In this document: positions 1 to 64,000 of the stretch, piece after piece
Numbering within the stretch: the stretch's first letter is position 1
Layout: each line of letters begins with the position of its first letter
Source of the DNA: Mycobacterium basiliense
GTDB lineage: Bacteria; Actinomycetota; Actinomycetes; Mycobacteriales; Mycobacteriaceae
Assembly: GCF_900292015.1 (NCBI RefSeq)
Contig: NZ_LR130759.1
Span: forward strand, 372,001-436,000
Length of the DNA: 64,000 nt
Reading direction: 5' to 3'
Position numbers and translations under genes: made by a program
The notes under the pieces: generated by a model
The model's database searches: none
What the model was told of the DNA's origin: nothing
Seen by the model: only the letters and a program-made list of their open reading frames with translations

Positions 1-1711
1 GGATGACCAGCATGGCGGGCATGTTGTCGAACAGGCTGTGGATCGAATCCTGTTCCAGCGCGGGTGTGCCGCCGACGTATATGTCGATCCCCTTGGGGGG
101 CGTGATCGCGCGCAGCTCGTCGAGTTTCTTCGCCGCGTCACCGGGGTTGGTCAACCCGTTCTGCAGGACCCGGACCGACGGATCCTTCGATCCGCCCGGT
201 GCCTGCGAGCGCTCCTGCCACATGTTGGCGGGGTCGTTGTCCGGCTCGATAAACCCACTGATCGCCATCGCCTTGCTACGGATGTCCGCGATCTGCCCGT
301 CGGTGACGGGCTGGTGATTGGTGCTCTGAATGACCAGGGTCAGCGGATTGGTGCGGTACCCGGGAAAGAGCTTGTCGAAGTGCTCCTGGGACTGGCGCAC
401 CGCATTATCGGGTGGCAGATACTTCTCGCTCATGCCGCCGAGTGAGAGGTTGAACAGCGGGATGACCAGCAAAATCATCCCGATGACTATGGGGATGGCG
501 AACATCAGCGGCCGCTTCATCACGAAGTTGGTGAGATTTCCCCAGAAGCCGGCCTCGACCTCTTCGCGGGTCTTGGTTTTCTGCAGGCGGTCGGCCAGCC
601 AGTTCAGGTAGGCCCGCGACACCTTCCAGTTGCGCAGGAACGGCACCCGGAACGCGGTCCGCACGCCGAGCGCGTCGACGTGCCTGCCGAGCACGCCCAG
701 GCAGGCCGGCAGCAAGGTGATCGACAGCAGGGCGGCCAGGCCGACGGCGGCCAGCAAGGCGTAGGTCAGCGACTTCACGAAGCCCTGGGGCAACATCAGC
801 AGGCTGGCCCCGGAGGCCATGATCAGCACCGCTGAGAAAGCAACAGTTCGTCCCGCGGTCATGACCGTGCGCCGTACCGCGGTCTCGGTGTCGTAGCCTT
901 CGGCGATCTCTTCCCGGAACCGGCTCACCACGAATAGCCCATAGTCCACCGCGATACCGAGACCGATCAGCGAGACGACGGGTTGAGCGAAGAAGTGCAC
1001 CGGTCCGAACACGGCAATCAGCCGCAAGATACCCAAGGCGCCCGCGATGCTGAGCCCGCCCACCATCACCGGAAGGCAGGCCGCGACGGCGCCGCCGAAC
1101 ACCAGGAACAGCACCACGGCCACCAGCGGCAGGGCCAGCACTTCCATCCGTCGCTGGTCGGTGGCGATGGTGCCGGTCAGCGCTTCGGCCACCGGCTCAA
1201 GGCCAGCGAGCTGAACCGTGCCGCCGTCGAGCTTCTGCAGGGAAGGCGCGATGTCCTTGTAGTTGTTCAGGATGGTGTCGTCGTCGTCGCCCTTAAGCGG
1301 AATCGACACAAAGGTGTACTTCTTGTCCTCCGTCGCCATCCCCTTGATGACCGGGCTGGTGCTGTCGGGTGCTCTCAGGTAGCCGGCCCATCCCAGGACT
1401 TGGTCGGCGTGGTCGGACACGAACTGGTTGAGCTGGTCGGTGATCTTTTTCGACCAAGCCGGGTCGTTGACAGTCTTGCCGTCGGGGGCTTGGAAGATGG
1501 CCACGATATGGCCGGTTCGGTCGCGCCCGTAGACCTGGTCACCCAGCACAGAGGCTTTCACCGATTGGCTGCCGTCGTCGTAAAACCCGCTCTGTGTGAC
1601 GTGGTTACCCAGGCTCAGCCCGAAAACGCCGCCGCCGAGGCACAGAGCCACCGTGACGCCGATTACGATGAACCGGTAGCGGTACACAGTTCGACCCCAC
1701 CAGGCGAACAC
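1..1711 (-). CDS. mmpL3: Trehalose monomycolate flippase MmpL3 (N-terminal 570 residues; 3' end outside window)
   Basis: Inner-membrane RND-family transporter that moves trehalose monomycolate across the plasma membrane for mycolic-acid cell-wall assembly. Translation begins VFAWWGRTVYRYRF from a GTG at 1711, preceded by AAGGAG six bases upstream. The first transmembrane helix (about residues 14-34) is followed by the periplasmic porter domain and then the transmembrane bundle. The proton-relay pair Asp-Tyr is visible in GLGIAVDYGLFVVSRF (about residues 248-263). The TKTREEVEAGFWG segment and the second porter domain with SEKYLPPDNAVRQ are also present. The family is about 940 residues, so roughly 370 C-terminal residues, including the second Asp-Tyr pair, are missing only because the window ends. 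The next genes (Rv0207c-like and trmB) lie upstream on the same strand, as in M. tuberculosis. Confidence 0.95.
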   Translation of the reverse strand, partial: MFAWWGRTVYRYRFIVIGVTVALCLGGGVFGLSLGNHVTQSGFYDDGSQSVKASVLGDQVYGRDRTGHIVAIFQAPDGKTVNDPAWSKKITDQLNQFVSDHADQVLGWAGYLRAPDSTSPVIKGMATEDKKYTFVSIPLKGDDDDTILNNYKDIAPSLQKLDGGTVQLAGLEPVAEALTGTIATDQRRMEVLALPLVAVVLFLVFGGAVAACLPVMVGGLSIAGALGILRLIAVFGPVHFFAQPVVSLIGLGIAVDYGLFVVSRFREEIAEGYDTETAVRRTVMTAGRTVAFSAVLIMASGASLLMLPQGFVKSLTYALLAAVGLAALLSITLLPACLGVLGRHVDALGVRTAFRVPFLRNWKVSRAYLNWLADRLQKTKTREEVEAGFWGNLTNFVMKRPLMFAIPIVIGMILLVIPLFNLSLGGMSEKYLPPDNAVRQSQEHFDKLFPGYRTNPLTLVIQSTNHQPVTDGQIADIRSKAMAISGFIEPDNDPANMWQERSQAPGGSKDPSVRVLQNGLTNPGDAAKKLDELRAITPPKGIDIYVGGTPALEQDSIHSLFDNMPAMLVI

Positions 1712-1804
1712 GTAAGCTCCTTACTGGATCGTTACCGACCCGCGCACTGCATTGCTCTGCTTTTCGATTGTCAGACGCTCGGTCTTCTCAGACGCGAGGT
1801 CTGT

Positions 1805-2548
1805 TCATATACGCGAGGTCAACAGCGAGGACAGCGGCCGGAAAGGCTGCAGCCAAGCCCCCTGCTCAGGTAGCGAATCAAGGCCGATTCGCGGGAGCGG
1901 CTCCCGGAAAACACCAGGAATGTCCTCCAGGTCGACGAACTCCAAGGTATCCGACGCTAGCGCCCAACTAGCGTGTTCACGAAATCCAAGCACTTGAACT
2001 GGGGTTCCGCCGCGGGCAATCTCCTCCAGCGGCTGCCGAAAGGCCTGGCCGTCCGCGGATGCCACCACCAGTGCGGCCAGTCCCTCCTGGTACCGCAGCT
2101 CGATGTGCTCGAGCATGTCGCGGTCGACGTCGCTGTCCTCGTCGATCTTCGGTTTGGCGAAGACGGCGAACCCAACGTTGCGCAGCGCGTCCACCCACGG
2201 ACGTACCACTTCGGCGCTGCCAGCCGCGATGTTGGTGAAGACGGTGGCTTCGGGTTCGACTCGGATCTCCGGGTCGCTCGCTGTCGCGGCGGCGACCTCG
2301 GCGGTACGAGTGAGCAGCCAGCGGCCCAGCGCATCGAAGCGGGGCCGTTCCTGGCCCGTCGGCCGACGGCCCAGGATTGAACCCAGCCCCATGTCCAAGT
2401 TCGGGGCATCCCAGACCAGCAGGACGCGCGCTACCGGCGGCGAGAAGCCCGTCAGGCCGCCCTGGGCTACGTCCTCGGCCAGCACCGGCGCTGCCGTCGG
2501 AGCCAATGGTTCAGACGTGGGTGTGGTCACTTCTTCGGTCAGGCTCAT
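1805..2548 (-). CDS. NYN-domain protein (Rv0207c-like)
   Basis: A 247-residue cytoplasmic protein with a probable NYN/PIN-like nuclease fold. After a low-complexity N-terminus rich in Thr, Pro and Ala (residues 1-40), VLLVWDAPNLDMG carries the first conserved Asp-Asn pair. DSDVDRDMLEHIE gives the central acidic motif, and LVVASADGQAF gives the third acidic position; these are the features of NYN domains that bind a metal and act on RNA. It lies 93 bp upstream of mmpL3 and about 40 bp downstream of trmB on the same strand, an arrangement conserved in mycobacteria. Nuclease activity is inferred from the fold only, and no RNA substrate can be named. The ATG start at 2548 gives a length close to that of the family. 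Confidence 0.85.
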   Translation of the reverse strand: MSLTEEVTTPTSEPLAPTAAPVLAEDVAQGGLTGFSPPVARVLLVWDAPNLDMGLGSILGRRPTGQERPRFDALGRWLLTRTAEVAAATASDPEIRVEPEATVFTNIAAGSAEVVRPWVDALRNVGFAVFAKPKIDEDSDVDRDMLEHIELRYQEGLAALVVASADGQAFRQPLEEIARGGTPVQVLGFREHASWALASDTLEFVDLEDIPGVFREPLPRIGLDSLPEQGAWLQPFRPLSSLLTSRI

Positions 2549-2585
2549 TTCATCTGATCTCGAGTCTTTTCCCTATCAGCCGGGA

Positions 2586-3392
2586 TCAACCATGCTTCTT
2601 CCATAAGAACTCGGCGACGACGCTGCCCGCGTCTTGGGCTTTCCTTTCGTATTTGGTAGTGGGTCGGACCGCCGAAATCGGCAGGGATTCGGTGTCTGGA
2701 TCGACCCGGATCAGCCGCTCTTCGGCATCGCCGACTACACCGATGTGCTCGGCATAGTCGGAGTGGTCGGTGGCCGCGTGCAGAATGCCTCCGGGCAGCA
2801 GCCGGTCGGCGATCAGAGCCATCGTTGCGGGCTGCAGCATGCGGCGCTTGTGGTGGCGTGCCTTGGGCCAGGGGTCGGGGAAGAAGACCCGCACACCGGT
2901 CAACGTATCCGGGGCGATCAGGTTGTTCAGGACGTCGATACCATTACCTCGGATCAAGCGGATATTGGTGCCGGCGGAACTCGTCTCGTCGCCCAGCTTG
3001 TCGATCGCGCAGAGCAGCTGCGCCAGCCCGCGGCGATAGATTTCTACCGCGATCACGTCCACCTCGGGTTCTGCCTGTGCCATCGCCAGGGTCGACTTAC
3101 CGCTACCGCAGCCGATCTCGAGCACCAAGGGTGCGTCGCGGCCGAACCAGGCCCGAGTGTCTAGCGGCCCGTTGCCGCCGGACCTGGCGGGGGAGGGCCC
3201 GATAGCCTCCATGCCCAGCCGCGGCCACAGCCGTTCCCAGGTCTGGCGCTGAGCATTGGACAGCGCAGAACGGCGCGAGCGAAAGCTCGTGGCGGGCAGG
3301 TAGCCCCACGCGCTGTCCTGGTTGCTGGAGTCCAGCCCTTGGCCAGCTTCGGAGGACTCGGCTCGAAACCCCACCCCGGGTTGCGCACGCAT
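2586..3392 (-). CDS. trmB: tRNA (guanine-N7-)-methyltransferase TrmB
   Basis: SAM-dependent enzyme that makes m7G46 in the tRNA variable loop. The SAM-binding motif is LVLEIGCGSGKSTLAMA, followed by VIAVEIYRRGLAQLL. The family signature VFFPDPWPKARHHKRR and the C-terminal TKYERKAQDAG substrate motif are all present. The frame is open far upstream to 4226, but that part is antisense to the next gene. The ATG at 3392 (MRAQPGVGF) gives 268 residues, close to the 263 of the M. tuberculosis protein, whose N-terminus also contains HAQPGVG. The Shine-Dalgarno sequence at this start is weak, so the exact start is uncertain by a few codons. The gene is divergent from the Rv0209-like gene. Confidence 0.93.
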   Translation of the reverse strand: MRAQPGVGFRAESSEAGQGLDSSNQDSAWGYLPATSFRSRRSALSNAQRQTWERLWPRLGMEAIGPSPARSGGNGPLDTRAWFGRDAPLVLEIGCGSGKSTLAMAQAEPEVDVIAVEIYRRGLAQLLCAIDKLGDETSSAGTNIRLIRGNGIDVLNNLIAPDTLTGVRVFFPDPWPKARHHKRRMLQPATMALIADRLLPGGILHAATDHSDYAEHIGVVGDAEERLIRVDPDTESLPISAVRPTTKYERKAQDAGSVVAEFLWKKHG

Positions 3393-3566
3393 TCGTCCAT
3401 CGTGGCCTATCGACCCCGGGTGTAGCCGCTCCTGGTCCAGATTGATACCCAACAGTTGCCTTCGGCTGGTAACAGATGAGTCCTGGCTCGCGTCGCGGCG
3501 GCGCAGCTGCCACCATTCGGTGGGGCTATTCGCCGGTGGGATCGCCGCCGGCGAGCATGGGCGCAC

Positions 3567-4664
3567 ATGGGGATAGCACCGGACAGGGGACTCACCATTT
3601 TTGTCGACGAGCTGACGGGTTTCGCGGCCGGTACCGGTGACCGGCGCATTCAGGCGATTGCACAGCGGACCGCCGAACCGCTTGGGGTGCTGGTCCATGG
3701 ACGTCGCGGGGCAGGTTGCAGCACGGTGACCCGCGCCTTGCACCGCGCCGTGGCGGCGTCGGGCTGCGCGGTCACCGCCCGGCCGGCCGACGCCGACATC
3801 CACGTCTACGTCGTCGCCGAGGTACTCAAGCCTGAAGACCGCACCGCCCTGGCTGCCCGGCACCCCGAACCGGCGGCGCAACAACCCACGTTGGTGATCC
3901 TGAACAAGGCAGATCTGGCCGGGTTCGGCGGCGCCGGGCCGCTGGCGGCGGCGCACACTCGATGTTCGGATTTTTCTGCGCTGGTCGGGCTGCCCGTCCA
4001 GCCGATGATCGGGGTGCTCGCGGTCACCGCTCTCACTGATCTGGACGAGCCGTCCTGGTGCGCGCTGCGGACGCTGGCCGCTCATCCTGACGGGGTCGCC
4101 TGCCTCGATGGATCCTTCGAGGGTTTCCTGGCGGCGACACTCCCGGTGCCGGCCCCAATCAGGCTGCGGCTGCTCGAGGGCCTGGACCTGTTCGGCATCG
4201 CGCTGACGATCGCGGCGCTGCGGCAAGGTGGCACCCGGTCGCAGGCGCTTGCCCTGTTGCGCCGCGTCAGCGGCGTCGACGCGGTGGTCGCCAACATCGT
4301 CGCCGCCGGTGCCGGGGTGCGCTACCGCAGGATCCTCGACGCGGTCGCCGCACTCGAGGCGTTGGCCGTGACCGACCAGCGGATAGCCGAGTTCTTGCGG
4401 TGCGACGAGACGGTGATCGCCCGGATGACGGCCGCTCTGGATGCGGCACGCGCGTTTGGGCTACCCGCCGAGCCCGGACCGGCCCGCGATCCGGCCCAGC
4501 ACCTGCGGCGGGCGGTGCGTTGGCGCCGACACAGCGAGCAAAGCTCGGCCCCGGCCGGCGATGCGCTGCGTGCGTGCAGTGCCGATATCGCCAGAGGATC
4601 GCTTCGGCTCTGGGCGCGCGCTGGTGGTTTGCCCGAAGCCGCGGAGTCCGGGGTATTTCCGTGA
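3567..4664 (+). CDS. Dynamin-like GTPase-fold protein without P-loop lysine (Rv0209-like)
   Basis: A 365-residue protein matching the conserved Rv0209 position. A GTPase-like core is recognisable. LGVLVHGRRGAGCSTV (about residues 38-53) lies where the Walker A motif GxxxxGK[ST] should be, but the lysine is cysteine (GAGCST). IHVYVVAEV precedes LVILNKADLAG, a good G4 (NKxD) motif. The C-terminal half is helical and alanine-rich with no clear transmembrane segment. The stop overlaps the GTG start of the next gene (GTGA), so the two are probably translated together as a pair. This resembles the paired organisation of bacterial dynamin-like proteins; that assignment, and a membrane-remodelling role, are inferences. 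The missing lysine suggests weak or absent nucleotide hydrolysis. Confidence 0.75.
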   Translation: MGIAPDRGLTIFVDELTGFAAGTGDRRIQAIAQRTAEPLGVLVHGRRGAGCSTVTRALHRAVAASGCAVTARPADADIHVYVVAEVLKPEDRTALAARHPEPAAQQPTLVILNKADLAGFGGAGPLAAAHTRCSDFSALVGLPVQPMIGVLAVTALTDLDEPSWCALRTLAAHPDGVACLDGSFEGFLAATLPVPAPIRLRLLEGLDLFGIALTIAALRQGGTRSQALALLRRVSGVDAVVANIVAAGAGVRYRRILDAVAALEALAVTDQRIAEFLRCDETVIARMTAALDAARAFGLPAEPGPARDPAQHLRRAVRWRRHSEQSSAPAGDALRACSADIARGSLRLWARAGGLPEAAESGVFP

Positions 4665-6232
4665 TCGGCGCGACCGGCGACCATCCAGCCGCCCCGGTGG
4701 ACGCCCTGGTGACAGCGATCGTGCCCAACATCGGTTCGCCGATGGTCCACCGCCGCGACGTGGTCGTGGTGACCGGCCCCTGGCTGTCCGGGGTAACCAG
4801 CGTGCTCAAGGCCCTGCGCGAAAGCGTCCCGGCGTACCGGTTCATCGAGGCACGCGAGCTCGCTGCCGGCGACGCTCCCACGGCGGTGGTCTTCGTGGTT
4901 TCCGCGGCCACCCCGCTGACCGCATCCGACTGCATGCTGTTGGATGTCGCCGCCGAACACACCGATGTGGTGATCGGCGTGGTGTCGAAGATCGACATAC
5001 ACCGGAGCTGGCGGGAAGTGCTGGCCGCCAACCAGGACATCCTGGCCGCCCACGCGCCGCGCTACGGCGCCGTGCCCTGGTTGGGTGTGGCGGCCGCACC
5101 GGATCTGGGCATACCGCACGTGGACGACTTGGTGGCGACGGTGCAGGCCCGCCTCGCCGATGCCGACAGCGCCCGGCGGAATAGGCTGCGGGCCTGGGAG
5201 TCAAGGCTGCGGACGGTGTCAGAAAGGTTTGACCGTGATGCCGTCGGCGCCGGGCGCGGGGCCCGGGTCGGCGGGCTGCGAGAGCAACGCAGTGCGGCCC
5301 TGCGGCACCGACGCCAATCGCGGACCGAGCGCGGCATTGCGCTGCGAGGCCAGATCCAGCAGGCGCGGGTCGAGTTGTCCCATTTCTCGCACAACCGGTG
5401 CGCATCCGTCCGCGCGGAACTGCAGGAGGACATCGCGAGCCTGCCTCGGCGCGGGATCGCCGAATTCGAGACGTACACGCGTCGCCGCGTCGAGGAGGCG
5501 GTGGCGGAGGTCGCTGACGGCATCTCCGTGCAACTGCGCGACATAGCCGAAGCGATGAGTATGCCCGTGCAACTGCCGCACATCGATGCGCTGCCGACGG
5601 TGTCCATCTCGGCGCCGTCACTGAGATCTCGGCGGCCGGAAACCCAACTGATGATGGTGTTGGGGGCCGGCTTCGGGCTGGGCCTGGCATTGACGCTGAT
5701 CCGGCTGCTGTCAGGTCTGGCCGCGGGCCTGGGCGCGGGCCTCACCGCGGCCGGAATCGTGGTGTGTGTGACGCTCGGGCTGCTGACAACCGTGTGGGTG
5801 GTGAACACACGCGGCCTGCTGAGCGACCGCGCCATGCTGGATCGCTGGACGGCCGAGGTGACGTCATCGCTGAGGTCGGCGCTCGAGCAACTGGTCGCCA
5901 GTCGGGTGCTGGCCGCCGAAGCGCTGTTGGGTACGGCGCTGAGTGCGTACGACGAGGTGGAGGACTCTCGGGTGGAAGACCGCGTCAACGCCATCGACAG
6001 CGAACTGCGGGAACACGCCATCGCGGCGGCCCGCGCGGCCGCATCGCGGGACCGGGAGATGCCGGCGATCCAGGCCGCGCTCGACGCGGTGCGTGCAGAA
6101 CTAGCTGAATCGGGTATACGCGATACGACATTGGATTCAGCGAAGTCGGAGTCGGTGGCCGAGCCCGGCGACACGTCGACCGACACGTCGACGCCGGCGA
6201 CAGCTATTTCCGAGGGTTTCCGACCCTTCTGA
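4661..6232 (+). CDS. Membrane-anchored dynamin-like partner protein (Rv0210-like)
   Basis: A 523-residue protein starting at a GTG that overlaps the stop of the preceding gene. The N-terminal domain has a degenerate P-loop, VTGPWLSGVTSVLKAL (lysine replaced by valine), and a G4-like VSKID. A long charged helical region (residues about 165-310) rich in Arg and Glu is likely coiled-coil. It is followed by two closely spaced hydrophobic segments (about residues 330-381), then another helical region and a Thr/Ser-rich tail. GTPase domain, helical stalk, hairpin membrane anchor and second stalk are the order seen in bacterial dynamin-like proteins such as IniA/IniC relatives. That comparison is inferred from layout, not alignment. 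The protein is about 30 residues longer than I recall for Rv0210. Confidence 0.7.
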   Translation: MIGATGDHPAAPVDALVTAIVPNIGSPMVHRRDVVVVTGPWLSGVTSVLKALRESVPAYRFIEARELAAGDAPTAVVFVVSAATPLTASDCMLLDVAAEHTDVVIGVVSKIDIHRSWREVLAANQDILAAHAPRYGAVPWLGVAAAPDLGIPHVDDLVATVQARLADADSARRNRLRAWESRLRTVSERFDRDAVGAGRGARVGGLREQRSAALRHRRQSRTERGIALRGQIQQARVELSHFSHNRCASVRAELQEDIASLPRRGIAEFETYTRRRVEEAVAEVADGISVQLRDIAEAMSMPVQLPHIDALPTVSISAPSLRSRRPETQLMMVLGAGFGLGLALTLIRLLSGLAAGLGAGLTAAGIVVCVTLGLLTTVWVVNTRGLLSDRAMLDRWTAEVTSSLRSALEQLVASRVLAAEALLGTALSAYDEVEDSRVEDRVNAIDSELREHAIAAARAAASRDREMPAIQAALDAVRAELAESGIRDTTLDSAKSESVAEPGDTSTDTSTPATAISEGFRPF

Positions 6233-6374
6233 ATCGGTCCTGTGAGGAGGCTTATACCCGCCCAGGCCTTCCCCGACAAGTGATGCGCGTTAACCTGTAT
6301 AAAAGCGGCACCGGGTCAACAGTTGTGCTAGCGAACGCATTAGCACACCCACCGAATCCCAGCAGCCGACAGCG

Positions 6375-6429
6375 AGCCGATAACTAGCCGACAACTAGCC
6401 GACGACTACCCGACGACTACCCGACGACT
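6375..6429 (+). repeat. Five 11-bp tandem repeats in the pckA leader
   Basis: Five consecutive 11-base units lie between 6375 and 6429: agccgataact, agccgacaact, agccgacgact, acccgacgact, acccgacgact. The last two are identical and the rest differ by one or two bases, so the array looks recently expanded. It ends 24 bases before the pckA ATG and just before the Shine-Dalgarno sequence, so it probably lies in the 5' untranslated region. The period of about one helical turn may be chance. Confidence 0.85.
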
Positions 6430-6453
6430 ACGTAGCAAACAGGAGAGAGTTCG

Positions 6454-8283
6454 ATGACCTCAGCGACCATCCCCGGTCTGGACACCGCGCCGACAAATCA
6501 CCAGGGGCTGCTGTCCTGGGTAGAAGAGGTCGCCGAACTTACGCAGCCCGACCGGGTGGTCTTCGCGGACGGCTCCGAAGAAGAGTTCCAGCGCCTCGCC
6601 GACCAGCTGGTCGAGGCCGGCACGTTCGTCCGGCTCGACCCGGAAAAGCACCAAAACTCCTACCTGGCACTTTCGGATCCCTCCGATGTCGCGCGGGTGG
6701 AGTCTCGGACATTTATCTGTTCGGAGCGCGAGATCGACGCTGGCCCCACCAACAACTGGATGGATCCCAGCGAAATGCGGTCCACGCTGACCGATCTGTA
6801 CCGCGGTTGTATGCGCGGGCGCACCATGTACGTGGTGCCGTTCTGTATGGGCCCCCTTGGTGCCGACGACCCCAAGCTGGGCGTGGAGATCACCGACTCC
6901 GAGTACGTCGTGGTCTCGATGCGCACGATGACTCGCATGGGCAAGGCGGCGCTGGAAAAGCTGGGTGACGACGGTTTCTTCGTCAAGGCGCTGCACTCGG
7001 TGGGCGCGCCGCTGGAGCCGGGTCAGAAAGACGTTCCGTGGCCGTGCAACGAAACCAAGTACATCACCCACTTTCCGGAAACCCGCGAAATCTGGAGCTA
7101 CGGCTCCGGGTATGGCGGCAATGCGTTGCTGGGTAAGAAGTGCTACTCCCTGCGTATCGCCTCGGCGATGGCCCACGACGAGGGCTGGCTGGCCGAGCAC
7201 ATGCTGATCCTGAAGCTGATTTCGCCGGAGAACAAGGCCTACTACTTTGTGGCGGCGTTCCCGTCGGCGTGCGGCAAGACCAACCTGGCAATGCTGCAGC
7301 CGACCATCCCGGGGTGGCGGGCCGAGACACTCGGCGATGACATCGCCTGGCTGCGGTTCGGCAAGGACGGCCGGCTGTATGCGGTCAACCCGGAGTTCGG
7401 CTTCTTCGGGGTGGCGCCGGGCACCAACTGGAAGTCCAACCCCAATGCCATGCGCACCCTGGCCGCGGGCAACACGGTGTACACCAACGTCGCCCTGACC
7501 GATGACGGTGACGTGTGGTGGGAGGGCTTGGAAGGCGACCCCCAGCACCTCATCGACTGGAAGGGTAACGACTGGTATTTCCGCGAGACGGAAACCAACG
7601 CGGCGCACCCGAATTCCCGGTACTGCACCCCGATGTCGCAGTGCCCGATCCTGGCGCCCGAATGGGACGACCCGCAGGGTGTGCCGATTTCGGGAATCCT
7701 GTTCGGTGGCCGTCGCAAGACCACCGTGCCGTTGGTGACCGAGGCGCGTGACTGGCAGCACGGTGTGTTCATCGGTGCCACCCTGGGTAGCGAGCAGACC
7801 GCCGCGGCCGAGGGCAAAGTCGGCAACGTGCGCCGCGACCCGATGGCCATGTTGCCGTTCCTTGGCTACAACGTCGGCGACTACTTCCAGCACTGGATCA
7901 ACCTGGGTAAGAACGCCGACGAGTCCAAGATGCCAAAGGTTTTCTTCGTCAACTGGTTCCGCCGCGGTAACGACGGACGCTTCCTGTGGCCTGGATTCGG
8001 CGAGAACAGCCGGGTGCTGAAGTGGATCGTCGACCGCATCGAGCACAAGGCCGGTGGCCGGACCACCCCGATTGGCACCGTTCCTGCGGTCGAGGACCTG
8101 GACCTGGAGGGGCTGGACGCCGAACCCGACGACGTTGCCGAGGCGCTGAAAGTCAATGCCGAGGAGTGGCGTGCGGAACTGCCGCTGATCGAGGAGTGGC
8201 TGGAATTCGTCGGTGAGAAGCTGCCGACTGGCGTCAAGGACGAGTTCGACGCGCTAAAGGAGCGGTTGGCCGAGGCCGACTAA
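6454..8283 (+). CDS. pckA: Phosphoenolpyruvate carboxykinase (GTP)
   Basis: GTP-dependent enzyme converting oxaloacetate to phosphoenolpyruvate and CO2, the entry step of gluconeogenesis when mycobacteria grow on fatty acids. At 609 residues it is full length. The hallmark nucleotide-binding loop with the reactive cysteine, [12 protein letters not shown], lies near residues 267-278. Other typical segments are [13 protein letters not shown] near the N-terminus, the metal-binding region around [11 protein letters not shown], and FVNWFRRG near the C-terminus. The ATG at 6454 is preceded by AGGAGAG. In M. tuberculosis nadR and Rv0213c follow; here fadD4 begins 70 bp downstream instead. Confidence 0.98.
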
Positions 8284-8353
8284 GGTCGGATCGACCGGCG
8301 GGTGTCAGTGCCCGCGTTGTGGCCCGACCGGGTGTCCGTCGTACAGTCGGCCC

Positions 8354-9877
8354 ATGCAGATACGCCAGCATGTCGGCGCTGGCAAGCCGGCTGTCATCCT
8401 GCATCCGTCCGGGACGGTAGTCAGTTTCGACGAGCTGGAAGTGCGGGCCAATCGGTTGGCGCACCGGTTTCGTCAGGCGGGCCTGCGCGAGGGCGACGCC
8501 GTCGCCATCCTGATGGAAAACAACGAACACATCCACGCGGTGATGTGGGCGGCTCGGCGCAGTGGGCTCTATTACGTGCCGATCAATACCCACCTGACCG
8601 CGCCCGAGGCCGCCTACATCGTCGACAACAGCAACGCCAAGGCGATCATCGGTTCCGCGGCCCTGCGAGATACCTGCGCGGGTCTGGCCGAATATCTGCC
8701 CGGCGGGCTCCCGGACCTGTTGCTGTTGGCCGGACCCGAGGGACAGTTGCCGGGCTGGGAGGCCTATCCGGGATGTGTTGGGGATCAACCTGATACACCG
8801 ATAGCCGACGAGCGCGAGGGCGATCTGCTGCAGTACTCGTCGGGAACCACCGGTAGGCCCAAGGGAATCAAACGGGAACTGCAGCATGTCACCCCGGATG
8901 CCGCTCAAGGGATGATGTCGGTACTGATCGACATCTGGATGGACCCCGATTCTGTCTATTTGAGTCCCGCCCCGTTGTACCACACCGCGCCGTCGGTGTG
9001 GTCGATGAGCGCACAGGCCGGCGGCATCACCACCGTTGTGCTGGAAAAATTCGACGCCGAAGGGGCGCTCGACGCCATCCAGCGCTATCGGGTCACGCAC
9101 GGACAATTCGTACCAGCCATGTTCACCAGGATGCTGAAACTTCCTGAATCCGTTCGTCAGTCGTATGACATCTCGAGTCTGAAGCGGGTGATGCACGCCG
9201 CCGCGCCGTGTCCGGTTGAGATCAAAAAACAGATGATGGACTGGTGGGGACCGATTATCGACGAGTATTACGCGTCCTCGGAAGCCATCGGGTCCACGTT
9301 GATCGCCGCCGAGGATTGGCTGGCGCATCCGGGATCGGTCGGCCGCCCGATGCAGGGTGCAGTACACATTGTCGGCGAGGACGGCAACGAACAACCGGCG
9401 GGCCAACCGGGAGAGATCTACTTCGAAGGCGGATACTCCTTCGAGTATCTCAACGACCCGTCGAAAACGGCTGCCGCGCACAACAAGAACGGCTGGGTTA
9501 CGGTCGGCGATATCGGTTACCTTGACGACGAGGGCTATCTGTTCCTGACCGATCGGCGCCACCATATGATCATCTCCGGTGGGGTCAACATCTACCCACA
9601 GGAAGCCGAGAATCTCTTGGTGACACACCCCAAGGTGCTCGACGCCGCGGTGTTCGGAATCCCCGACGAGGAGATGGGTCAGCGGGTTATGGCCGCCGTG
9701 CAGACCGTAGATCCAGCCGACGCCAGCGAGCCGTTTGCCGACGAATTGCTGTCTTGGCTGCGAGAACGATTGTCGCACTTCAAATGTCCCCAGGTCATTG
9801 CGTTCGAGGAGCAATTGCCGCGCACCGACACCGGTAAGCTCTACAAGAACGGACTGGTCGAGAAATATTCGGGATGA
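8354..9877 (+). CDS. fadD4: Fatty-acyl-CoA synthetase FadD4
   Basis: ANL-superfamily adenylating enzyme (507 residues) predicted to activate a carboxylic acid to its acyl-CoA. The AMP-binding loop YSSGTTGRPKG is at about residues 160-170. The A5 motif region is DEYYASSEAIGST. The hinge and C-terminal domain start at GYLFLTDRRHHMIISGGVNIYPQE, and the catalytic lysine is in TDTGKLYKN near residue 494. The sequence closely matches what I remember of M. tuberculosis FadD4 (Rv0214). It lies 70 bp downstream of pckA and 3 bp upstream of a crotonase gene, so it probably forms a two-gene unit for degradation or remodelling of an acyl chain. The natural substrate is unknown. Confidence 0.92.
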   Translation: MQIRQHVGAGKPAVILHPSGTVVSFDELEVRANRLAHRFRQAGLREGDAVAILMENNEHIHAVMWAARRSGLYYVPINTHLTAPEAAYIVDNSNAKAIIGSAALRDTCAGLAEYLPGGLPDLLLLAGPEGQLPGWEAYPGCVGDQPDTPIADEREGDLLQYSSGTTGRPKGIKRELQHVTPDAAQGMMSVLIDIWMDPDSVYLSPAPLYHTAPSVWSMSAQAGGITTVVLEKFDAEGALDAIQRYRVTHGQFVPAMFTRMLKLPESVRQSYDISSLKRVMHAAAPCPVEIKKQMMDWWGPIIDEYYASSEAIGSTLIAAEDWLAHPGSVGRPMQGAVHIVGEDGNEQPAGQPGEIYFEGGYSFEYLNDPSKTAAAHNKNGWVTVGDIGYLDDEGYLFLTDRRHHMIISGGVNIYPQEAENLLVTHPKVLDAAVFGIPDEEMGQRVMAAVQTVDPADASEPFADELLSWLRERLSHFKCPQVIAFEEQLPRTDTGKLYKNGLVEKYSG

Positions 9878-9880
9878 CTC

Positions 9881-10825
9881 ATGCTCAGGATCGTCGACCT
9901 GTCGAGCGCCGCAGACCCCGGTGTCGACGTGCCAGCGGGTTTGATCATCGCACATGGCCCAATATCAGATGAATCCTGGTTGAATGCAGCAACTTTCACG
10001 CTAACCGAAGATGCCAGCAACGATCCGCGGGTAGTCACCGTGGACTCGGTGCCCGATGCGCTGGCCGAGCTGAGCCGGCGCTGCCAGCGCTGGCCACAAG
10101 CCAGTGCCGTCTGCGGCGACGTGTTGCGCGCCGTGGATCCTACCGGTGCCGTGCTGGCTGGCGTGACGACCGAGTCGTTTGCCTATTCGACGCTGCAAGC
10201 AGGGCCCGAGTTCGCGCGCTGGCTCGCCGAGCGTGGACCGGCGCAGGCACCCGACCTGGACGCCGACGGACTGGTGCAGGCCGAACGTGCCGGCTGCACC
10301 TTGCATGTCACATTCAATCGGCCACAACGGCACAATGCGTTTTGCACCGCCGCTCGCGCCGCGCTGCTGGAGGCGTTGACCGTTGCGCAGTTGGATCCAT
10401 CGATCACCGAGGTGGTGCTGGGCGGCAACGGGCCATCATTTTGCAGCGGTGGTGATCTCGCCGAGTTCGGCACCTTCGCCGACCCGGTTAGCGCTCACCT
10501 CGCCCGCACCCGGTGCAGCCCGGCTCTTGCGCTTGACGAGCTTACCTCCCGGCTCGGCCGGGCCTGCCGCGCTGAAGTGCACGGTCATGTGCTGGGTAGC
10601 GGTTTAGAGATGGCGGCGTTTTGTGGATGGGTTCAGGCTCAACAAGATTCGGTATTCGGGCTGCCGGAGTTAAGTCTCGGGCTGATACCCGGCGCGGGTG
10701 GCACAGTCAGCGTCACTCGCCGAATAGGGCGCTGGCGAACGGCATATCTTGTACTCTCCGGTCGAACCATCGATGCCGAAACGGCGTTGGCATGGCGACT
10801 GGTCGATGCGATCGAGCCGAACTAG
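9881..10825 (+). CDS. Enoyl-CoA hydratase/isomerase family protein
   Basis: A 314-residue crotonase-family protein, 3 bp after fadD4. The crotonase domain occupies residues 130-314. It includes FNRPQRHNA and the oxyanion-hole segment PSFCSGGDLAEFG near residue 187. The two glutamates typical of hydratases are in GSGLEMAAFC and FGLPELSLG, followed by IPGAGGTVSVTR. The first 130 residues are an extra N-terminal domain that I do not recognise; most hydratases are about 260 residues. I do not recall this gene between fadD4 and fadE3 in M. tuberculosis. Hydration of the FadD4 product after dehydrogenation, perhaps by the nearby FadE3, is a reasonable inference. Confidence 0.85.
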   Translation: MLRIVDLSSAADPGVDVPAGLIIAHGPISDESWLNAATFTLTEDASNDPRVVTVDSVPDALAELSRRCQRWPQASAVCGDVLRAVDPTGAVLAGVTTESFAYSTLQAGPEFARWLAERGPAQAPDLDADGLVQAERAGCTLHVTFNRPQRHNAFCTAARAALLEALTVAQLDPSITEVVLGGNGPSFCSGGDLAEFGTFADPVSAHLARTRCSPALALDELTSRLGRACRAEVHGHVLGSGLEMAAFCGWVQAQQDSVFGLPELSLGLIPGAGGTVSVTRRIGRWRTAYLVLSGRTIDAETALAWRLVDAIEPN

Positions 10826-10879
10826 CAGCAAATATGATGATGCCCAAGGCATCACATGAAGGGTCGATGTGTAATCGGC

Positions 10880-11281
10880 TCAGTAGCCGGAATAGGTGGT
10901 GATCGTGGATGGGATGTTGTGATCGACCGACACTGCCACCATGATGATGGCAACGTAGATCACCGCAAAGATCACGCCGAGGATGGCCCCGGTTATTGCG
11001 CTGATGATCGCCCACTTCTTGGCGTTGGCGGAGGCGGCCTGCGCCTCGGCGTATCGTCCCTGTGCCCACAGCCCGGAAACTTTGGTGGAGTACACGATCG
11101 AAACGATGCCAAACGGCAGGCAACACAACAGCGTGCTCAGAATCGCCCAAACGAGATAGTTGTCCGGCTCCGGTGCATAGCCGGGTTGCTGAGCCGGCCA
11201 GCCCGGCTGCTGGCCCTGCCAACCGGGCTGCGGGTTCTGCCACTCTGGGGAACCTCCGTAAGGCCCTGGCGGATAACTCAT
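10880..11281 (-). CDS. Small CD225/dispanin-like membrane protein
   Basis: A 133-residue protein starting at an ATG at 11281 (MSYPPGPYGG). The N-terminal 40 residues are a Pro/Gln/Gly/Trp-rich cytoplasmic tail (PQPGWQGQQPGWPAQQPGY). It is followed by NYLVWAILSTLLCCLPFGIV (about residues 41-60), where a Cys-Cys pair and PFGIVSIVYS match the intramembrane segment of CD225 (interferon-induced transmembrane protein-like) domains. After a short linker with the typical YAEAQAASANAKKW, a second long hydrophobic helix ends near residue 118. Bacterial CD225 proteins are widespread but poorly understood. The gene is convergent with the crotonase gene and lies downstream of fadE3 on the same strand. Confidence 0.8.
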   Translation of the reverse strand: MSYPPGPYGGSPEWQNPQPGWQGQQPGWPAQQPGYAPEPDNYLVWAILSTLLCCLPFGIVSIVYSTKVSGLWAQGRYAEAQAASANAKKWAIISAITGAILGVIFAVIYVAIIMVAVSVDHNIPSTITTYSGY

Positions 11282-11376
11282 GAGGACTGCCTTCCCTTGC
11301 CTTGCTAGGGTTCCCGCACCGCATTGCTGGCGGGCGAAGTCAGGCAAATATACAGCACGGGCGGTTCGGGCACCGG

Positions 11377-12549
11377 CTAGATTCCGCCGCGGGCGACCAG
11401 CTGTGCGGCGATCACATTGCGCTGTATCTCGTTGGTGCCCTCGCCGACGATCATCAGCGGGGCATCGCGAAAATAGCGCTCTACGTCGTATTCGGTCGAG
11501 TAGCCATAGCCGCCATGGATGCGTACGGCGTTGAGGGCAATCTCCATGGCGGCCTCCGAGGCGAACAACTTGGCCATTCCGGCCTCCATGTCGCAGCGCG
11601 CCCCGCTGTCGTAGCGCTCGGCGGCGTAGCGGGTGAGTTGGCGGGCCGCGGTGAGTTTGGTTGCCATCTCGGCGAGATAGTGCCCGACGGCTTGGTGTTT
11701 CCAGATCGGCTGACCGAAACTCTCGCGTTGCTGCGCGTAGGCAAGCGCATCTTCCAGTGCCGCCGTTGCCACCCCCAGGGCGCGAGCCGCGACCTGGATA
11801 CGGCCGGTCTCAAGGCCTTTCATCATCTGAGCAAAACCGTTACCCATGCTGCCGCCCAGGACGGCCGACACCGGTACCCGCATGCCATCGAACGACAACT
11901 CGCACGCCTCGACGCCCTTGTAGCCCAGCTTGGGTAGGTCGCGCGACACGGTCAGGCCCGGTCCGGGTTCGACCAGCACGATCGATATGCCCTGGTGCTG
12001 CGGAATGGCATCCGGATCGGTCTTGCACAGCAAAGCAATTAATCCCGAACGGCGCGCGTTGCTGATCCAGGTCTTGGCACCGTTGATCACCAGGCTGGAC
12101 CGGTCGGGGCCATCGGGCAGTGCGGTGGTCGACATGTTCTGCAGATCGGAGCCGCCGCCGGGCTCGGTTAGCGCCATCGTTGCGCGCAGCTCGCCGGTAG
12201 CCATCGGTGGCAGGTAGGCCTGGCGTTGTTCGGCGGTGCCGAACAACGCCAGCAGCTTGGCCACGACTGTGTGGCCGCCCATCGCACCGGCCAGGCTCAT
12301 CCAGCCGCGGGCCAGCTCCTGGGTGACCTGTACATAGCAGGGCATCGATACCGGCGATCCGCCGTACTCCTCACCAATGGCCAGGCCATAGATGCCGATG
12401 AGCTTCATCTGCTCGATCCATGCCTCGGGATAGGTGTTGGCGTGCTCGACCTCACGCACGGTGGGTTTCACATCGCGGTCTACGAATGCCCGCACCGTGG
12501 CGACCAGCATCGCTTCTTCGTTGTTGAGGTCGTGTCGTTTGTTGCTCAC
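11377..12549 (-). CDS. fadE3: Acyl-CoA dehydrogenase FadE3
   Basis: FAD-dependent enzyme (390 residues) that introduces the alpha,beta double bond into an acyl-CoA. Recognisable parts are the N-terminal helical domain and the flavin-contacting segments MALTEPGGGSDLQNM and TWISNARRSGLIAL. The C-terminal signature is IHGGYGYSTEYDVERYFRDAP, and the MCAD-type catalytic glutamate is in VGEGTNEIQR. Start chosen at GTG 12549 (VSNKRHDLNNEE) because the sequence further upstream does not look like the family. It is divergent from the Rv0216-like hydratase gene, with the two GTG starts about 55 bp apart, as for Rv0215c/Rv0216. The M. tuberculosis symbol fadE3 is applied from synteny and sequence memory. 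Confidence 0.92.
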   Translation of the reverse strand: MSNKRHDLNNEEAMLVATVRAFVDRDVKPTVREVEHANTYPEAWIEQMKLIGIYGLAIGEEYGGSPVSMPCYVQVTQELARGWMSLAGAMGGHTVVAKLLALFGTAEQRQAYLPPMATGELRATMALTEPGGGSDLQNMSTTALPDGPDRSSLVINGAKTWISNARRSGLIALLCKTDPDAIPQHQGISIVLVEPGPGLTVSRDLPKLGYKGVEACELSFDGMRVPVSAVLGGSMGNGFAQMMKGLETGRIQVAARALGVATAALEDALAYAQQRESFGQPIWKHQAVGHYLAEMATKLTAARQLTRYAAERYDSGARCDMEAGMAKLFASEAAMEIALNAVRIHGGYGYSTEYDVERYFRDAPLMIVGEGTNEIQRNVIAAQLVARGGI

Positions 12550-12604
12550 CTTTGCGCCCCTCCGTATTGACCCTCGGTTGGACAGCCTGCCAGCATGTGG
12601 CGTT

Positions 12605-13615
12605 GTGCATACCGGGTACGCGGGCATCCGCGAGGGCGGGCCCTACTTCGATGATTTGTTCGTAGGCCAGGTGTTCGACTGGGCGCCGGCGATGACGCTG
12701 TCCGCCGGATTGGCGGCGGCCCATCAGGCGATCCTGGGCGACCGGCTGCGACTGGCGCTGGATGCGCCCCTGTGCGCGGCGGTGACCGGTGCGTCCGCCG
12801 CGCTGGCGCACCCGGGCCTGGTGTGCAACGTGGCGATCGGCCAGTCGACGTTGGTGACCCAACGGGTTAAGGCGAATCTGTTCTACCGTGGGCTCACCTT
12901 TCACCGGTTCCCGGTGATCGGCGACACCATCTACACGCGCACCGAGGTGGTCGGGCTGCGTGCCAACGCGGCCAAACCTGGTCGGGCTCCAACCGGTATG
13001 GCGGCGCTGCGGATGACCACTATCGATCAGGCCGATCGGTTGGTGCTCGACTTCTACCGGTGTGCCATGCTGCCGGCCAGCCCCGAGTGGCGTCCCGGTG
13101 GGCCCGGCGATGACTTGTCGTCGATCGGCGCAGATGTCGGCCCAGCCGGCGTGGATGCCACCGCCCAATGGGACGCCGACGCATTCCGACGCCGGGTGCC
13201 CGGCCCGCACTTTGACACCGGCTTGGCCGGTACCGTCATGCATAGCACCGCAGACCTGGTCGGTAGCGCACCGGAATTGGCCCGACTAACGCTGAACATC
13301 GCTGCCACCCATCATGATTCGCGGATCGGCGGTCAACGCCTGGTTTACGGAGGGCACACCATCGGTCTGGCGTTTGCGCAGGCCTGTCGGCTGATGCCCA
13401 ACCTGGTGACGGTCCTGGGTTGGGAGCACTGCGACCACACCGGTCCGGTGCGCGAGGGTGACACCTTGTATAGCGAGGTGCACGTCGAATCCGCCGGGGC
13501 GACCTCCCAGGGCGGGGTGCTGGGATTACGGTCGCTGGTCTACGCGGTCAGCGGCTCACCGGACGAGGCCGACCGGCCGGTGTTGGACTGGCGTTTCAGC
13601 GCATTGCAGTTCTAG
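12605..13615 (+). CDS. Double hotdog (MaoC-like) hydratase, Rv0216-like
   Basis: A 336-residue protein starting at GTG 12605, matching the Rv0216 family in length. It carries two hotdog-fold repeats. The first contains GGPYFDDLFVGQVFDWAP and HPGLVCNVAIGQST. The second contains PGPHFDTGLAGTVMHST, where the hydratase-like motif is much altered, and YGGHTIGLAFAQACRLMPN. M. tuberculosis Rv0216 has a known crystal structure as a double hotdog protein, but its substrate has not been established. A (R)-specific enoyl-CoA hydratase or thioesterase role is possible. Placement between fadE3 and a CoA-transferase-like gene supports acyl-CoA metabolism. Confidence 0.88.
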   Translation: MHTGYAGIREGGPYFDDLFVGQVFDWAPAMTLSAGLAAAHQAILGDRLRLALDAPLCAAVTGASAALAHPGLVCNVAIGQSTLVTQRVKANLFYRGLTFHRFPVIGDTIYTRTEVVGLRANAAKPGRAPTGMAALRMTTIDQADRLVLDFYRCAMLPASPEWRPGGPGDDLSSIGADVGPAGVDATAQWDADAFRRRVPGPHFDTGLAGTVMHSTADLVGSAPELARLTLNIAATHHDSRIGGQRLVYGGHTIGLAFAQACRLMPNLVTVLGWEHCDHTGPVREGDTLYSEVHVESAGATSQGGVLGLRSLVYAVSGSPDEADRPVLDWRFSALQF

Positions 13616-13722
13616 CAGGCTTCCCTAGGGGGGCGCCTCAGGCCCGCCTCGGTCAAGTGCGACGATCTGCAAATGTTCCTCACCGTCGACACGTCGCGCG
13701 GGCCGCGAGCACCATTGGTGGT

Positions 13723-14895
13723 GTGAGCTCGGTGCCGTCTCCGTGGGCCCCCAAGTGGGGTAGCAGCGGGCTGGCCTACCTGACCGGCCAGCCCGGTGGG
13801 CCGCCGGACTTCTCTCGCTGCAACGTGCTCGCCCGCGCCGAAGCGATCGCTGCTGATGCGGCCACTCTGTTGACTGGACGAGCCGGATTACTCGGGCTGG
13901 CACGCGCGGGCCGGACGTCACCCGGGGGTGCGAGCCGGTTGCTACCAGCAATGGACGGCTGGTTTGCCGTTACTCTTTCGCGCTCCGAGGACATTGACGC
14001 GGTTCCGGCGCTGGTGCAAGTCGATCAGCGCCCCGAAGATCCCTGGCCGGTGCTGCGGCGGTGGGCCACCTCGCGTTCGGTGTCAACGATCGTCGAGCGG
14101 GCCGAGTTGCTGGACATTCCCGCGGCGGCTCTCGGTGAAGTTGTCGCCGAACGGCCGCGGACACGTCGCATCGCTTCGCCGGGGTACATGGGCGGCCCGG
14201 CCGGCCTGCTGGTCGCCGACCTGTCGTCGATGTGGGCCGGCCCCCTCTGCGGGTACCTGCTGGCCCGGTCCGGAGCAACCGTCGTCAAGGTCGAAAGCCC
14301 CCGACGCCCGGACGGGACTCGCGCCGGAAATCGTGGCTTCTTCGACTGGATCAACGGTGAAAAGTTGTCCTACTGCCTAGATTTCGACCAGCAGGCCGGT
14401 GAGCTACGAGACCTGTTAGCGGTTGCCGATGTCGTCATCGAGGGATCGCGGCCGGCCGCGCTGGCCCGCCGAGGGTTTGGCCCTGACCATGTCGCCCCGC
14501 GTTCTGGACGAATCTGGCTGCGCATCAACGGATATGGCGAGCATTCCGGCCGTCCCGCGTTTGGTGACGATGCGGCGGTGGCCGGTGGCTTGGTCGGCTC
14601 GTCCGCGCAAGGACCGGTATTCTGCGGCGACGCGATCGCTGACCCACTGTCCGGGCTGGAGGCGACGCGTGCGGTCAGCGAGTCGCTGCGCCGCGGGGGC
14701 GGCGAACTCATCGACGTGTCCATGGCCGCCGTTGCCGCGACGTACGCGGCGCTGCCTGTCGAGACACCGGCCGCGGCCGAGCCGGTTGGGCCGCCGGCGC
14801 CGCCGCCACCACCGGCCAGCGCCGCCGCCGAGCTGGGGGCCGACGGTGCCGCAGTGCGTCGCCTTGTCTCTGAAAGGCTCGGTCGAGCATGCTGA
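13723..14895 (+). CDS. Atypical class III CoA-transferase-like protein (CaiB/BaiF family)
   Basis: A 390-residue protein from GTG 13723. The CaiB/BaiF core runs from about residue 155: LLVADLSSMWAGPLCGYLLARSGATVVKVE, then INGYGEHSGRPAFGDDAAVAGGLVG, where the first Asp of GDD is in the position of the catalytic aspartate. The first 150 residues (YLTGQPGGPPDFSR onward) are not the usual N-terminus. The C-terminal lobe seen in normal 400-residue enzymes is short and ends in a Pro/Ala-rich tail (GPPAPPPPPAS), suggesting a rearranged relative rather than a standard enzyme. It overlaps the amidohydrolase start by seven bases (ATGCTGA), implying translational coupling. I do not recall this gene at the corresponding site in M. 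tuberculosis. Catalytic competence is uncertain. Confidence 0.72.
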   Translation: MSSVPSPWAPKWGSSGLAYLTGQPGGPPDFSRCNVLARAEAIAADAATLLTGRAGLLGLARAGRTSPGGASRLLPAMDGWFAVTLSRSEDIDAVPALVQVDQRPEDPWPVLRRWATSRSVSTIVERAELLDIPAAALGEVVAERPRTRRIASPGYMGGPAGLLVADLSSMWAGPLCGYLLARSGATVVKVESPRRPDGTRAGNRGFFDWINGEKLSYCLDFDQQAGELRDLLAVADVVIEGSRPAALARRGFGPDHVAPRSGRIWLRINGYGEHSGRPAFGDDAAVAGGLVGSSAQGPVFCGDAIADPLSGLEATRAVSESLRRGGGELIDVSMAAVAATYAALPVETPAAAEPVGPPAPPPPPASAAAELGADGAAVRRLVSERLGRAC

Positions 14896-16193
14896 TTCGG
14901 CGGGCCACATTGTTGGACGAGACGATGTGTGATATCCGGGTCGGAGCCCGGATCGACGAGGTCGGCGAAGCCCTGGCCACGTGGCCGGGGGAGGGCGTGC
15001 TCGACGCCGCCGGGGGGGCCGTTGTGCCCGGTCTGCATGACCACCACGTGCACCTGCGCTCGGCGGCTTCCGCTCTGGAATCGCTGGCCCTTGGGCCGCC
15101 TGGCGTGGTTACCAAAGATCTGTTCGCCCAAGCCCTTTCGCAAGCGGAGCCGGGCGTGGATGGCTGGATTCGCGCCGTCGGCTATCACGAATCGGTGGCC
15201 GGACGGCTGGATCGCCATCTCCTCGATGCCGTGGTGCCCGATGTTCCCCTGCGGGTGCAGCACCGCAGCGGAGCGATGTGGTTCCTCAACTCCGCCGCGC
15301 TGAGCCAAATTGGGTTGGTTGACCACGTCGACGGTCGGCTGCGCAGCACCGATCCCGGTTGGTCCGATGCACTGCGGCCAGCTGATACCGGCCTTGCGGA
15401 GTTGAGCGATCGACTCGCCGCGGTCGGTGTCACCGGGGTCACCGATGCCACCCCCGATGTCGGCGCCGAAGACATGGTCGCGCTGATGGTGGCGCATCGG
15501 CGGGGCGAATTCCGGCCGCGGCTACGGTTCTTATCCCCGGGCAAAAAGATCCTGCAGGACGACCGGTTGGATCTGGACGATCTGACCGCGTGGATCTCGT
15601 GCCGCCACAACGCAAATCGACCGGTCGCCGTCCACAGCGTCACCGCGGCACAACTGGTGGTGACCATCGCGGCATTGCGTGCCGCCGGCAGCCATCCGCT
15701 CGATCGGATCGAGCATGCCGCCGTGGTGCCCGACGACGCCCTGCCCGACCTGGCCGACCTGGGCGTCACAGTGGTGACGCAACCCAACTTCGTTGCCGAG
15801 CGTGGCGACCAGTACCTCGCCGAAATCCCGCCGGCCGAGCAGGGTGAACTGTGGCGGGTCGCGTCGTTGTTGAACGCAAATGTTCGCGTTGCATTTTCCA
15901 CGGACATGCCGTTCGGCCAGGGCGACCCGTGGGCGGCCATGCGCGCGGCAGTGCACCGCACCACACCCAGTGGTGCCGTCCTCAACATCGGCGAATGCGT
16001 TTCTGCACAAGCGGCTTTGGCGATGTTCCTGGGGTTCCCAGAAGCACCGGGCCGGCCGCGCGGCATAGCGGCCGGACAGCCGGGCGACCTATGTGTGCTT
16101 TCGCAGCCACCCGCGGCGGTGCTGGCCGAGTTGAGTGCCGACATGGTGCGGGCGACCATCATCGGTGGTGAAATTGTTTACAACGCACAATGA
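14889..16193 (+). CDS. Amidohydrolase family protein (amidohydrolase_3-like)
   Basis: A 434-residue metal-dependent hydrolase. GLHDHHVHL (about residues 48-56) supplies the first histidine cluster of the TIM-barrel metal site. VAVHSVTAAQ and RIEHAAVVPDD give further metal ligands, and FSTDMPFGQGDPW gives the conserved aspartate. GIAAGQPGDLCVLSQ near the end is typical of the small beta-sandwich domain of amidohydrolases. The ATG overlaps the stop of the CoA-transferase-like gene. Substrates of this subfamily include exocyclic amides and N-acyl compounds; none can be assigned. Pairing with an acyl-CoA-transfer protein hints at catabolism of an amide-linked acyl compound (inference). Confidence 0.85.
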   Translation: MLIRRATLLDETMCDIRVGARIDEVGEALATWPGEGVLDAAGGAVVPGLHDHHVHLRSAASALESLALGPPGVVTKDLFAQALSQAEPGVDGWIRAVGYHESVAGRLDRHLLDAVVPDVPLRVQHRSGAMWFLNSAALSQIGLVDHVDGRLRSTDPGWSDALRPADTGLAELSDRLAAVGVTGVTDATPDVGAEDMVALMVAHRRGEFRPRLRFLSPGKKILQDDRLDLDDLTAWISCRHNANRPVAVHSVTAAQLVVTIAALRAAGSHPLDRIEHAAVVPDDALPDLADLGVTVVTQPNFVAERGDQYLAEIPPAEQGELWRVASLLNANVRVAFSTDMPFGQGDPWAAMRAAVHRTTPSGAVLNIGECVSAQAALAMFLGFPEAPGRPRGIAAGQPGDLCVLSQPPAAVLAELSADMVRATIIGGEIVYNAQ

Positions 16194-16594
16194 CTCGCCG
16201 GCATGTGATAAATCAGCGAAGCGGTGCCCAGGGGCCTTGGCGACCAGCGTGGGTGGGTGGATCACCGGGCAGATCACCGGCCAGCGGGAGCTCGGCAAAC
16301 CACAGCTGTGACCGGAGCCCGCGATACCGGCATGCCCTCCGCGCGTGTCCGGCGCTGATCCAACTGCCGAATGTTCGATTATTGCCTAACCCACGCGGCG
16401 TGTCAGCCGATCCCCGAGTTCCGCCGCAACGTGGCGCTTGCTGAACCATTTGACCTCTTGCGGACGTGCCTCTTGGCAGGCTTTGGTGTAGACGATTGAC
16501 GATCGGGGTACCGAGGGACTTGCTGGCGCGCTTGGATAGTGCCAGCGTGGTAGCCGGGCGTGGACCTGGTCGGGCACGATGCAAGGGGCGTGGA
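16194..16594. other. Gene-poor stretch where M. tuberculosis has lipW
   Basis: About 400 bases with no convincing gene. M. tuberculosis carries the esterase gene lipW near here on the minus strand. The minus-strand frames here are short and show no alpha/beta-hydrolase motif such as HGGG or GxSxG, so lipW appears absent rather than frameshifted. The methyltransferase promoter must lie in the last part of the segment. Confidence 0.6.
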
Positions 16595-17254
16595 ATGCTG
16601 GGGCATCTGTACGATCGGGCACTTAGCGGTGAGCGATGCTGGCTCCGTCATGACGACGGTGAGTTGCGTCTGTTACCGACGCACCGTTGGCTGGCCGACC
16701 GAGCGTCCCGGCAGGTTTCCGCCTCGGATTCCTCCAGCGATGAGATCTTCGACGAGGCGGTGGCGCAGAGGTGCAGCGGCCCGACCATCGAGCTGGGCTG
16801 CGGGCCCGGACGGCTGATCGCACGATTGGTGCAGCGGGGGATCCCGGCGCTGGGCATCGACCGATCTGCGGCCGCCATCCGGCTGGCCGGCCGCGGGGGT
16901 GCCCCGGCCATGCTGGGTGACGTCTTCGAACCGTTGCCCGGCATGGGCTGCTGGCAGACGGTCCTGTTGATCGACGGAAATGTGGGGCTCGGCGGAGACC
17001 CGCTTAGGATTCTGGGCCGCGCCGCCGAGCTACTGTCTCCCGGTGGGCGTTGCGTGGCCGAGTTCGACACCCAGACCATCGGTATTCACGCCCGCTGGGT
17101 TCGGCTGGAGTCGGCGTGCGATGTCGGCCCGTGGTTTCGGTGGGCCTCGGTCGGGGTGGACAGCGCGGCCCTGCTGGCCGCGCAGGTAGGTCTCACACTG
17201 ACCAGCGTTGAATTGGTCGGTGGCCGGGTCATCGCGGATCTGGTGGCCCTATGA
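16595..17254 (+). CDS. SAM-dependent class I methyltransferase
   Basis: A 219-residue protein from ATG 16595, with AAGGGGCG upstream. A GTG at 16547 is an alternative start. Motif I is TIELGCGPGRLIARLVQRG (about residues 63-81), followed by ALGIDRSAAAIRLAGRGG as motif II. LLSPGGRCVAEFDT is the post-motif strand typical of the fold. Its stop overlaps the ATG of the Rv0218-like gene (ATGA), so it is translated with the molybdopterin-domain membrane protein and the Rv0219-like membrane protein. That linkage suggests a role with that membrane oxidoreductase; the substrate is not predictable. Confidence 0.85.
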   Translation: MLGHLYDRALSGERCWLRHDDGELRLLPTHRWLADRASRQVSASDSSSDEIFDEAVAQRCSGPTIELGCGPGRLIARLVQRGIPALGIDRSAAAIRLAGRGGAPAMLGDVFEPLPGMGCWQTVLLIDGNVGLGGDPLRILGRAAELLSPGGRCVAEFDTQTIGIHARWVRLESACDVGPWFRWASVGVDSAALLAAQVGLTLTSVELVGGRVIADLVAL

Positions 17255-18594
17255 GCGAGCACGAGGTGCCAGACCCCGAAGAGGGCGAACAAGATAACGG
17301 CTACGGGTTCCCCGCTCGGCTATGGCGGACGCTGGAAGGGCATCCGCCGCCGGGAGTGCAGCGGTTGGCTCGGTTTCGAAGCCCGCTGCGCGGCCCGTGG
17401 CTGACATCGGTGTTCGGCCTGGTGCTGTTGGTGACACTGCCGATCGTGACCCTGACTGGACTGCTGTCCTACGTGGCCTACGCGCCGCAGTTCGGTCAGG
17501 CCATTCCCGGCGATGTCGGCTGGCTGCGACTGCCCAGCTTCGCCTGGCCCACCCGCCCGTCGTGGCTTTATCGTTTGACCCAGGGCGTGCATGTGGGGCT
17601 GGGCCTGGTGATCATCCCGGTGGTGCTGGCCAAGCTTTGGTCGGTGATTCCGAAATTGTTCGTCTGGCCACCCGCTCGTTCGATCGCCCAGCTGCTTGAG
17701 CGGCTGTCGCTGTTGATGCTGGTCGGTGGGGTGTTGTTCGAGATCGTCACCGGTGTGCTCAACATCCAATATGACTACATCTTCGGGTTCAGCTTCTACA
17801 CCGGGCACTATTTCGGGGCCTGGGTGTTCATCGCCGGTTTTCTCCTGCACATCGTGGTCAAAATTCCGCATATGATCACCGGGCTGCGGTCGTTGTCGTT
17901 GCGAGAAGTGCTGCGCACCAACGTGACTGATACCCACCCAGAACCGCCCGATGCCACCGGCCTGGTGGCCGCCGACCCGGCCGAACCGACGATGAGCCGG
18001 CGCGGGTCGCTGGCTTTGGTTGGTTCCGGTGTGTTGCTGATCGCGGCACTGACCGTCGGGCAGACCCTCGGCGGGGCCACCCGCAATCTCGCTCTGCTGC
18101 TGCCCCGAGGTCGGTCGGCCCGAGCCGGCGGTGACTTCCCGGTCAACAAAACCGCCGCAACGGCCGGCATCACGCCGGACAGCGTCGGGGCGGGTTGGCG
18201 GCTGCTGCTGCGTGGCGGACCCGCGCAGGTGGATCTGGATCGCGCCGCCCTGGCCGCACTGCCGCAACATACTGCGCGGCTGCCGATCGCCTGCGTCGAA
18301 GGGTGGTCGACGGTCCAGACCTGGGGCGGGGTGCGTCTGACGGACTTGGCGCGGATGGCCGGGGTGCCGCAACCACGCTCGGCTCGGGTGGCGTCACTGC
18401 AGCGCGGTGGCGCCTTTGGCTCGGCGGTCCTGCAGGCCAACCAGGTCACCGATCCCGATGCGCTGCTGGCGTTGCGGGTTAACGGCCAGGACCTGCCCCT
18501 GGATCATGGCTACCCCGCGCGCATCATCGTTCCCGCGTTGCCGGGCGTGCACAACACCAAATGGGTGGCGTCGATCGAATTCGAGGCGCGCTGA
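17251..18594 (+). CDS. Membrane-anchored molybdopterin-domain oxidoreductase (Rv0218-like)
   Basis: A 447-residue protein with two parts. The N-terminal half has four to five hydrophobic helices: LTSVFGLVLLVTLPIVTLTG, VGLGLVIIPVVLAKLW, LLMLVGGVLFEIVTGVLN and AWVFIAGFLLHIVVKIPH. Histidines (GVHVGLG, GHYFGAW, LLHIVVK) could bind b-type haem as in cytochrome b561-like subunits. After a further helix (about residues 252-270) comes a sulfite-oxidase-type molybdopterin domain. Its RLPIACVEGWSTVQTWGGV (near residue 346) contains the cysteine that would ligate molybdenum, and HGYPARIIVPALPG is typical of the fold. It probably passes electrons between a periplasmic substrate and the membrane (inference). 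The substrate is unknown. Confidence 0.85.
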   Translation: MSEHEVPDPEEGEQDNGYGFPARLWRTLEGHPPPGVQRLARFRSPLRGPWLTSVFGLVLLVTLPIVTLTGLLSYVAYAPQFGQAIPGDVGWLRLPSFAWPTRPSWLYRLTQGVHVGLGLVIIPVVLAKLWSVIPKLFVWPPARSIAQLLERLSLLMLVGGVLFEIVTGVLNIQYDYIFGFSFYTGHYFGAWVFIAGFLLHIVVKIPHMITGLRSLSLREVLRTNVTDTHPEPPDATGLVAADPAEPTMSRRGSLALVGSGVLLIAALTVGQTLGGATRNLALLLPRGRSARAGGDFPVNKTAATAGITPDSVGAGWRLLLRGGPAQVDLDRAALAALPQHTARLPIACVEGWSTVQTWGGVRLTDLARMAGVPQPRSARVASLQRGGAFGSAVLQANQVTDPDALLALRVNGQDLPLDHGYPARIIVPALPGVHNTKWVASIEFEAR

Positions 18595-18595
18595 G

Positions 18596-19117
18596 ATGCG
18601 GAAATTCGGCAAGCGGTTGGGCGAATACTACGGAGCGCATCCGTTGCACCTGCTGACCATGTTGTCCGGCTTCGCGTTGCTGGGCTACCTGGTGGCGACC
18701 TTCACGCCGGCGGCGCTGTGGAATCCAGGGACCTGGTGGCAGTCGATTGTGGTGTGGCTCGCCGCCGCGGTCATCTGCCACGACCTGGTGCTCTTTCCCC
18801 TCTATGCGCTGGCCGACTGGATTCTGGACAGACTGGTCGGGCGTAGAACCCGTCGGTATCGCCCGGCGGTGTCGGCCCGCAATTACCTTCGGGTCCCGGT
18901 GCTGGCCGCCGGCCTCACCCTGCTCGTCTTCTTGCCGGGCATCATCGAACAGGGTGCTGCGACATATCAGGCGGCGACCGGCCAGACACAACAGCCATTC
19001 TTGGGCAGATGGCTGCTGCTGACCGCGGTGATCTTCGCCGTCAGCGCCCTCGCATACGGGGCACGACTCGTCCTGGAGCGTCGGCAGGATCCTCAGCGAA
19101 TAGGTTCTGCGCCCTAG
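18596..19117 (+). CDS. Four-helix membrane protein (Rv0219-like)
   Basis: A 173-residue integral membrane protein starting one base after the preceding stop, so certainly co-transcribed. Four hydrophobic segments are visible: LLTMLSGFALLGYLVATF, SIVVWLAAAVICHDLVLFPLYALADW, VPVLAAGLTLLVFLPGIIEQG and WLLLTAVIFAVSALAYGARLVL. ICHDLVLFPLY has a conserved-looking His-Asp pair inside a helix. The family is conserved next to the Rv0218 oxidoreductase in mycobacteria, so it may be an accessory membrane subunit. No catalytic motif is recognised. Confidence 0.85.
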   Translation: MRKFGKRLGEYYGAHPLHLLTMLSGFALLGYLVATFTPAALWNPGTWWQSIVVWLAAAVICHDLVLFPLYALADWILDRLVGRRTRRYRPAVSARNYLRVPVLAAGLTLLVFLPGIIEQGAATYQAATGQTQQPFLGRWLLLTAVIFAVSALAYGARLVLERRQDPQRIGSAP

Positions 19118-19151
19118 CGCCGGTTGGCGCAGCGGGAAACTTGGCGACAGG

Positions 19152-19181
19152 CTCAAGAAGTCTCAAGAAGTCTCAAGGCCT
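19152..19181. repeat. 10-bp direct repeat upstream of lipC
   Basis: The unit ctcaagaagt occurs twice in tandem (19152-19161 and 19162-19171), followed by a partial third copy (ctcaaggcct). It lies 30 bases before the lipC start and just after the Rv0219-like stop. Function unknown. Confidence 0.7.
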
Positions 19182-19210
19182 TGCCAATCTGAAGGAGTAC
19201 GCTCCCCCAC

Positions 19211-20410
19211 ATGACGGCGAGCGGTCCGACAATGATGTCCCGCATGAAGTGGTTGCTACGCGCCCGTCCGGCCGATTACCTGCTGGCTTTGAGTGTTGCT
19301 GGTGCATCGCTGCCGGTGGTGGGTAAGCATCTCGAGCCGCTGGGCGGAGCTACCGCGATGAGTGTCTGGGGTGCCCGGCAGGCGCCGGTATTTCTCTCCG
19401 CCAGGACGAAAGAACTGCTCACCCCCGGCCTCAACGACGTCCGCCGTCGCGACCGGGCGAGCGTGACCGCGGTATCGGCAGCGGCGCTGCGCGGCATCGT
19501 GTCGGCCGCCGACCTAGACGTTGACTGGCCGGAACCACAGCGCACGCCCCCGGTGTGGGGCGCCCTGCGGCACCGCCGTTACTTGCACCGGAGCGGCGTT
19601 CACTACGGGAACAGTCCGGCCCAATTGCTTGACGTGTGGCGCCGCAAGGAGCTGCCGGCCGAACCCGCGCCGGTGCTGTTATTCGTCCCGGGCGGCGCTT
19701 GGATCCACGGCAGTCGCACCATCCAGGGCTATTCGCTGCTGTCACGGTTGGCCGAACAAGGGTGGGTCTGCCTGGCTATTGACTATCGCGTCTCGCCGCA
19801 TCACCGTTGGCCCCGCCATATCCAGGACGTCAAGGCCGCGATCGCGTGGGCACGGGCCAACGTCGACAAATTTGGTGGCGACCGCGACTTCATCGCGGTA
19901 GCGGGATGTTCGGCCGGCGGCCACCTGTCCGCGTTGGCCGGCCTCACCGCCAACGACCCCGGCTACCAGCCCGAGCTGCCGGAAGCCGACACGTCGGTCG
20001 ATGCCGTAGTCGGCATCTACGGTCGGTACGACTGGGAGGACCGCTCCACTCCCGAACGCATCCGGTTCGTGGACTTCCTGGAGCGAGTGGTGGTCAAACG
20101 GTCGATCAGACGCCATCCGCAGGTGTTCCGCGACGCGTCACCGATCGCCCGGGTGCATACCAACGCGCCGCCATTCCTGGTGATACACGGCAGCAGTGAC
20201 AGCGTCATTCCGGTGGCCCAGGCGCGCAGCTTCGTCGAGCGACTACGCGCGGTATCGCGGTCACTGGTCGCTTACCTGGAGCTTCCGGGTGCCGGCCACG
20301 GCTTTGACCTACTGGATGGCGCTCGCACTGGGCCTGCCACGCATGCGATTTCGCTGTTTCTCAACGAGGTCTATCGCGGTCGAAGAGGAATTGCGAAAGA
20401 GGTCATCTGA
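19211..20410 (+). CDS. lipC: Esterase/lipase LipC
   Basis: An alpha/beta-hydrolase of the hormone-sensitive-lipase group (399 residues). The oxyanion-hole motif is PGGAWIHG near residue 161, in place of the usual HGGGW. The nucleophile elbow is VAGCSAGGHLSAL near residue 232. The catalytic Asp is in VIHGSSDSVIPV and the His in GAGHGFDL, so the triad is complete. The first 100 residues are an N-terminal extension with a hydrophobic stretch (YLLALSVAGASLPVV), consistent with the envelope association known for LipC. The ATG at 19211 follows GGAGTACG at a rather long distance. Next downstream is a wax ester synthase-like acyltransferase gene, so both ester making and breaking are encoded together. 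Confidence 0.93.
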   Translation: MTASGPTMMSRMKWLLRARPADYLLALSVAGASLPVVGKHLEPLGGATAMSVWGARQAPVFLSARTKELLTPGLNDVRRRDRASVTAVSAAALRGIVSAADLDVDWPEPQRTPPVWGALRHRRYLHRSGVHYGNSPAQLLDVWRRKELPAEPAPVLLFVPGGAWIHGSRTIQGYSLLSRLAEQGWVCLAIDYRVSPHHRWPRHIQDVKAAIAWARANVDKFGGDRDFIAVAGCSAGGHLSALAGLTANDPGYQPELPEADTSVDAVVGIYGRYDWEDRSTPERIRFVDFLERVVVKRSIRRHPQVFRDASPIARVHTNAPPFLVIHGSSDSVIPVAQARSFVERLRAVSRSLVAYLELPGAGHGFDLLDGARTGPATHAISLFLNEVYRGRRGIAKEVI

Positions 20411-20452
20411 GGGTCGGCCGACTGATGGTCGGGCTATGACTAGGGGGCTGGG

Positions 20453-21862
20453 GTGAAACGGCTCAGTGGCTGGGACGCCGTACTGCTATACAGCGAGACG
20501 CCCAATGTGCACATGCACACGCTCAAGGTTGCCGTGATCGAACTCGACCCCGCCCGGCGCCCATTCGGTGTCGAGGCGTTCCGTGACGTGATCGGCGAAC
20601 GCCTGGGCAAGCTTGAGCCGCTGGGCTATCAGCTGGTCGATATCCCGTGGAAGTTCCACCACCCGATGTGGCGTGAGCACTGCGCGGTCGATCTCGATTA
20701 CCACATCCGGCCCTGGCAGCTCGGCGCCCCAGGCGGCCGGCGCGAATTGGATGACGCAATCGGTCACATTGCCAGCACACCGCTGGATCGTCGGTATCCG
20801 TTGTGGGAGATGTATTTCGTCGAGGGGCTTGCCAACCGCCGAGTGGCGGTGGTTGCCAAAATCCATCACGCGCTTGCCGACGGCGTGGCCTCGGCAAACC
20901 TGATGGCGCGCGGGATGGGCCTGCTGCCCGGACCCGAAGGTAACCCCTATGTCTCCGATCCGGCTCCCACCAAGCGGGAGTTGATTAGCTCCGCGATGGT
21001 GGACCATCTGCGCCATCTTGGACGGATTCCGGCGACGATGCGTTATACCGCGCAGGGTCTGGCCCGGGTGCGGCGCAGCTCACGGAAGCTATCTCCGGAG
21101 CTGACTCGGCCGTTCACCCCGCCCCCAACCTTTATGAACCACCTGCTCACCCCGGAGCGCAGGTTTGCGACCGCAACGTTGGCCCTCGCCGATGTGAAGG
21201 TGACCGGAAAGAAGCTCGGGGTGACGATCAATGACATGGTGCTGGCCATGTCCAGCGGAGCCCTGCGCAACCTGCTGTTGCGCTACGACGGCAAGGCCGA
21301 GCCGTTGCTGGCTTCGGTCCCGGTGAGTTACGACTTTTCGCCGGAGCGGATATCCGGCAACCACTTCAGCGGGATGTTGGTGGCGCTGCCGGTCGACTGC
21401 GACGACCCGCTGGAAAGGGTTCAGGCGACACACGAAAACGCGGTGTCAGCAAAAGAGAGCCACCAGCTGCTGGGGCCGGAACTGGTCAGCCGTTGGGCGG
21501 CGTACTGGCCACCGGCGGGCACCGAAGCCGCGTTTCGGTGGATGTCTTCCCGCGACGGGCAGAACAAGGTCCTTAACTTGAATATCTCGAACGTCCCGGG
21601 CCCACGAGAACGCGGCCGAGTGGGCGGTGCGCTGGTGACCGAGTTGTATTCGGTGGGACCGTTGACCGCTGGTAGCGGGCTGAACATCACCGTGTGGAGC
21701 TATGTCGATCAGCTCAACATCTCGGTACTCACAGACGGTGCCACCGTAGAGGACCCGCACGAGGTGACCGAGGCCATGATCGCTGACTTTATCGAAATAC
21801 GCAGGGCCGCAGGGATTTCTGAAGAACTGACGGTCGTCGAGGACGCGATGGCGCAAGCTTGA
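20453..21862 (+). CDS. Wax ester synthase/diacylglycerol acyltransferase (Rv0221-like)
   Basis: A 469-residue protein, the same length I recall for Rv0221. The WS/DGAT active-site motif HHALADG is at about residues 138-144, in KIHHALADGVASANLM. The N-terminus MKRLSGWDAVLLYSETPNVHMHTLKV and the C-terminal NISNVPGPRERGRVGGALVTELYSVGP are typical of the family. Such enzymes esterify diacylglycerol or fatty alcohol with acyl-CoA to form storage triacylglycerol or wax. It starts with GTG at 20453 behind AGGGGGC, 42 bp after lipC. Confidence 0.93.
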   Translation: MKRLSGWDAVLLYSETPNVHMHTLKVAVIELDPARRPFGVEAFRDVIGERLGKLEPLGYQLVDIPWKFHHPMWREHCAVDLDYHIRPWQLGAPGGRRELDDAIGHIASTPLDRRYPLWEMYFVEGLANRRVAVVAKIHHALADGVASANLMARGMGLLPGPEGNPYVSDPAPTKRELISSAMVDHLRHLGRIPATMRYTAQGLARVRRSSRKLSPELTRPFTPPPTFMNHLLTPERRFATATLALADVKVTGKKLGVTINDMVLAMSSGALRNLLLRYDGKAEPLLASVPVSYDFSPERISGNHFSGMLVALPVDCDDPLERVQATHENAVSAKESHQLLGPELVSRWAAYWPPAGTEAAFRWMSSRDGQNKVLNLNISNVPGPRERGRVGGALVTELYSVGPLTAGSGLNITVWSYVDQLNISVLTDGATVEDPHEVTEAMIADFIEIRRAAGISEELTVVEDAMAQA

Positions 21863-21902
21863 GCTAGGGCATCATCCACATCGGAAGGAGCTGTGACGCA
21901 CT

Positions 21903-22685
21903 GTGAGCCAAGAATCCGGCGACGCCGAACCCGCAGTTCTGGTCGAACAACGCGATCGGATCCTAATCATCACGATCAACCGGCCGAAGGCCAAGAACGC
22001 GGTCAACGCCGCGGTCAGCCGGGGTCTGGCCGATGCGATGGATCGGCTCGACGACGACGCCGGGCTGTCGGTGGGGATCCTGGCCGGCGCGGGCGGTTCC
22101 TTTTGCGCGGGCATGGATCTCAAGGCGTTCGCCCGCGGCGAGAACGTTGTCGTCCAGGGCCGGGGGCTGGGCTTCACCGAACGGCCGCCCGCCAAACCAC
22201 TCATCGCGGCGGTGGAGGGATACGCGTTGGCCGGTGGTACGGAGCTGGCGTTGGCCACCGACATGATTGTGGCGGCTAGTGACTCGGCGTTCGGAATCCC
22301 CGAGGTCAAACGTGGTTTGGTGGCCGGCGGCGGGGGACTGTTGCGCCTTCCTGAGCGCATCCCCTATGCGATCGCCATGGAGCTGGCCCTGACTGGAGAC
22401 AGCCTGCCCGCCGCACGCGCCCACGAGCTCGGGTTGGTCAATGTCTTGGCCGACCCCGGGGCCGCCCTAGAGGCTGCGGTCGCTTTGGCTGAAAAGATCA
22501 CCGCCAATGGGCCGCTGGCGGTGGCGGCCACCAAACGGATCATTACCGAATCCCGTGGTTGGAGCCTGGACGCCCGGTTCGCCGAACAAATGAAGATCTT
22601 GGCGCCGGTCTTCATGTCCAACGACGCCAAGGAGGGCGCGATCGCGTTCGCCGAGAAGCGTCCGCCCCGCTGGACCGGTACCTAG
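21903..22685 (+). CDS. echA1: Enoyl-CoA hydratase EchA1
   Basis: A 260-residue crotonase-family enzyme hydrating 2-enoyl-CoA in beta-oxidation. It has INRPKAKNAVN, the oxyanion-hole segment SFCAGMDLKAFARGE, and both catalytic glutamates (AGGTELALATD and FGIPEVKRGL). GTG 21903 is the likely start, with GGAAGGAG upstream. It follows the WS/DGAT gene by 40 bp on the same strand, matching Rv0222. Confidence 0.93.
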   Translation: MSQESGDAEPAVLVEQRDRILIITINRPKAKNAVNAAVSRGLADAMDRLDDDAGLSVGILAGAGGSFCAGMDLKAFARGENVVVQGRGLGFTERPPAKPLIAAVEGYALAGGTELALATDMIVAASDSAFGIPEVKRGLVAGGGGLLRLPERIPYAIAMELALTGDSLPAARAHELGLVNVLADPGAALEAAVALAEKITANGPLAVAATKRIITESRGWSLDARFAEQMKILAPVFMSNDAKEGAIAFAEKRPPRWTGT

Positions 22686-22881
22686 CCGGTTCAGGTTGGC
22701 TACGGCGTTGGTCCGCAACATTTTTCGCGATCGTTGCGTCAGTCATCTGGTCGCTTGCCGGCGCAACTCGGCAAGCGGGGCAGGCCGTGGGGTGATGGAG
22801 CTATCCGGGCGGCTCGCCACCGCCGAGATAAGTTACACTAAGAGCTAGTTTTGTAAAGGCGGGCATCCGGAAGGGTTGCGG

Positions 22882-24387
22882 ATGAGCATTGCGTTGCTCC
22901 TCGAGATGGCTGCGTCGAGCAACCCTGACCGCGTGGCTTTGGTGTCCCATGACGTGTCGGGTGACGCGCGGCTGACGACGCAACAACTCAGTGATCTGGC
23001 CGACGGGGGCGCCGGGGTCATTGCGGCATCGGCCGCTGAGCATGTGGTGTACGTTGGCGCCGGGGGCGCGATGCTGCCGCTGCTGGTCTTCGCTGCGGCG
23101 CGCGCCGGACTACCGTTCACGCCGATCAACTACCGGCTATCCGCGGCGAGTGTCCAGGCCCTGATCGGGCGGTTGCCGCGGCCCGTGGTCATCGTCGACG
23201 ACCGCTACCGGGACCTGCTCGCGGGTTGGTCGGCGCAGCTGCTGGACTCCGGCGAATTTCTCCGTGCCGCGCGTAGCGTCGAGCCGGCAGCTGAGTTCCC
23301 CGACCCGGATTCGGTGGCGATCGTGTTGTTCACCTCGGGTACCACGTCGCAGCCCAAGGCCGTCGAACTCACCCACAACAACCTGACCAGCTACATCACC
23401 GGGACGGTCGAATTCGAGTCGGCCGCACCGACCGATGCCGCGCTGATCTGTGTGCCGCCCTACCATGTCGCCGGTATCGGTGCCGCGCTGTCTAATCTGT
23501 ATGCCGGTCGAAAGATGGTTTACCTGACCAACTTTGATCCCGCGGAATGGGTTCGGCTGGTTAATGCCGAGCAGGTCACCACCGCGACCGTGGTGCCGAC
23601 GATGCTGGATCGCATCGTCACCGTGCTAGAGACCGGCGAGCACAAGCTGCCCTCGCTGCGCAACCTGGCCTACGGCGGTTCTAGGGTGGGCCTGCCGCTG
23701 GTCCGCCGGGCGCTGGAACTGTTGCCGGACGTAGGTTTCGTCAACGCCTACGGCCTGACCGAAACCAGCTCGACTATCGCGGTGCTGACCCCCGACGATC
23801 ACCGGGCGGCGCAGTGCGCCTCGGACGCCACCGTCGCCCGGCGGTTGGCGTCGGTAGGACGTCCGGTGCCGGGCATCGAGCTGCAGATCCGCGGTCCCGA
23901 CGATGCCGTGTTGGGGCCCGGTGAAACCGGTGAGCTGTTTGTCCGCGGCGAGCAGGTATCCGGGCGCTACACCGGGATCGGTTCGGTCCTCGATGAAGCC
24001 GGCTGGTTCGCGACGAAGGACATCGGCATGCTCGATGAAGACGGCTATCTGTTCATTGGTGGACGCAGTGACGACACCATCATTCGCGGCGGCGAGAACA
24101 TCGCGCCGGCGGAGCTGGAGGAGGTGCTGATCGAGCACCCGCAGGTGCGCGATGTCGCCGTGGTTGGTGTGGAGGACCCGCATTGGGGGCAGGCCATTGT
24201 CGCCGTGGTGGTGCCCGAGCGCGGGATTGATCCTGATCCGGCGGAATTGCGCGACTACGTGCGAAAGAGTTTGCGCGGGTCGCGCACCCCCGACCGGGTA
24301 GTGTTTCGCGACGAGCTGCCAACGACCGCCACCGGCAAGGTACTTCGCCGGGAGATCATCGAAGAACTAGCAGGAACGAAATCATGA
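22882..24387 (+). CDS. Acyl-CoA synthetase (FadD-type, ANL superfamily)
   Basis: A 501-residue adenylate-forming enzyme from ATG 22882. The AMP-binding loop is LFTSGTTSQPKAVELTH near residue 148. The A5 motif is NAYGLTETSS, and the hinge motif is GYLFIGGRSDDTIIRGGENIAPAE. The catalytic lysine is in TTATGKVLRRE. A -10-like TACACT (22834-22839) lies upstream inside an imperfect inverted repeat (TTACA/TGTAA arms). The gene ends overlapping the start of a 98-residue partner (ATGA). I do not recall a fadD between echA1 and Rv0223c in M. tuberculosis, so this is an added unit; substrate unknown. Confidence 0.88.
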   Translation: MSIALLLEMAASSNPDRVALVSHDVSGDARLTTQQLSDLADGGAGVIAASAAEHVVYVGAGGAMLPLLVFAAARAGLPFTPINYRLSAASVQALIGRLPRPVVIVDDRYRDLLAGWSAQLLDSGEFLRAARSVEPAAEFPDPDSVAIVLFTSGTTSQPKAVELTHNNLTSYITGTVEFESAAPTDAALICVPPYHVAGIGAALSNLYAGRKMVYLTNFDPAEWVRLVNAEQVTTATVVPTMLDRIVTVLETGEHKLPSLRNLAYGGSRVGLPLVRRALELLPDVGFVNAYGLTETSSTIAVLTPDDHRAAQCASDATVARRLASVGRPVPGIELQIRGPDDAVLGPGETGELFVRGEQVSGRYTGIGSVLDEAGWFATKDIGMLDEDGYLFIGGRSDDTIIRGGENIAPAELEEVLIEHPQVRDVAVVGVEDPHWGQAIVAVVVPERGIDPDPAELRDYVRKSLRGSRTPDRVVFRDELPTTATGKVLRREIIEELAGTKS

Positions 24388-24680
24388 TCAAAAACGGAAC
24401 CCGTCTCGCCAGCCAGGTATGCGACACCCAGGTGATCGTCGTCAGAACGGCCGACAGCCTCGATGACCTGCGATGCGGGGGTGCATCGATGGTGGCGATC
24501 GGTGCCGAACGGTCGGGGCAGCTCGACCCGGACTTTGCCGACGGCTCGGTGATGGGCAAGCGCTATGTCGACGACAACGGCGCCGAACTGCTGGTCACCA
24601 AACCCGGTGCTGGGTCATTGAGTATCGGTGCCACCAAGCTGCAACTCAAAGAGGTCAAGCCGCTACCGGCTAGCGACTGA
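24384..24680 (+). CDS. Small conserved hypothetical protein coupled to FadD
   Basis: A 98-residue protein whose ATG overlaps the fadD stop, so it is translationally coupled. It begins MIKNGTRLASQVCDTQVIVV and contains RCGGASMVAIG, MGKRYVDDNGAELLVTKPG and a C-terminal KEVKPLPASD. Two cysteines (in SQVCDTQ and LRCGGAS) lie 18 residues apart with no CxxC pair. Related small proteins next to acyl-CoA synthetase genes in actinobacteria are in my memory, but no function is known to me. It has no membrane segment or signal peptide. The coupling suggests a stable partner or modulator of the synthetase. Confidence 0.75.
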   Translation: MIKNGTRLASQVCDTQVIVVRTADSLDDLRCGGASMVAIGAERSGQLDPDFADGSVMGKRYVDDNGAELLVTKPGAGSLSIGATKLQLKEVKPLPASD

Positions 24681-24682
24681 GT

Positions 24683-25300
24683 TCACTGCACGACTTTGTT
24701 TCGCGCGACGAACTCCCTTGCCTTGACCAAGAATTCGAGCTGATCACCGACTTCGCGCAACGGTTCGACGCTGCGTGTCGACCGGCACAAGATGATGGCG
24801 CCTTCTAGCGCGGCGACGGACGTCACCGCCAGCGAGGCTGCGGCCGACTCGGCAAAACCGTCGGTGACGAATGCCCGCGTCAACGCCGCACACCAGCGAT
24901 TCAGAATGGCGCCGGCCTCGGCGGCTAGTTCGAGTTCGTCGTCGGCGGGGCTGATCGCGGCTGCCACCACCGGGCAACCGGCGGTGAAGCCGCCCTCGGT
25001 GAGCAAATGTTCCCAGAAATTGACGAACTCGCGCAGCAGCACTCGAGCACCCTTGCCGGCGGCCTTGTCAATCACGGCAGTGATGGAGTCGCCCGCGTAA
25101 CGCAGCGCCTCGATCAGAATCTGATTGCGCCCGTCGGGAAAGTGGTAGTACACCGAGCCGCGCGGGGCACCGCTGCGCGCCAGCACCGAGTCAATGGTCA
25201 CCCCCGCGGCGCCTCGTTCACGCATCACTTGGGCAGCGCTGATCAGCATCTTGTTGCGGGTGCCGCCGCGCTTTGCGGGGGTGCTGCCGGGCGGGGTCAT
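24683..25300 (-). CDS. TetR-family transcriptional regulator
   Basis: A 205-residue repressor from ATG 25300 (MTPPGSTPAKRGGTRNK). The helix-turn-helix is KMLISAAQVMRERGAAGVTI followed by DSVLARSGAPRGSVYYHF (about residues 14-53). The C-terminal domain is helical with FTAGCPVVAAAISP, typical of one TetR subfamily sensing small hydrophobic ligands. It is divergent from a crotonase gene and convergent with the FadD unit. Two inverted repeats in the divergent spacer are candidate operators. Control of the adjacent crotonase, and perhaps of fadD, by an acyl-CoA ligand is inferred. Confidence 0.88.
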   Translation of the reverse strand: MTPPGSTPAKRGGTRNKMLISAAQVMRERGAAGVTIDSVLARSGAPRGSVYYHFPDGRNQILIEALRYAGDSITAVIDKAAGKGARVLLREFVNFWEHLLTEGGFTAGCPVVAAAISPADDELELAAEAGAILNRWCAALTRAFVTDGFAESAAASLAVTSVAALEGAIILCRSTRSVEPLREVGDQLEFLVKAREFVARNKVVQ

Positions 25301-25558
25301 GCGGCGGGCACGTGCCCGTGTGCGTGCCGGGCGACCGGCAAATGCAGGTTGCGTGGGCGCAACCGCGCTGGCCGGAACCGCAGTTCTCGGGTGAATCGAT
25401 AGCCGGCAATGTTGAGTTCGACGATCCACATGACTACTCCCGGCAGGTGTGGTTTTTCATGCGCCGGGGCCCCCGGCCCATTGATTATGCAAGTCAGCAT
25501 ATTCCTAGGCTGAACACCGGCGCAAGAGTTGGCGGCCCGCCCATAGCACCCCAATTTT

Positions 25559-25597
25559 CTATGTTCTATTGCATAGTAAATATTTCTGCGATTTACT
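25559..25597. promoter_or_regulatory. Two overlapping-zone inverted repeats, candidate TetR operators
   Basis: In an AT-rich spacer between the divergent TetR and crotonase genes, CTATG (25559-25563) and CATAG (25572-25576) flank an 8-base gap. AGTAAAT (25575-25581) and ATTTACT (25591-25597) are perfect 7-base arms around a 9-base gap. The second ends 6 bases before the crotonase ATG. This spacer (25301-25603) contains no gene. Confidence 0.55.
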
Positions 25598-25603
25598 GAG
25601 CCG

Positions 25604-26425
25604 ATGACCACCGTTTCGCATGTTCCGCAATCCGCCCTGCCTGAGCTATCGACCGTGACCCTCGAGCGGGACGGGCACGTCCTGCTGATCGGCCTGAACC
25701 GACCGCAAAAACGCAACTCGTTCGATCGGACGATGTTCGCCGATCTGTCCCGTGCCTACGCGCTGCTGGAATCCGACAGCTCGGTGCGCGCCGGGGTGCT
25801 GTTCGCCCATGGCGACCACTTCACCGGCGGTCTGGATCTCGTGGACGTCGGCCCGAGCATCGCGGCCGGGCAGACGCCGTTCCCGGATGACGGCCGCGAC
25901 CCATGGCGACTGGACGGCCAGTGGACCACCCCCTTGGTCGCCGTGGCCCACGGTTGGTGCATGACGCTGGGCATCGAATTGTTGCTGGCCGCCGATATTC
26001 GCATCGCGGCGGCGGGAACCCGCTTCAGTCAGCTGGAAGTGCAGCGCGGGATCTACCCCTTCGGCGGGGCGACGATCCGGCTGCCTCGGGAAGCCGGGTG
26101 GGGTAACGCCATGCGGTGGCTGCTCACCGGCGACGAGTTCGACGCGGTCGAGGCCCACCGCGTGGGGCTGGTGCAGGAAGTGGCCGACGATGCGCCGGCG
26201 GCGTTGGCCCGGGCCCGCGAAATTGCGCACACCATCGCCGACCGCGCCGCACCGCTAGGAGTGCAGGCCACCCTGGCCTCGGCGCACCTGGCGCGTCAAG
26301 AAGGCGAGGATGCCGCGATCAAGCGGCTGATTCCCGACATGAGGGCGTTGTTCACCAGTGAGGATGCCGCCGAGGGGGTGCAATCGTTCATCGAACGGCG
26401 GCAAGCCCGGTTCGTGGGCCGCTAA
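25604..26425 (+). CDS. Enoyl-CoA hydratase/isomerase family protein
   Basis: A 273-residue crotonase. LIGLNRPQKRNSFD, the oxyanion-hole segment HFTGGLDLVDVG, and both glutamates in hydratase positions (MTLGIELLLAAD and SQLEVQRGIYPFGG) are visible. It is divergent from the TetR gene, with candidate operators just before the ATG, and convergent with the aldehyde dehydrogenase, stopping 6 bp before its stop. Likely acts in beta-oxidation of the substrate activated by the neighbouring FadD (inference). Not part of the M. tuberculosis locus as I remember it. Confidence 0.87.
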   Translation: MTTVSHVPQSALPELSTVTLERDGHVLLIGLNRPQKRNSFDRTMFADLSRAYALLESDSSVRAGVLFAHGDHFTGGLDLVDVGPSIAAGQTPFPDDGRDPWRLDGQWTTPLVAVAHGWCMTLGIELLLAADIRIAAAGTRFSQLEVQRGIYPFGGATIRLPREAGWGNAMRWLLTGDEFDAVEAHRVGLVQEVADDAPAALARAREIAHTIADRAAPLGVQATLASAHLARQEGEDAAIKRLIPDMRALFTSEDAAEGVQSFIERRQARFVGR

Positions 26426-26431
26426 CCGCCG

Positions 26432-27907
26432 CTAGCCCTCGATGGTGTGGCCCATCGGCATCAACACGCTCTTTTGCTGCGTGAAGTGTTCAACGCCTTC
26501 CGGCCCGTTCTCTCGGCCGATGCCGGAATTCTTGTAACCGCCGAACGGGCAGCACGGATCAAAGGCGTACCAGTTGATGGCGAAGGTCCCGGTGCGGATC
26601 TTCTCCGAGATCTCGATGCCCTTGGCGATATCGCTGGTCCATACGCTGCCGGCCAGGCCGTACACCGAATCGTTGGCGATCGTGACCGCGTCCTCCTCGG
26701 TGTCATAGGGGATTACCACGAGCACCGGCCCGAAGATCTCCTCTTGCGCGATGGTCATCTTGTTGTCGACGTCCGCGAAAACCGTGGGTTGCACGTAAAA
26801 GCCCTTGTCTAAGACGTCCGAGCCTTCCGGGCGGCCGCCGCCACACACCAACCGGGCACCTTCCTCGATACCCTTGGCAATGTAGCCCTCTACCCGGGCG
26901 CGCTGCTTCTCCGAAATCAGCGACCCGATCTGGGCGGCGGGGTCCGACGGCGGACCCATCGGTAGGGCCTGCACGAAAGCGCTTACCGCGTCCACTATTT
27001 CGTCGTAGCGTGAGCGTGGTGCCAGGATGCGTGTTTGGCCCACACAAGCCTGCCCGGTGTTCATGATCCCGGAAAACACCATCATCGGGATCGCGGTGGT
27101 CAGATCGACATCCTCGAGGAGTATGGCCGCGGACTTTCCGCCCAGCTCCAGTGTGCAGGGCTTGAGCAGATCTGCGGCGCGGCGGCCGATCTCCTTGCCG
27201 ACCGCCGAGCTGCCGGTGAAGGTGAACAAGTCGACGTCAGGGTTGGATGTCAACGCTTGTCCGGTCTCAACCCCGCCGGGCACCACCGACAGCACACCGT
27301 CGGGCAGGCCGGCCTCGGCGAACACCTCCGCCAAAGCGTTTGCAGTCAAGGGTGTTTCGGCCGCCGGCTTGAGCACGACCGTGCAGCCGGCCAACAGTGC
27401 CGGGCCTAGCTTGTTAACCGCCAGGAACAGCGGCACGTTCCACGCCACGATCGCCCCCACCACGCCGATCGGCTCGCGATGGACGATGGTCTGCCCGTAG
27501 GAGCCGGTGCGGATTTCCTTCCATTTGACCTGGTCGACGGCCGGGCCGGCGAAGAAGTTCATCGCTCCCATCGAGCCCATCCAGTGCATCGTCTCGATGG
27601 TGGTGGGCGGCTGGCCGGTCTCGTCGGCGAGCAGCTTGGCGAAGTGGTCCTTGCGCTCCTCGAGGAGCTTGAGGGCGTTCGCGATGACCGCTGCACGCTC
27701 CTTTGGCGGCGTCGCGGGCCAGGGCCCGTGATCGAATGCCGCGCGAGCCGCCGCCACGGCGGCGTCGACGTCGGCGGCTGCCGCTAACGGCACCTTGCCC
27801 ACATACTCCCCGGTGGCCGGACAATGCACCTCAATGACGTCCGAGGTCGATGGCTGTGTCCACTTGCCACCGATGAAGAGTTTGTCGTATTCGGTCTTCT
27901 CGCCCAT
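26432..27907 (-). CDS. Aldehyde dehydrogenase (Rv0223c-like)
   Basis: NAD(P)-dependent aldehyde dehydrogenase of 491 residues. The catalytic cysteine is in MNTGQACVGQTRI and the general-base glutamate in TLELGGKSAAI. The cofactor loop is FTFTGSSAVGKEIG, and the C-terminal FGGYKNSGIGRENG segment is intact. It oxidises an aldehyde to the acid; the physiological substrate is unknown. Convergent with the crotonase gene. The order Rv0223c then Rv0224c matches M. tuberculosis. Confidence 0.92.
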   Translation of the reverse strand: MGEKTEYDKLFIGGKWTQPSTSDVIEVHCPATGEYVGKVPLAAAADVDAAVAAARAAFDHGPWPATPPKERAAVIANALKLLEERKDHFAKLLADETGQPPTTIETMHWMGSMGAMNFFAGPAVDQVKWKEIRTGSYGQTIVHREPIGVVGAIVAWNVPLFLAVNKLGPALLAGCTVVLKPAAETPLTANALAEVFAEAGLPDGVLSVVPGGVETGQALTSNPDVDLFTFTGSSAVGKEIGRRAADLLKPCTLELGGKSAAILLEDVDLTTAIPMMVFSGIMNTGQACVGQTRILAPRSRYDEIVDAVSAFVQALPMGPPSDPAAQIGSLISEKQRARVEGYIAKGIEEGARLVCGGGRPEGSDVLDKGFYVQPTVFADVDNKMTIAQEEIFGPVLVVIPYDTEEDAVTIANDSVYGLAGSVWTSDIAKGIEISEKIRTGTFAINWYAFDPCCPFGGYKNSGIGRENGPEGVEHFTQQKSVLMPMGHTIEG

Positions 27908-27951
27908 GGCGCCACCCTACCCAAGCCGAAGCAAAACGAGAACACGTTCCA

Positions 27952-28731
27952 TTATGGTGCCCGAAGGACCAGCACCAGATTACTCACCAAGAACTCCCGC
28001 AGCACGGGCACCGACGCTAGCCACCATGCCCATCGCGGGTGGTAGCGGGGAAATGCAGCTATCGCGGCTCCAGTGCTGGTGGCCCAGTCCAGCCCCTCGG
28101 CGGCGGACACCGCAAACAACGACGACCCGTAGTTATTCTTCGCTGGATGGCCGTGTTTGCGCGCATAGCGGGCGGCGGCCCGGGCACCGCCGAGATAGTG
28201 GGTCAGCCCCATCTCATGGCCACCGAACGGGCCGAGCCAGACGGTGTAGGACAGCACGACCAGTCCGCCCGGCCGAGTCACCCGCAGCATCTCGGCGCCG
28301 AGTTGCCAGGGGCGTGGCACGTGCTCGGCCACATTGGACGACAGGCAGATGTCCACGACGTCGTCGGCGAACGGCAGTGCCATACCCGAGGCCCGGACAA
28401 ACGAGCCCGGCGCAGGTGCATGAGCCGGTCCCGCCGCGTGCATCTCGTTGGGGTCGGGTTCCACGCCGATATACCGGACACCGGCGTCAGCGAATGCCGA
28501 TGCGAAATAGCCAGGCCCCCCGCCGACATCGAGCAGACTACGGCCGGCGAGGGGGCCGCCATGGGTGGCACGCCAGAGATCGCCGACCATGGTTGCGGTG
28601 TCGCCCGCGAGTGCGCCGTAGAAGCGTGCCGGGTCCGTCTGTTCGTAGCGGAATTTCGACGCCAGTTGTAGGGACCGCCGCAGCGTTGCCCGCCGCGCGA
28701 AAGCGTCGGTAACACCTGGGGCAATGCTCAT
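27952..28731 (-). CDS. SAM-dependent methyltransferase (Rv0224c-like)
   Basis: A methyltransferase of about 259 residues. SLLDVGGGPGYFASAFADAG is motif I, and GVEPDPNEMHAAG supplies the acidic ribose-binding residue. MALPFADDVVDICLSSNVAEHVPRPW is the UbiE-type core, followed by MLRVTRPGGLVVLSYTVW. The start MSIAPGV at 28731 is chosen; an ATG four codons upstream (28743) is possible. It is divergent from the Rv0225-like glycosyltransferase, and this block through Rv0228 is conserved across mycobacteria, suggesting modification of an envelope lipid or glycan. Substrate unknown. Confidence 0.88.
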   Translation of the reverse strand: MSIAPGVTDAFARRATLRRSLQLASKFRYEQTDPARFYGALAGDTATMVGDLWRATHGGPLAGRSLLDVGGGPGYFASAFADAGVRYIGVEPDPNEMHAAGPAHAPAPGSFVRASGMALPFADDVVDICLSSNVAEHVPRPWQLGAEMLRVTRPGGLVVLSYTVWLGPFGGHEMGLTHYLGGARAAARYARKHGHPAKNNYGSSLFAVSAAEGLDWATSTGAAIAAFPRYHPRWAWWLASVPVLREFLVSNLVLVLRAP

Positions 28732-28837
28732 CCGCCACCGCATCGCCGCGAGCCTAACGCGAGGGTGGCTCCGGCCGCCGAGAGTGTCCCGGGCGCTCCG
28801 CTTGGCGCATGGCGTCGACAGGCTAGGCTGACCACTG

Positions 28838-30001
28838 ATGTCTGAACTGCGCTCGGTGTTGCTGCTGTGCTGGCGCGATACCGGACACCCGCAGGGCGGC
28901 GGCAGCGAAACCTACTTGCAGCGGATCGGCGCGCAGCTAGCCGCCACCGGCATTGAGGTCACACTGCGCACCGCCCGCTACCCAGGTGCGCCTCGACGCG
29001 AAGTGGTCGACGGGGTGCGAATCAGCCGAGCCGGTGGACGCTACTCGGTGTACGTGTGGGCGTTGCTGGCGATGGCTGCCGCGCGATTCGGCTTGGGGCC
29101 ACTGCGACGGGTACGTCCGGATGTGGTTGTCGACACCCAGAACGGTCTGCCGTTCCTTGCCCGGCTGCTCTACGGGCAGCGGACGGTACTACTGGTGCAC
29201 CATTGCCATCGCGAGCAGTGGCCGGTGGCCGGCCCGGTGCTTGGGCGACTCGGCTGGTTTGTCGAGTCCACGTTGTCGCCGCGGTTGAACCGGCACAACC
29301 AATACGTGACGGTCTCGTTGCCGTCGGCGCGGGATCTGGTCGCCCTCGGTGTGGACAGCCAGCGGATTGCGGTGGTCCGCAACGGTCTCGACGAGGCGCC
29401 AGCGCAAACGTTGCGCGGCCCGCGTGCGTCCGCGCCGCGGGTGGTAGTGCTGTCCCGGTTGGTGCCGCACAAGCAGATCGAGGACGCTTTGCAGGCGGTC
29501 GCGCAGCTGCGTCGACGAACCCCGGGGATACCGAATCTGCACATCGACGTGGTCGGTGGCGGCTGGTGGCGGCAGCGACTCGTCGACCATGTACAGCGAC
29601 TTGGCATTTCCGATGCGGTGACCTTCCATGGCCATGTCGATGACATAACCAAACATCATGTGCTGCAAGGATCTTGGGTGCAACTGCTGCCGTCCCGCAA
29701 GGAGGGTTGGGGCCTGGCAGTAGTGGAAGCGGGCCAGCACAACGTGCCTACCGTCGGATACCGATCTTCCGGGGGCCTGTCGGACTCGATCATCGACGGC
29801 GTCACCGGCATATTGGTCGACAGTCACGCCGAACTGGTGGAGTGGCTCGAGCGGCTACTGTCCGATTCGGTGCTGCGTGATCAACTTGGCGCCAAGGCCC
29901 AGGTGCGCAGTGCCGAATTCTCGTGGCAGCAAAGCGCCGAAGCGCTGCGCACCGTGCTGGAATCGGTGATAGCCGGCCACCGCGTCAACGGTGTGGTGTA
30001 A
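28838..30001 (+). CDS. GT4-family glycosyltransferase (Rv0225-like)
   Basis: A 387-residue GT-B fold glycosyltransferase. The N-terminal domain begins SVLLLCWRDTGHPQGGGSETYLQRIG, the acceptor-side glycine-rich loop. VVLSRLVPHKQIEDALQA starts the donor-binding domain, and PSRKEGWGLAVVEAGQHNVP (about residues 285-304) is the E-x7-E motif that binds the nucleotide-sugar. Probably retaining and acting at the cytoplasmic face of the membrane. Its 3' end overlaps the end of the convergent Rv0226c-like gene by 17 bases. Sugar and acceptor are unknown. Confidence 0.88.
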   Translation: MSELRSVLLLCWRDTGHPQGGGSETYLQRIGAQLAATGIEVTLRTARYPGAPRREVVDGVRISRAGGRYSVYVWALLAMAAARFGLGPLRRVRPDVVVDTQNGLPFLARLLYGQRTVLLVHHCHREQWPVAGPVLGRLGWFVESTLSPRLNRHNQYVTVSLPSARDLVALGVDSQRIAVVRNGLDEAPAQTLRGPRASAPRVVVLSRLVPHKQIEDALQAVAQLRRRTPGIPNLHIDVVGGGWWRQRLVDHVQRLGISDAVTFHGHVDDITKHHVLQGSWVQLLPSRKEGWGLAVVEAGQHNVPTVGYRSSGGLSDSIIDGVTGILVDSHAELVEWLERLLSDSVLRDQLGAKAQVRSAEFSWQQSAEALRTVLESVIAGHRVNGVV

Positions 30002-31760
30002 ACCGGGTTACCTGTAGGCGTATCCGGCAGGCCGCCATGCCGGCACCGCCCACCAGCAGCATCAACAGCCACGCCCAATGCGCAAGCAGCGTCGCTCGAA
30101 GGCGGCCGGACGAGACACCGACACCGTGGCCGCCGATCCGATAAAGGACCAACTCGTCGTCCCGATAGGCCGGTGTGAGCTTATTGAGCGTGCGGGCAGC
30201 AGCGCCCATCGCGCCGGCGGCGCCCAATTCCACGACTACCCAGCCGACGCCGGCATCGGCCAGGGTCGACGAATCCGGTCCGGTAAGCAGCAATTCCTGC
30301 ACGGCCCGAGCGTGTGCGCCGTCTCCGGGAACGGTTACCCCGGAAATGACCAGATCACCGGCGACGAGGACATCGGCGCGAACCCAGCGGGGCAGCGGAT
30401 CCAGCACCGGTGTGGAACCTGACCAGGAGAAACGCCGCATTGTGCCGGTTGGCAGGACCGCAACCGGTCCGGGCTGGCGGTTGATTTCCGCCGCGACGGC
30501 CGCCCACCCGGCCGGGTAGTGCACCGGCGCGACCTTGCCCCACGCACCCCACGCCAGGTCGGGCAGGGCCAACACCAGCGCCAGGCAGCACACCGTTGCC
30601 GTCGCCGCGGGCGTCAGGGGCCGCAGCCACCGGCCCAGTGTCACCGCCGCACCCGCACCGGATACCGCATAGCCCGGCATCGCCAGCGCCACCCATTTTT
30701 GGCCGTCACGCAACACGCCCAAGCCCGGCGCGGCGTCGACCACGGCAGCCAACGCGCGCAGGCCCGGGCCGGTCGCCAACCCCGCCGGCAGCAGCACGGC
30801 TACCGCGGCCAGCACCAGCAGCGGCGCCGCCGCCGGCCGTCGCGCCACTACCGGGAGGCCTGCCGCCACCACGCCCAGCAGAACGGCGGCCGACGACAAC
30901 GCAAAAAGCGTGGTCCGAGAGTCGGGCACCGCCTGGCCATTCCAGATGCCGCCAAGGCTAGCCAAGCTGACCAGCGTGCCCAGGCCGGGCTCGGCCCGCG
31001 GTGCGAATGCGGTAATCCCGAGCCCGCTGCTCATCGAGTGGGTTGTCAACGATGAACCCAGCGCCGACGCCGTCAACCACGGCAGCGCTCCCACCAGCGC
31101 GGCACTCACTGCCGCTGCGGCACACAGCCATCGCGGCCGTCCGTCACCGGGAGTCGCCACACAGGTCAGTGCCACGGCCGCGGCGAGGATCAAGCCGGTT
31201 GGGGTCAATCCGGCCAGCGCTACCCAGAAAGCCAGGCCGAAAAGCCCAGCCGCGCATCCGCTGCCAACCATCCGGAGCTGCAGCATCGTGGTCGCCACCC
31301 ATGGCAAACAGCCATATCCCAACAACAGGCTCCAATGGCCTTGCAAAAGCCGTTCAGCGACATAGGGATTCCAGACAGCAAGGGTGATTGCGACGAACTG
31401 GCCCCCGGCCCCCGCCGCGGGCAGCGTTGTCGCTACTAGCTGGGCCGCGCCCCAGCCGGCCAGCCATAGCCCCAGTACCAAGAACGCCTTAACCACCAAC
31501 CCGCCGTCCACCACGTGCGAGGCCAGCGCCATTGCGAAGTCCTGGGGTGTGGCTCGGGGCGCAGCGGTCAACCCCAGCGCCCCGGCGGACAGATACGAGC
31601 GCGGCGTAGACACCGCATCGCGCAGCAGCAGGTAGCCAGGTCCCAAAAGCGGCCCAACCACCAGCAGCGCCAGCAGCAGGGCGTACCCAGGCCGCAACCA
31701 GCGTGCGGCGCTGAACGAGCGTGGACGCCCGCCGTCCTCCCGGGCCGTTTTGGCCCGCAT
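29985..31760 (-). CDS. Polytopic membrane protein (Rv0226c-like)
   Basis: A 591-residue membrane protein with about a dozen hydrophobic segments, starting with YALLLALLVVGPLLGPGYLLL. Many Gly/Ala-rich helices follow, and there is a soluble loop near residues 420-540 containing YPAGWAAVAAEINRQPGPVAVLPTG. The layout, helices followed by an external domain, resembles GT-C-like or flippase-like envelope proteins, but no Asp-rich GT-C motif is certain. It ends overlapping the Rv0225-like gene and starts 8 bp after the Rv0227c-like stop, so it is co-transcribed with that gene. Confidence 0.8.
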   Translation of the reverse strand: MRAKTAREDGGRPRSFSAARWLRPGYALLLALLVVGPLLGPGYLLLRDAVSTPRSYLSAGALGLTAAPRATPQDFAMALASHVVDGGLVVKAFLVLGLWLAGWGAAQLVATTLPAAGAGGQFVAITLAVWNPYVAERLLQGHWSLLLGYGCLPWVATTMLQLRMVGSGCAAGLFGLAFWVALAGLTPTGLILAAAVALTCVATPGDGRPRWLCAAAAVSAALVGALPWLTASALGSSLTTHSMSSGLGITAFAPRAEPGLGTLVSLASLGGIWNGQAVPDSRTTLFALSSAAVLLGVVAAGLPVVARRPAAAPLLVLAAVAVLLPAGLATGPGLRALAAVVDAAPGLGVLRDGQKWVALAMPGYAVSGAGAAVTLGRWLRPLTPAATATVCCLALVLALPDLAWGAWGKVAPVHYPAGWAAVAAEINRQPGPVAVLPTGTMRRFSWSGSTPVLDPLPRWVRADVLVAGDLVISGVTVPGDGAHARAVQELLLTGPDSSTLADAGVGWVVVELGAAGAMGAAARTLNKLTPAYRDDELVLYRIGGHGVGVSSGRLRATLLAHWAWLLMLLVGGAGMAACRIRLQVTRFTPHR

Positions 31761-31768
31761 TGTCGCCG

Positions 31769-33058
31769 CTAAGACCGTTCGGTCGGATCGGGCGGCTCAG
31801 CTGACCCGGAGTCCGCCGCCGAGGGCGGGTCGGCCGAGCCGGATTGGGGTTTGTCGGAGGGAGAGTTCGGATCGTCCGGCAGCTCACCGCGCTGCGTGGG
31901 CAGTTTCTCGGTCTCGGCTTCGGCTCCCGGGACGGGTGGCTCGAGCCCGGCTCGTCGCAAGTAGTCGGTGTCGGCGCGGTCCAAGCTGGGATCGATCAGC
32001 GCGCTCTCGGTCCGCAGGCTAAACGATGCCAGGACCCCACCGCCGATCAGCGCAATCAGGCCGGTGGCGGTGAACGTGATCGGCAGCACCCGCGACCACA
32101 GTGCCAGCCGGTCACGCTCGTCACGGGCCGCGTTGACCTGGGTTTCAACCGTTTCTTCGGTGGAACTGACCTTGTAATCGGCCAGCGTCACCTCTGGCTT
32201 GAGAGCGTCGCGGGCGAAGTAGTGGTTGGCGTGTTCGGTTTCCTTGACGATGGTGCCGGTGACCGGGTCCACCCAAAAGGTTCGTTGGGCGGCGTAGTAG
32301 CGGGTCATGGTGATCTGCTCGTCGGGCTCTCCCGGAACGCCCCACATCGCCGCGGACGTGGTGACCTTGCCGTCCTCGTCGCCGGCGTACAACGACGGGT
32401 ATGTGACCGGCGCAACGAGCTTGCCATCGGAGTTGTAGCCGACGTTCTGCGTGAAGCGGAATGTGGTCAAGCCGTTGACGTCGTCTTCACCTTCGTAGTT
32501 GACATCGAACGCCTTTTGCGCGATCGGATCGAAGTAGGGGTAGGACTTCTTCTCGGTGTGGAATGGGAAGCGGTAGGCCAATCCCTCGTGCCGCAGCGGG
32601 ATGGCGGTCGGCGGGCTTTCATCTTTGAAGTTTCGCGGCTTCTGAACGGCGCCACCGGTGTGAGTGTCGTCCGAAACGGCCATCGCCGTCTCCCGATTGA
32701 GGGTGACCGTGTCGACGATGGCCAGCAGGAGACCGGTGTCCTTCTGCTTGTCGGTACGGCGGACCGAGGTGCCTACCTGAAGCGTGACGACGTCTGCGTT
32801 GGCGGGCGATTCGACCGTGACCTGCTGCTGAGACACCAGGGGCACATTCTGGTTGATCACGATGTGCTCACCGGATAGCGACCCCGAGTCCAGTGCGGTT
32901 CCCGAACCCTCGCTGATCAAGGTGGCGTCGATGTCGAGCGGGATCTTGGTGATCTTGCCGCTGGTGTAGGTCGACAGCAGCAGCGCGGCAATCAACAGGG
33001 CGGCTCCGAGCCCGATCGTTCCCAATGCGGCGATGCGCAACATGACTGCTCGGTTCAC
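31769..33058 (-). CDS. DUF3068 membrane protein (Rv0227c-like)
   Basis: A 429-residue protein starting with GTG 33058. One N-terminal helix (IAALGTIGLGAALLIAALLLSTY) is followed by a large external domain of beta-rich character that includes GGAVQKPRNFKDESPPTAIPLRHEGL and VTRYYAAQRTFWVDPVTG-like strands. A second helix (VLPITFTATGLIALIGGGVLA, about residues 328-348) and a Pro/Ser-rich cytoplasmic tail complete it. This is the architecture of DUF3068 proteins, some of which are labelled PorA family. It is conserved and reported important in mycobacteria, but its role is not known to me. Confidence 0.85.
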   Translation of the reverse strand: MNRAVMLRIAALGTIGLGAALLIAALLLSTYTSGKITKIPLDIDATLISEGSGTALDSGSLSGEHIVINQNVPLVSQQQVTVESPANADVVTLQVGTSVRRTDKQKDTGLLLAIVDTVTLNRETAMAVSDDTHTGGAVQKPRNFKDESPPTAIPLRHEGLAYRFPFHTEKKSYPYFDPIAQKAFDVNYEGEDDVNGLTTFRFTQNVGYNSDGKLVAPVTYPSLYAGDEDGKVTTSAAMWGVPGEPDEQITMTRYYAAQRTFWVDPVTGTIVKETEHANHYFARDALKPEVTLADYKVSSTEETVETQVNAARDERDRLALWSRVLPITFTATGLIALIGGGVLASFSLRTESALIDPSLDRADTDYLRRAGLEPPVPGAEAETEKLPTQRGELPDDPNSPSDKPQSGSADPPSAADSGSAEPPDPTERS

Positions 33059-33237
33059 GTTGCTGTGCCCTCCTTCTCAGACCACGGATTCGTCGGTCGC
33101 GACCCGCTCCGACCTGACCAAGCAGCGAGGCAAAACCCGTTTGACCCTAACAGCAGAACGTATGGCCCCGGTGTGCGAACCTGCCTCCACTTTGCCCGTG
33201 TACCCCGATTCGCCAGCGAACACATCGGGGGCAGACT

Positions 33238-34410
33238 GTGATCGTGACCGACGACGGCCAGCAGGTGGGCGGAACACGCAGCTTTCTGCCCGCGGTGGAG
33301 GGTATGCGCGCCTGCGCGGCAATGGGCGTGGTCGTCACGCACGTCGCTTTCCAGACCGGCCACTCCAGCGGGGCGGTCGGCAGGCTGTTCGGCCGCTTCG
33401 ATCTGGCGGTTTCGGTGTTTTTTGCGTTGTCGGGATTCCTGCTGTGGCGTGGACATGCCGCGGCCGCGCGCGGCCTGACGCCGCGCCCTCGGACGGGCCG
33501 CTACCTGCGATCTCGGGTGGTCCGAATCATGCCCGCCTACGTGGTGGCGGTAGTCGTGATCCTGACCCTGCTACCCGACGCGGACCACGCCAGCCTGACG
33601 GTGTGGCTGGCGAATTTGACGCTGACCCAGATCTACGTGCCGCTGACCCTGACCGGCGGCCTGACCCAGATGTGGAGCCTGTCGGTCGAGGTCGGTTTCT
33701 ACATGGCGTTGCCGCTCTTCGCGTTGCTTGCCCGCCGGCTCCCGACCCGTGCTCGGGTGCCGGTGATTGCCACATTGGCAGTGCTCAGCTGGGTCTGGGC
33801 GTGGCTGCCGGTGGCATCCGGGGCCGGGATGAATCCGCTGAACTGGCCACCAGCATTTTTCTCCTGGTTCGCCGCGGGCATGTTGCTGGCCGAGTGGATC
33901 CACGGCCCGATCGGGTGGCCGCACCGGTTGGCTCGACGGCGGATCCTGATCGGCACGGTGGCGGTGGCGGCCTACCTGGTGGCGGCCTCCCCACTGGCCG
34001 GGCCGGCCGGCCTGGTCCAGGGCACGGCGACGCAATTTGCGGTGAAAACCGCCATGGGTGCCGTGGTGGCTTTCGCGCTGGTGGCCCCGCTGGTGCTGGA
34101 CCGGCCCGACATGCCGCACCGGCTGCTGGGCACCGCCGTCATGGTGACCTTGGGCCGTTGGTCCTATGGGCTGTTCATTTGGCACCTGGCCGCGTTGGAC
34201 ATGGTGTTCCCGGTGATCGGGGTGTTTCCCTTCACCGGGCGGATGCCGACGGTGTTGGTGTTGACGTTGGTCTTTGGCTTTGCGATCGCCGCGGTGAGTT
34301 ATGCGCTGGTCGAATCGTCGTGCCGAGAGGCGTTGCGTCGTTGGGAGAACCGCGCCACACGTCGCGAGCCGCTCGACATCGACCGGGAGGCGGACGCGAT
34401 CGCGCCCTGA
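33238..34410 (+). CDS. Membrane acyltransferase 3 family protein (Rv0228-like)
   Basis: A 390-residue integral membrane O-acyltransferase with about ten hydrophobic helices. FLPAVEGMRACAAMGVVVTHVAF carries the family's N-terminal Arg and catalytic His. FDLAVSVFFALSGFLLWR and MWSLSVEVGFYMALPLF are the other family signatures. The family transfers acyl groups to sugars or lipids at the membrane. GTG codons at 33238 and 33244 are both possible starts. It ends 112 bases into the region overlapped antisense by a PE_PGRS remnant. Confidence 0.88.
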   Translation: MIVTDDGQQVGGTRSFLPAVEGMRACAAMGVVVTHVAFQTGHSSGAVGRLFGRFDLAVSVFFALSGFLLWRGHAAAARGLTPRPRTGRYLRSRVVRIMPAYVVAVVVILTLLPDADHASLTVWLANLTLTQIYVPLTLTGGLTQMWSLSVEVGFYMALPLFALLARRLPTRARVPVIATLAVLSWVWAWLPVASGAGMNPLNWPPAFFSWFAAGMLLAEWIHGPIGWPHRLARRRILIGTVAVAAYLVAASPLAGPAGLVQGTATQFAVKTAMGAVVAFALVAPLVLDRPDMPHRLLGTAVMVTLGRWSYGLFIWHLAALDMVFPVIGVFPFTGRMPTVLVLTLVFGFAIAAVSYALVESSCREALRRWENRATRREPLDIDREADAIAP

Positions 34411-34658
34411 GGGCTGGGCGGCTGCGGCATCCCGTTCATCCCGTCGCGGCCGGACAGGAAGGCGTTCGTGCCGGCGGCGCCACCAACACGAGCTGTTGCG
34501 CCGGTCTCACCGTTACCGCCGTTGCCGCCGTCGCCGATCAACACGGCGCTACGCCGCAGCCGCCTTTGCCGCCGGTTCCGGAGAATGGTCCAACCGATGC
34601 TCGCCAGATCTGTCGCCGCGGTGGCCGGCTGCTCAGGGATGATGGGAACAAGCGACAC
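34299..34658 (-). pseudogene. PE_PGRS remnant
   Basis: A minus-strand frame from GTG 34658 begins SLVPIIPEQPATAATDLASI, which matches the first 25 residues of PE domains (consensus MSFVxxxPExxxAAATDLAxIG). It then jumps to RNRRQRRLRRSAVLIGDGG and a few PGRS-like GGNGG units ([12 protein letters not shown]). About 75 residues of the PE domain and nearly all of the PGRS region are missing, and the frame then runs antisense into the Rv0228-like gene. It is most simply read as the collapsed copy of a second PE_PGRS gene next to the intact one. Confidence 0.65.
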
Positions 34659-34828
34659 GGGCTAGTCCTCGTCGGCTCACCGGCCGTCGCCTGGTCAGTG
34701 GGTCGAGGAATGGGACGCGCAGCGTATCGCGATCCGTCTTCCGCTTTCGGCGGTTCAGCTCAGTGGCGTTGACGTCAACGCAGCCCATCGGGTGCGCCGC
34801 AGCGTGCCGCTTTGCCCGGGTACGACCG

Positions 34829-36397
34829 TCAGGCAATGCCGTGCTGCCCCGGTTGGCCGAACAGCCGGCCACCGGCGCCACCGGTGCCGCCCGTGGCTGG
34901 GTTCGCGCCCACCCCGCCGTTGCCGCCATCGCCGCCATTGCCGGCTAACTTGGCGTTGCCGCCGTTGCCGCCGTCGCCGCCGTCCCCGCCGACGCTTGCT
35001 CCGCCAACGCCACCGGTGCCGCCGCTACCGATCAGTCCGGCGCTACCTCCGGGCCCACCCTTACCGGCGGCCATCGCAACGCCCAGTCCGCCGGTCCCGC
35101 CGTTGCCGCCGTCACCGATGAGCGCGGCGGCGGCTCCGCCGGCTCCGCCGGCACCTCCGAGATCAGAACCTGACCCGCCGCGCCCGCCGTCGCCGCCGCT
35201 GCCGACGATTCCGACGGCGTTGCCGCCCGCCCCGCCGGTGGCTCCGTTCACAGTGCCGTCCCCGCCGTCGCCCCCGTTGCCGCCGTTGCCGAACAGGCTG
35301 CCCGCGTTACCACCGCTCGCGCCGGCACCGCCGCTGCCGGTAGTGGATAACCCGGCGCCACCGTCCCCGCCGGCACCGCCGTTGCCGATCAGCAGGCCGG
35401 CTTGCCCCCCAACCCCGCCGGCACCTGCGGTGGTGATGCTGGCCCCTCCGCCCCCGCCGGTACCCCCGTTGCCCAAGTAGCCCGCTCCACCGATTCCGCC
35501 AGCCCCACCGGCGCCCCCGACGTGATCGCCGGCGCCGCCGTCGCCGCCGGGGCCGCCGCTGCCGAATAGGAATCCACCCATTCCACCCGCACCGCCTGTG
35601 CCGCCGCTGCCTCCTGACCCGCCGCCGCCACCCGGGCCGCCGGTTCCGCCGGTACCGAATATCAGGCCTCCGGGGCCGCCGGCTCCCCCGGCGCCGCCGC
35701 TACCGCCGAACCCGGGGCCGCCGGAGCCACCCATGCCGCCGCTGCCGAATAGCAGGCCGCCGGCGCCGCCAGCACCGCCGGCGGCCAAGCCTCCGCCGGC
35801 ACCGCCGGCTCCGCCGTTGCCGAGCAGCATGCCGCCGGCGCCGCCGGCCCCGCCGACGCCGCCATTCACGGGTGTCCCGGGGGCGCCGGCCCCGCCGGCC
35901 CCGCCATTGCCGATCAGGCCCGCCGCCCCGCCATTGCCCCCCTTCTGGCCGACGGCCGCGCCGGATCCGCCGGCGCCGCCGTTTCCGTACAAGATGCCGG
36001 CGGCCCCGCCGTCGGCCCCCGACCCTGGGGCGGCGTTGGTGCCATTGCCGAACAGCGGTCGTCCCAGCAACGCCTGGGTGGGCGCATTGATCGCGTTGAG
36101 CAGGGTGACCTCGACGTTGGCCGCCTCGGAGGTCGCGTACGCACCACCGCCGGCTCTCAATGCCTGCATGAATTGCTCGTGAAACGCTGCCGCGTGGGCG
36201 CCCAGCGACTGATAACCCTGCCCGTGTGAGCCGAAGAATGCGGCAATGGCCGCCGACACTTCATCGGTACCGGCGGCCAAAACCGCGGTGGTAGTGGGCG
36301 CCGCGGCCGCATTTGCCGCGACAATCGCCGATCCGATGCCGGCCAGACCGCTGGCCGCATCCGCCACGTACTCCGGAATCGCGAACACGAAGGACAT
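34829..36397 (-). CDS. PE_PGRS family protein
   Basis: A 522-residue protein. The PE domain (residues 1 to about 95) begins [20 protein letters not shown] and contains the typical second helix with [30 protein letters not shown] linker with [18 protein letters not shown], the conserved GRPL-like motif found after PE domains, leads into about 390 residues of Gly-Gly-x repeats (GNGGAGGxGG units). The C-terminus is short ([13 protein letters not shown]) with no extra domain. PE_PGRS proteins are exported by ESX systems and found in slow-growing mycobacteria. It occupies the place of Rv0229c. Confidence 0.92.
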
Positions 36398-36531
36398 GCG
36401 TTACCCCCGTCATCGAAAGGCAGAAACGCGCAGGCAGCGGCCAGGAATCCGCCGCGGATTCAGGGTATCGCTAGCGGATGGCGGCTTGGACGGGAAAACC
36501 AACTTTGTCACCGGATCTGGCCGGTCTCTGG

Positions 36532-37509
36532 CTAGTAGCCGCCCTGTCTCTCGAAGATTCGCCGCGGATTGTCGACGAGCATGGTGTGCACCTGTTCGTC
36601 GGTCACCCCGCGTTCTTTGAGCGCCGGGATCACATCGTTGTGGATGTGTAGGTAATGCCAGTTCGGTGTGGCCACCGGTACTAGCTCCTCGGGGAGCGCG
36701 TCGAAATAACAATTGGCGTCGTGGGAGAGCACCATCTTGTCGGCGTGTCCCCGTTCGCACATCGTCGCCACGATGTTGACTCGATCCTCGAACGGCAGGA
36801 TTAGGTCGATTCCGAACCGATCCATCCCGAGATAGGAGCCGGCCGCAATGAGTTCCTCGAGGTAGCCGACGTCGGTGCTGTCGCCGGAATGGCCGATGAT
36901 CACCCGGCTCAAGTCGACGCCCTCTTCGGCGAAGACGCGCTGCTGCTCGAGCCCACGGCGCAGCCCGGCGTGGGTGTGGGTGGAGATCGGCACCCCGGTG
37001 CGCTTGTGCGCCTGGGCGACCGCGCGCAGCACCCGTTCGACACCGGGGGTGAGGCCAGGCTCGTCGGTCGCGCACTTGAGGATGCCGGCCTTGACGCCGG
37101 TGTCGGCGATGCCCTGCTCGATATCGCGGACGAACATGTCGGTCATGATTTCCGGGCCTTCCAGCATGCAGCCGGGGCCTTGGTAGTGGAACCGGAACGG
37201 GACGTCGTTGTAGGTGTACAGGCCCGTCGCGACGACGATGTTCAGCTCGGTGGCCGCGGCGACCCGGGCAATGCGCGGGATATAGCGGCCCAGACCGATC
37301 ACCGTCAGGTCGACGATGGTGTGCACACCGCGCGATTTCAATTCGTTGAGCCGAGTGATGGCGTCCGCCACCCGCTTTTCCTCGTCACCCCACGCTTCGG
37401 GATAGTTCTGTGCGATCTCGGTGGTCATGATGAACACGTGCTCGTGCATGAGCGTGACGCCCAGATCGGCGGTGTCGATGGGTCCGCGAGCGGTATTTAG
37501 TTCTGACAC
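36532..37509 (-). CDS. php: Phosphotriesterase-like lactonase Php
   Basis: A 325-residue binuclear metal hydrolase of the phosphotriesterase family (Rv0230c). Metal ligands are HEHVFIMT near residue 22, the bridging lysine in AGILKCATDEPGL near residue 138, HTHAGLRRG, GHSGD, and Asp in LSHDANCYFD. Family members close to this one hydrolyse acyl-homoserine or other lactones, with promiscuous phosphotriesterase activity. The gene lies downstream of the biosynthetic operon on the same strand but is separated by a hairpin, so it probably has its own promoter. Confidence 0.93.
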   Translation of the reverse strand: MSELNTARGPIDTADLGVTLMHEHVFIMTTEIAQNYPEAWGDEEKRVADAITRLNELKSRGVHTIVDLTVIGLGRYIPRIARVAAATELNIVVATGLYTYNDVPFRFHYQGPGCMLEGPEIMTDMFVRDIEQGIADTGVKAGILKCATDEPGLTPGVERVLRAVAQAHKRTGVPISTHTHAGLRRGLEQQRVFAEEGVDLSRVIIGHSGDSTDVGYLEELIAAGSYLGMDRFGIDLILPFEDRVNIVATMCERGHADKMVLSHDANCYFDALPEELVPVATPNWHYLHIHNDVIPALKERGVTDEQVHTMLVDNPRRIFERQGGY

Positions 37510-37573
37510 ATAAGCGATGCTAGGTCGAGAACGGATGAGCCAACAGAGGAGTTTTGCTGGCTAGGCTCCGCGG

Positions 37574-37597
37574 GTTGACCCCGGAAACGGGATCAAC
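37574..37597 (-). terminator. Stem-loop at the end of the alpha-oxoamine synthase operon
   Basis: gttgaccccg (37574-37583), loop gaaa, and cgggatcaac (37588-37597) form a 10-bp stem with a single mismatch and a GNRA-type tetraloop. It overlaps the methyltransferase stop and precedes php on the transcribed strand. No U-tract follows, as is common for mycobacterial terminators. Confidence 0.6.
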
Positions 37598-38285
37598 GCA
37601 ACGACGGCACGACTTCGAGCCATTCCGTCGATTCGGGATCGGCATTTGTCAATTGCAGCCCGCTGCGGTGCAGTTCGCGTCGTAGCTTCGCGACCGTCAG
37701 CGCCTCCAGATGAAAGCACTGGCGCAATTCGGATCCGTCGGCGACCAATGCATATTCGCCGTCGACGACGCCTTTGAGCGAACTGTAGATGATCACGCGG
37801 GCCGTCACGTCGCCGATTGCCTTGCTCTCTGTCCAGCCCGAGGTCCGGGCGGCCCAATAGGGCGGCGGCTTCCACTGGATGATGGCCTTGCCCTCCGGCT
37901 TGAGGTGGTAGGCGATGGTGGCCAGCACCGCCCGCCGCAGATCCGTGCCCCGGTAGTGAATCAAGTTGGTCGCCAACAAGACCGCATCGAATCGCTCTGA
38001 CAGCCGCAGGTCCTCGATGCGGGCGCGCACGGGTCGGGCATGGCACACTTCGGCCAGCATGTCGTCGGAGTCGTCGACGGCGGTGACGTGGTGGCCGAGC
38101 GTGACCAGCGGATCGGCGATCCGGCCCGTGCCGGCGCCGAGTTCCAGCACGGAGCTCTGCGGTCGTAGCAAGGCGTGGATCTGCTCGGGTTCGCCCGTCG
38201 GCGGCATTCTGCGATAGAGCTCGATGAGGCTGCCGTCGGCCGTCCGCGCCGCGCCCGTGTCGGCTTGACAGTAACACTGCGCCAT
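37593..38285 (-). CDS. SAM-dependent methyltransferase of the biosynthetic operon
   Basis: A 230-residue class I methyltransferase, last gene of the five-gene operon. SVLELGAGTGRIADPLVTLG (about residues 48-67) is motif I, AVDDSDDMLAEV motif II, and DAVLLATNLIHYRG and HLKPEGKAIIQWKPPPYW follow. The C-terminus is unlike the small-molecule methyltransferases I know. The ATG 38285 follows AAAGGA, and the gap to the ATP-grasp stop is 15 bp. It is the likely tailoring (O- or N-methylation) enzyme of the pathway (inference). Confidence 0.85.
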   Translation of the reverse strand: MAQCYCQADTGAARTADGSLIELYRRMPPTGEPEQIHALLRPQSSVLELGAGTGRIADPLVTLGHHVTAVDDSDDMLAEVCHARPVRARIEDLRLSERFDAVLLATNLIHYRGTDLRRAVLATIAYHLKPEGKAIIQWKPPPYWAARTSGWTESKAIGDVTARVIIYSSLKGVVDGEYALVADGSELRQCFHLEALTVAKLRRELHRSGLQLTNADPESTEWLEVVPSLR

Positions 38286-38300
38286 GGCAATTCGTCCTTT

Positions 38301-39566
38301 CTAGGCCAGCTCGTAGAAGCCCACGCCATCGATGTAGCGCAGTGTCCAAAGATCACGTGCCACGACTTCGCCAACCTCATGTGAGAGCGTGACGAAGATG
38401 GGGTAGCTCAGGTCGTCGATGGTCAACGGCAGGTGTTGGCCGGGACTCACGCGCACCTGCATGTCGTGGAAGCTGTCCAGTTCTTTGATGGCTTCCAGGC
38501 TCTGGTAGGAGACCAGCGTGCCGCTACGCGGGGCGACCATCACGCTGCGCGCGACATGTTGGCGGAGCCGGTACGGCCGTCGGCTGCGCGTGGTAAATCG
38601 CTCGGGTCGCACGTAGGCGTCCACCGTCCAGTCGATCTGCGACCGACCGGTGCCCAACCGTGCGCCCTCAGGCAGGCAGGCGCCGGCAATTCGCGCTCCC
38701 ACCTCGATCAGGCGCGGACCATCGGGTGTCATCTTGATCTCGGCGTGGGCCGCGCCGTGTCGGATACCGAGGGCATCGAGGACGTCGAACGCGTAGGCGA
38801 CCAGCTCGTCCTGTACGGTGCCCGTCGCTGGCAGCAGCCGCCAGGCGACCAGCAGGTCAGGAACACCATTTGCGTTGATGCGATGTGTCTCCCAGATGTC
38901 ACAGACGTGGTGCCCGCCGTCGCGGCTGACGGTGTCGACGGTGTACTCGGCACCTACCAGGCACTCCTGCGCCACGACGCCGTCATTCGATTGCGAGAGT
39001 ATGTTGTTGCGTCCGTTGAGCCGCCGGAAGGCCGCTATGGCATCGTCGGCGCTACGACACCAGGTGACGCCATCGCTGGCGGCGCTGCGCAATGGTTTGA
39101 GGACGATGGTGCTGCCAATCTCCGTGTGCCAGTCGCGGAGCTGATCTTCGTCCGCCACCACGATCTGTCGGGCGCCCGACAGGCCGAGCTGTTTGATCCG
39201 CTCGATCATCAGGTACTTGTTGCGCCGGGCGGCGCTCAGTGCGGTGCCGTTGGTCGGTGCGCCGGTGATCGGATGGAACGCCTCGCTTAGGGCATCGGCC
39301 AGTTCCACTCCCGGTTCGGTCCCGGCGACCACTGCGACGGGACGGAACGGGGTCAGGGTGGCCATTGTCTTGGCTAGGTCACCGCAGTGCGCGATGTCGA
39401 CCTGGTAGGGGTATCGGTCCGGTTGACCACGTAGACCTGGTGGCACCTCTGGGGTGCTCTGAACACGTAGTGGGGTGTACCCCGCGTTTCGGAAGCCTTG
39501 GGCCAGTTCAGTTCCGACGGCGCCGTAGCTGTCAACCAAAACGACGTGTCGTGCGCTGTCGTGCAC
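38301..39566 (-). CDS. ATP-grasp ligase of the biosynthetic operon
   Basis: A 421-residue ATP-grasp protein of the carboxylate-amine ligase type related to biotin carboxylase-like peptide ligases. The N-terminal domain is VVLVDSYGAVGTELAQGFRN. ATP-binding segments are IVLKPLRSAASDGVTWCRS, VAQECLVGAEYTVDTVSRDG and AHAEIKMTPDGPRLIEVGAR, which carries the two Mg-binding acidic residues (Glu in AEIK and in IEVGAR). Members activate a carboxylate as acyl-phosphate and join it to an amine, as in dipeptide ligases. Start GTG 39566 is supported by GAGGAG. It lies 14 bp downstream of the MaoC-like gene. Confidence 0.87.
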   Translation of the reverse strand: MHDSARHVVLVDSYGAVGTELAQGFRNAGYTPLRVQSTPEVPPGLRGQPDRYPYQVDIAHCGDLAKTMATLTPFRPVAVVAGTEPGVELADALSEAFHPITGAPTNGTALSAARRNKYLMIERIKQLGLSGARQIVVADEDQLRDWHTEIGSTIVLKPLRSAASDGVTWCRSADDAIAAFRRLNGRNNILSQSNDGVVAQECLVGAEYTVDTVSRDGGHHVCDIWETHRINANGVPDLLVAWRLLPATGTVQDELVAYAFDVLDALGIRHGAAHAEIKMTPDGPRLIEVGARIAGACLPEGARLGTGRSQIDWTVDAYVRPERFTTRSRRPYRLRQHVARSVMVAPRSGTLVSYQSLEAIKELDSFHDMQVRVSPGQHLPLTIDDLSYPIFVTLSHEVGEVVARDLWTLRYIDGVGFYELA

Positions 39567-39580
39567 GTCGCTCTCCTCGT

Positions 39581-40117
39581 TCAGTAGGCCGCCAGGTCTT
39601 CGAGATCATGCTCGCGGGTTGGTAGCAGGAATGACCGCTGACACGTCAGGAACACTGTGCCGTCGGCCTTGATCCCGCGGGTAGCGCAACTGACTATCCC
39701 TTGGTTCGGCCGGGATTCGGACAGGCGCTTGTCCAGATATTCGGTCTCTGCGTAGATGGTGTCCCCGATGAACACCGGGGCGACAAGGCGGATGTTGTCC
39801 CAGCCGAGGTTGGCCAGGCCTTTGGCGCTGGTGCTTTGGACACTCATGCCGGAGACGATCGACAACGTGACCAGGCTGGAAACCAAAGGACGCTTCCACT
39901 CGGTGTTTTCGCAGTAGGCGCTGTCAATGTGCAACGGGTGCAGGTTAAGTGCCAACAGCGACATCCAAGTGTTGTCGGCTTCGCTGAGTGTGCGGCCTGG
40001 CCGGTGCTCGATGATTGCCCCGACCTCAATGTCGTCGAACAGGAGACCACGTGACTCCCGCCACCGTCGATCGCCAACCTTTTTGTACGCACGCACGTGA
40101 TCCATGGTCAATCTCAT
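39581..40117 (-). CDS. MaoC-like hydratase of the biosynthetic operon
   Basis: A 178-residue single hotdog protein. LLFDDIEVGAIIEHRPGRTLSEADNTW begins the fold. ALNLHPLHIDSAYCEN corresponds to the hydratase signature around NP-LH-D, but the Asp of the normal GD pair is not present. The remainder, with DNIRLVAPVFIGDTIYAETEYLDKR, matches the mesaconyl-CoA hydratase-like branch. Its ATG overlaps the stop of the lyase gene (ATGA), so the two are translated together. This CitE-MaoC pairing also occurs in M. tuberculosis (Rv2498c-Rv2499c), where it serves beta-hydroxyacyl-CoA chemistry. Confidence 0.83.
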   Translation of the reverse strand: MRLTMDHVRAYKKVGDRRWRESRGLLFDDIEVGAIIEHRPGRTLSEADNTWMSLLALNLHPLHIDSAYCENTEWKRPLVSSLVTLSIVSGMSVQSTSAKGLANLGWDNIRLVAPVFIGDTIYAETEYLDKRLSESRPNQGIVSCATRGIKADGTVFLTCQRSFLLPTREHDLEDLAAY

Positions 40118-40971
40118 CCAAGCGCTTTCACACGCCGCAGCAGGCGCTGCGCCGCGGCAACCATGGGCGGACCAAGCATTTGTCCGTCCAGGACGCTGAT
40201 CTGCCCGGCCCTGCTGTGCACGAGGTCGATGACGCGGCGCGCATGCTCCACCTCGGCAGGCAATGGCGTAAAGGTGTCATTGATCACCGCCACCTGCCGG
40301 GGGTGAATCGCCGCCTTGCCTTGAAAGCCAAGTTCGCGTGATCGGTTCACGTCTATCTTGAGCGCGAGTTCGGCACCGAGATCGAACGTAGGAGAGTCGA
40401 TTGCCGGGATGCCGGCCGAGGCGGCCGCCGCGACGATACGTGAGCGGGCGAAAAGTAGTGGCTCCCAGTCCATTGCAATGCCCAGCTCGGAGGTGAAGTC
40501 GGCGGCTCCGAACACCAGCGCACGGACCCGGGGCGTGGCGGTGGCGATCTCTTCGACGGCTGAGAGGCCGGCCGGGGTTTCGATCGTGGCCAGAAATGGC
40601 ATGTTCCCGGCCTGATCGCCGAGCATGTCCTCGAGGATCCGCAGATCATGCGCGCAGTTGACTTTCGGCACCAGCAATGCGTCGGGTTGTATTGCGCCGC
40701 AGGCGAGGGCGAGGATGTCGCGTAGACCGTCGGTGGTGCGCAGGCTATTGATCCTCAGGGCGCGAACGCAGCCGGTGCGCGGTCCTTCGAACATTGAAGA
40801 TGCGCGGTTGCGCGCTTCGTCGCGCCGGGCGGCGGGCACCGAGTCCTCCAGATCCAGGGTGCATACGTCGGCGCCGGATCGCAGGGCTGAACGATACTGG
40901 CGCGGATTGAGCGCACTGGTCATCAGCATGGTGCGAAACACCCACGGCTGGTTAAGCATTGAGTGATTCAC
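40114..40971 (-). CDS. HpcH/HpaI (CitE-like) aldolase/lyase of the biosynthetic operon
   Basis: About 285 residues. Start is GTG 40971, one base after the preceding stop; ATG 40959 is also possible. TLDLEDSVPAARRDEARNRA near the N-terminus, LRINSLRT, ALLVPKVNCAHDL, FLATIETPAGLSAVEE (metal-binding Glu) and LVFGAADFTSELGIA (metal-binding Asp) are the complete TIM-barrel active site of the family. GFQGKAAIHPRQV closes it. These enzymes form or cleave beta-hydroxyacyl-CoA esters, for example malyl-CoA, methylmalyl-CoA or citramalyl-CoA from glyoxylate or pyruvate plus acyl-CoA. Coupled with the MaoC-like protein it would deliver an unsaturated CoA ester (inference). Confidence 0.87.
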   Translation of the reverse strand: MNHSMLNQPWVFRTMLMTSALNPRQYRSALRSGADVCTLDLEDSVPAARRDEARNRASSMFEGPRTGCVRALRINSLRTTDGLRDILALACGAIQPDALLVPKVNCAHDLRILEDMLGDQAGNMPFLATIETPAGLSAVEEIATATPRVRALVFGAADFTSELGIAMDWEPLLFARSRIVAAAASAGIPAIDSPTFDLGAELALKIDVNRSRELGFQGKAAIHPRQVAVINDTFTPLPAEVEHARRVIDLVHSRAGQISVLDGQMLGPPMVAAAQRLLRRVKALG

Positions 40972-40972
40972 G

Positions 40973-42304
40973 CTAAACCGCAACCAAGTCTTGTGATTCC
41001 GGCGTCGCCAAGTCGGTGACGGTCTGGCAGAAGCGGCGGATATCGTCGGGATCGTTGTCGGCCCGCAGCATGATTCGCAGTCCAGCCTGGCCTTTGGCGG
41101 TAACTGGGAAGAAGACCGCCGAGGTGTAGAAACCGCGTTCGAGGATTTGACTGGACAGAGCGATCGCCTTGGCTTCCGCGCCGATCGCGATCAGTCGAAT
41201 CGCGGTGTTCAGACCGGCTTGAGGCGTGCTGATCAGGCTGTCGAAGAGAGCCGCGTTGTCGCGCAGTTGCCGCTGTCGCTGACCCAGCTCAGGTGAATTG
41301 TGTACTCGCAACGATCCCAGGCAACCGCCGATGGTCGGTGCGTTCTGCGGCTGGGACCACGCTAGCGGGCCGCCGAAGCGCATCAGCACGTCATGGTGCT
41401 TTTCGGGACCCAACATGATGACCCCGCCGGTGGCGCCGAAAGCCTTGCCGAGCGAGGCGACGATGATGGTCAGGGGGTTGAGTTCCTCCGGCATCAGGGA
41501 TCGCACAATGCCCTCGCCATGGGTGCCGTACATCGATAGCGAGTGGGAGTCGTCGAAAAACAGGAACAGCCCGTAGCGGTCCTGCAACTCCAGGAGTTCT
41601 TTCACCGGTGCGACCCCGCCCAGCGAGTAGGCGCCGTCCGCGACGTAGGCCACCCGCTGGTGCTTCTTGCACATGTCTTCTAGGTAGTTGAGGTCGTTGT
41701 GCGGGCAGGTCAGGACGGGCGCTTCGTCGGCGCAGATGGGCTTGATGTAGTTGAGCGAGAAGTGGCTGAGCTTGTCGAACACCATGACGCGCGGCTTGCC
41801 GTCATCGGTCAGGTGTCCGGAAGCGATCAGCGGCAAGACGGCGGCGCTGGCCACCGATGCGGAAATCGCGGCGACGCAGCGGGCTCCAAACAAGGCCGAG
41901 AGTCCGGATTCGAGCTCGTCGAGGATGGAGAACCGGATACGCAAACGCGAAACCGGCAATGCGAATGTTTGTTCCGACTCGGTTGCCGAATGCACCCCTT
42001 GCAGGACCCAAGGATGGGAATGAAGTCCCAGGTAGGAGCACGAAACCAGGTTGATGAAGCGGTGACCGTCGCGCAGCCGCTCCAGCCGGTCGTTTCCGAT
42101 ATAGCGGACGCTGTTGTCCAACAGGTGGTTGTCCGCCGCGGCCTGCCACGTCGGATTGCCGACGTCGACGGCCTTGGCGTTGTTGCGAAACCGGTGCGTC
42201 TCGGACTGCACCTTGAATCCCGTCAAAAGGATCTCCTTAAGAGTGCGTTCGAGCGACGCAGAAGGGAATGGCGTTTTACCGAGGCCCGATCGCCTCGGTT
42301 GCAT
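40973..42304 (-). CDS. PLP-dependent alpha-oxoamine synthase
   Basis: A 443-residue fold-type I aminotransferase-family enzyme related to BioF, HemA and CqsA, first gene of the operon. Residues 90-110 (FINLVSCSYLGLHSHPWVLQG) match the N-terminus of these synthases. DDSHSLSMYGTHGEG holds the Asp-x-His pair contacting the cofactor. VASLGKAFGATGGVI has the PLP-binding lysine. The family condenses an amino acid with an acyl-CoA, losing CO2, to give an alpha-aminoketone. ATG 42304 is used; the frame is open to 42454, but that part is AT-rich and non-conserved in appearance. The upstream Shine-Dalgarno AGGAGGAGG (42338-42346) is oddly far, about 33 bases from the ATG. Confidence 0.85.
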   Translation of the reverse strand: MQPRRSGLGKTPFPSASLERTLKEILLTGFKVQSETHRFRNNAKAVDVGNPTWQAAADNHLLDNSVRYIGNDRLERLRDGHRFINLVSCSYLGLHSHPWVLQGVHSATESEQTFALPVSRLRIRFSILDELESGLSALFGARCVAAISASVASAAVLPLIASGHLTDDGKPRVMVFDKLSHFSLNYIKPICADEAPVLTCPHNDLNYLEDMCKKHQRVAYVADGAYSLGGVAPVKELLELQDRYGLFLFFDDSHSLSMYGTHGEGIVRSLMPEELNPLTIIVASLGKAFGATGGVIMLGPEKHHDVLMRFGGPLAWSQPQNAPTIGGCLGSLRVHNSPELGQRQRQLRDNAALFDSLISTPQAGLNTAIRLIAIGAEAKAIALSSQILERGFYTSAVFFPVTAKGQAGLRIMLRADNDPDDIRRFCQTVTDLATPESQDLVAV

Positions 42305-42361
42305 AGCTTGAACGGTATCTAGAGCCGAATGCGTTGACCTCCTCCTATCGGTTCGGCAAAC

Positions 42362-42456
42362 GATGAATTTTCGTTCATCCGATTGGGGGACATCGTCGTC
42401 TCGTGCCGGTATTTCAAAATTGCCCGTCCATCGATCGGTGGATGTGCAATTCATCC
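42362..42456. promoter_or_regulatory. Two related inverted repeats in the divergent synthase/transporter spacer
   Basis: GATGAA (42362-42367) and TTCATC (42374-42379) are perfect arms. GGATG (42440-42444) and CATCC (42452-42456) are a second, similar pair. Both share GATG...CATC and lie in the AT-rich spacer 42305-42549, which holds no convincing gene. They could be sites for one regulator acting on both directions; no regulator gene is encoded inside the cluster. Confidence 0.5.
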
Positions 42457-42549
42457 GTGTTATTGGCCACGTGGTCGACAGACATCACCGCGTCTTGGCG
42501 GCACCGTTATTCCCATGTACATCCCGACTAGCGAAGCGTGATCGACTAA

Positions 42550-43494
42550 ATGCCCTGGTTGGCATTGATCACTGGCAACGGCTTGCACGCGGTGATCACC
42601 GCGTTGTTGGGACTGTCGATGATCACCGCCGCCGACAGTCTGCGGATTTTGGCGATCGCCGCGGCCGCGTCTGCGCTGCTCGGAGCCGCGACGGCCCGGC
42701 GAAACCACTCCGTTTCGCCGACGTGCCCGTCCACCGTCCGAAACCTTGGCTGGTTGAATTTGTGGACCGCGGTAACGTTCACCGCCTTCTTCCTAGGTGT
42801 GGCGGTCTACGACGCGGCAGTTGTCTTCACGCTGGGAGCTTCGTTTGCTCCCGTTGCGGTGACCGCGTGGTCGAGCATTCGGGCCCAACACGGACACGAT
42901 TCGAGCCCCCCAAGCAGCGCTCAATGGCGGGCGGTGGTGCTCTTGGCGGCGCTGGGCACCTCGCTGGTGGCCACGATGGCCTGGTCGAATTCCCGCGGCA
43001 TCGTCCCACTGCTGGTGGCCGGTGTGCTGGGCGTCATCGACGGCATCGCCGCGGGCGGGGTGGCCGTCGTTTCCCGCAGCTTGGGCCGCAGCGGGGTCGG
43101 TGTGTGGCAGGTAATGGCTCACCGCTATTACGCCACCGTGGTGGTGGCCGCCGTCGCATTGCTGGTGCTAGTCCCGTCCGGATTGCTAGCCGCGCCCAAG
43201 ATGTCGCTGAGCATGTCGATCGGAGCGGCGTTCGCCTCGTTGGTGGTGCCCTTCTTTTTGATGCAGTACGCCATTCAGCGGTTGTCGCCGGTGTTGGTGA
43301 CGGCGGCACTGGCATTGATACCGGTGATCGCGCTGCTCGTTGAGTTGGCCGCTGGCAGACCGGTGAGTGGGGCTTCGTTGTTGCTCGGCTTGCTCATCGT
43401 GCCGGCGAGTCTGGCAATCTTTGCCGCCGGACAGAAAAGCCAAGTACCGAAAGACGTGGTGCTGGCCGGCGCGCAGCACGCGGAGGCGTGTTGA
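42550..43494 (+). CDS. DMT/EamA-type transporter of the biosynthetic cluster
   Basis: A 314-residue membrane protein with nine to ten hydrophobic helices, divergent from the synthase operon. It consists of two related halves, as in EamA exporters. The first half includes WTAVTFTAFFLGVAVYDAAVVFTLGASFAPVAV, and the second begins near VVLLAALGTSLVATMAW, with QYAIQRLSPVLVTAALALIPVIALLVEL typical of the family's last helices. Members export amino acids and small metabolites. Location next to the operon suggests it exports the product; the clean divergent arrangement fits co-regulation. ATG 42550 has no strong ribosome-binding site. Confidence 0.8.
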   Translation: MPWLALITGNGLHAVITALLGLSMITAADSLRILAIAAAASALLGAATARRNHSVSPTCPSTVRNLGWLNLWTAVTFTAFFLGVAVYDAAVVFTLGASFAPVAVTAWSSIRAQHGHDSSPPSSAQWRAVVLLAALGTSLVATMAWSNSRGIVPLLVAGVLGVIDGIAAGGVAVVSRSLGRSGVGVWQVMAHRYYATVVVAAVALLVLVPSGLLAAPKMSLSMSIGAAFASLVVPFFLMQYAIQRLSPVLVTAALALIPVIALLVELAAGRPVSGASLLLGLLIVPASLAIFAAGQKSQVPKDVVLAGAQHAEAC

Positions 43495-43575
43495 CGGACC
43501 GCCGCCGTCGCTGCGAGGTCCGTGGCGTACCGTCTAGGCTCGTCCGATTCCGAAGTCAAGTCATGGGAGCATCTG

Positions 43576-45300
43576 ATGCTGCTCAACCCGAACCGCCTGC
43601 AACGTAAATATCCAGACGCGCGCTCGGCGGAGATCATGCAGGCCACGGTGGACTTCTTCGAGTCCCGGGGTAAGGCAAAGCTCAAGCAGGATGACCACGA
43701 ACGCGCGTGGTACTCCGACTTTCTTGCCCACATCGCTCAGAATCGCATCTTTGCCTCCCTGCTGACCCCGGCCGAGTACGGCGCGGACCCGGCGTTGGCT
43801 TGCCGCTGGGACACCTACCGGATCAGCGAGTTCGCCGAGATCATCGGCTTTTATGGGCTGAGCTACTGGTACCCCTTCCAGGTGACGGCCCTGGGCCTGG
43901 GCCCGATCTGGATGAGCGACAACGAGGACGCCAAGCGCAAGGCCGCCGCCCAGCTCGAGCAGGGCGAGGTGTTCGCCTTCGGCCTGTCCGAACAGGCCCA
44001 CGGCGCCGACGTGTACCAGACAGACATGATCCTGACGCCCTCCAAAGACGTTGGGCACGGCTGGACGGCCGAGGGCGAAAAGTACTACATCGGCAACGCC
44101 AACGTCGCTCGCATGGTGTCGACGTTCGGCAAGATCGTCGACTCGTCCAAGGAACCGGAATACGTCTTCTTCGCCGCCGACTCCCAGCACGACCGGTATG
44201 AGCTGAAGAAGAATGTGGTCAACTCGCAGAACTACGTGGCGAATTACGCGCTGCACGACTACCCGGTCACCGAAGCCGACCTGCTGCACCGCGGGATCGG
44301 CGCTTTCCACGCCGCGCTGAACACCGTCAACGTTTGCAAGTACAACCTGGGCTGGGGCGCGGTCGGGATGTGCACCCACGCCTTGTACGAGGCCATCACG
44401 CACGCGGCCAACCGTCACCTGTATGGCACCGTGGTCACCGACTTCAGCCACGTGCGTCGGCTGCTTACCGACGCCTACACGCGGCTGGTCGCGATGCGGT
44501 TGGTGGCTACCCGAGCCAGCGACTACATGCGCAGCGCGTCGGCCGACGACCGGCGCTACCTGCTGTACAGCCCGCTGACCAAAGCCAAGGTGACCAGCGA
44601 GGGCGAGCGCGTTATTACCGCGTTGTTCGATGTCATCGCCGCCAAGGGCGTCGAGAAGGACACCTTCTTCGAAACCGTGGCCCGCGAGATCGGCATGCTG
44701 CCCCGGCTGGAGGGCACCGTCCACATCAATATCGGGTTGCTGGCCAAGTTCATGCCCAACTTCCTGTTCGCCCCCGACGCCGCGCTGCCGCAGGTTGGTC
44801 GCCGCGACGACGCGGCCGACGACACCTTCCTGTTCAACCAGGGACCCACCGGCGGGCTGGGCAAGGTGCGGTTCCACGACTGGCGGGCGCCCTTTGACAG
44901 CTACGGCCACCTGCCCAATGTGGCGTTGCTGCGCGAGCAGATCGACGTGCTGGCCGAGATGTTGGCCAGCGCCACCCCGGATGCGACGCAACAAAAGGAC
45001 ATCGACTTTGCCTTCGGTGTGGGGCAGATCTTCGCGTTGGTGCCCTACGCGCAGCTCATCCTCGAGGAAGCTCCGCTGTCTGGGGTGGACGAAGCGTTGA
45101 TTGATGAGATCTTCGGCCTGCTGATCCGGGACTTCAACAGCTACGCCGTCGAGCTCCACGACAAGTCCGCCACGACGGACGCACAGGCCCGTTTCGCGAT
45201 GCGGATGATCCGCCGCCCCGCGCATGACGCGTCCCGCTATGAGCAGGTCTGGAAGGAGCACGTGCTGCCGCTCAACGGCGCCTATCAAATGCGCCCGTGA
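43576..45300 (+). CDS. fadE4: Acyl-CoA dehydrogenase FadE4
   Basis: A large acyl-CoA dehydrogenase-family flavoprotein of 574 residues, close to the 568 of M. tuberculosis FadE4. Features include FASLLTPAEYGADPALACRWDTYRI, FAFGLSEQAHGADVYQTDMILTP (flavin/substrate region), YHIGNANVARMVSTFGK-like beta-domain sequence, and a helical C-terminus. Start chosen at ATG 43576 (MLLNPNRLQRKYPD) because GGGAGC lies five bases upstream and the preceding residues look non-coding. Downstream is the TetR gene Rv0232, which may regulate it. Confidence 0.9.
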   Translation: MLLNPNRLQRKYPDARSAEIMQATVDFFESRGKAKLKQDDHERAWYSDFLAHIAQNRIFASLLTPAEYGADPALACRWDTYRISEFAEIIGFYGLSYWYPFQVTALGLGPIWMSDNEDAKRKAAAQLEQGEVFAFGLSEQAHGADVYQTDMILTPSKDVGHGWTAEGEKYYIGNANVARMVSTFGKIVDSSKEPEYVFFAADSQHDRYELKKNVVNSQNYVANYALHDYPVTEADLLHRGIGAFHAALNTVNVCKYNLGWGAVGMCTHALYEAITHAANRHLYGTVVTDFSHVRRLLTDAYTRLVAMRLVATRASDYMRSASADDRRYLLYSPLTKAKVTSEGERVITALFDVIAAKGVEKDTFFETVAREIGMLPRLEGTVHINIGLLAKFMPNFLFAPDAALPQVGRRDDAADDTFLFNQGPTGGLGKVRFHDWRAPFDSYGHLPNVALLREQIDVLAEMLASATPDATQQKDIDFAFGVGQIFALVPYAQLILEEAPLSGVDEALIDEIFGLLIRDFNSYAVELHDKSATTDAQARFAMRMIRRPAHDASRYEQVWKEHVLPLNGAYQMRP

Positions 45301-45425
45301 GGCAGCTAGCCTTGGCCGCTCGTCGAGCTTGCCCGTTAGGGCGGTGAATTGCTGTTCGACCACGACCCTGGCGGCAATTTCGTCGCTGCGGTGCCATCCT
45401 TGTCTGTGGGATAGCTCACACTAAA

Positions 45426-45440
45426 ATGACCAGTGGTCAT
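45426..45440 (+). promoter_or_regulatory. Palindromic operator overlapping the Rv0232-like -10 region
   Basis: ATGACC (45426-45431) and GGTCAT (45435-45440) are perfect arms around agt, a classical TetR-type operator. A -10-like TAAAAT (45422-45427) touches its left arm, so binding would block transcription of the regulator gene that starts 18 bases downstream. Confidence 0.7.
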
Positions 45441-45457
45441 CGACGCAAGGAGGCGCC

Positions 45458-46129
45458 ATGCCGACGGTGACTTGGGCTCGGGCCGATCCGGCACGTCGAG
45501 CAGCCATTGTGGAAGCCGCGGAAGCCGAGTTCGGCGCCCATGGCTTCTCCCAGGGCAGCCTGAATGTCATTGCCCGGCGCGCGCGGGTCGCCAAAGGCAG
45601 CCTCTTCCAGTACTTCGCGGACAAACGCGACCTGTATTCGTACATAGCCGACATCGCTAGCCAGCGAGTGCGCTCCTATATGGAGGATCTCATCCGTGAG
45701 TTGGATCCGAGCCGGCCATTCTTCGAATTTCTCACCGACCTACTCGACGGCTGGGTGGCCTATTTCGCCGAGCATCCGCGGGATCGAGCCCTGCACGCCG
45801 CGGCGACCCTGGAGGTCGACACCGACGCCCGCATCAGCGTGCGAAGCGTCATTCATCGCCACTACCTAGAGGTGCTGCGGCCGTTGGTGCGCGACGCGTT
45901 GACCCGCGAAGACCTGCGCCCGGATGCCGACACCGATGCGCTGCTGTCGCTGCTGTTGATGATTTTTCCGCACCTGGCGCTGGCTCCGTACATGCGCGGA
46001 TTGGACCCCATTCTCGGGCTTGACGAACCCACACCCGAACAGCCGGCGCTGGCCGTGCGTCGGCTGGTCGCAGTGCTGGCGGCGGCGTTCTCGCCGAACC
46101 TCAACATGGATATTCGTGGGGTCAGATGA
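45458..46129 (+). CDS. TetR-family transcriptional regulator (Rv0232-like)
   Basis: A 223-residue repressor. RRAAIVEAAEAEFGAHGFSQGS and NVIARRARVAKGSLFQYFADKRDLYSYI (about residues 9-60) form the DNA-binding domain. The C-terminal domain is helical with DPILGLDEPTPEQPALA near the end. ATG 45458 follows AAGGAGG. The palindrome just upstream suggests autorepression. Neighbouring fadE4 ends 157 bp upstream on the same strand and could be a target, but the site is downstream of it. Confidence 0.9.
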   Translation: MPTVTWARADPARRAAIVEAAEAEFGAHGFSQGSLNVIARRARVAKGSLFQYFADKRDLYSYIADIASQRVRSYMEDLIRELDPSRPFFEFLTDLLDGWVAYFAEHPRDRALHAAATLEVDTDARISVRSVIHRHYLEVLRPLVRDALTREDLRPDADTDALLSLLLMIFPHLALAPYMRGLDPILGLDEPTPEQPALAVRRLVAVLAAAFSPNLNMDIRGVR

Positions 46130-46350
46130 CACGCAGGCGTTCGGGCTCGCTCGCAAGCTGTCTGCCGGCGCCACGTGAAATTCTGGGATCCGGTCAATAT
46201 TGATTTCTCCGGTGAGATGGCAAGTCGGTTGGCGAGAACGGGTGACGGTCGCGAACAGCGCTAGTTCAAATCCGTCGGCGAAAACCTGAGTTCGCCGGAC
46301 TCGCATTCCATTCTGGGCTAGCGGGTAACTGGTGCCCACCGCACTGGGGG

Positions 46351-46899
46351 TCATGCCCACGTGGAAACAAACCACGCCTGAGCGCCGGTATCGGGCTCGT
46401 ATCTTCGTCGTGGCAGTGTGCCGATATCCGCCCCGTAGACGTGTATGCCCACGCAAGGGGCATCGGTACCACAGTTCACGGAATGGACGTCATCATCGGT
46501 CGTGCAACACACCGCGACTTCTCCGGGATGCCAGCTCTGCGGGTCCAGTTGAACGAGCGGTTCGTTTGGTCGAGATGGCTTCCTGTACCGAGTTTCATGT
46601 TCGACGCCCGAGTAGATACCGACGACGCCCCAAGTTTCGTGTCCGTGGACCGGTGTACGTTGCCCGACGTTCCACACTGCAACCGCGATGCAGAACGAAC
46701 CGTCCGGAGCTACGAACAGTGGACGCAACACGTAGTGATCGGGGTCGGCTGCTTGTTGCTGGTCGGTGAGCTGAAGGCCGTCAGCGAGGAGCCGTCGCAG
46801 ATCTGCGGCAACGTGCGCAGTCAAGGAGTCTTCCGGAAGCTGCTGCGCCACTCGAAGTTTGGTGTCTGCAATGAACTGGTCAAGCCCGTATCGTGCCAA
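46351..46899 (-). CDS. Cupin thiol dioxygenase-like protein (cysteine/3-mercaptopropionate dioxygenase family)
   Basis: A 182-residue cupin from TTG 46899 (ARYGLDQFIADTK), the only in-frame start after an upstream stop. The iron-binding motif TPVHGHETWGVVGIYSG (about residues 83-99) supplies two histidines, and DDDVHSVNCG the third. VCVGIHVYGADI-like C-terminal strand sequence is also typical. The spacing H-x-H then His about 50 residues later is that of thiol dioxygenases, which add O2 to a thiol to give a sulfinate. The Cys of the Cys-Tyr cofactor of animal enzymes is absent, as is usual in bacterial members. YVLRPLF places an Arg near the substrate-binding position, but cysteine versus 3-mercaptopropionate cannot be decided. 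Divergent from the IclR gene. Confidence 0.82.
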   Translation of the reverse strand: MARYGLDQFIADTKLRVAQQLPEDSLTAHVAADLRRLLADGLQLTDQQQAADPDHYVLRPLFVAPDGSFCIAVAVWNVGQRTPVHGHETWGVVGIYSGVEHETRYRKPSRPNEPLVQLDPQSWHPGEVAVCCTTDDDVHSVNCGTDAPCVGIHVYGADIGTLPRRRYEPDTGAQAWFVSTWA

Positions 46900-47049
46900 G
46901 TCCCATCCGTTCCACTATCCGAACACTGCTCCTATTATCTAGTAATCTACACACGATGCCGGTTGGCCTCACGCGCGACGTGACAGATCTTACCTTGATT
47001 TAGCTGGAATAACGTTGGATGCTAGCGCAATGCGCCATACGACAACCTT

Positions 47050-47071
47050 GTTCTGTATAATAGAACAAATG
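47050..47071 (+). promoter_or_regulatory. Leaderless promoter and IclR operator
   Basis: TATAAT (47056-47061) is a perfect -10 box, and the IclR ATG (47069) lies 7 bases downstream, where transcription would begin. This is the layout of mycobacterial leaderless mRNAs, with no Shine-Dalgarno. GTTCT (47050-47054) and AGAAC (47062-47066) are perfect arms centred on the -10 box, an arrangement expected for autorepression. Confidence 0.72.
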
Positions 47072-47830
47072 GACTCCACGCTACTAAAGGGCCTCCGTGT
47101 GCTTGAGTGTTTGGCGCGCAGCGGGGAGCCGAGGAGGGTGACTGATGTCGCCCGCGAATTGGAGCTAGCCCGCAGCAATGTTCATCGCACGCTGGCAACT
47201 CTTGTTGAGGCCGGCTACGTCGACGTCGATCCCCAGTCGCATAGGTACACGTGCACCTTGCGGCTGTTCGAACTAGGCAGCCGCGTGGCGGAGGGGATCG
47301 AAGTCAAGTCTGCGGCGCGTCCATTCATGCAAACGCTTGGTATCCAGACGCAGGAGACCGTCCATCTCGCAGTGCTGCGCGGTGCCGAGGTTGTGTACCT
47401 CGACAAGGTTGAAAGCCCGCAGCCTGTGCGCGCCTACTCTTCGGTGGGGGGGCGGGCGCCGGCACACTGCGTCGCTTCTGGCAAAGCTCTTCTCTCCGCG
47501 CTGTCGATGGACCAGCTGGCATCCGCGCTGCCGGGTGAAGATTTGCCGAGGTGGACTGGGCGAACGATACCGACAATGCAGTCGCTGAAGGTTGAATTGG
47601 CGAAGATACGAGACCGAGGTTACGCAGACAATCGAGGCGAATGGCGCGCCGACGTCGGTGGTATCGCGGCGTCGGTGTCTGAGGCGTCTGGTGCTGCGGT
47701 GGCGGCGATCGGGATCTCTGGTCCCATCGAGCGCGTGACAAGACACCATGACGAGTTTCGAGATGCGGTAGTCGCTGCAGCGCAGGCCATCTCGCGTGCA
47801 CTCGGCTATGTGCATGCTTCCGGCAGCTAG
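47069..47830 (+). CDS. IclR-family transcriptional regulator
   Basis: A 253-residue regulator. The winged helix-turn-helix is LLKGLRVLECLARSGEPRRVTDVARELELARSNVHRTLATLVEAGYVDVD (residues 4-54). The C-terminal ligand-binding domain includes VHLAVLRGAEVVYLDKVESPQP and a conserved APAHCVASGKALLSAL stretch. IclR proteins sense small acids or aromatic compounds, and this one sits between the divergent cupin gene and the downstream CoA-transferase and crotonase genes. The codon use is less GC-rich than neighbouring genes, suggesting horizontal acquisition of the cassette. Ligand unknown; a thiol or sulfinate-derived acid is an inference. Confidence 0.88.
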   Translation: MDSTLLKGLRVLECLARSGEPRRVTDVARELELARSNVHRTLATLVEAGYVDVDPQSHRYTCTLRLFELGSRVAEGIEVKSAARPFMQTLGIQTQETVHLAVLRGAEVVYLDKVESPQPVRAYSSVGGRAPAHCVASGKALLSALSMDQLASALPGEDLPRWTGRTIPTMQSLKVELAKIRDRGYADNRGEWRADVGGIAASVSEASGAAVAAIGISGPIERVTRHHDEFRDAVVAAAQAISRALGYVHASGS

Positions 47831-47870
47831 CTATTGGCGGCGAACCGTCCTCATCTAACAAGGAGATGCA

Positions 47871-49019
47871 GTGTTGAAACCGCTTGATGGAGTTCGGGTA
47901 ATCGAATTCTGCACAGTTGCTTCTGGCCCGTTTTGTGGGATGCTGCTTGCCGACTTCGGAGCTGACGTGATCAAAGTCGAGATGCCGGGGACGGGCGACT
48001 CAATGCGGGCATGGCCTCCGCTGACATGTGGCTATAGCGAGAATTTTGCATCGCTGAACCGAAACAAGCGTTCGATAGAGCTGAATCTCAAAGACCCCGA
48101 CGATAATGCCGTGGCGCGCAAGTTGCTCTCCAAAGCTGCTGTGGTGCTGGAAAATTCGCGTCCTGGCGTGATGGAGAAACTTGGACTGGACTACAGCAGC
48201 GTTCGGCGTGTCAACCCTCGCGTTGTGTATGCGTCTATCTCCGCCTACGGACAGTCTGGACCGAGATCGCGCGAGGGCGGCTTTGATCTCACACTTCAGG
48301 CGGCAAGCGGCATCATGAGTGTGACGGGTGAACCTGGCCGCGGGCCGGTCAAGTGCGGCGTACCGCTATCGGACTTTGCAACCGGCTTGTACGCGGCGTT
48401 TAGCATCAGCGCCGCACTTCGTGAGGCCGCGACGAGCGGCCACGGTACCCATATCGATGTCTCGATGTTTGGCTCGTCTCTGGCGATCGCCGCACTGCAA
48501 ACGAGCGAGTACTTCGGGCGTGGCATCGATCCGACCGCAATAGGGTCCAAGCATCCGCGCAACGCCCCTTACCAGACATTCTGTGCGTCCGACGGACCGT
48601 TTGCCATCGCGGCGGGTAATGACAGTTTGTGGCAGGCGATGTGCGCTGTCCTCGGGCGAGAAGACCTACGTGATAGCCCCAGATTTGCCTCCACTGCTTT
48701 GCGCGCTCAAAATCAGCAGCAGCTCAGCGGGATCCTTGACGAGATATTCAGTTCACGCAGAGTGGACGAGCTTCTTGAGGTGTTCCGTAAAGCGGGTATT
48801 CCGTGTGCCCCTATTAATACCTACTCCCAGGCGTTATCGGACCCTCAAGTCGAGCACATGGGTTGGGTTCAGAATCTGCATCTGCCCACTGGGGTGGTAA
48901 CGAAGACCTTCGGGTCGCCTATTCGCTTCTGCGGCGAAAGGCCCGCGATATATCGTCAACCCCCACTGCTGGGTGAGCACAACAGTGAGATCCGCGCCGA
49001 GATCGAACGCGTCCTCTAG
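47871..49019 (+). CDS. Class III CoA-transferase (CaiB/BaiF)
   Basis: A full-length 382-residue CoA-transferase. LDGVRVIEFCTVASGPFCGMLLADFGADVIKVE begins the fold, and LNRNKRSIELNLKDP and ISAYGQSGPRSREGGFDLTLQAASG follow. The nucleophilic aspartate is in EGGFDLT (about residue 140). The C-terminal lobe with PLLGEHNSEI is intact. These enzymes move CoA between carboxylates, or activate an acid using an acyl-CoA donor. GTG 47871 follows AAGGAG. The stop overlaps the next start by one base. Members of this family activate 3-sulfinopropionate in other bacteria (from memory), which fits the nearby thiol dioxygenase. Confidence 0.92.
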   Translation: MLKPLDGVRVIEFCTVASGPFCGMLLADFGADVIKVEMPGTGDSMRAWPPLTCGYSENFASLNRNKRSIELNLKDPDDNAVARKLLSKAAVVLENSRPGVMEKLGLDYSSVRRVNPRVVYASISAYGQSGPRSREGGFDLTLQAASGIMSVTGEPGRGPVKCGVPLSDFATGLYAAFSISAALREAATSGHGTHIDVSMFGSSLAIAALQTSEYFGRGIDPTAIGSKHPRNAPYQTFCASDGPFAIAAGNDSLWQAMCAVLGREDLRDSPRFASTALRAQNQQQLSGILDEIFSSRRVDELLEVFRKAGIPCAPINTYSQALSDPQVEHMGWVQNLHLPTGVVTKTFGSPIRFCGERPAIYRQPPLLGEHNSEIRAEIERVL

Positions 49020-49741
49020 TGGCCGATCTTGTTGTTGGCTGCCATGAGCGTGTACTCAACATCACTCTCAATCGCGGTGAGAAGCGCAACGCGTTGTCCG
49101 CGACGATGGTGGAAGGACTGCTGGGTGCGCTCTCCGCAGTTGATCCAGCACGAACGGACCTGGTCGTCCTGCAGGGGGCGGGATGCGCCTTCAGCGCGGG
49201 ATTCGACTTCTCAGGCATCGACACCGCTAACGACGCCGAACTTTGCTACCGGTTTGTGCGAATAGAAATGATGCTCCAGACACTCCACCACTTGCCGGTG
49301 CCAACGCTAGGCTTGGCTCACGGGGCAAGCTACGGAGCCGGAGCGGACCTGTTGTGTGCGTGTGGTGTGCGTATTGCGGACCCGTGCGCCGAATTCAGGT
49401 TGCCGGGACTTGCTTTTGGTGTTGTGCTCGGTACGCGTCGCCTCGCGGGGCGAGTGGGTGCAGAACGCGCCCGGCGCCTCCAAGCGACCGGCGACATCTT
49501 CAAGACACCCGCAGCGTTGCAGTACGGCTTTATCAGCCAGATTGCCGCCCGCGCTGACTGGCCTAACGTTGTCAGTTCGATCGCCGAGCAAGTCGCACGC
49601 GTTCCTGTTGATGCACGATCTCACTTTTCTCGCGCAGCGCAAATAGATTCACGAGATTCCGACCTGGCTGACCTGATCCGCGCAGCCTCAGTACCCGGGT
49701 TGGCCGACCGTATGCGGAGATTTCGGTTGGCAAATCGGTGA
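49019..49741 (+). CDS. Crotonase-family protein lacking both hydratase glutamates
   Basis: A 240-residue crotonase fold protein starting with GTG 49019 in the CoA-transferase stop (TAGTG). LNRGEKRNALSA and the oxyanion-hole segment CAFSAGFDFSG are present. At the first catalytic glutamate position the sequence is GAGADLLCAC (Glu replaced by Asp), and at the second it is FRLPGLAFGVVLG (Glu replaced by Gly). CoA-ester binding is therefore likely, but a normal hydratase reaction is not. It shares a 23-bp direct repeat at its 3' part with the sequence beyond its stop. It may be an isomerase, hydrolase or C-S-cleaving enzyme (inference). Confidence 0.85.
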   Translation: MADLVVGCHERVLNITLNRGEKRNALSATMVEGLLGALSAVDPARTDLVVLQGAGCAFSAGFDFSGIDTANDAELCYRFVRIEMMLQTLHHLPVPTLGLAHGASYGAGADLLCACGVRIADPCAEFRLPGLAFGVVLGTRRLAGRVGAERARRLQATGDIFKTPAALQYGFISQIAARADWPNVVSSIAEQVARVPVDARSHFSRAAQIDSRDSDLADLIRAASVPGLADRMRRFRLANR

Positions 49742-50111
49742 GCGTCTACACCAGATGGTGCCGGCTGCTGTCGCGGCAGCAAGGCCTCCTTGCCCAGCAA
49801 CCGGAAGGTACGCTACGCGGAACGGGTGGCCGCCGATTCGAACCGTCGTCGCGCAGCGCAAATAGATTCACATGCGCCCGGATATGTCGATCGCCAACCT
49901 GCCATGCGCCGGCCTTGCAATCGGAGCCGACCCATCAGGACACTCCCCGGAAAAGACACGAGACGTGCATACCGTGCGTTGCCCTGCAACTCGTTGCGGT
50001 GACCTATGGGCAGAGCCAAGGACTTGGTCTGGCCGCGGGTTACCACCTGCCTCGGCCAAGTACGAGGTTTTCCGCAGCTGCCTGCGGGCACTCACAGACC
50101 TCGGCCCGCGT
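49742..50111 (+). pseudogene. Decayed crotonase fragment with direct repeat
   Basis: A 370-base stretch without an intact gene. One plus-strand frame reads VTYGQSQGLGLAAGYHL and then PSTRFSAA, resembling the crotonase active-site helix and the following strand (GxxxGxGLxLA...D...ASxxTRFS). Neighbouring residues are out of frame or missing. A 23-base repeat from the end of the preceding crotonase gene recurs at 49849-49871. The simplest reading is a degenerate extra crotonase gene, partly duplicated from the cassette. Confidence is low because the match is short. Confidence 0.4.
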
Positions 50112-51488
50112 CTAGCCGACCCAAACGGTCTTGATATTGCAGAATTCGCGGATCCCGTGGGCCGAAAGTTCCCGGCCGTAGCCGGAGCGCTTAACACCGC
50201 CGAACGGCAGCTCGGGGTAGGACACCGTCATCCCGTTGATGAACACCTGTCCCGCTTCGATGTCATCGATGAACCGCCGCTGCTCAGCCTCGTCCTGGGT
50301 CCACGCGTTGGAACCCAGCCCGAACGTCGTCGCGTTGGCGATCTCGATGGCCTCGTCGATGTCGGCGGCACGGTACACCGAGGCGACCGGCCCGAAGATC
50401 TCCTCGGTATAGAGCGCCATTTCCCTGGTGATGTCGGTGATCACCGTGGGTGGGTAGAACCACCCCGGCCGGTCCAGCGGTTTGCCGCCGCAGCGGATCA
50501 CGGCGCCCGCCGCGGCGGCGTCATCGACCTGTTTGGCGATCTCGTCGCGGCCCTGCTCGGTGGCCAGCGGACCGACTTGAGTCTGGGGGTCGGTCGGGTC
50601 GCCTACTCTCAGCGCCGACATTTGCGCGACGAACTTCTCCACGAACTCGTCGTAAATGTCGGCGTGGGCAATGAATCTCTTAGCCGCGATGCAGGATTGG
50701 CCGTTGTTCTGCACCCGGCCGGTGACCGCGGTGCTGACCGCGGAGTCCAGGTCCGCCGACGGCATCACGATGAACGGGTCGCTGCCGCCCAGCTCGAGTA
50801 CGGTGGGTTTGATCTCGTCGCCGGCGATCGCCCCGACCGATTGACCCGCTGGTTCGCTGCCGGTGAGGGTGGCCGCCGCGACGCGGGGATCCCGCAGGAT
50901 GCTTTCCACCACGCTGGCGGAAACCAGCAGCGTCTGGAAGCAGCCGTCCGGGAAGCCGCCGCGGGTAATGACGTCTGCGAGATACAGCGCACACTGCGGC
51001 ACGTTCGACGCGTGCTTCAACAGGCCGACGTTGCCGGCCATCAGGGCCGGAGCGGCGAACCGGACCGCTTGCCATAACGGGAAATTCCACGGCATGACGG
51101 CCAGCACCACGCCGAGCGGCTGGTATCGGCTGTACGCCTTGGATGCGCCGACCTTGGCGGCGTCCGCGGGCTCGTCGGCGAGCAAGGCCGCGGTGTTGTC
51201 CGCGTAGTAGCGAAAGCCCTTCGCGCACTTGAGTACTTCGGCCTTGGCCGAAGCGATCGTCTTGCCCATCTCGAGCGTCATCAGGGCGGCGGTCTGGTCA
51301 GCCTCGGCCTCCAACAGGTCGGCGGTGGCGTGTGCCCACTCGGCGCGCTGGGCGAAGGTGGTGTTGCGGCGGTAGTCTGCGAACCGCTGGTAAGCGCGGG
51401 CTATCGCTGCCTCGACTTCCTCGTTGGATGCCGCAGTGAAAGTCTTGACTGTCTCCCCGGTGGCCGGGTTGGTCGTGGCGATGGGCAC
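50112..51488 (-). CDS. gabD1: Succinate-semialdehyde dehydrogenase GabD1
   Basis: A 458-residue aldehyde dehydrogenase starting with GTG 51488 ([18 protein letters not shown]), behind AAGGA. The cofactor segment is [36 protein letters not shown]. The catalytic glutamate is in [12 protein letters not shown] and the nucleophilic cysteine in [12 protein letters not shown]. The M. tuberculosis orthologue Rv0234c oxidises succinic semialdehyde to succinate with NADP. The divergent TPP-enzyme gene starts 82 bp away, sharing the promoter region, which suggests they act together. Confidence 0.93.
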
Positions 51489-51570
51489 GCTGACATCCTT
51501 ATCGCTGGGTTGGTTTCTGGGTCGAGCCAGTATCCAGCCTGCCACTATCGCGCGCACGGAGGGGTGCCGG

Positions 51571-53220
51571 ATGAGTACTGCCGCTCAACTTATGGTGAAT
51601 TGCTTGGAGAACGAAGGGGTATCCGTGATCTTCGGGGTGCCCGGTGAGGAGAACATCCGTCTGGTTGAGGCGCTGGCCGCCTCCAACATCCGTTATGTGC
51701 TGACCCGTCACGAGCAGGGGGCGGCGTTCATGGCGGAGATGTACGGGCGGGTCACCGGCCGCGCCGCGGTGGTCTCGGCCACCCTGGGACCGGGTGCGAT
51801 CAACATGCAACTCGGCGTCGCCGACGCCACCACTAACAGCACACCCATGGTCGCAATTTCGGCCCAGGTCGGCCAGAACCGTGAGTACAAAGAGTCCCAT
51901 CAGTATGTGGACCTGGTGTCCATGTTCGCCCCGATCACCCGCTGGGCGGCGGGCGTCCCCACCGCGAGAGCTATACCGGAGATGTTTCGCAAAGCGTTCA
52001 AGCTCGCCGAGACGGAACGGCCGGCGGCCGTTTACCTGGCAGTGCCCGAGCACATCGATGCCGATGTCGTCGACTATCCCGAGCTGACACCGTTGCCACG
52101 CAACGTTGTCCGCGCCGACGCGCCGGCGCCGGGTCAGGTAGCCCGTGCCGCCGACGTCCTGCGCGGTGCGCAGCGACCGGTGGTGTTGGCCGGGCACGGA
52201 GCGGCCCGCAACGCCGCCAGCGGTGCGCTGGTCAAGTTCGCCGAGCAGCATGGAATTCAGGTGGCCAACACTTTCCACGGCAAAGGTGTCATACCCGACG
52301 ACCATCCCAGCAGCATCGGGACGTTGGGGTTCATGCGACGCGACTACGTCAATTTCGGGTTCGACCATGCCGACGTCATCATTGCGGTTGGTTACGAGCT
52401 ACAGGAATTCGACCCGGTCCGAATCAATCCGCAGGGCGACAAAAAAATCATACATATCCATCGTTTCCCTGCCGAGGTCGACGCGCACTATTCGGTCGAC
52501 GTGGGGATTATCGGTGACATCAGCGCCTCTCTGGACGCGCTGTCCGACGCGCTCGGTGCTCGTCGCTTCGTGGGCACGGCCGATGTTCCCGGAGTGGGCC
52601 TGCTCGCCGAGGAATTTGCTAGAGGACAACACGATTCCCGGTTTCCGCTGGCTCCGCAGCGAGTGGTGGCCGACATCCGCGCCGCCTTGGGTCGCAGCGA
52701 CGTGGTGCTGGTGGATACCGGAGCAACGAAAATGTGGATGGCCAGGTTGTATCCGACCTACGAGCAAAACACCTGTTTGGTCTCAAATGGACTGTCCTCC
52801 ATGGGATTTTCTCTTCCTGGAGCGTTGGGTGTCAAGCTGGCCAGGCCGGAGGCCCGGGTGCTGGCGGTGGTTGGCGACGGCGCATTCCTGATGAACTCGC
52901 AAGAGATCGAGACCGCGGTGCGCGAGCGAATACCGTTGGTGGTGCTGATTTGGGAGGACGGCGGCTACGGCCTGATTGAGTGGAAGATGGATCTCGAACT
53001 CGGCGAGCACTATTACGTGAAGTTCGGCAATCCCGATGTGGTGAAATACGCTGAGAGCTTTGGGGCCAAAGGATATCGGGTTGCTAGTGCGGACGAGTTG
53101 CTGCCAACGCTACAGACCGCGCTTGACGGCGACGGTGTGTCGGTGATCTCTTGCTCGGTTGACTATTCGGAAAACCTGCGGCTGACCGACCGGCTGGGCG
53201 AACTCGACGACGGGTTGTGA
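51571..53220 (+). CDS. TPP-dependent acetolactate synthase-family enzyme, possible 2-oxoglutarate decarboxylase
   Basis: A 549-residue thiamine-diphosphate enzyme from ATG 51571 with GGAGGGG upstream. The N-terminal domain has the cofactor-activating Glu in TRHEQGAAFMAEMYGR. The C-terminal Mg-TPP motif is VGDGAFLMNSQEIETAV. Instead of the Asn that normally ends this motif there is Glu (IWEDGGYGLIEWK). Catabolic acetolactate synthases have a different segment there (around YDMVAFQ). By contrast GGYGLIEWK and FGNPDVVKYAESFGAKGYRV are close to the cyanobacterial 2-oxoglutarate decarboxylase I remember, which is encoded beside succinic semialdehyde dehydrogenase. The divergent gabD1 makes the same pairing here. 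The assignment is inference. Confidence 0.75.
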   Translation: MSTAAQLMVNCLENEGVSVIFGVPGEENIRLVEALAASNIRYVLTRHEQGAAFMAEMYGRVTGRAAVVSATLGPGAINMQLGVADATTNSTPMVAISAQVGQNREYKESHQYVDLVSMFAPITRWAAGVPTARAIPEMFRKAFKLAETERPAAVYLAVPEHIDADVVDYPELTPLPRNVVRADAPAPGQVARAADVLRGAQRPVVLAGHGAARNAASGALVKFAEQHGIQVANTFHGKGVIPDDHPSSIGTLGFMRRDYVNFGFDHADVIIAVGYELQEFDPVRINPQGDKKIIHIHRFPAEVDAHYSVDVGIIGDISASLDALSDALGARRFVGTADVPGVGLLAEEFARGQHDSRFPLAPQRVVADIRAALGRSDVVLVDTGATKMWMARLYPTYEQNTCLVSNGLSSMGFSLPGALGVKLARPEARVLAVVGDGAFLMNSQEIETAVRERIPLVVLIWEDGGYGLIEWKMDLELGEHYYVKFGNPDVVKYAESFGAKGYRVASADELLPTLQTALDGDGVSVISCSVDYSENLRLTDRLGELDDGL

Positions 53221-53232
53221 CTGCCACCGGGA

Positions 53233-54657
53233 TCATCGCAGCGAGATCGGCGCGACATATCTTCCGATGAGCTGCCGGTGCCACCAGGCCCGATCTCGTC
53301 GTAGCTCCTGGGGTGTGGTGAAGCGATACTGGTAGAGCTGGGCACGCACAAATCTCGGCGGGGAATCCGGAAAGGGATTGTGACGCAGCAGCCGTAGTGT
53401 CGGCGGATCGTTGCGTAGTAGCCGCGTCAACAACGGCGTCATCCACGGCAACCCGTAGCCGGGGGAAATCGCGGCGAACCACATCAGCCAATCCAGGCGC
53501 AGATGGTAGGGCGCCCATTGTCGGGGCAGTCGATGCACAGAACCGGGCTTGCCTTTGAACTCGTACTCCTGCCATACGGTCTGCCCGGTGAGTTCGGTGT
53601 CCTGGGTGCCTTCGATCACCACCTCGCGGCGGGTGCGACAGATGCTGCCGAATGCGCCGTAGGTGTTCACCAAGTGAAATGGGTTGAACGACATATTCAT
53701 TCGCTGACCAGGAGACAGCATGTTGCGAGTGGGCCAGTAGCTGAGGAATAGCACCGCTGCCGCAAGGACTATCACGATACCGGCGAACCATGTGGGTGGT
53801 CCGGCCAGCGTCGGCGGCATGGGCGTCGTTACCAGCGAAGCCACGAACGATCCGCCGAGCGCACTGAATGCCAGCATGATCGTCAGCCAGTTGAGCCAGG
53901 AGAAGTTGCCCGAGAGCACCAACCACAGCTGGGTGGTGATGATGATCAGGGCGGCAATGCTGGCGATCGGTTGCGGGGCAAACAGTCCGAACGGCACCAC
54001 GAGTTGGGCGAAATGGTTGCCGGCCACTTCGATACGGTGCAGCGGCTTTGGCATGCGGTGGAAAAACCAGCTCAGCGGCCCCGGCATCGGCTGTGTCTCA
54101 TGGTGATAATAGAGGCATGTCAGATCGCGCCAGCATGGGTCACCGCGCATCTTGATCAATCCCGCGCCGAACTCGACTCGAAACAGCAGCCAGCGCACCA
54201 ACCATAGGGTCAGTATCGGCGGGGCAACTCGTCCGTTGCCGAGAAAGATCATCAGAAATCCGGTCTCCAGCAGCAACGACTCCCAGCCAAATCCGTACCA
54301 CAGTTGTCCGACATTGACGATCGACAGATAGAGCACCCATAGCGTCAACCACATCGGCATGGCGGCCCAGAGCGGTACCCAATCGGCGGCGCCGACCACG
54401 ATGGCCGCCGCCAGCACCGCGCCGGACCAACAGACCCCGGCGAACAACCGGTCGGAATAATGGAAGTGAAAAACGCTGGGCGCTCTCCAGAACGATTTGC
54501 CGGCCAGATACCCTGGCACCGGCAGCATCCCATGCTCGCCGATAAGCGCGCGAAACTGCAGCGCGGACGCGACGAACGCGGTCAGGTAGATCGCCGCGAC
54601 GCCGCGCTCGAGCACAAGTCGGCCAAGCCAGTATCCGGGCGCCGAAAACCATTCCAT
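53233..54657 (-). CDS. Lipase-maturation-factor-like membrane protein (Rv0235c-like)
   Basis: A 474-residue integral membrane protein from ATG 54657 (MEWFSAPGYWLGRLVLERG), 8 residues shorter than Rv0235c as I recall it. Helices include GVAAIYLTAFVASALQFRAL, LWVLYLSIVNVGQLWYGFGWESLLLETGF and several more to residue 330. The GWESLLLE and RVEFGAGLIKMRGDPCWRDLTCLYYHHETQPMP segments are signatures of the LMF family. The soluble C-terminal part contains FNPFHLVNTYGAFGSICRTRREVVIEG, also typical. In animals the family helps fold lipases; the bacterial role is unknown. Convergent with the TPP-enzyme gene. Confidence 0.88.
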   Translation of the reverse strand: MEWFSAPGYWLGRLVLERGVAAIYLTAFVASALQFRALIGEHGMLPVPGYLAGKSFWRAPSVFHFHYSDRLFAGVCWSGAVLAAAIVVGAADWVPLWAAMPMWLTLWVLYLSIVNVGQLWYGFGWESLLLETGFLMIFLGNGRVAPPILTLWLVRWLLFRVEFGAGLIKMRGDPCWRDLTCLYYHHETQPMPGPLSWFFHRMPKPLHRIEVAGNHFAQLVVPFGLFAPQPIASIAALIIITTQLWLVLSGNFSWLNWLTIMLAFSALGGSFVASLVTTPMPPTLAGPPTWFAGIVIVLAAAVLFLSYWPTRNMLSPGQRMNMSFNPFHLVNTYGAFGSICRTRREVVIEGTQDTELTGQTVWQEYEFKGKPGSVHRLPRQWAPYHLRLDWLMWFAAISPGYGLPWMTPLLTRLLRNDPPTLRLLRHNPFPDSPPRFVRAQLYQYRFTTPQELRRDRAWWHRQLIGRYVAPISLR

Positions 54658-54766
54658 GGCACTACTCCTCGAACGGTGACCGCGTATCCAGTTAAGCAGC
54701 CAGCAAACAGATGGCCAACAGCATGCACGCTCGGCACGGTCGCCCGCCCGGCGAACTCGGCCCGGT

Positions 54767-55552
54767 TTACCATTCACCCCGGGCGGCAAGTACGTCGCGC
54801 AGTATGTCCGCGCGGTCGGTGATGATCCCGTCCACGTTGATATCCAGCAGCGCATGCATGGTGGCGGGGTCGTCGATCGTCCAGGCGTGAACCTGACGGT
54901 CGGCGGCGTGCAGCGTCTGCACCAGCGTGGGCGTAATCACCTGCACGCCACCAAGCCGTGGCGGCAACTGTAGGCAGTCGCTGTCGCGCAACATCCGTAA
55001 CGCATACGCGCGACCACCGACCGTTCTGGCCGCCAGGAACGATACAAATGCCCCGGTGCCCGCGGCACTGGCGACCCGTTTGGACAGCAGACGCAGGGCC
55101 CGCTGTCGGCGGCGATCGGAGAACGAAGTGATCAGCACACGGTCGTGCACGCTGAGGCGCTCGATGACATCGACGGTCGGTTCGATGGCGGACTCGGCCT
55201 TGATATCGATATTGACGCGCACGTCTGGCAGCGCGACAAACAGTTCCTCGAGGGTCGGGATCGGTTCTCCGGCACCAAGATCCGCTGTGCTGATATCCCG
55301 CCAGGACAACCGGTCGACCGCGCCGGAGACACCCGAGCCGGGGGGGAGCTTGCGGTCGTGCAGGATCACGGCGATACCGTCGCGACTGGCCCGCACGTCG
55401 GTTTCGATATACCGAAATCCGAGCTTCACCGCCTCGTTGAACGCCCCCATGCTGTTCTTCGGCAACGTGAATGAGGTGAAGCCGCGGTGCGCCATCGCGA
55501 TCCGCCCGCCGCTGCGCAGAAACTCCATGTTTCGTGCGTGCCGATCGTTCAT
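54767..55552 (-). CDS. Glycerophosphodiester phosphodiesterase
   Basis: A 261-residue GDPD-family enzyme hydrolysing glycerophosphodiesters to glycerol-3-phosphate and an alcohol. IAMAHRGFTSF has the catalytic His-Arg, YIETDVRASRDG the metal-binding E-x-D, and LHDRKLPPG the second catalytic His, so the set is complete. The usual PENT of the family reads PKNS here. VHAWTIDDPATM and NVDGIITDRADIL close the TIM barrel. Start MNDRHARN at 55552 is chosen because the frame further upstream has no family similarity. No signal peptide is seen, so it is probably cytoplasmic. Confidence 0.87.
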   Translation of the reverse strand: MNDRHARNMEFLRSGGRIAMAHRGFTSFTLPKNSMGAFNEAVKLGFRYIETDVRASRDGIAVILHDRKLPPGSGVSGAVDRLSWRDISTADLGAGEPIPTLEELFVALPDVRVNIDIKAESAIEPTVDVIERLSVHDRVLITSFSDRRRQRALRLLSKRVASAAGTGAFVSFLAARTVGGRAYALRMLRDSDCLQLPPRLGGVQVITPTLVQTLHAADRQVHAWTIDDPATMHALLDINVDGIITDRADILRDVLAARGEW

Positions 55553-55711
55553 CGGCCAAGTATTCCGTACCCGGTTGACACGGTGAGTGAAATCAACGCA
55601 GGCGGTGGGGCGGGACATCCGTTGACCGGGCCGACGTGCCGGCGAAGGTGCGGCTATGGTTGCGGTTGCTCGGGGTGTTCAGGATCTGTGCCGAAGTGAT
55701 GGAGGCTGCAC

Positions 55712-56257
55712 GTGCACGGCTTGGAGTGGGTGGCACGCAACGTGGGTCGCCGCCGGTTGCTGGCGTTGGGCGCCGGCGCGCTCGGTCTGGGTGCACTGGC
55801 AAAAGCTGCGCCGAGTTCCGCTACGACGGACCCGCCGCCCGAGGGCTACGAGGCCTTGCTGTTGATGTGCATCGACCCCCGTTTCGTGCACCCCACCAAC
55901 CAATACATGGAGCAACGCGGTCTGATCGATCGCTACAGCCAGTTCGCGCTGGCCGGAGCTGCCGCCGGAGCCGTCTCGCAGCACTGGGCGGTTTGGCACA
56001 ACACGTTCTGGGACAACCTTGCCGCGTCGATGGAACTGCACTCGATCAATGGAGTGATCGTCGTCAACCACCGAGATTGCGGCGCGGTGCAGATCGCCTA
56101 CGGTGACGACGTGATCTCCACCCCGGAACGCGAGACCGCCACCCACGAACGCATCCTCGGCACCTTCCGACAGGAAGCGCTCCGGCGCCACCCGGGTATC
56201 GATGTCGAGACGTGGCTCATGGCGCTGGACGGCTCGGTGCAGCCGATCGGCAGGTAG
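55712..56257 (+). CDS. Tat-exported beta-carbonic-anhydrase-like protein
   Basis: A 181-residue protein from GTG 55712, with GGAGG seven bases upstream. Residues 10-35 (NVGRRRLLALGAGALGLGAL) form a twin-arginine signal peptide ending near AKAAPSSA. The mature domain has LLMCIDPRF (Cys-x-Asp-x-Arg) near residue 52 and VVNHRDCGAVQIAYGDD (His-x-x-Cys) near residue 117. These are the zinc ligands and Asp-Arg dyad of beta-carbonic anhydrases. It is shorter than typical enzymes. Reversible CO2 hydration in the periplasm is a reasonable inference but untested for this subgroup. Convergent with aftD. Confidence 0.75.
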   Translation: MHGLEWVARNVGRRRLLALGAGALGLGALAKAAPSSATTDPPPEGYEALLLMCIDPRFVHPTNQYMEQRGLIDRYSQFALAGAAAGAVSQHWAVWHNTFWDNLAASMELHSINGVIVVNHRDCGAVQIAYGDDVISTPERETATHERILGTFRQEALRRHPGIDVETWLMALDGSVQPIGR

Positions 56258-56260
56258 CGC

Positions 56261-59200
56261 TCAGCGCGCGCGACGCACCGGGTCCCACGCCACCGCCGAT
56301 GCGGTCAAAGCGGCGAGCGAAATCAACGCCAGCAGTTGGACAGTCGCAGAATGGCCTGCGTAGCCATCCACCGAACGCCAGGGATTGCGAGATAGCACCG
56401 CGCCGGCCAGGACCAGTCCACCGGTGCTCAGGCCTACCGTGGCCCGGTGCTGCCATCGCTCGTGGCGGCGCAACGCGTACCGCACGGCGAAGGCGGCTCC
56501 CATCACCACTACCCCAGCCGCTCCGGCAATCAGCGCGCCGGCGCCCAGCGACGCGACCGCCGCCACAGGTCCGGGTGCCCATGGTCGCGCCGACGGATCG
56601 TGCGGACCGCTCCGCCCCCGTCGCCACCGGGCGAGCATGGCCAGCAGCGGCAGCAGGGCCAGCCCGAACGCCAGGCCCGCTCGGTACAGCGAGTTGTCGA
56701 CAAAGGTCAGCGTGATGGTGCCGGGATCCCCGGCGGGCACCACCCAACCCTGTTGCCAACCGTTGACGGCGATGGGTGTCAACCGGGCTCCAGCGCCGGT
56801 GCGCGCTACCCAGCCCGGGTTGATGCTCTCCGGTATGACCAGGATCCGCGAGCTTGCCGAGGCCGGCGCTCGGACTTCCCGCCGGGCCGCTCCCCACGCT
56901 CCGGTGGCTACGGGAACCTTTGCGGCGCTGGGCAATTCGACGGCTTGCGGGGTGGTCAGCTGTGCTCCGTCGACGATGAACTCGGCGCCGGGGCTGATCA
57001 GCAGTTCCTGCTGCCCCGCCGGCAACGCGATCGGGTCGGACTCGCAGGGATGCGCCGCAACCGGTTCTCCAGTCAGCAACGCGCCCACGGTGGTCCGGAC
57101 TGACATGTGCACGAAGCGGCCCGCGACCGCGATAACCGGGCCGTAGTCGCAGTCGATGGTGATCTCCCGTGCGCGGTTGCCGGCCGCATCGGCGGGCGCG
57201 ATGGCACTGCCGTCGGGCGCCAGCGGCGCCACCTCGGCCAGCCCCGGGGGCTTGAGCTGGTCGAAGCCGAGCGCATTGCGGTCAATGACGTCTTCCCAGT
57301 CGAGCAGACTGACCGTGACGGTGTCGGTGATGCGCGGTGCCAGCGATAACACCTGCGGCTTACCGTCGCGATTCATGCTGCGGACCTGCGGGCCGTCACC
57401 GAGGTCGACGGCCACCATCGTCGGATGCGCGGGCAGCGTGGAGCGGCTGGGGACTAGGCGTAAGCCGGCTACTTCGGTGGGCCGCGGCAGGGTCAGGGTC
57501 AGCGTCGGCGGGGTCTTGTGCTGCACCACCCGCTGCGGCGCAATCCATGCGGTGCTCGGATCGCCGTCGGTGGCCGCGTATGCCGAGCCGAGGACATCCA
57601 GCACATCGGCATCGCCGCGGGCACGCGTGGTGTTGGGCTGGGCGATCAAATCGGCCAGCCGGGGTCCCTGTCGTGGCCGCACCCATACCTTCGGAGTCAC
57701 CGTCATCGGGTGCGGCACGGTCAGTGTCCGGCTGAGGTTGGCCGGCTCTTCGGGCGCCAGCGCCATTGCCGCGGCGCAGCGCACGGTGTCGGGTGCTTGG
57801 GCGCAACCCGGCCTGCCTAACAGCTCCGAGCCCAGGTCCCACCCCGCGATCGCCGAATCCGGCGGCGGCCCGGGCACCAGCACCGTGTGCCGTAGCTGCA
57901 CCGGGTGGGCAAACCCGGAAGCGTCGTACTGGGTGACCGCCAGGTCGGTGATCCCGAACTGCACGCCCGCCGACCCGTCGTCGGTGGCGGCCGCGGTGAT
58001 CCGCACCCAGGGAGTCTCGCCGTAGGGTAGCGCCGCGGTCAGTGGTTCTCCCGGCTCGTCGAACCGCAAGGTGGTGCTGCCGTTGACGGTCTCCACCAGG
58101 ATGCGCCGGATCTGGGCGCCGACGGCGGTCGCGCTGGGTGTCACGGTAATGACGGCATTGGTTACCGGGTGGTCGAAGTCCACCCGCAACCACTGCCCGA
58201 CGGCGGCCTGCAGCGCGTTGGAGACCCACGCTGTCGCGGGATCGCCGTCGATCGCGGCGGCTGGTGAGGTCGCGGGGGCGACGTCAGGCATGGCGGTGGA
58301 GTCCGACGACGAGCTCGACGCCGTAATGCGGCCGCCGGTCCACCCGCCGTACACCGTCGGGGCCCCGGGTACCGGATAGTCGGGCACCCTGTTGTAGGTG
58401 TGCCGGGCGTCGCCGTCCGCGCGGATCGCCGACGAGTGCTGGTCGACGCGGCCGTAGTCGGTTTCGCGCGCGACCGGGGTGTCGGTGACGGTAACGACGG
58501 GTGCCGGGAGCTGGCCGGCCAGCGCATCCGACGTCAGCAACACCGGCCCCAGCGCCGGCTGGCCCAGCAGGCGGCGCCGCTCATCCAGCCGCAGTAACAC
58601 TTCCGGCCCGCCGTCGATGCGTGCCAAGCGGTCGGTGTCGGTCCAATAGGGCGCGCCGGGAGCAACGGCGACATCCGCCGGCTGACCCACTCGGTAGATC
58701 TCCACCGCCGGATAGCGCGGCCGCAGTCCGCTGTCGTTGACGAAGCCCGCGAGTGAACCCGGGCCCACCGGTTCGCCGAACTCGGCCACCTTTGCCAGCC
58801 CCGGTGAGCCCGCGATGGCCCGGTGCACCAGGATCGGGCGTGCCGACCGCGACGACTCGGGATCGAGATCATTGCGCAGTACCAGATAGGAAATCCCTTG
58901 GCGAGCAAGGGTATCGGCCAGACCTGCCGACGGGCGCCCCGCGGCGAACAGGCGCTGGACAGAATCCAGTGCCCGGATCGCCGGCGGCGGGATCAACGGG
59001 ATCGAGTCGCGCACCCCCCACGGGCTGTCGCCGAGCACTTGTAGCGGCTCGTCGTGGCTGGTGCCCCACACCTGGGTGGCGAACGGTGCGCCTGGTACCA
59101 CCAGCACCCGCCCCGGGATCGGCGTTGCGGTGTTGTGTTCGCTGAGCCAGTCGGCGGCCTGGTGCCAATACGGTGGAATCGCGCGGAAGGTGCCGGGTGG

Positions 59201-60418
59201 GGTAAGTCGACCGGTCCAGGCCAGCGACGTGCTGACCAGCAGCGCCGTCAGGGCAATGATCCCGACCGCGACCCGTTTGTCCCGCTCGGGGTGGGCAAAC
59301 GCGCGCAACCACACCGCTTTCGGTGCGTTGCCGGGCAGCGGGATCCGGCCTAACACCTCCGCCAAACCCAGTACCAGTGGAAGCCTGAGCACCGGGCCCA
59401 GCTTGTGTACATTGCGCAGCGGGGTGCCGGCGGCGTCCAGGAAGGCCTGAACCTGATGGGCCAGTGGCGAACCCAATCCGCCGCCGTAACCGAGCGCCAG
59501 CAGCACCACCCCGACCAGCAGCATGGTCACCAGCCGACCCCGGGCCGGCAGGTCACGGCTGGTCAGGCCGGCCAGCCCGGTCGCCGCCACCAGACAGGTG
59601 CCCAAAATCGCGACCGATCCGGTGACCAGCGGCGTGCCGGCGGTCGCGTCGGGGGCCACGAACGGTGTCCAGCTATCGGTGCCGCGCAGCATCTCCACCA
59701 GCGAGGACCATTGGGTGGTCACGCCCGAGGATTCGATGAAGTCCAGGAAGGGTGGACTGACACCGCGCAGCTGCATCAGCGCCACCAGCCACCACAGCGT
59801 CGCCACCGCCAGCGCCAACAACCACCAGGCGGTGTAACGCCACCACAACCGGTTGGGTCGGTGACAGGCCAACCAGATCACCGCGGGCAGACAACCCGCC
59901 AGCGTCGCTATGGCGTTCACGGCTCCCATTAACGCCACGGCCAGCCCGGCTTGGGCGGCCAGCGCCCGCACCGACCGACCCGAAGTGCCTCGTAGCGCCA
60001 GGATGGTGGGCAGCAGCACCCACGGCGCCAGCATCATCGGCAGGGTTTCCGAGGAGATCGAGCCCAACGTGGTCAACACCCGCGGCGACAGCGCGAACGC
60101 CGCCGCCCCGATCACCCGCGATGCCGGGCTGCCGATCCCCAACGCCTCGGCGACCCGCAGCAGGCCCCAGAAGCCGACTGTGAGCAGCACGGCCCACCAC
60201 AGCCGTTGGGTGATCCACGCGGGCACGCCCAGCAGATGGCCGATGAGGAAGAAGGTGCCGTGCGGGAAGAGGTAGCCGTAGGCCTGGTTTTGTGATTGGC
60301 CGAACGGCAGCTCGCTGTTCCACAGGTTGGTCGCGCGGGCCAGGAACCGCATCGGGTTGGCGGTGAGATCCAGTTTGGTGTCGGGGGACACCCGACCGGG
60401 GGACTGTGCGAGGGTCAA
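56261..60418 (-). CDS. aftD: Arabinofuranosyltransferase AftD
   Basis: A giant membrane glycosyltransferase (at least 1385 residues; about 1400 in M. tuberculosis) that adds arabinofuranose from decaprenyl-phosphoarabinose to arabinogalactan and lipoarabinomannan. VSPDTKLDLTANPMRFLARATNLWNSE is the conserved first external loop with the GT-C acidic residues. It is followed by about a dozen helices to residue 450, and then periplasmic modules, including discoidin-like carbohydrate-binding sequence (PATAWVSNALQAAVGQWLRVDFDHP). The last helices end near VALDPVRRAR. No ATG/GTG lies at the expected N-terminus: the frame is open upstream, reading PLSRRWLLLVAALSLTLTLAQS, with GTA where a start would fit. 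TTG 60418 is the first standard start. Confidence 0.92.
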   Translation of the reverse strand: MTLAQSPGRVSPDTKLDLTANPMRFLARATNLWNSELPFGQSQNQAYGYLFPHGTFFLIGHLLGVPAWITQRLWWAVLLTVGFWGLLRVAEALGIGSPASRVIGAAAFALSPRVLTTLGSISSETLPMMLAPWVLLPTILALRGTSGRSVRALAAQAGLAVALMGAVNAIATLAGCLPAVIWLACHRPNRLWWRYTAWWLLALAVATLWWLVALMQLRGVSPPFLDFIESSGVTTQWSSLVEMLRGTDSWTPFVAPDATAGTPLVTGSVAILGTCLVAATGLAGLTSRDLPARGRLVTMLLVGVVLLALGYGGGLGSPLAHQVQAFLDAAGTPLRNVHKLGPVLRLPLVLGLAEVLGRIPLPGNAPKAVWLRAFAHPERDKRVAVGIIALTALLVSTSLAWTGRLTPPGTFRAIPPYWHQAADWLSEHNTATPIPGRVLVVPGAPFATQVWGTSHDEPLQVLGDSPWGVRDSIPLIPPPAIRALDSVQRLFAAGRPSAGLADTLARQGISYLVLRNDLDPESSRSARPILVHRAIAGSPGLAKVAEFGEPVGPGSLAGFVNDSGLRPRYPAVEIYRVGQPADVAVAPGAPYWTDTDRLARIDGGPEVLLRLDERRRLLGQPALGPVLLTSDALAGQLPAPVVTVTDTPVARETDYGRVDQHSSAIRADGDARHTYNRVPDYPVPGAPTVYGGWTGGRITASSSSSDSTAMPDVAPATSPAAAIDGDPATAWVSNALQAAVGQWLRVDFDHPVTNAVITVTPSATAVGAQIRRILVETVNGSTTLRFDEPGEPLTAALPYGETPWVRITAAATDDGSAGVQFGITDLAVTQYDASGFAHPVQLRHTVLVPGPPPDSAIAGWDLGSELLGRPGCAQAPDTVRCAAAMALAPEEPANLSRTLTVPHPMTVTPKVWVRPRQGPRLADLIAQPNTTRARGDADVLDVLGSAYAATDGDPSTAWIAPQRVVQHKTPPTLTLTLPRPTEVAGLRLVPSRSTLPAHPTMVAVDLGDGPQVRSMNRDGKPQVLSLAPRITDTVTVSLLDWEDVIDRNALGFDQLKPPGLAEVAPLAPDGSAIAPADAAGNRAREITIDCDYGPVIAVAGRFVHMSVRTTVGALLTGEPVAAHPCESDPIALPAGQQELLISPGAEFIVDGAQLTTPQAVELPSAAKVPVATGAWGAARREVRAPASASSRILVIPESINPGWVARTGAGARLTPIAVNGWQQGWVVPAGDPGTITLTFVDNSLYRAGLAFGLALLPLLAMLARWRRGRSGPHDPSARPWAPGPVAAVASLGAGALIAGAAGVVVMGAAFAVRYALRRHERWQHRATVGLSTGGLVLAGAVLSRNPWRSVDGYAGHSATVQLLALISLAALTASAVAWDPVRRAR

Positions 60419-60518
60419 CGTAAGGGAAAGCGCCGCGACGAGCAGCAGCCACCGCCGGGATAGCGGCGTTACCGGCGGGCGTGATGCCCTGTGTGCGGCT
60501 GGCGCCCGCGCCGCCGGG

Positions 60519-60692
60519 TTAGCTACGGTTGCCGTATTCGACCCGGTTGAGCACTGATGACGACGGATCGCCCCCGGGGAGTGGCGGTTTCGTGTCTTGC
60601 TGCACCATCAGGGTGACCCCGAAGATTGCGGCGGCGCCCAGCAACAGACCAACCACCACGCTCGCGGCGGCGGGCGCGATGATCCGATTCAT
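60519..60692 (-). CDS. Small exported DUF2613-like protein (Rv0236A-like)
   Basis: A 57-residue protein from ATG 60692, too short for most gene callers. MNRIIAPAAASVVVGLLLGA (residues 1-20) continues into AAIFGVTLMVQQ, a single membrane or signal-anchor helix. The remainder, DTKPPLPGGDPSSSVLNRVEYGNRS, is external. It matches the small gene Rv0236A upstream of aftD in M. tuberculosis in length and sequence as I remember it. It stops about 100 bases before the aftD start on the same strand. Function unknown. Confidence 0.85.
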   Translation of the reverse strand: MNRIIAPAAASVVVGLLLGAAAIFGVTLMVQQDTKPPLPGGDPSSSVLNRVEYGNRS

Positions 60693-60759
60693 CGATTGCT
60701 CCTTGAGGCGTCAGGTCTTGGCGTGCAAAGCCTAGCCGCCAACCTAGCAGAACAAGCAG

Positions 60760-61017
60760 TCACGGCTGCCGAGAGCGCTCGTGGGGCCGGGGCCGGGTGT
60801 TCAAACACGGGGTTGTCTCTCCGCACGGCGGCGGGCAGTAGTCATCGAAGCAGCGGTCGCCGTACTGCACCACGGTGTTCACGGCGGGAGCGGGCACGCT
60901 GTGGGTGGGCGTCATGCTGCCGCCCTGGACGACGAGCGTTAAGCCGACGGTGGCGGCGGCACCGATGGACAGGCCGGCCGCAATAGTGGCCATCGCGGCC
61001 AGTGCGAACCCGGGCAT
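60760..61017 (-). CDS. Second DUF2613-like small exported protein with a cysteine-rich tail
   Basis: An 85-residue protein from ATG 61017, adjacent to the Rv0236A-like gene on the same strand. ALAAMATIAAGLSIGAAATVGLTLVVQGG parallels the helix of its neighbour (AAASVVVGLLLGAAAIFGVTLMVQQ). Both continue with a similar V...V.YGxR segment (VVQYGDRCF versus RVEYGNRS), so they look like tandem paralogues. The extra C-terminus has CFDDYCPPPCGETTPC, four cysteines that would form disulfides outside the cell. I do not recall a counterpart at this site in M. tuberculosis. Confidence 0.7.
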   Translation of the reverse strand: MPGFALAAMATIAAGLSIGAAATVGLTLVVQGGSMTPTHSVPAPAVNTVVQYGDRCFDDYCPPPCGETTPCLNTRPRPHERSRQP

Positions 61018-61054
61018 CTACACCTTGTCCCTGCTTCGTAGGGGGTCGGTCGGC

Positions 61055-61106
61055 GTCGACAAAGAACGTCGACAAGGAAGGTCGCTAAAGAACGTCGCTA
61101 AAGAAG
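61055..61106. repeat. Four 13-bp tandem repeats between the DUF2613-like genes and lpqI
   Basis: Four consecutive 13-base units, gtcgacaaagaac, gtcgacaaggaag, gtcgctaaagaac and gtcgctaaagaag, run from 61055 to 61106. They lie in the 150-bp spacer between the divergent DUF2613-like gene and lpqI, so they may be part of either 5' region. The remainder of this spacer shows no gene. Confidence 0.85.
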
Positions 61107-61169
61107 AAAACGTAACAGGGGTTGCCCCCCAAACCGCACGATGAAACACCAGCGTGACAGCATGTCCGG

Positions 61170-62348
61170 ATGGCTTTTCCCCGCACCCTGGCGGTGCTCG
61201 CCGCCGCGTCAGCGCTGGTGGCGGCCTGCAGCCACGGCGGCACCCGGACCGGCACCTCGTCGGCGACGAGTAATCCCGCACCCGGCAGCCCGCCCCCGGT
61301 GGCCGCACCGGCGCCGCGCGTGTGTGCCGATCCCGCGGCCGTACCGGCGGTGCTGCCGATTCGAGACAAGCTGGCCCAGCTATTGATGGTCGGTGTGCGC
61401 GATGCCGACGACGCCAGGGCGGTGGTCGCCAACTACCGCGTCGGGGGCATCCTGGTCGGCAGCGACACCGACCTGTCGATGCTGACCAACGGCGCACTCA
61501 AGGAGTTGGCCGCCAGCGCCGGCCCGCTGCCGTTGGCGGTGAGCGTCGACGAGGAAGGTGGCCGGGTGTCGCGGCTGAACTCACTGCTGGGGGGCAGAGG
61601 ACCGTCGGCGAGGGAGCTGGCGCAGACCGAGTCGGCCGATCAGGTCTACCAGATCGCACTGCAGCGTGGCCGGCAGATGCACGAGCTGGGCTTCACCGTC
61701 GACCTAGCCCCGGTGGTAGATGTCACGGACGCCCCGGCCGACACCGTGATCGGCGACCGGTCGTTTGGCGCGAATGCGGAAACGGTCACCCAGTACGCCG
61801 GTGCCTACGCGCGAGGACTGCGCGACGCTGGGTTGCTGCCGGTGCTTAAGCACTTTCCCGGCCACGGCCGTGCCTCGGGCGATTCACACACCGGAGGCGT
61901 CGTCACCCCGCCGTTGAGCGACTTGCAGCACAGTGATCTGGTGCCCTATCGGACATTGGTGACTCAAGCTCCGGTCGGGGTGATGCTTGGCCATCTGCAG
62001 GTTCCGGGGCTCACCGGCGACGAACCGGCGAGCCTGAGCAGGGCCGCGGTGGACCTGCTGCGCGGAGGCGCGGGATATGGTGGTCCGCCCTTTGACGGCC
62101 CGGTGTTCAGCGACGACCTATCCAGCATGGCCGCCATCTCCGACCGGTACGGCGTCACCGAGGCGGTGCTGCGCAGCCTGCAGGCCGGCACCGACATTGC
62201 GCTGTGGGTAACCACCAAAGAGGTGCCCGCCGTGCTGGATCGGTTGGAACAGGCTTTGGCCGCTGGGGAACTGCAAATGCCGGTGATCGACCAATCGGTG
62301 GTGCGGGTGGCACGGATGAAGAACGTCACCCCGGACTGCGGCCATTAG
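61170..62348 (+). CDS. lpqI: Lipoprotein beta-N-acetylglucosaminidase LpqI (GH3)
   Basis: A 392-residue exported GH3 glycosidase. The lipobox is VAACSHGG, with lipidated Cys at about residue 20, followed by a Ser/Thr/Pro-rich linker. The catalytic domain starts at CADPAAVPAVLPIRDKLAQLLMVGV. VSVDEEGGRVSRL and LPVLKHFPGHGRASGDSHTGG (His-Asp acid/base pair of NagZ-type enzymes) are present, and the nucleophile aspartate is in VFSDDLSSMAAI. NagZ-type enzymes remove N-acetylglucosamine from muropeptides during peptidoglycan recycling, and LpqI has been linked to this in mycobacteria. ATG 61170 is the start. Confidence 0.94.
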   Translation: MAFPRTLAVLAAASALVAACSHGGTRTGTSSATSNPAPGSPPPVAAPAPRVCADPAAVPAVLPIRDKLAQLLMVGVRDADDARAVVANYRVGGILVGSDTDLSMLTNGALKELAASAGPLPLAVSVDEEGGRVSRLNSLLGGRGPSARELAQTESADQVYQIALQRGRQMHELGFTVDLAPVVDVTDAPADTVIGDRSFGANAETVTQYAGAYARGLRDAGLLPVLKHFPGHGRASGDSHTGGVVTPPLSDLQHSDLVPYRTLVTQAPVGVMLGHLQVPGLTGDEPASLSRAAVDLLRGGAGYGGPPFDGPVFSDDLSSMAAISDRYGVTEAVLRSLQAGTDIALWVTTKEVPAVLDRLEQALAAGELQMPVIDQSVVRVARMKNVTPDCGH

Positions 62349-62376
62349 CGGGTGTGCGCGTCGGTGGCATTGCTTA

Positions 62377-62419
62377 CTCTAGGGTCAGATAGACAAGCTA
62401 GAGAGGCCTGACTTAGGCC
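62377..62419 (+). promoter_or_regulatory. Two inverted repeats upstream of the Rv0238-like regulator
   Basis: CTCTAG (62377-62382) and CTAGAG (62398-62403) are perfect arms around 15 bases. GGCCT (62405-62409) and AGGCC (62415-62419) are perfect arms around 5 bases. They lie within 60 bases of the TetR ATG and are candidate autoregulatory operators. Confidence 0.55.
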
Positions 62420-62432
62420 AAAAGGGGATGCA

Positions 62433-63059
62433 ATGGCAGGTGGTACCAAGCGGCTACCGCGTGCCGTTCGCGAGCAGCAGATGCTCGACGCCGCTGTGCA
62501 GATGTTCTCCCTCAACGGCTATCACGAGACCTCGATGGACACCATCGCCGCGGCCGCGGAAATCTCCAAGCCGATGTTGTACCTGTACTACGGGTCGAAA
62601 GAGGATCTCTTCGGCGCCTGCCTGAACCGTGAGATGAGCCGGTTTATCGATGCGGTGCGCGAGGACATCGACCTGAAACAGAGCCCGAAGGACTTGCTGC
62701 GTAACACGATTGTGTCCTTCCTGCGCTACATCGACACCAACCGCGCGTCGTGGATCGTGATGTACACCCAGGCCACCAGCTCGCAAGCGTTCGCTCAGAC
62801 GGTGCGCGAGGGGCGCGAACAGATCGTCGAACTCGTGGCCGGCATGCTGCGCGCGGGTAGCCGCAGCCCTCGGTCAGACGCCGAAATCGACATGATGGCG
62901 GCCGCGTTGGTCGGCGCGGGCGAGGCGGTGGCCACCCGGCTCAGCACCGGCGACACCAATGTCGACGAGGCGGCCGAGATGATGATCGATCTGTTCTGGC
63001 GCGGTCTCAAGGGCGCGCCGGTGAATCGAGAAATCGGTTCGAAGTCCGCCACAGGATAA
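62433..63059 (+). CDS. TetR-family transcriptional regulator (Rv0238-like)
   Basis: A 208-residue repressor from ATG 62433 behind AAGGGG. REQQMLDAAVQMFSLNGYHETSM and DTIAAAAEISKPMLYLYYGSKEDLF (residues 12-60) form the DNA-binding domain. The C-terminal domain is helical, with FWRGLKGAP near the end. It lies between lpqI and a CLC-type channel gene on the same strand, 10 bp before the latter, so it may be co-transcribed with it. The inverted repeats just upstream suggest autoregulation. The M. tuberculosis orthologue Rv0238 has a known structure but no settled ligand that I can recall. Confidence 0.92.
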   Translation: MAGGTKRLPRAVREQQMLDAAVQMFSLNGYHETSMDTIAAAAEISKPMLYLYYGSKEDLFGACLNREMSRFIDAVREDIDLKQSPKDLLRNTIVSFLRYIDTNRASWIVMYTQATSSQAFAQTVREGREQIVELVAGMLRAGSRSPRSDAEIDMMAAALVGAGEAVATRLSTGDTNVDEAAEMMIDLFWRGLKGAPVNREIGSKSATG

Positions 63060-63068
63060 ATTCGTGCG

Positions 63069-64000
63069 GTGCCCCGAAGGCTCGCAATCAACCGCAAGCT
63101 GGACTTCTTCTGCGCGGTGATCATCGTCGGCCTGCTGTCCGGGGTCGCCGGGTTGTCGACCACGCTGGTGTTGCGCTTCGTCGAACATCTCACGTACCAC
63201 TACACTTTCGGCTCCCTGCTGGAGGGGATTACCGGCAGCAGTCCGGTTCGCCGCGCGCTGGGTCCGATGCTCGGTGCCGCGTTGGCGGGATTGGGCTGGT
63301 GGATGCTGCGGCGCAAAACGCAGGTGCCGCCGTTGGCCGGAACCATCGCCGGTCATGAACGGGTACCGCACCTGTCATGGAGCATCGACGCGGTGCTTCA
63401 AGTGGTGCTGGTGGGCTCCGGCGCGTCGCTGGGCCGCGAGGGCGCCCCCCGTCAATTCGCCGCCGTCTTAAGTGATGCCGCTAGCGGATGGCTGCGGCGG
63501 CTATCGCCCCGCGATCGGGAAATCCTGTTGTCGTGTGCGGCCGGGGCGGGGTTGGGCGCCGTGTACGCCGTGCCGTTGGCCGGTGCGCTCTTTGCGCTGC
63601 GGATCATGCTGAACACGTGGCATCCGCGGGCGGTCGGTGCCGCGTTGGTCACGTCCAGTCTGGCCGTCGCGGTCGGGTCGGCGATCACCCACGACCATCC
63701 CGAGCTGGACTGGCCCAGCGCCGAGTCGACGTATCTGTTGAGCGCGCACGCGTTGGCGCTGGCGCCGGTGGCCTTCGTGGTCGGGGTGGCGTTCAACCGG
63801 ATCATGGCGGCGGCTCGTCCCGCCAGCCTGATACGGACCCCACTGCTGATCCCCGCTCTGGCTGCCGCCGGCCTGCTGATTGGGATCTCCTCGCATTGGT
63901 GGCCCGAACTGCCGGGCAATGGCAAGAGCATTCTGACGGTCAGCCTGGCCAGTGGTATGACGCTGTGGTCGGCGGCCGTGATTTTGGTGTTGAAGCCCTT
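63069..64000 (+). CDS. CLC-family chloride channel/antiporter (5' part; 3' end outside window)
   Basis: The frame opens at GTG 63069 and runs past the window end, giving at least 310 residues. Hydrophobic helices begin at FFCAVIIVGLLSGVAGLSTTLVLRFVEH. GSGASLGREGAPRQFAAVLSD (about residues 120-140) is the CLC signature GxREGP, slightly altered to GREGAP, carrying the gating glutamate. AAGAGLGAVYAVPLAGALFALRI is the next conserved helix pair. CLC proteins conduct or exchange Cl- against protons. I do not recall a CLC gene after Rv0238 in M. tuberculosis, so this is probably an insertion or relocation. Confidence 0.87.
   Translation, partial: MPRRLAINRKLDFFCAVIIVGLLSGVAGLSTTLVLRFVEHLTYHYTFGSLLEGITGSSPVRRALGPMLGAALAGLGWWMLRRKTQVPPLAGTIAGHERVPHLSWSIDAVLQVVLVGSGASLGREGAPRQFAAVLSDAASGWLRRLSPRDREILLSCAAGAGLGAVYAVPLAGALFALRIMLNTWHPRAVGAALVTSSLAVAVGSAITHDHPELDWPSAESTYLLSAHALALAPVAFVVGVAFNRIMAAARPASLIRTPLLIPALAAAGLLIGISSHWWPELPGNGKSILTVSLASGMTLWSAAVILVLKP

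What the first reader, a model, noticed from the sequence alone, without database searches (positions are those of the whole stretch)
37574..43494. Compact alpha-oxoamine synthase biosynthetic cluster between php and fadE4
Five same-strand genes, with ATGA overlaps or gaps of 15 bases or less, encode a PLP alpha-oxoamine synthase, a CitE-like lyase, a MaoC-like hydratase, an ATP-grasp ligase and a methyltransferase. A DMT exporter is divergent. All key residues are present in the synthase (SLGKAFG, DDSHS), the lyase (metal Glu and Asp) and the ligase. A coherent route can be drawn. CitE joins glyoxylate or pyruvate with an acyl-CoA, and MaoC dehydrates the product to an unsaturated CoA ester. 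The synthase condenses that with an amino acid to an aminoketone, ATP-grasp adds an amino acid, and the product is methylated and exported. I know no described mycobacterial metabolite with this gene set.
Basis: partly seen in the sequence, partly recalled or inferred. Interest (0 to 1): 0.9.

Follow-up and report, generated by a model that had tools for sequence, protein, structure and literature searches.

The report
Ketomemicin-like pseudopeptide cluster in mycobacteria
Some mycobacteria carry a five-gene set that probably makes an unknown modified dipeptide by the same chemistry as the ketomemicins of other actinomycetes, but apparently without the usual reduction step and with a different joining enzyme and cap.

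Summary
The genes are as described: AOS, CitE-like lyase, MaoC-like hydratase, ATP-grasp ligase and methyltransferase on the minus strand, with a divergent membrane protein, between php and fadE4. Correction: the synthase most likely starts at TTG 42226 (417 aa).

The set is real and under purifying selection. All five genes recur in the same order in 10 of 10 other genomes examined that carry the synthase, 9 with php and fadE4 alongside. Seven of 12 relatives without it have php and fadE4 adjacent.

The route has a precedent. AOS, CitE and MaoC match the ktmB, ktmA and ktmC counterparts of a ketomemicin-type Streptomyces cluster (48, 40, 60% identity; closest own-genome AOS and CitE paralogues 29 and 31%). 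CitE and MaoC trees put the mycobacteria beside one Holophagales cluster; the AOS tree agrees weakly. The ligase is of another ATP-grasp family than ktmD; ktmE and ktmF are missing. Zinc-type reductases (31) or cyclodeaminase-family genes (12) flank 42 of 46 non-mycobacterial triads, and 0 of 10 mycobacterial ones.

Best reading: a new variant of the ketomethylene-pseudopeptide pathway, probably N-methyl-capped. Boldest open reading: an unreduced, thiol-reactive 4-oxo-2-enoic acid. No product is known.

The parts
40973..42226 (-). alpha-oxoamine synthase (KtmB-like), 417 aa, TTG start at 42226; NCBIfam subfamily PRK07505
40114..40983 (-). CitE/HpcH-type CoA lyase or aldolase (KtmA-like); start TTG 40983, GTG 40971 or ATG 40959
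39581..40117 (-). MaoC-like (de)hydratase (KtmC-like) with the NxxxxH form of the active-site motif, found in 59 of 59 sequences aligned
38301..39566 (-). ATP-grasp L-amino-acid-ligase-like enzyme, PRK07206 subfamily (not the PGM1/KtmD type)
37593..38285 (-). [not shown]
42550..43494 (+). divergent EamA/DMT-like membrane protein, ten hydrophobic segments, possible exporter
   Evidence: present in 8 of 10 other mycobacterial loci
42361..42392 (-). conserved element upstream of the synthase (relatives: TGTCCCCCGATC-N-GGGGA...ATTCA, a palindromic core; the right arm is imperfect in the window)
36532..37509 (-). php, left flank of the insertion site (not part of the pathway)
43522..45300 (+). fadE4-like acyl-CoA dehydrogenase, right flank (not part of the pathway)

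Best explanation
The operon makes a small N-capped pseudopeptide by ketomemicin-type chemistry. The CitE-like enzyme adds the methyl carbon of acetyl-CoA (or malonyl-CoA) to an alpha-keto acid R-CO-COOH, giving a malyl-CoA-type intermediate. The MaoC-like enzyme removes water, giving HOOC-C(R)=CH-CO-SCoA or its isomer. The AOS condenses this thioester with an amino acid, losing CO2 and CoA, to give an amino-ketone that mimics a dipeptide with the amide replaced by a keto-carbon bridge. The ATP-grasp ligase joins a further amino acid through an amide. The methyltransferase caps the product, most likely at an amine (the place taken in ketomemicins by an amidino group), and the EamA-like protein exports it. 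Shown here: gene content, homology to ktmA, ktmB and ktmC, conservation of the set, purifying selection, absence of ktmD-, ktmE- and ktmF-type genes, an N-methyltransferase-like fold of the MT model. Inferred: all substrates, the order of ligation and methylation, the site of methylation, and export.
For: AOS, CitE and MaoC occur in one locus in 61 of the 91 loci examined, 46 of them non-mycobacterial. L096 (Streptomyces sp. I05A-00742) holds CitE-AOS-MaoC-PGM1 ligase-(putative amidinotransferase)-zinc dehydrogenase, the ktmA-F order (gene set from PMC11943689); the genome note reports a ketomemicin-analogue cluster in this strain, though not which scaffold. Identity to L096: AOS 48%, CitE 40%, MaoC 60%; own-genome AOS and CitE paralogues at most 29% and 31% (blastp; 32% and 33%). 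L096's own ktmA-like protein also has RipC as best family (216.5 bits), like the window CitE. CitE and MaoC trees agree (97 and 99). dN/dS 0.05-0.33 for the six genes. The nearest AOS in the PDB is Alb29 of the albogrisin pathway, shown to make aminoketones from L-Glu and acyl-CoAs. The ligase matches L-amino-acid ligases. The MT model is closest to N-methyltransferases.
Against: No product is known. The ligase is not KtmD-like (blastp E 2.7) and ktmE/ktmF are missing. The mycobacterial triad is not nearest to the actinobacterial ktm clade, and the AOS placement is weak: with the triad copy of the Holophagales AOS added, myco plus Holophagales gets 31, myco plus Holophagales plus one Rhodobacter-labelled row 84. 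CitE best matches RipC and MaoC best matches RipB, both below cut-off, so a catabolic ancestry is possible; a CaiB-type CoA-transferase-like ORF lies at 47871-49019, though no relative of it is in the stretches held for the 10 other mycobacterial loci. M. genavense has in-frame stops in AOS and ligase, so the pathway is dispensable there. A shared fold does not prove N-methylation.
Confidence: 0.66

Rival explanations
1. An aminoketone pathway that is not ketomemicin-like: the synthase makes a simple aminoketone (as Alb29 does from L-Glu), perhaps cyclising or acting as a signal, and CitE/MaoC only supply a short acyl-CoA.
For: AOS is closest in the PDB to Alb29 (E 5.9e-83), whose reported reactions use L-Glu only (seven reactions). 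AOS occurs without CitE/MaoC in the fetched stretch at some loci, for example Corallococcus L077 and Pseudomonas L107.
Against: In mycobacteria the AOS comes with CitE and MaoC in 10 of 10 other genomes. The Holophagales locus nearest by CitE and MaoC (L056) is a triad plus zinc reductase beside an NRPS condensation-domain gene.
Confidence: 0.14
2. Itaconate- or citramalate-type catabolism (RipB/RipC-like) with the synthase and ligase as bystanders.
For: Best NCBIfam hits are RipC (230.8 bits) and RipB (208.1 bits). A CaiB-type CoA-transferase-like ORF lies 2.6 kb beyond fadE4 (47871-49019).
Against: Both scores are far below the curated cut-offs (375 and 340), and L096's ktmA-like protein scores the same way (216.5). 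The CoA-transferase-like ORF has no relative in the stretches held for the 10 other mycobacterial loci, whereas AOS and ligase are in all 10.
Confidence: 0.06
3. Same pathway as the best explanation, with the double bond reduced by an enzyme encoded elsewhere, so that the product is an ordinary saturated ketomethylene pseudopeptide.
For: The genome holds 24 KtmF-related stretches at E 1e-10 or better, best 45% over 224 residues, several of them inside frames of over 2,000 codons, so a reductase may be borrowed. This is a sub-case of the best explanation, not an addition to it.
Against: None lies in the window or within 4 kb of the triad in the stretches held for the mycobacterial loci (0 of 15 rows, 10 genomes), including the copy at another genomic site (L042).
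Confidence: 0.42
4. A decaying remnant without function.
For: Present in only 10 of 396 genus genomes including this one; the M. genavense copy carries stops.
Against: No stop inside AOS or ligase in 9 of those 10 genomes; dN/dS 0.05-0.33.
Confidence: 0.03

Closest known systems
Ketomemicin biosynthesis (ktmA-F; Streptomyces, Micromonospora, Salinispora)
   Same: Aldolase, AOS and dehydratase homologous and adjacent; a stand-alone ATP-grasp ligase; no NRPS; a gene that could cap the product (amidinotransferase there, methyltransferase here)
   Different: Gene order AOS-CitE-MaoC instead of A-B-C; ligase of the PRK07206/L-amino-acid-ligase type instead of PGM1 type; methyltransferase instead of amidinotransferase; no dehydrogenase ktmF; a divergent membrane protein
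AOS-CitE-MaoC-zinc reductase sets beside NRPS genes in Acidobacteriota and Myxococcota (L056, L054, L057)
   Same: Same gene order; L056 is the closest triad in this sample: MaoC 77%, CitE 55%, AOS 53% and 63% in two pieces (58% for a second, stand-alone copy)
   Different: They have the reductase and NRPS neighbours; the mycobacteria have a ligase and a methyltransferase
Alb29, albogrisin alpha-oxoamine synthase (PDB 8xha)
   Same: Closest AOS with a solved structure; makes aminoketones
   Different: Reported to use L-Glu only; its cluster was not examined here
DdaF (dapdiamide A synthase) and other L-amino-acid ligases (30vh, 3vot, BacD)
   Same: Family of the ligase; amide formation between amino acids (established knowledge)
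   Different: 194 bits against a DdaF cut-off of 840: a relative, not DdaF
Itaconate-degradation enzymes RipB and RipC
   Same: Best family matches of MaoC and CitE
   Different: Below the curated cut-offs; different genomic company
Small-molecule and peptide N-methyltransferases (CypM, TylM1, DesVI, GSMT)

Membership tests
Ketomemicin (ktm) cluster | Homologous aldolase, AOS and dehydratase encoded together | tested here: met
Ketomemicin (ktm) cluster | PGM1-type ATP-grasp ligase KtmD | tested here: not met
   window ligase against the L096 ligase E 2.7; Pfam PreAtp-grasp/PGM1_C there against ATP-grasp_4 here; best hit in the window E 0.16
Ketomemicin (ktm) cluster | Amidinotransferase KtmE | tested here: not met
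   the L096 gene in the ktmE position has no tblastn hit up to E 1 in the 64 kb window; that gene itself has no Pfam or NCBIfam match, so its label rests on position and on my reading
Ketomemicin (ktm) cluster | Dehydrogenase KtmF | tested here: not met
   best hit in the window E 0.068; 0 of 15 mycobacterial rows within 4 kb
Ketomemicin (ktm) cluster | Makes a ketomethylene pseudopeptide | not testable with these tools
   needs chemistry
alpha-oxoamine synthases | PLP lysine and cofactor Asp/His conserved | tested here: met
   K261 and H228 in 88 of 88 rows, D225 in 87 of 88
Dapdiamide synthase DdaF | Score above curated cut-off | tested here: not met
   194.1 against 840
RipB/RipC itaconate degradation | Scores above curated cut-offs | tested here: not met
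   208.1 against 340 and 230.8 against 375
EamA/DMT transporters | Pfam EamA gathering score | tested here: not met
   18.2 against 28.2 bits, E 0.0033; ten hydrophobic segments would fit the fold; no structure model obtained
N-methyltransferases of amines or peptide N-termini | Methylates an amine | tested here: inconclusive
   closest folds are N-methyltransferases and weak sequence matches agree, but fold does not show the reaction

The most novel reading that the evidence does not exclude
The mycobacterial clusters do without the enoyl reductase for a reason: the synthase takes the unsaturated acyl-CoA directly and the exported product is an N-methylated dipeptide mimic ending in a 4-oxo-2-enoic (ketovinyl) acid. 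This would be a built-in thiol-reactive warhead, turning the ketomethylene scaffold of ketomemicins into a covalent cysteine-targeting one: a new class of mycobacterial natural product.
Probability: 0.25. Interest if true: 0.78.

Novelty: new variant of a known kind. Interest (0 to 1): 0.56.

Why it matters
I found no report of a ketomethylene-type pseudopeptide pathway in Mycobacterium (open-library searches only, mostly listings). [quoted passage not shown] A five-gene, NRPS-free route in species such as M. gastri, M. szulgai and M. lacus is small enough to rebuild in a laboratory host. Its missing reductase makes a sharp, testable prediction about the product, and the triad survey (46 non-mycobacterial loci, in five phyla by the labels) suggests that the chemistry is much wider than the named ktm clusters.

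Tried and rejected
Dropped or leading nowhere: a plasmid match for the cluster (none in near mode); an RNA element (no Rfam match at gathering scores, 36400-45500); a paper linking AOS clusters to Mycobacterium (one search listed 20 of 4,144, none read); a sibling cluster from the second ligase copies (a different gene set); the MT paralogues as a guide to its substrate (no triad or ligase near). A model of the membrane protein was never taken. The primary ketomemicin papers (Kawata 2017; Ogasawara 2016) are not held: what I say of KtmA, KtmC and KtmF chemistry beyond the gene names is recalled.

Results against my reading: the shuffle test for the upstream element gave no support (in L039 the best arm match was 7 of 8, and 9 of 200 shuffles reached 8 of 8), so that element rests on conservation alone; the exact left-arm motif is in 7 of 9 regions and varied in L038 and L045; in the window the best inverted repeat is another one, nearer the synthase. 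In the AOS tree the L056 row is the stand-alone copy, not the triad copy, which had been left out as a split match; with it added (quick tree) the AOS support for a Holophagales sister group fell to 31 (84 with the Rhodobacter-labelled L070). That lowers the claim that all three genes moved together; CitE and MaoC still agree.

Limits of the counts: one search kept the best 80 of 125 confirmed relatives from two peptide patterns, so the non-mycobacterial set is a sample. The genus survey drew 396 genomes from a larger group. Five mycobacterial loci (L048, L049, L051, L052, L053) have the contig lengths of L038, L040, L043, L045 and L039 and were treated as duplicates and left out of the trees. 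Rows under 330 aa (AOS) or 70% of length (CitE, MaoC) were left out of the trees, among them the M. genavense AOS. The 12 cyclodeaminase-family neighbours may not be reductases of this pathway; counting only zinc-type reductases gives 31 of 46. Of the four triads with neither, L075 has a KtmF-like gene beyond the 4-kb limit and L099 ends 207 bases after the triad. In some loci the three hits are spread over more than 5 kb (L070, L083). One mycobacterial contig (L039) ends 3.9 kb after the triad. Positions show only matches above 45% identity.
Full report
WHAT IS THERE. On the minus strand lie an alpha-oxoamine synthase (AOS, 40973-42226), a CitE/HpcH-type lyase (40114-40983), a MaoC-like hydratase (39581-40117), an ATP-grasp ligase (38301-39566) and a methyltransferase (37593-38285). 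A membrane protein (42550-43494, plus strand) is divergent. Flanks are php and a fadE4-like gene. Pfam: Aminotran_1_2, HpcH_HpaI, MC_hydratase/MaoC_dehydratas, ATP-grasp_4, Methyltransf_25; the membrane protein has no match at E 0.001 and a sub-threshold EamA match (E 0.0033). The AOS start is better placed at TTG 42226 than at ATG 42454.

IS IT MORE THAN CHANCE. The AOS was sought in 396 genomes of the genus, drawn from a larger group; 10 including this one match at E 1e-80 or better. In 9 of the 9 others, and in a further named contig (Mycobacterium sp. UM_CSW, L050), the five genes are present in the same order: 10 of 10. The membrane protein is in 8 of 10; php and fadE4 are in 9 of 10, the exception being G264 (locus L042), which has neither within its 20 kb. 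Genes further out in the window (cysteine-dioxygenase-like, IclR, CaiB-like) have no relative in those 10 stretches. Of 12 relatives whose php region I fetched, 7 have php and fadE4 side by side with nothing between and 5 have php without fadE4 in the fetched stretch. Pairwise dN/dS (NG86) against 7 to 9 relatives is 0.05-0.33 for the six genes, against 0.05-0.19 for php and fadE4. M. genavense has an in-frame stop in AOS and one in the ligase. In a class-wide draw, 4 of 394 genomes matched at E 1e-45, two of them this genome and G029.

WHAT IT RESEMBLES. PMC11943689 (abstract, sections 3, 5 and 7 and term passages read) lists ktmA aldolase, ktmB PLP-dependent C-acyltransferase, ktmC dehydratase, ktmD ATP-grasp ligase, ktmE amidinotransferase and ktmF dehydrogenase for ketomemicins. 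[quoted passage not shown] One scan of the genome-contig collection with an AOS alignment gave 80 loci. Streptomyces sp. I05A-00742 (L096) has CitE-AOS-MaoC-PGM1 ligase-a gene in the ktmE place-zinc dehydrogenase. Its genome note (one passage read) reports a ketomemicin-analogue cluster without naming the scaffold, so that L096 is that cluster is my inference; the ktmE-place gene has no Pfam or NCBIfam match and is called amidinotransferase by position and by my reading. Window against L096: AOS 48%, CitE 40%, MaoC 60% identity; own-genome paralogues compared reach 29% (AOS) and 31% (CitE) (MaoC paralogues were not compared). The window ligase does not match the L096 ligase (E 2.7), and ktmE and ktmF have no counterpart in the 64 kb.

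HISTORY OF THE TRIAD. In quick trees of CitE and MaoC (59 rows each) the 11 mycobacterial rows form a clade whose sister is the Holophagales locus L056 (supports 97 and 99). In the AOS tree (87 rows) the mycobacteria form one clade (100/100) that falls with two Holophagales sequences and one Rhodobacter-labelled sequence (90/92); with the triad copy of L056 added, a quick tree gives 84 for that group and 31 without the Rhodobacter-labelled row. Identities to L056: MaoC 77%, CitE 55%, AOS 53% and 63% in two pieces. L056 has AOS-CitE-MaoC-zinc reductase (Pfam ADH_zinc_N) and, behind it, an NRPS condensation-domain gene. So CitE and MaoC travelled together, and AOS probably with them, from outside the ktm clade of Streptomyces.

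THE MISSING REDUCTASE. I required AOS, CitE and MaoC hits in one locus (61 of 91 loci: 15 mycobacterial rows = 10 distinct genomes, and 46 others) and looked within 4 kb for zinc-type reductases (KtmF and four relatives) or ornithine-cyclodeaminase-family proteins. Among the 46: 31 with the first, 12 with the second, one of them with both, 42 with either; 4 with neither (L075, L083, L086, L099). Among the mycobacterial rows: 0 of 15. The own genome has 24 KtmF-related stretches elsewhere, so a borrowed reductase cannot be excluded, and the cyclodeaminase-family genes may have another role.

MECHANISM. Keto acid plus acetyl- or malonyl-CoA (CitE), dehydration (MaoC), Claisen-type condensation with an amino acid (AOS; precedents KtmB, DynZ and Alb29, from passages of PMC11906848, PMC10230504 and PMC9239090), amide ligation, methylation, export. 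Only the homology is shown; each substrate is open. Without the reductase the enoyl function would survive as a 4-oxo-2-enoic acid, a Michael acceptor; that is the boldest reading, at 0.25.

NOVELTY. A new variant of a known kind: same core enzymes and, by inference, the same chemistry as ketomemicins, with a replaced ligase, a replaced cap, no reductase, and a new host group. I found no paper on a mycobacterial member in the open library (listings only, apart from the passages named), which misses most subscription journals. PMC11943689 speaks of 28 non-Salinispora Actinomycetota with homologues of all six genes; the window would not qualify by that test, as it lacks three.

Noticed in passing
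   Followed up: partly
window 42392-42361 (-) and the same place in L037-L039 and L041-L045: Conserved element TGTCCCCCGATC-N-GGGGA followed by ATTCA upstream of the synthase (exact left motif in 7 of 9 regions, including the other genomic site L042), and a GTCTGTCG box nearer the membrane protein in 7 of 9. The shuffle test of its palindromy gave no support. Regulator unknown.
   Followed up: partly
window about 42299-42278 (-): Inverted repeat ACCGAGG-N8-CCTCGGT between the conserved element and the synthase start, reported as the best repeat only for the window among nine regions.
   Followed up: no
L045 / L052 (M. genavense): AOS and ligase each carry one in-frame stop; CitE, MaoC, MT and membrane protein show none in the aligned parts.
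   Followed up: no
L054, L057, L056: AOS-CitE-MaoC-zinc reductase directly beside NRPS genes in myxobacteria and Holophagales: ketomethylene units may be built into NRPS products.
   Followed up: partly
L077, L079-L081, L092, L094, L125 (Corallococcus): AOS with a ligase of the window's family about 3.3 kb downstream but no CitE or MaoC hit in the fetched stretch; in L077 also a 2OG-Fe(II) oxygenase and a cyclodeaminase-family gene.
   Followed up: no
L116, L120, L123 (Chromobacterium): AOS of this family without CitE/MaoC in the fetched stretch, in a genus known for arphamenines (PMC11943689); possible arphamenine lead, untested.
   Followed up: no
L062: A record named Comamonas sp. KCTC 72670 falls inside the Myxococcus/Pyxidicoccus clade of the AOS tree: probably a mislabelled or contaminated record, or a recent transfer.
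   Followed up: no
G000:C1:321479-322123 (about 50 kb before the window): A 53% identical paralogue of the methyltransferase in the same genome, with no triad near it.
   Followed up: partly
window 34829-36397 (-), 46354-46899 (-) and 47871-49019 (+): A PE_PGRS-like glycine-rich ORF next to php (by eye), a cysteine-dioxygenase-like protein (E 0.0008, below cut-off) and a CaiB-type CoA-transferase-like ORF (by eye) beyond fadE4; the last two have no relative in the 10 other mycobacterial stretches.
   Followed up: partly
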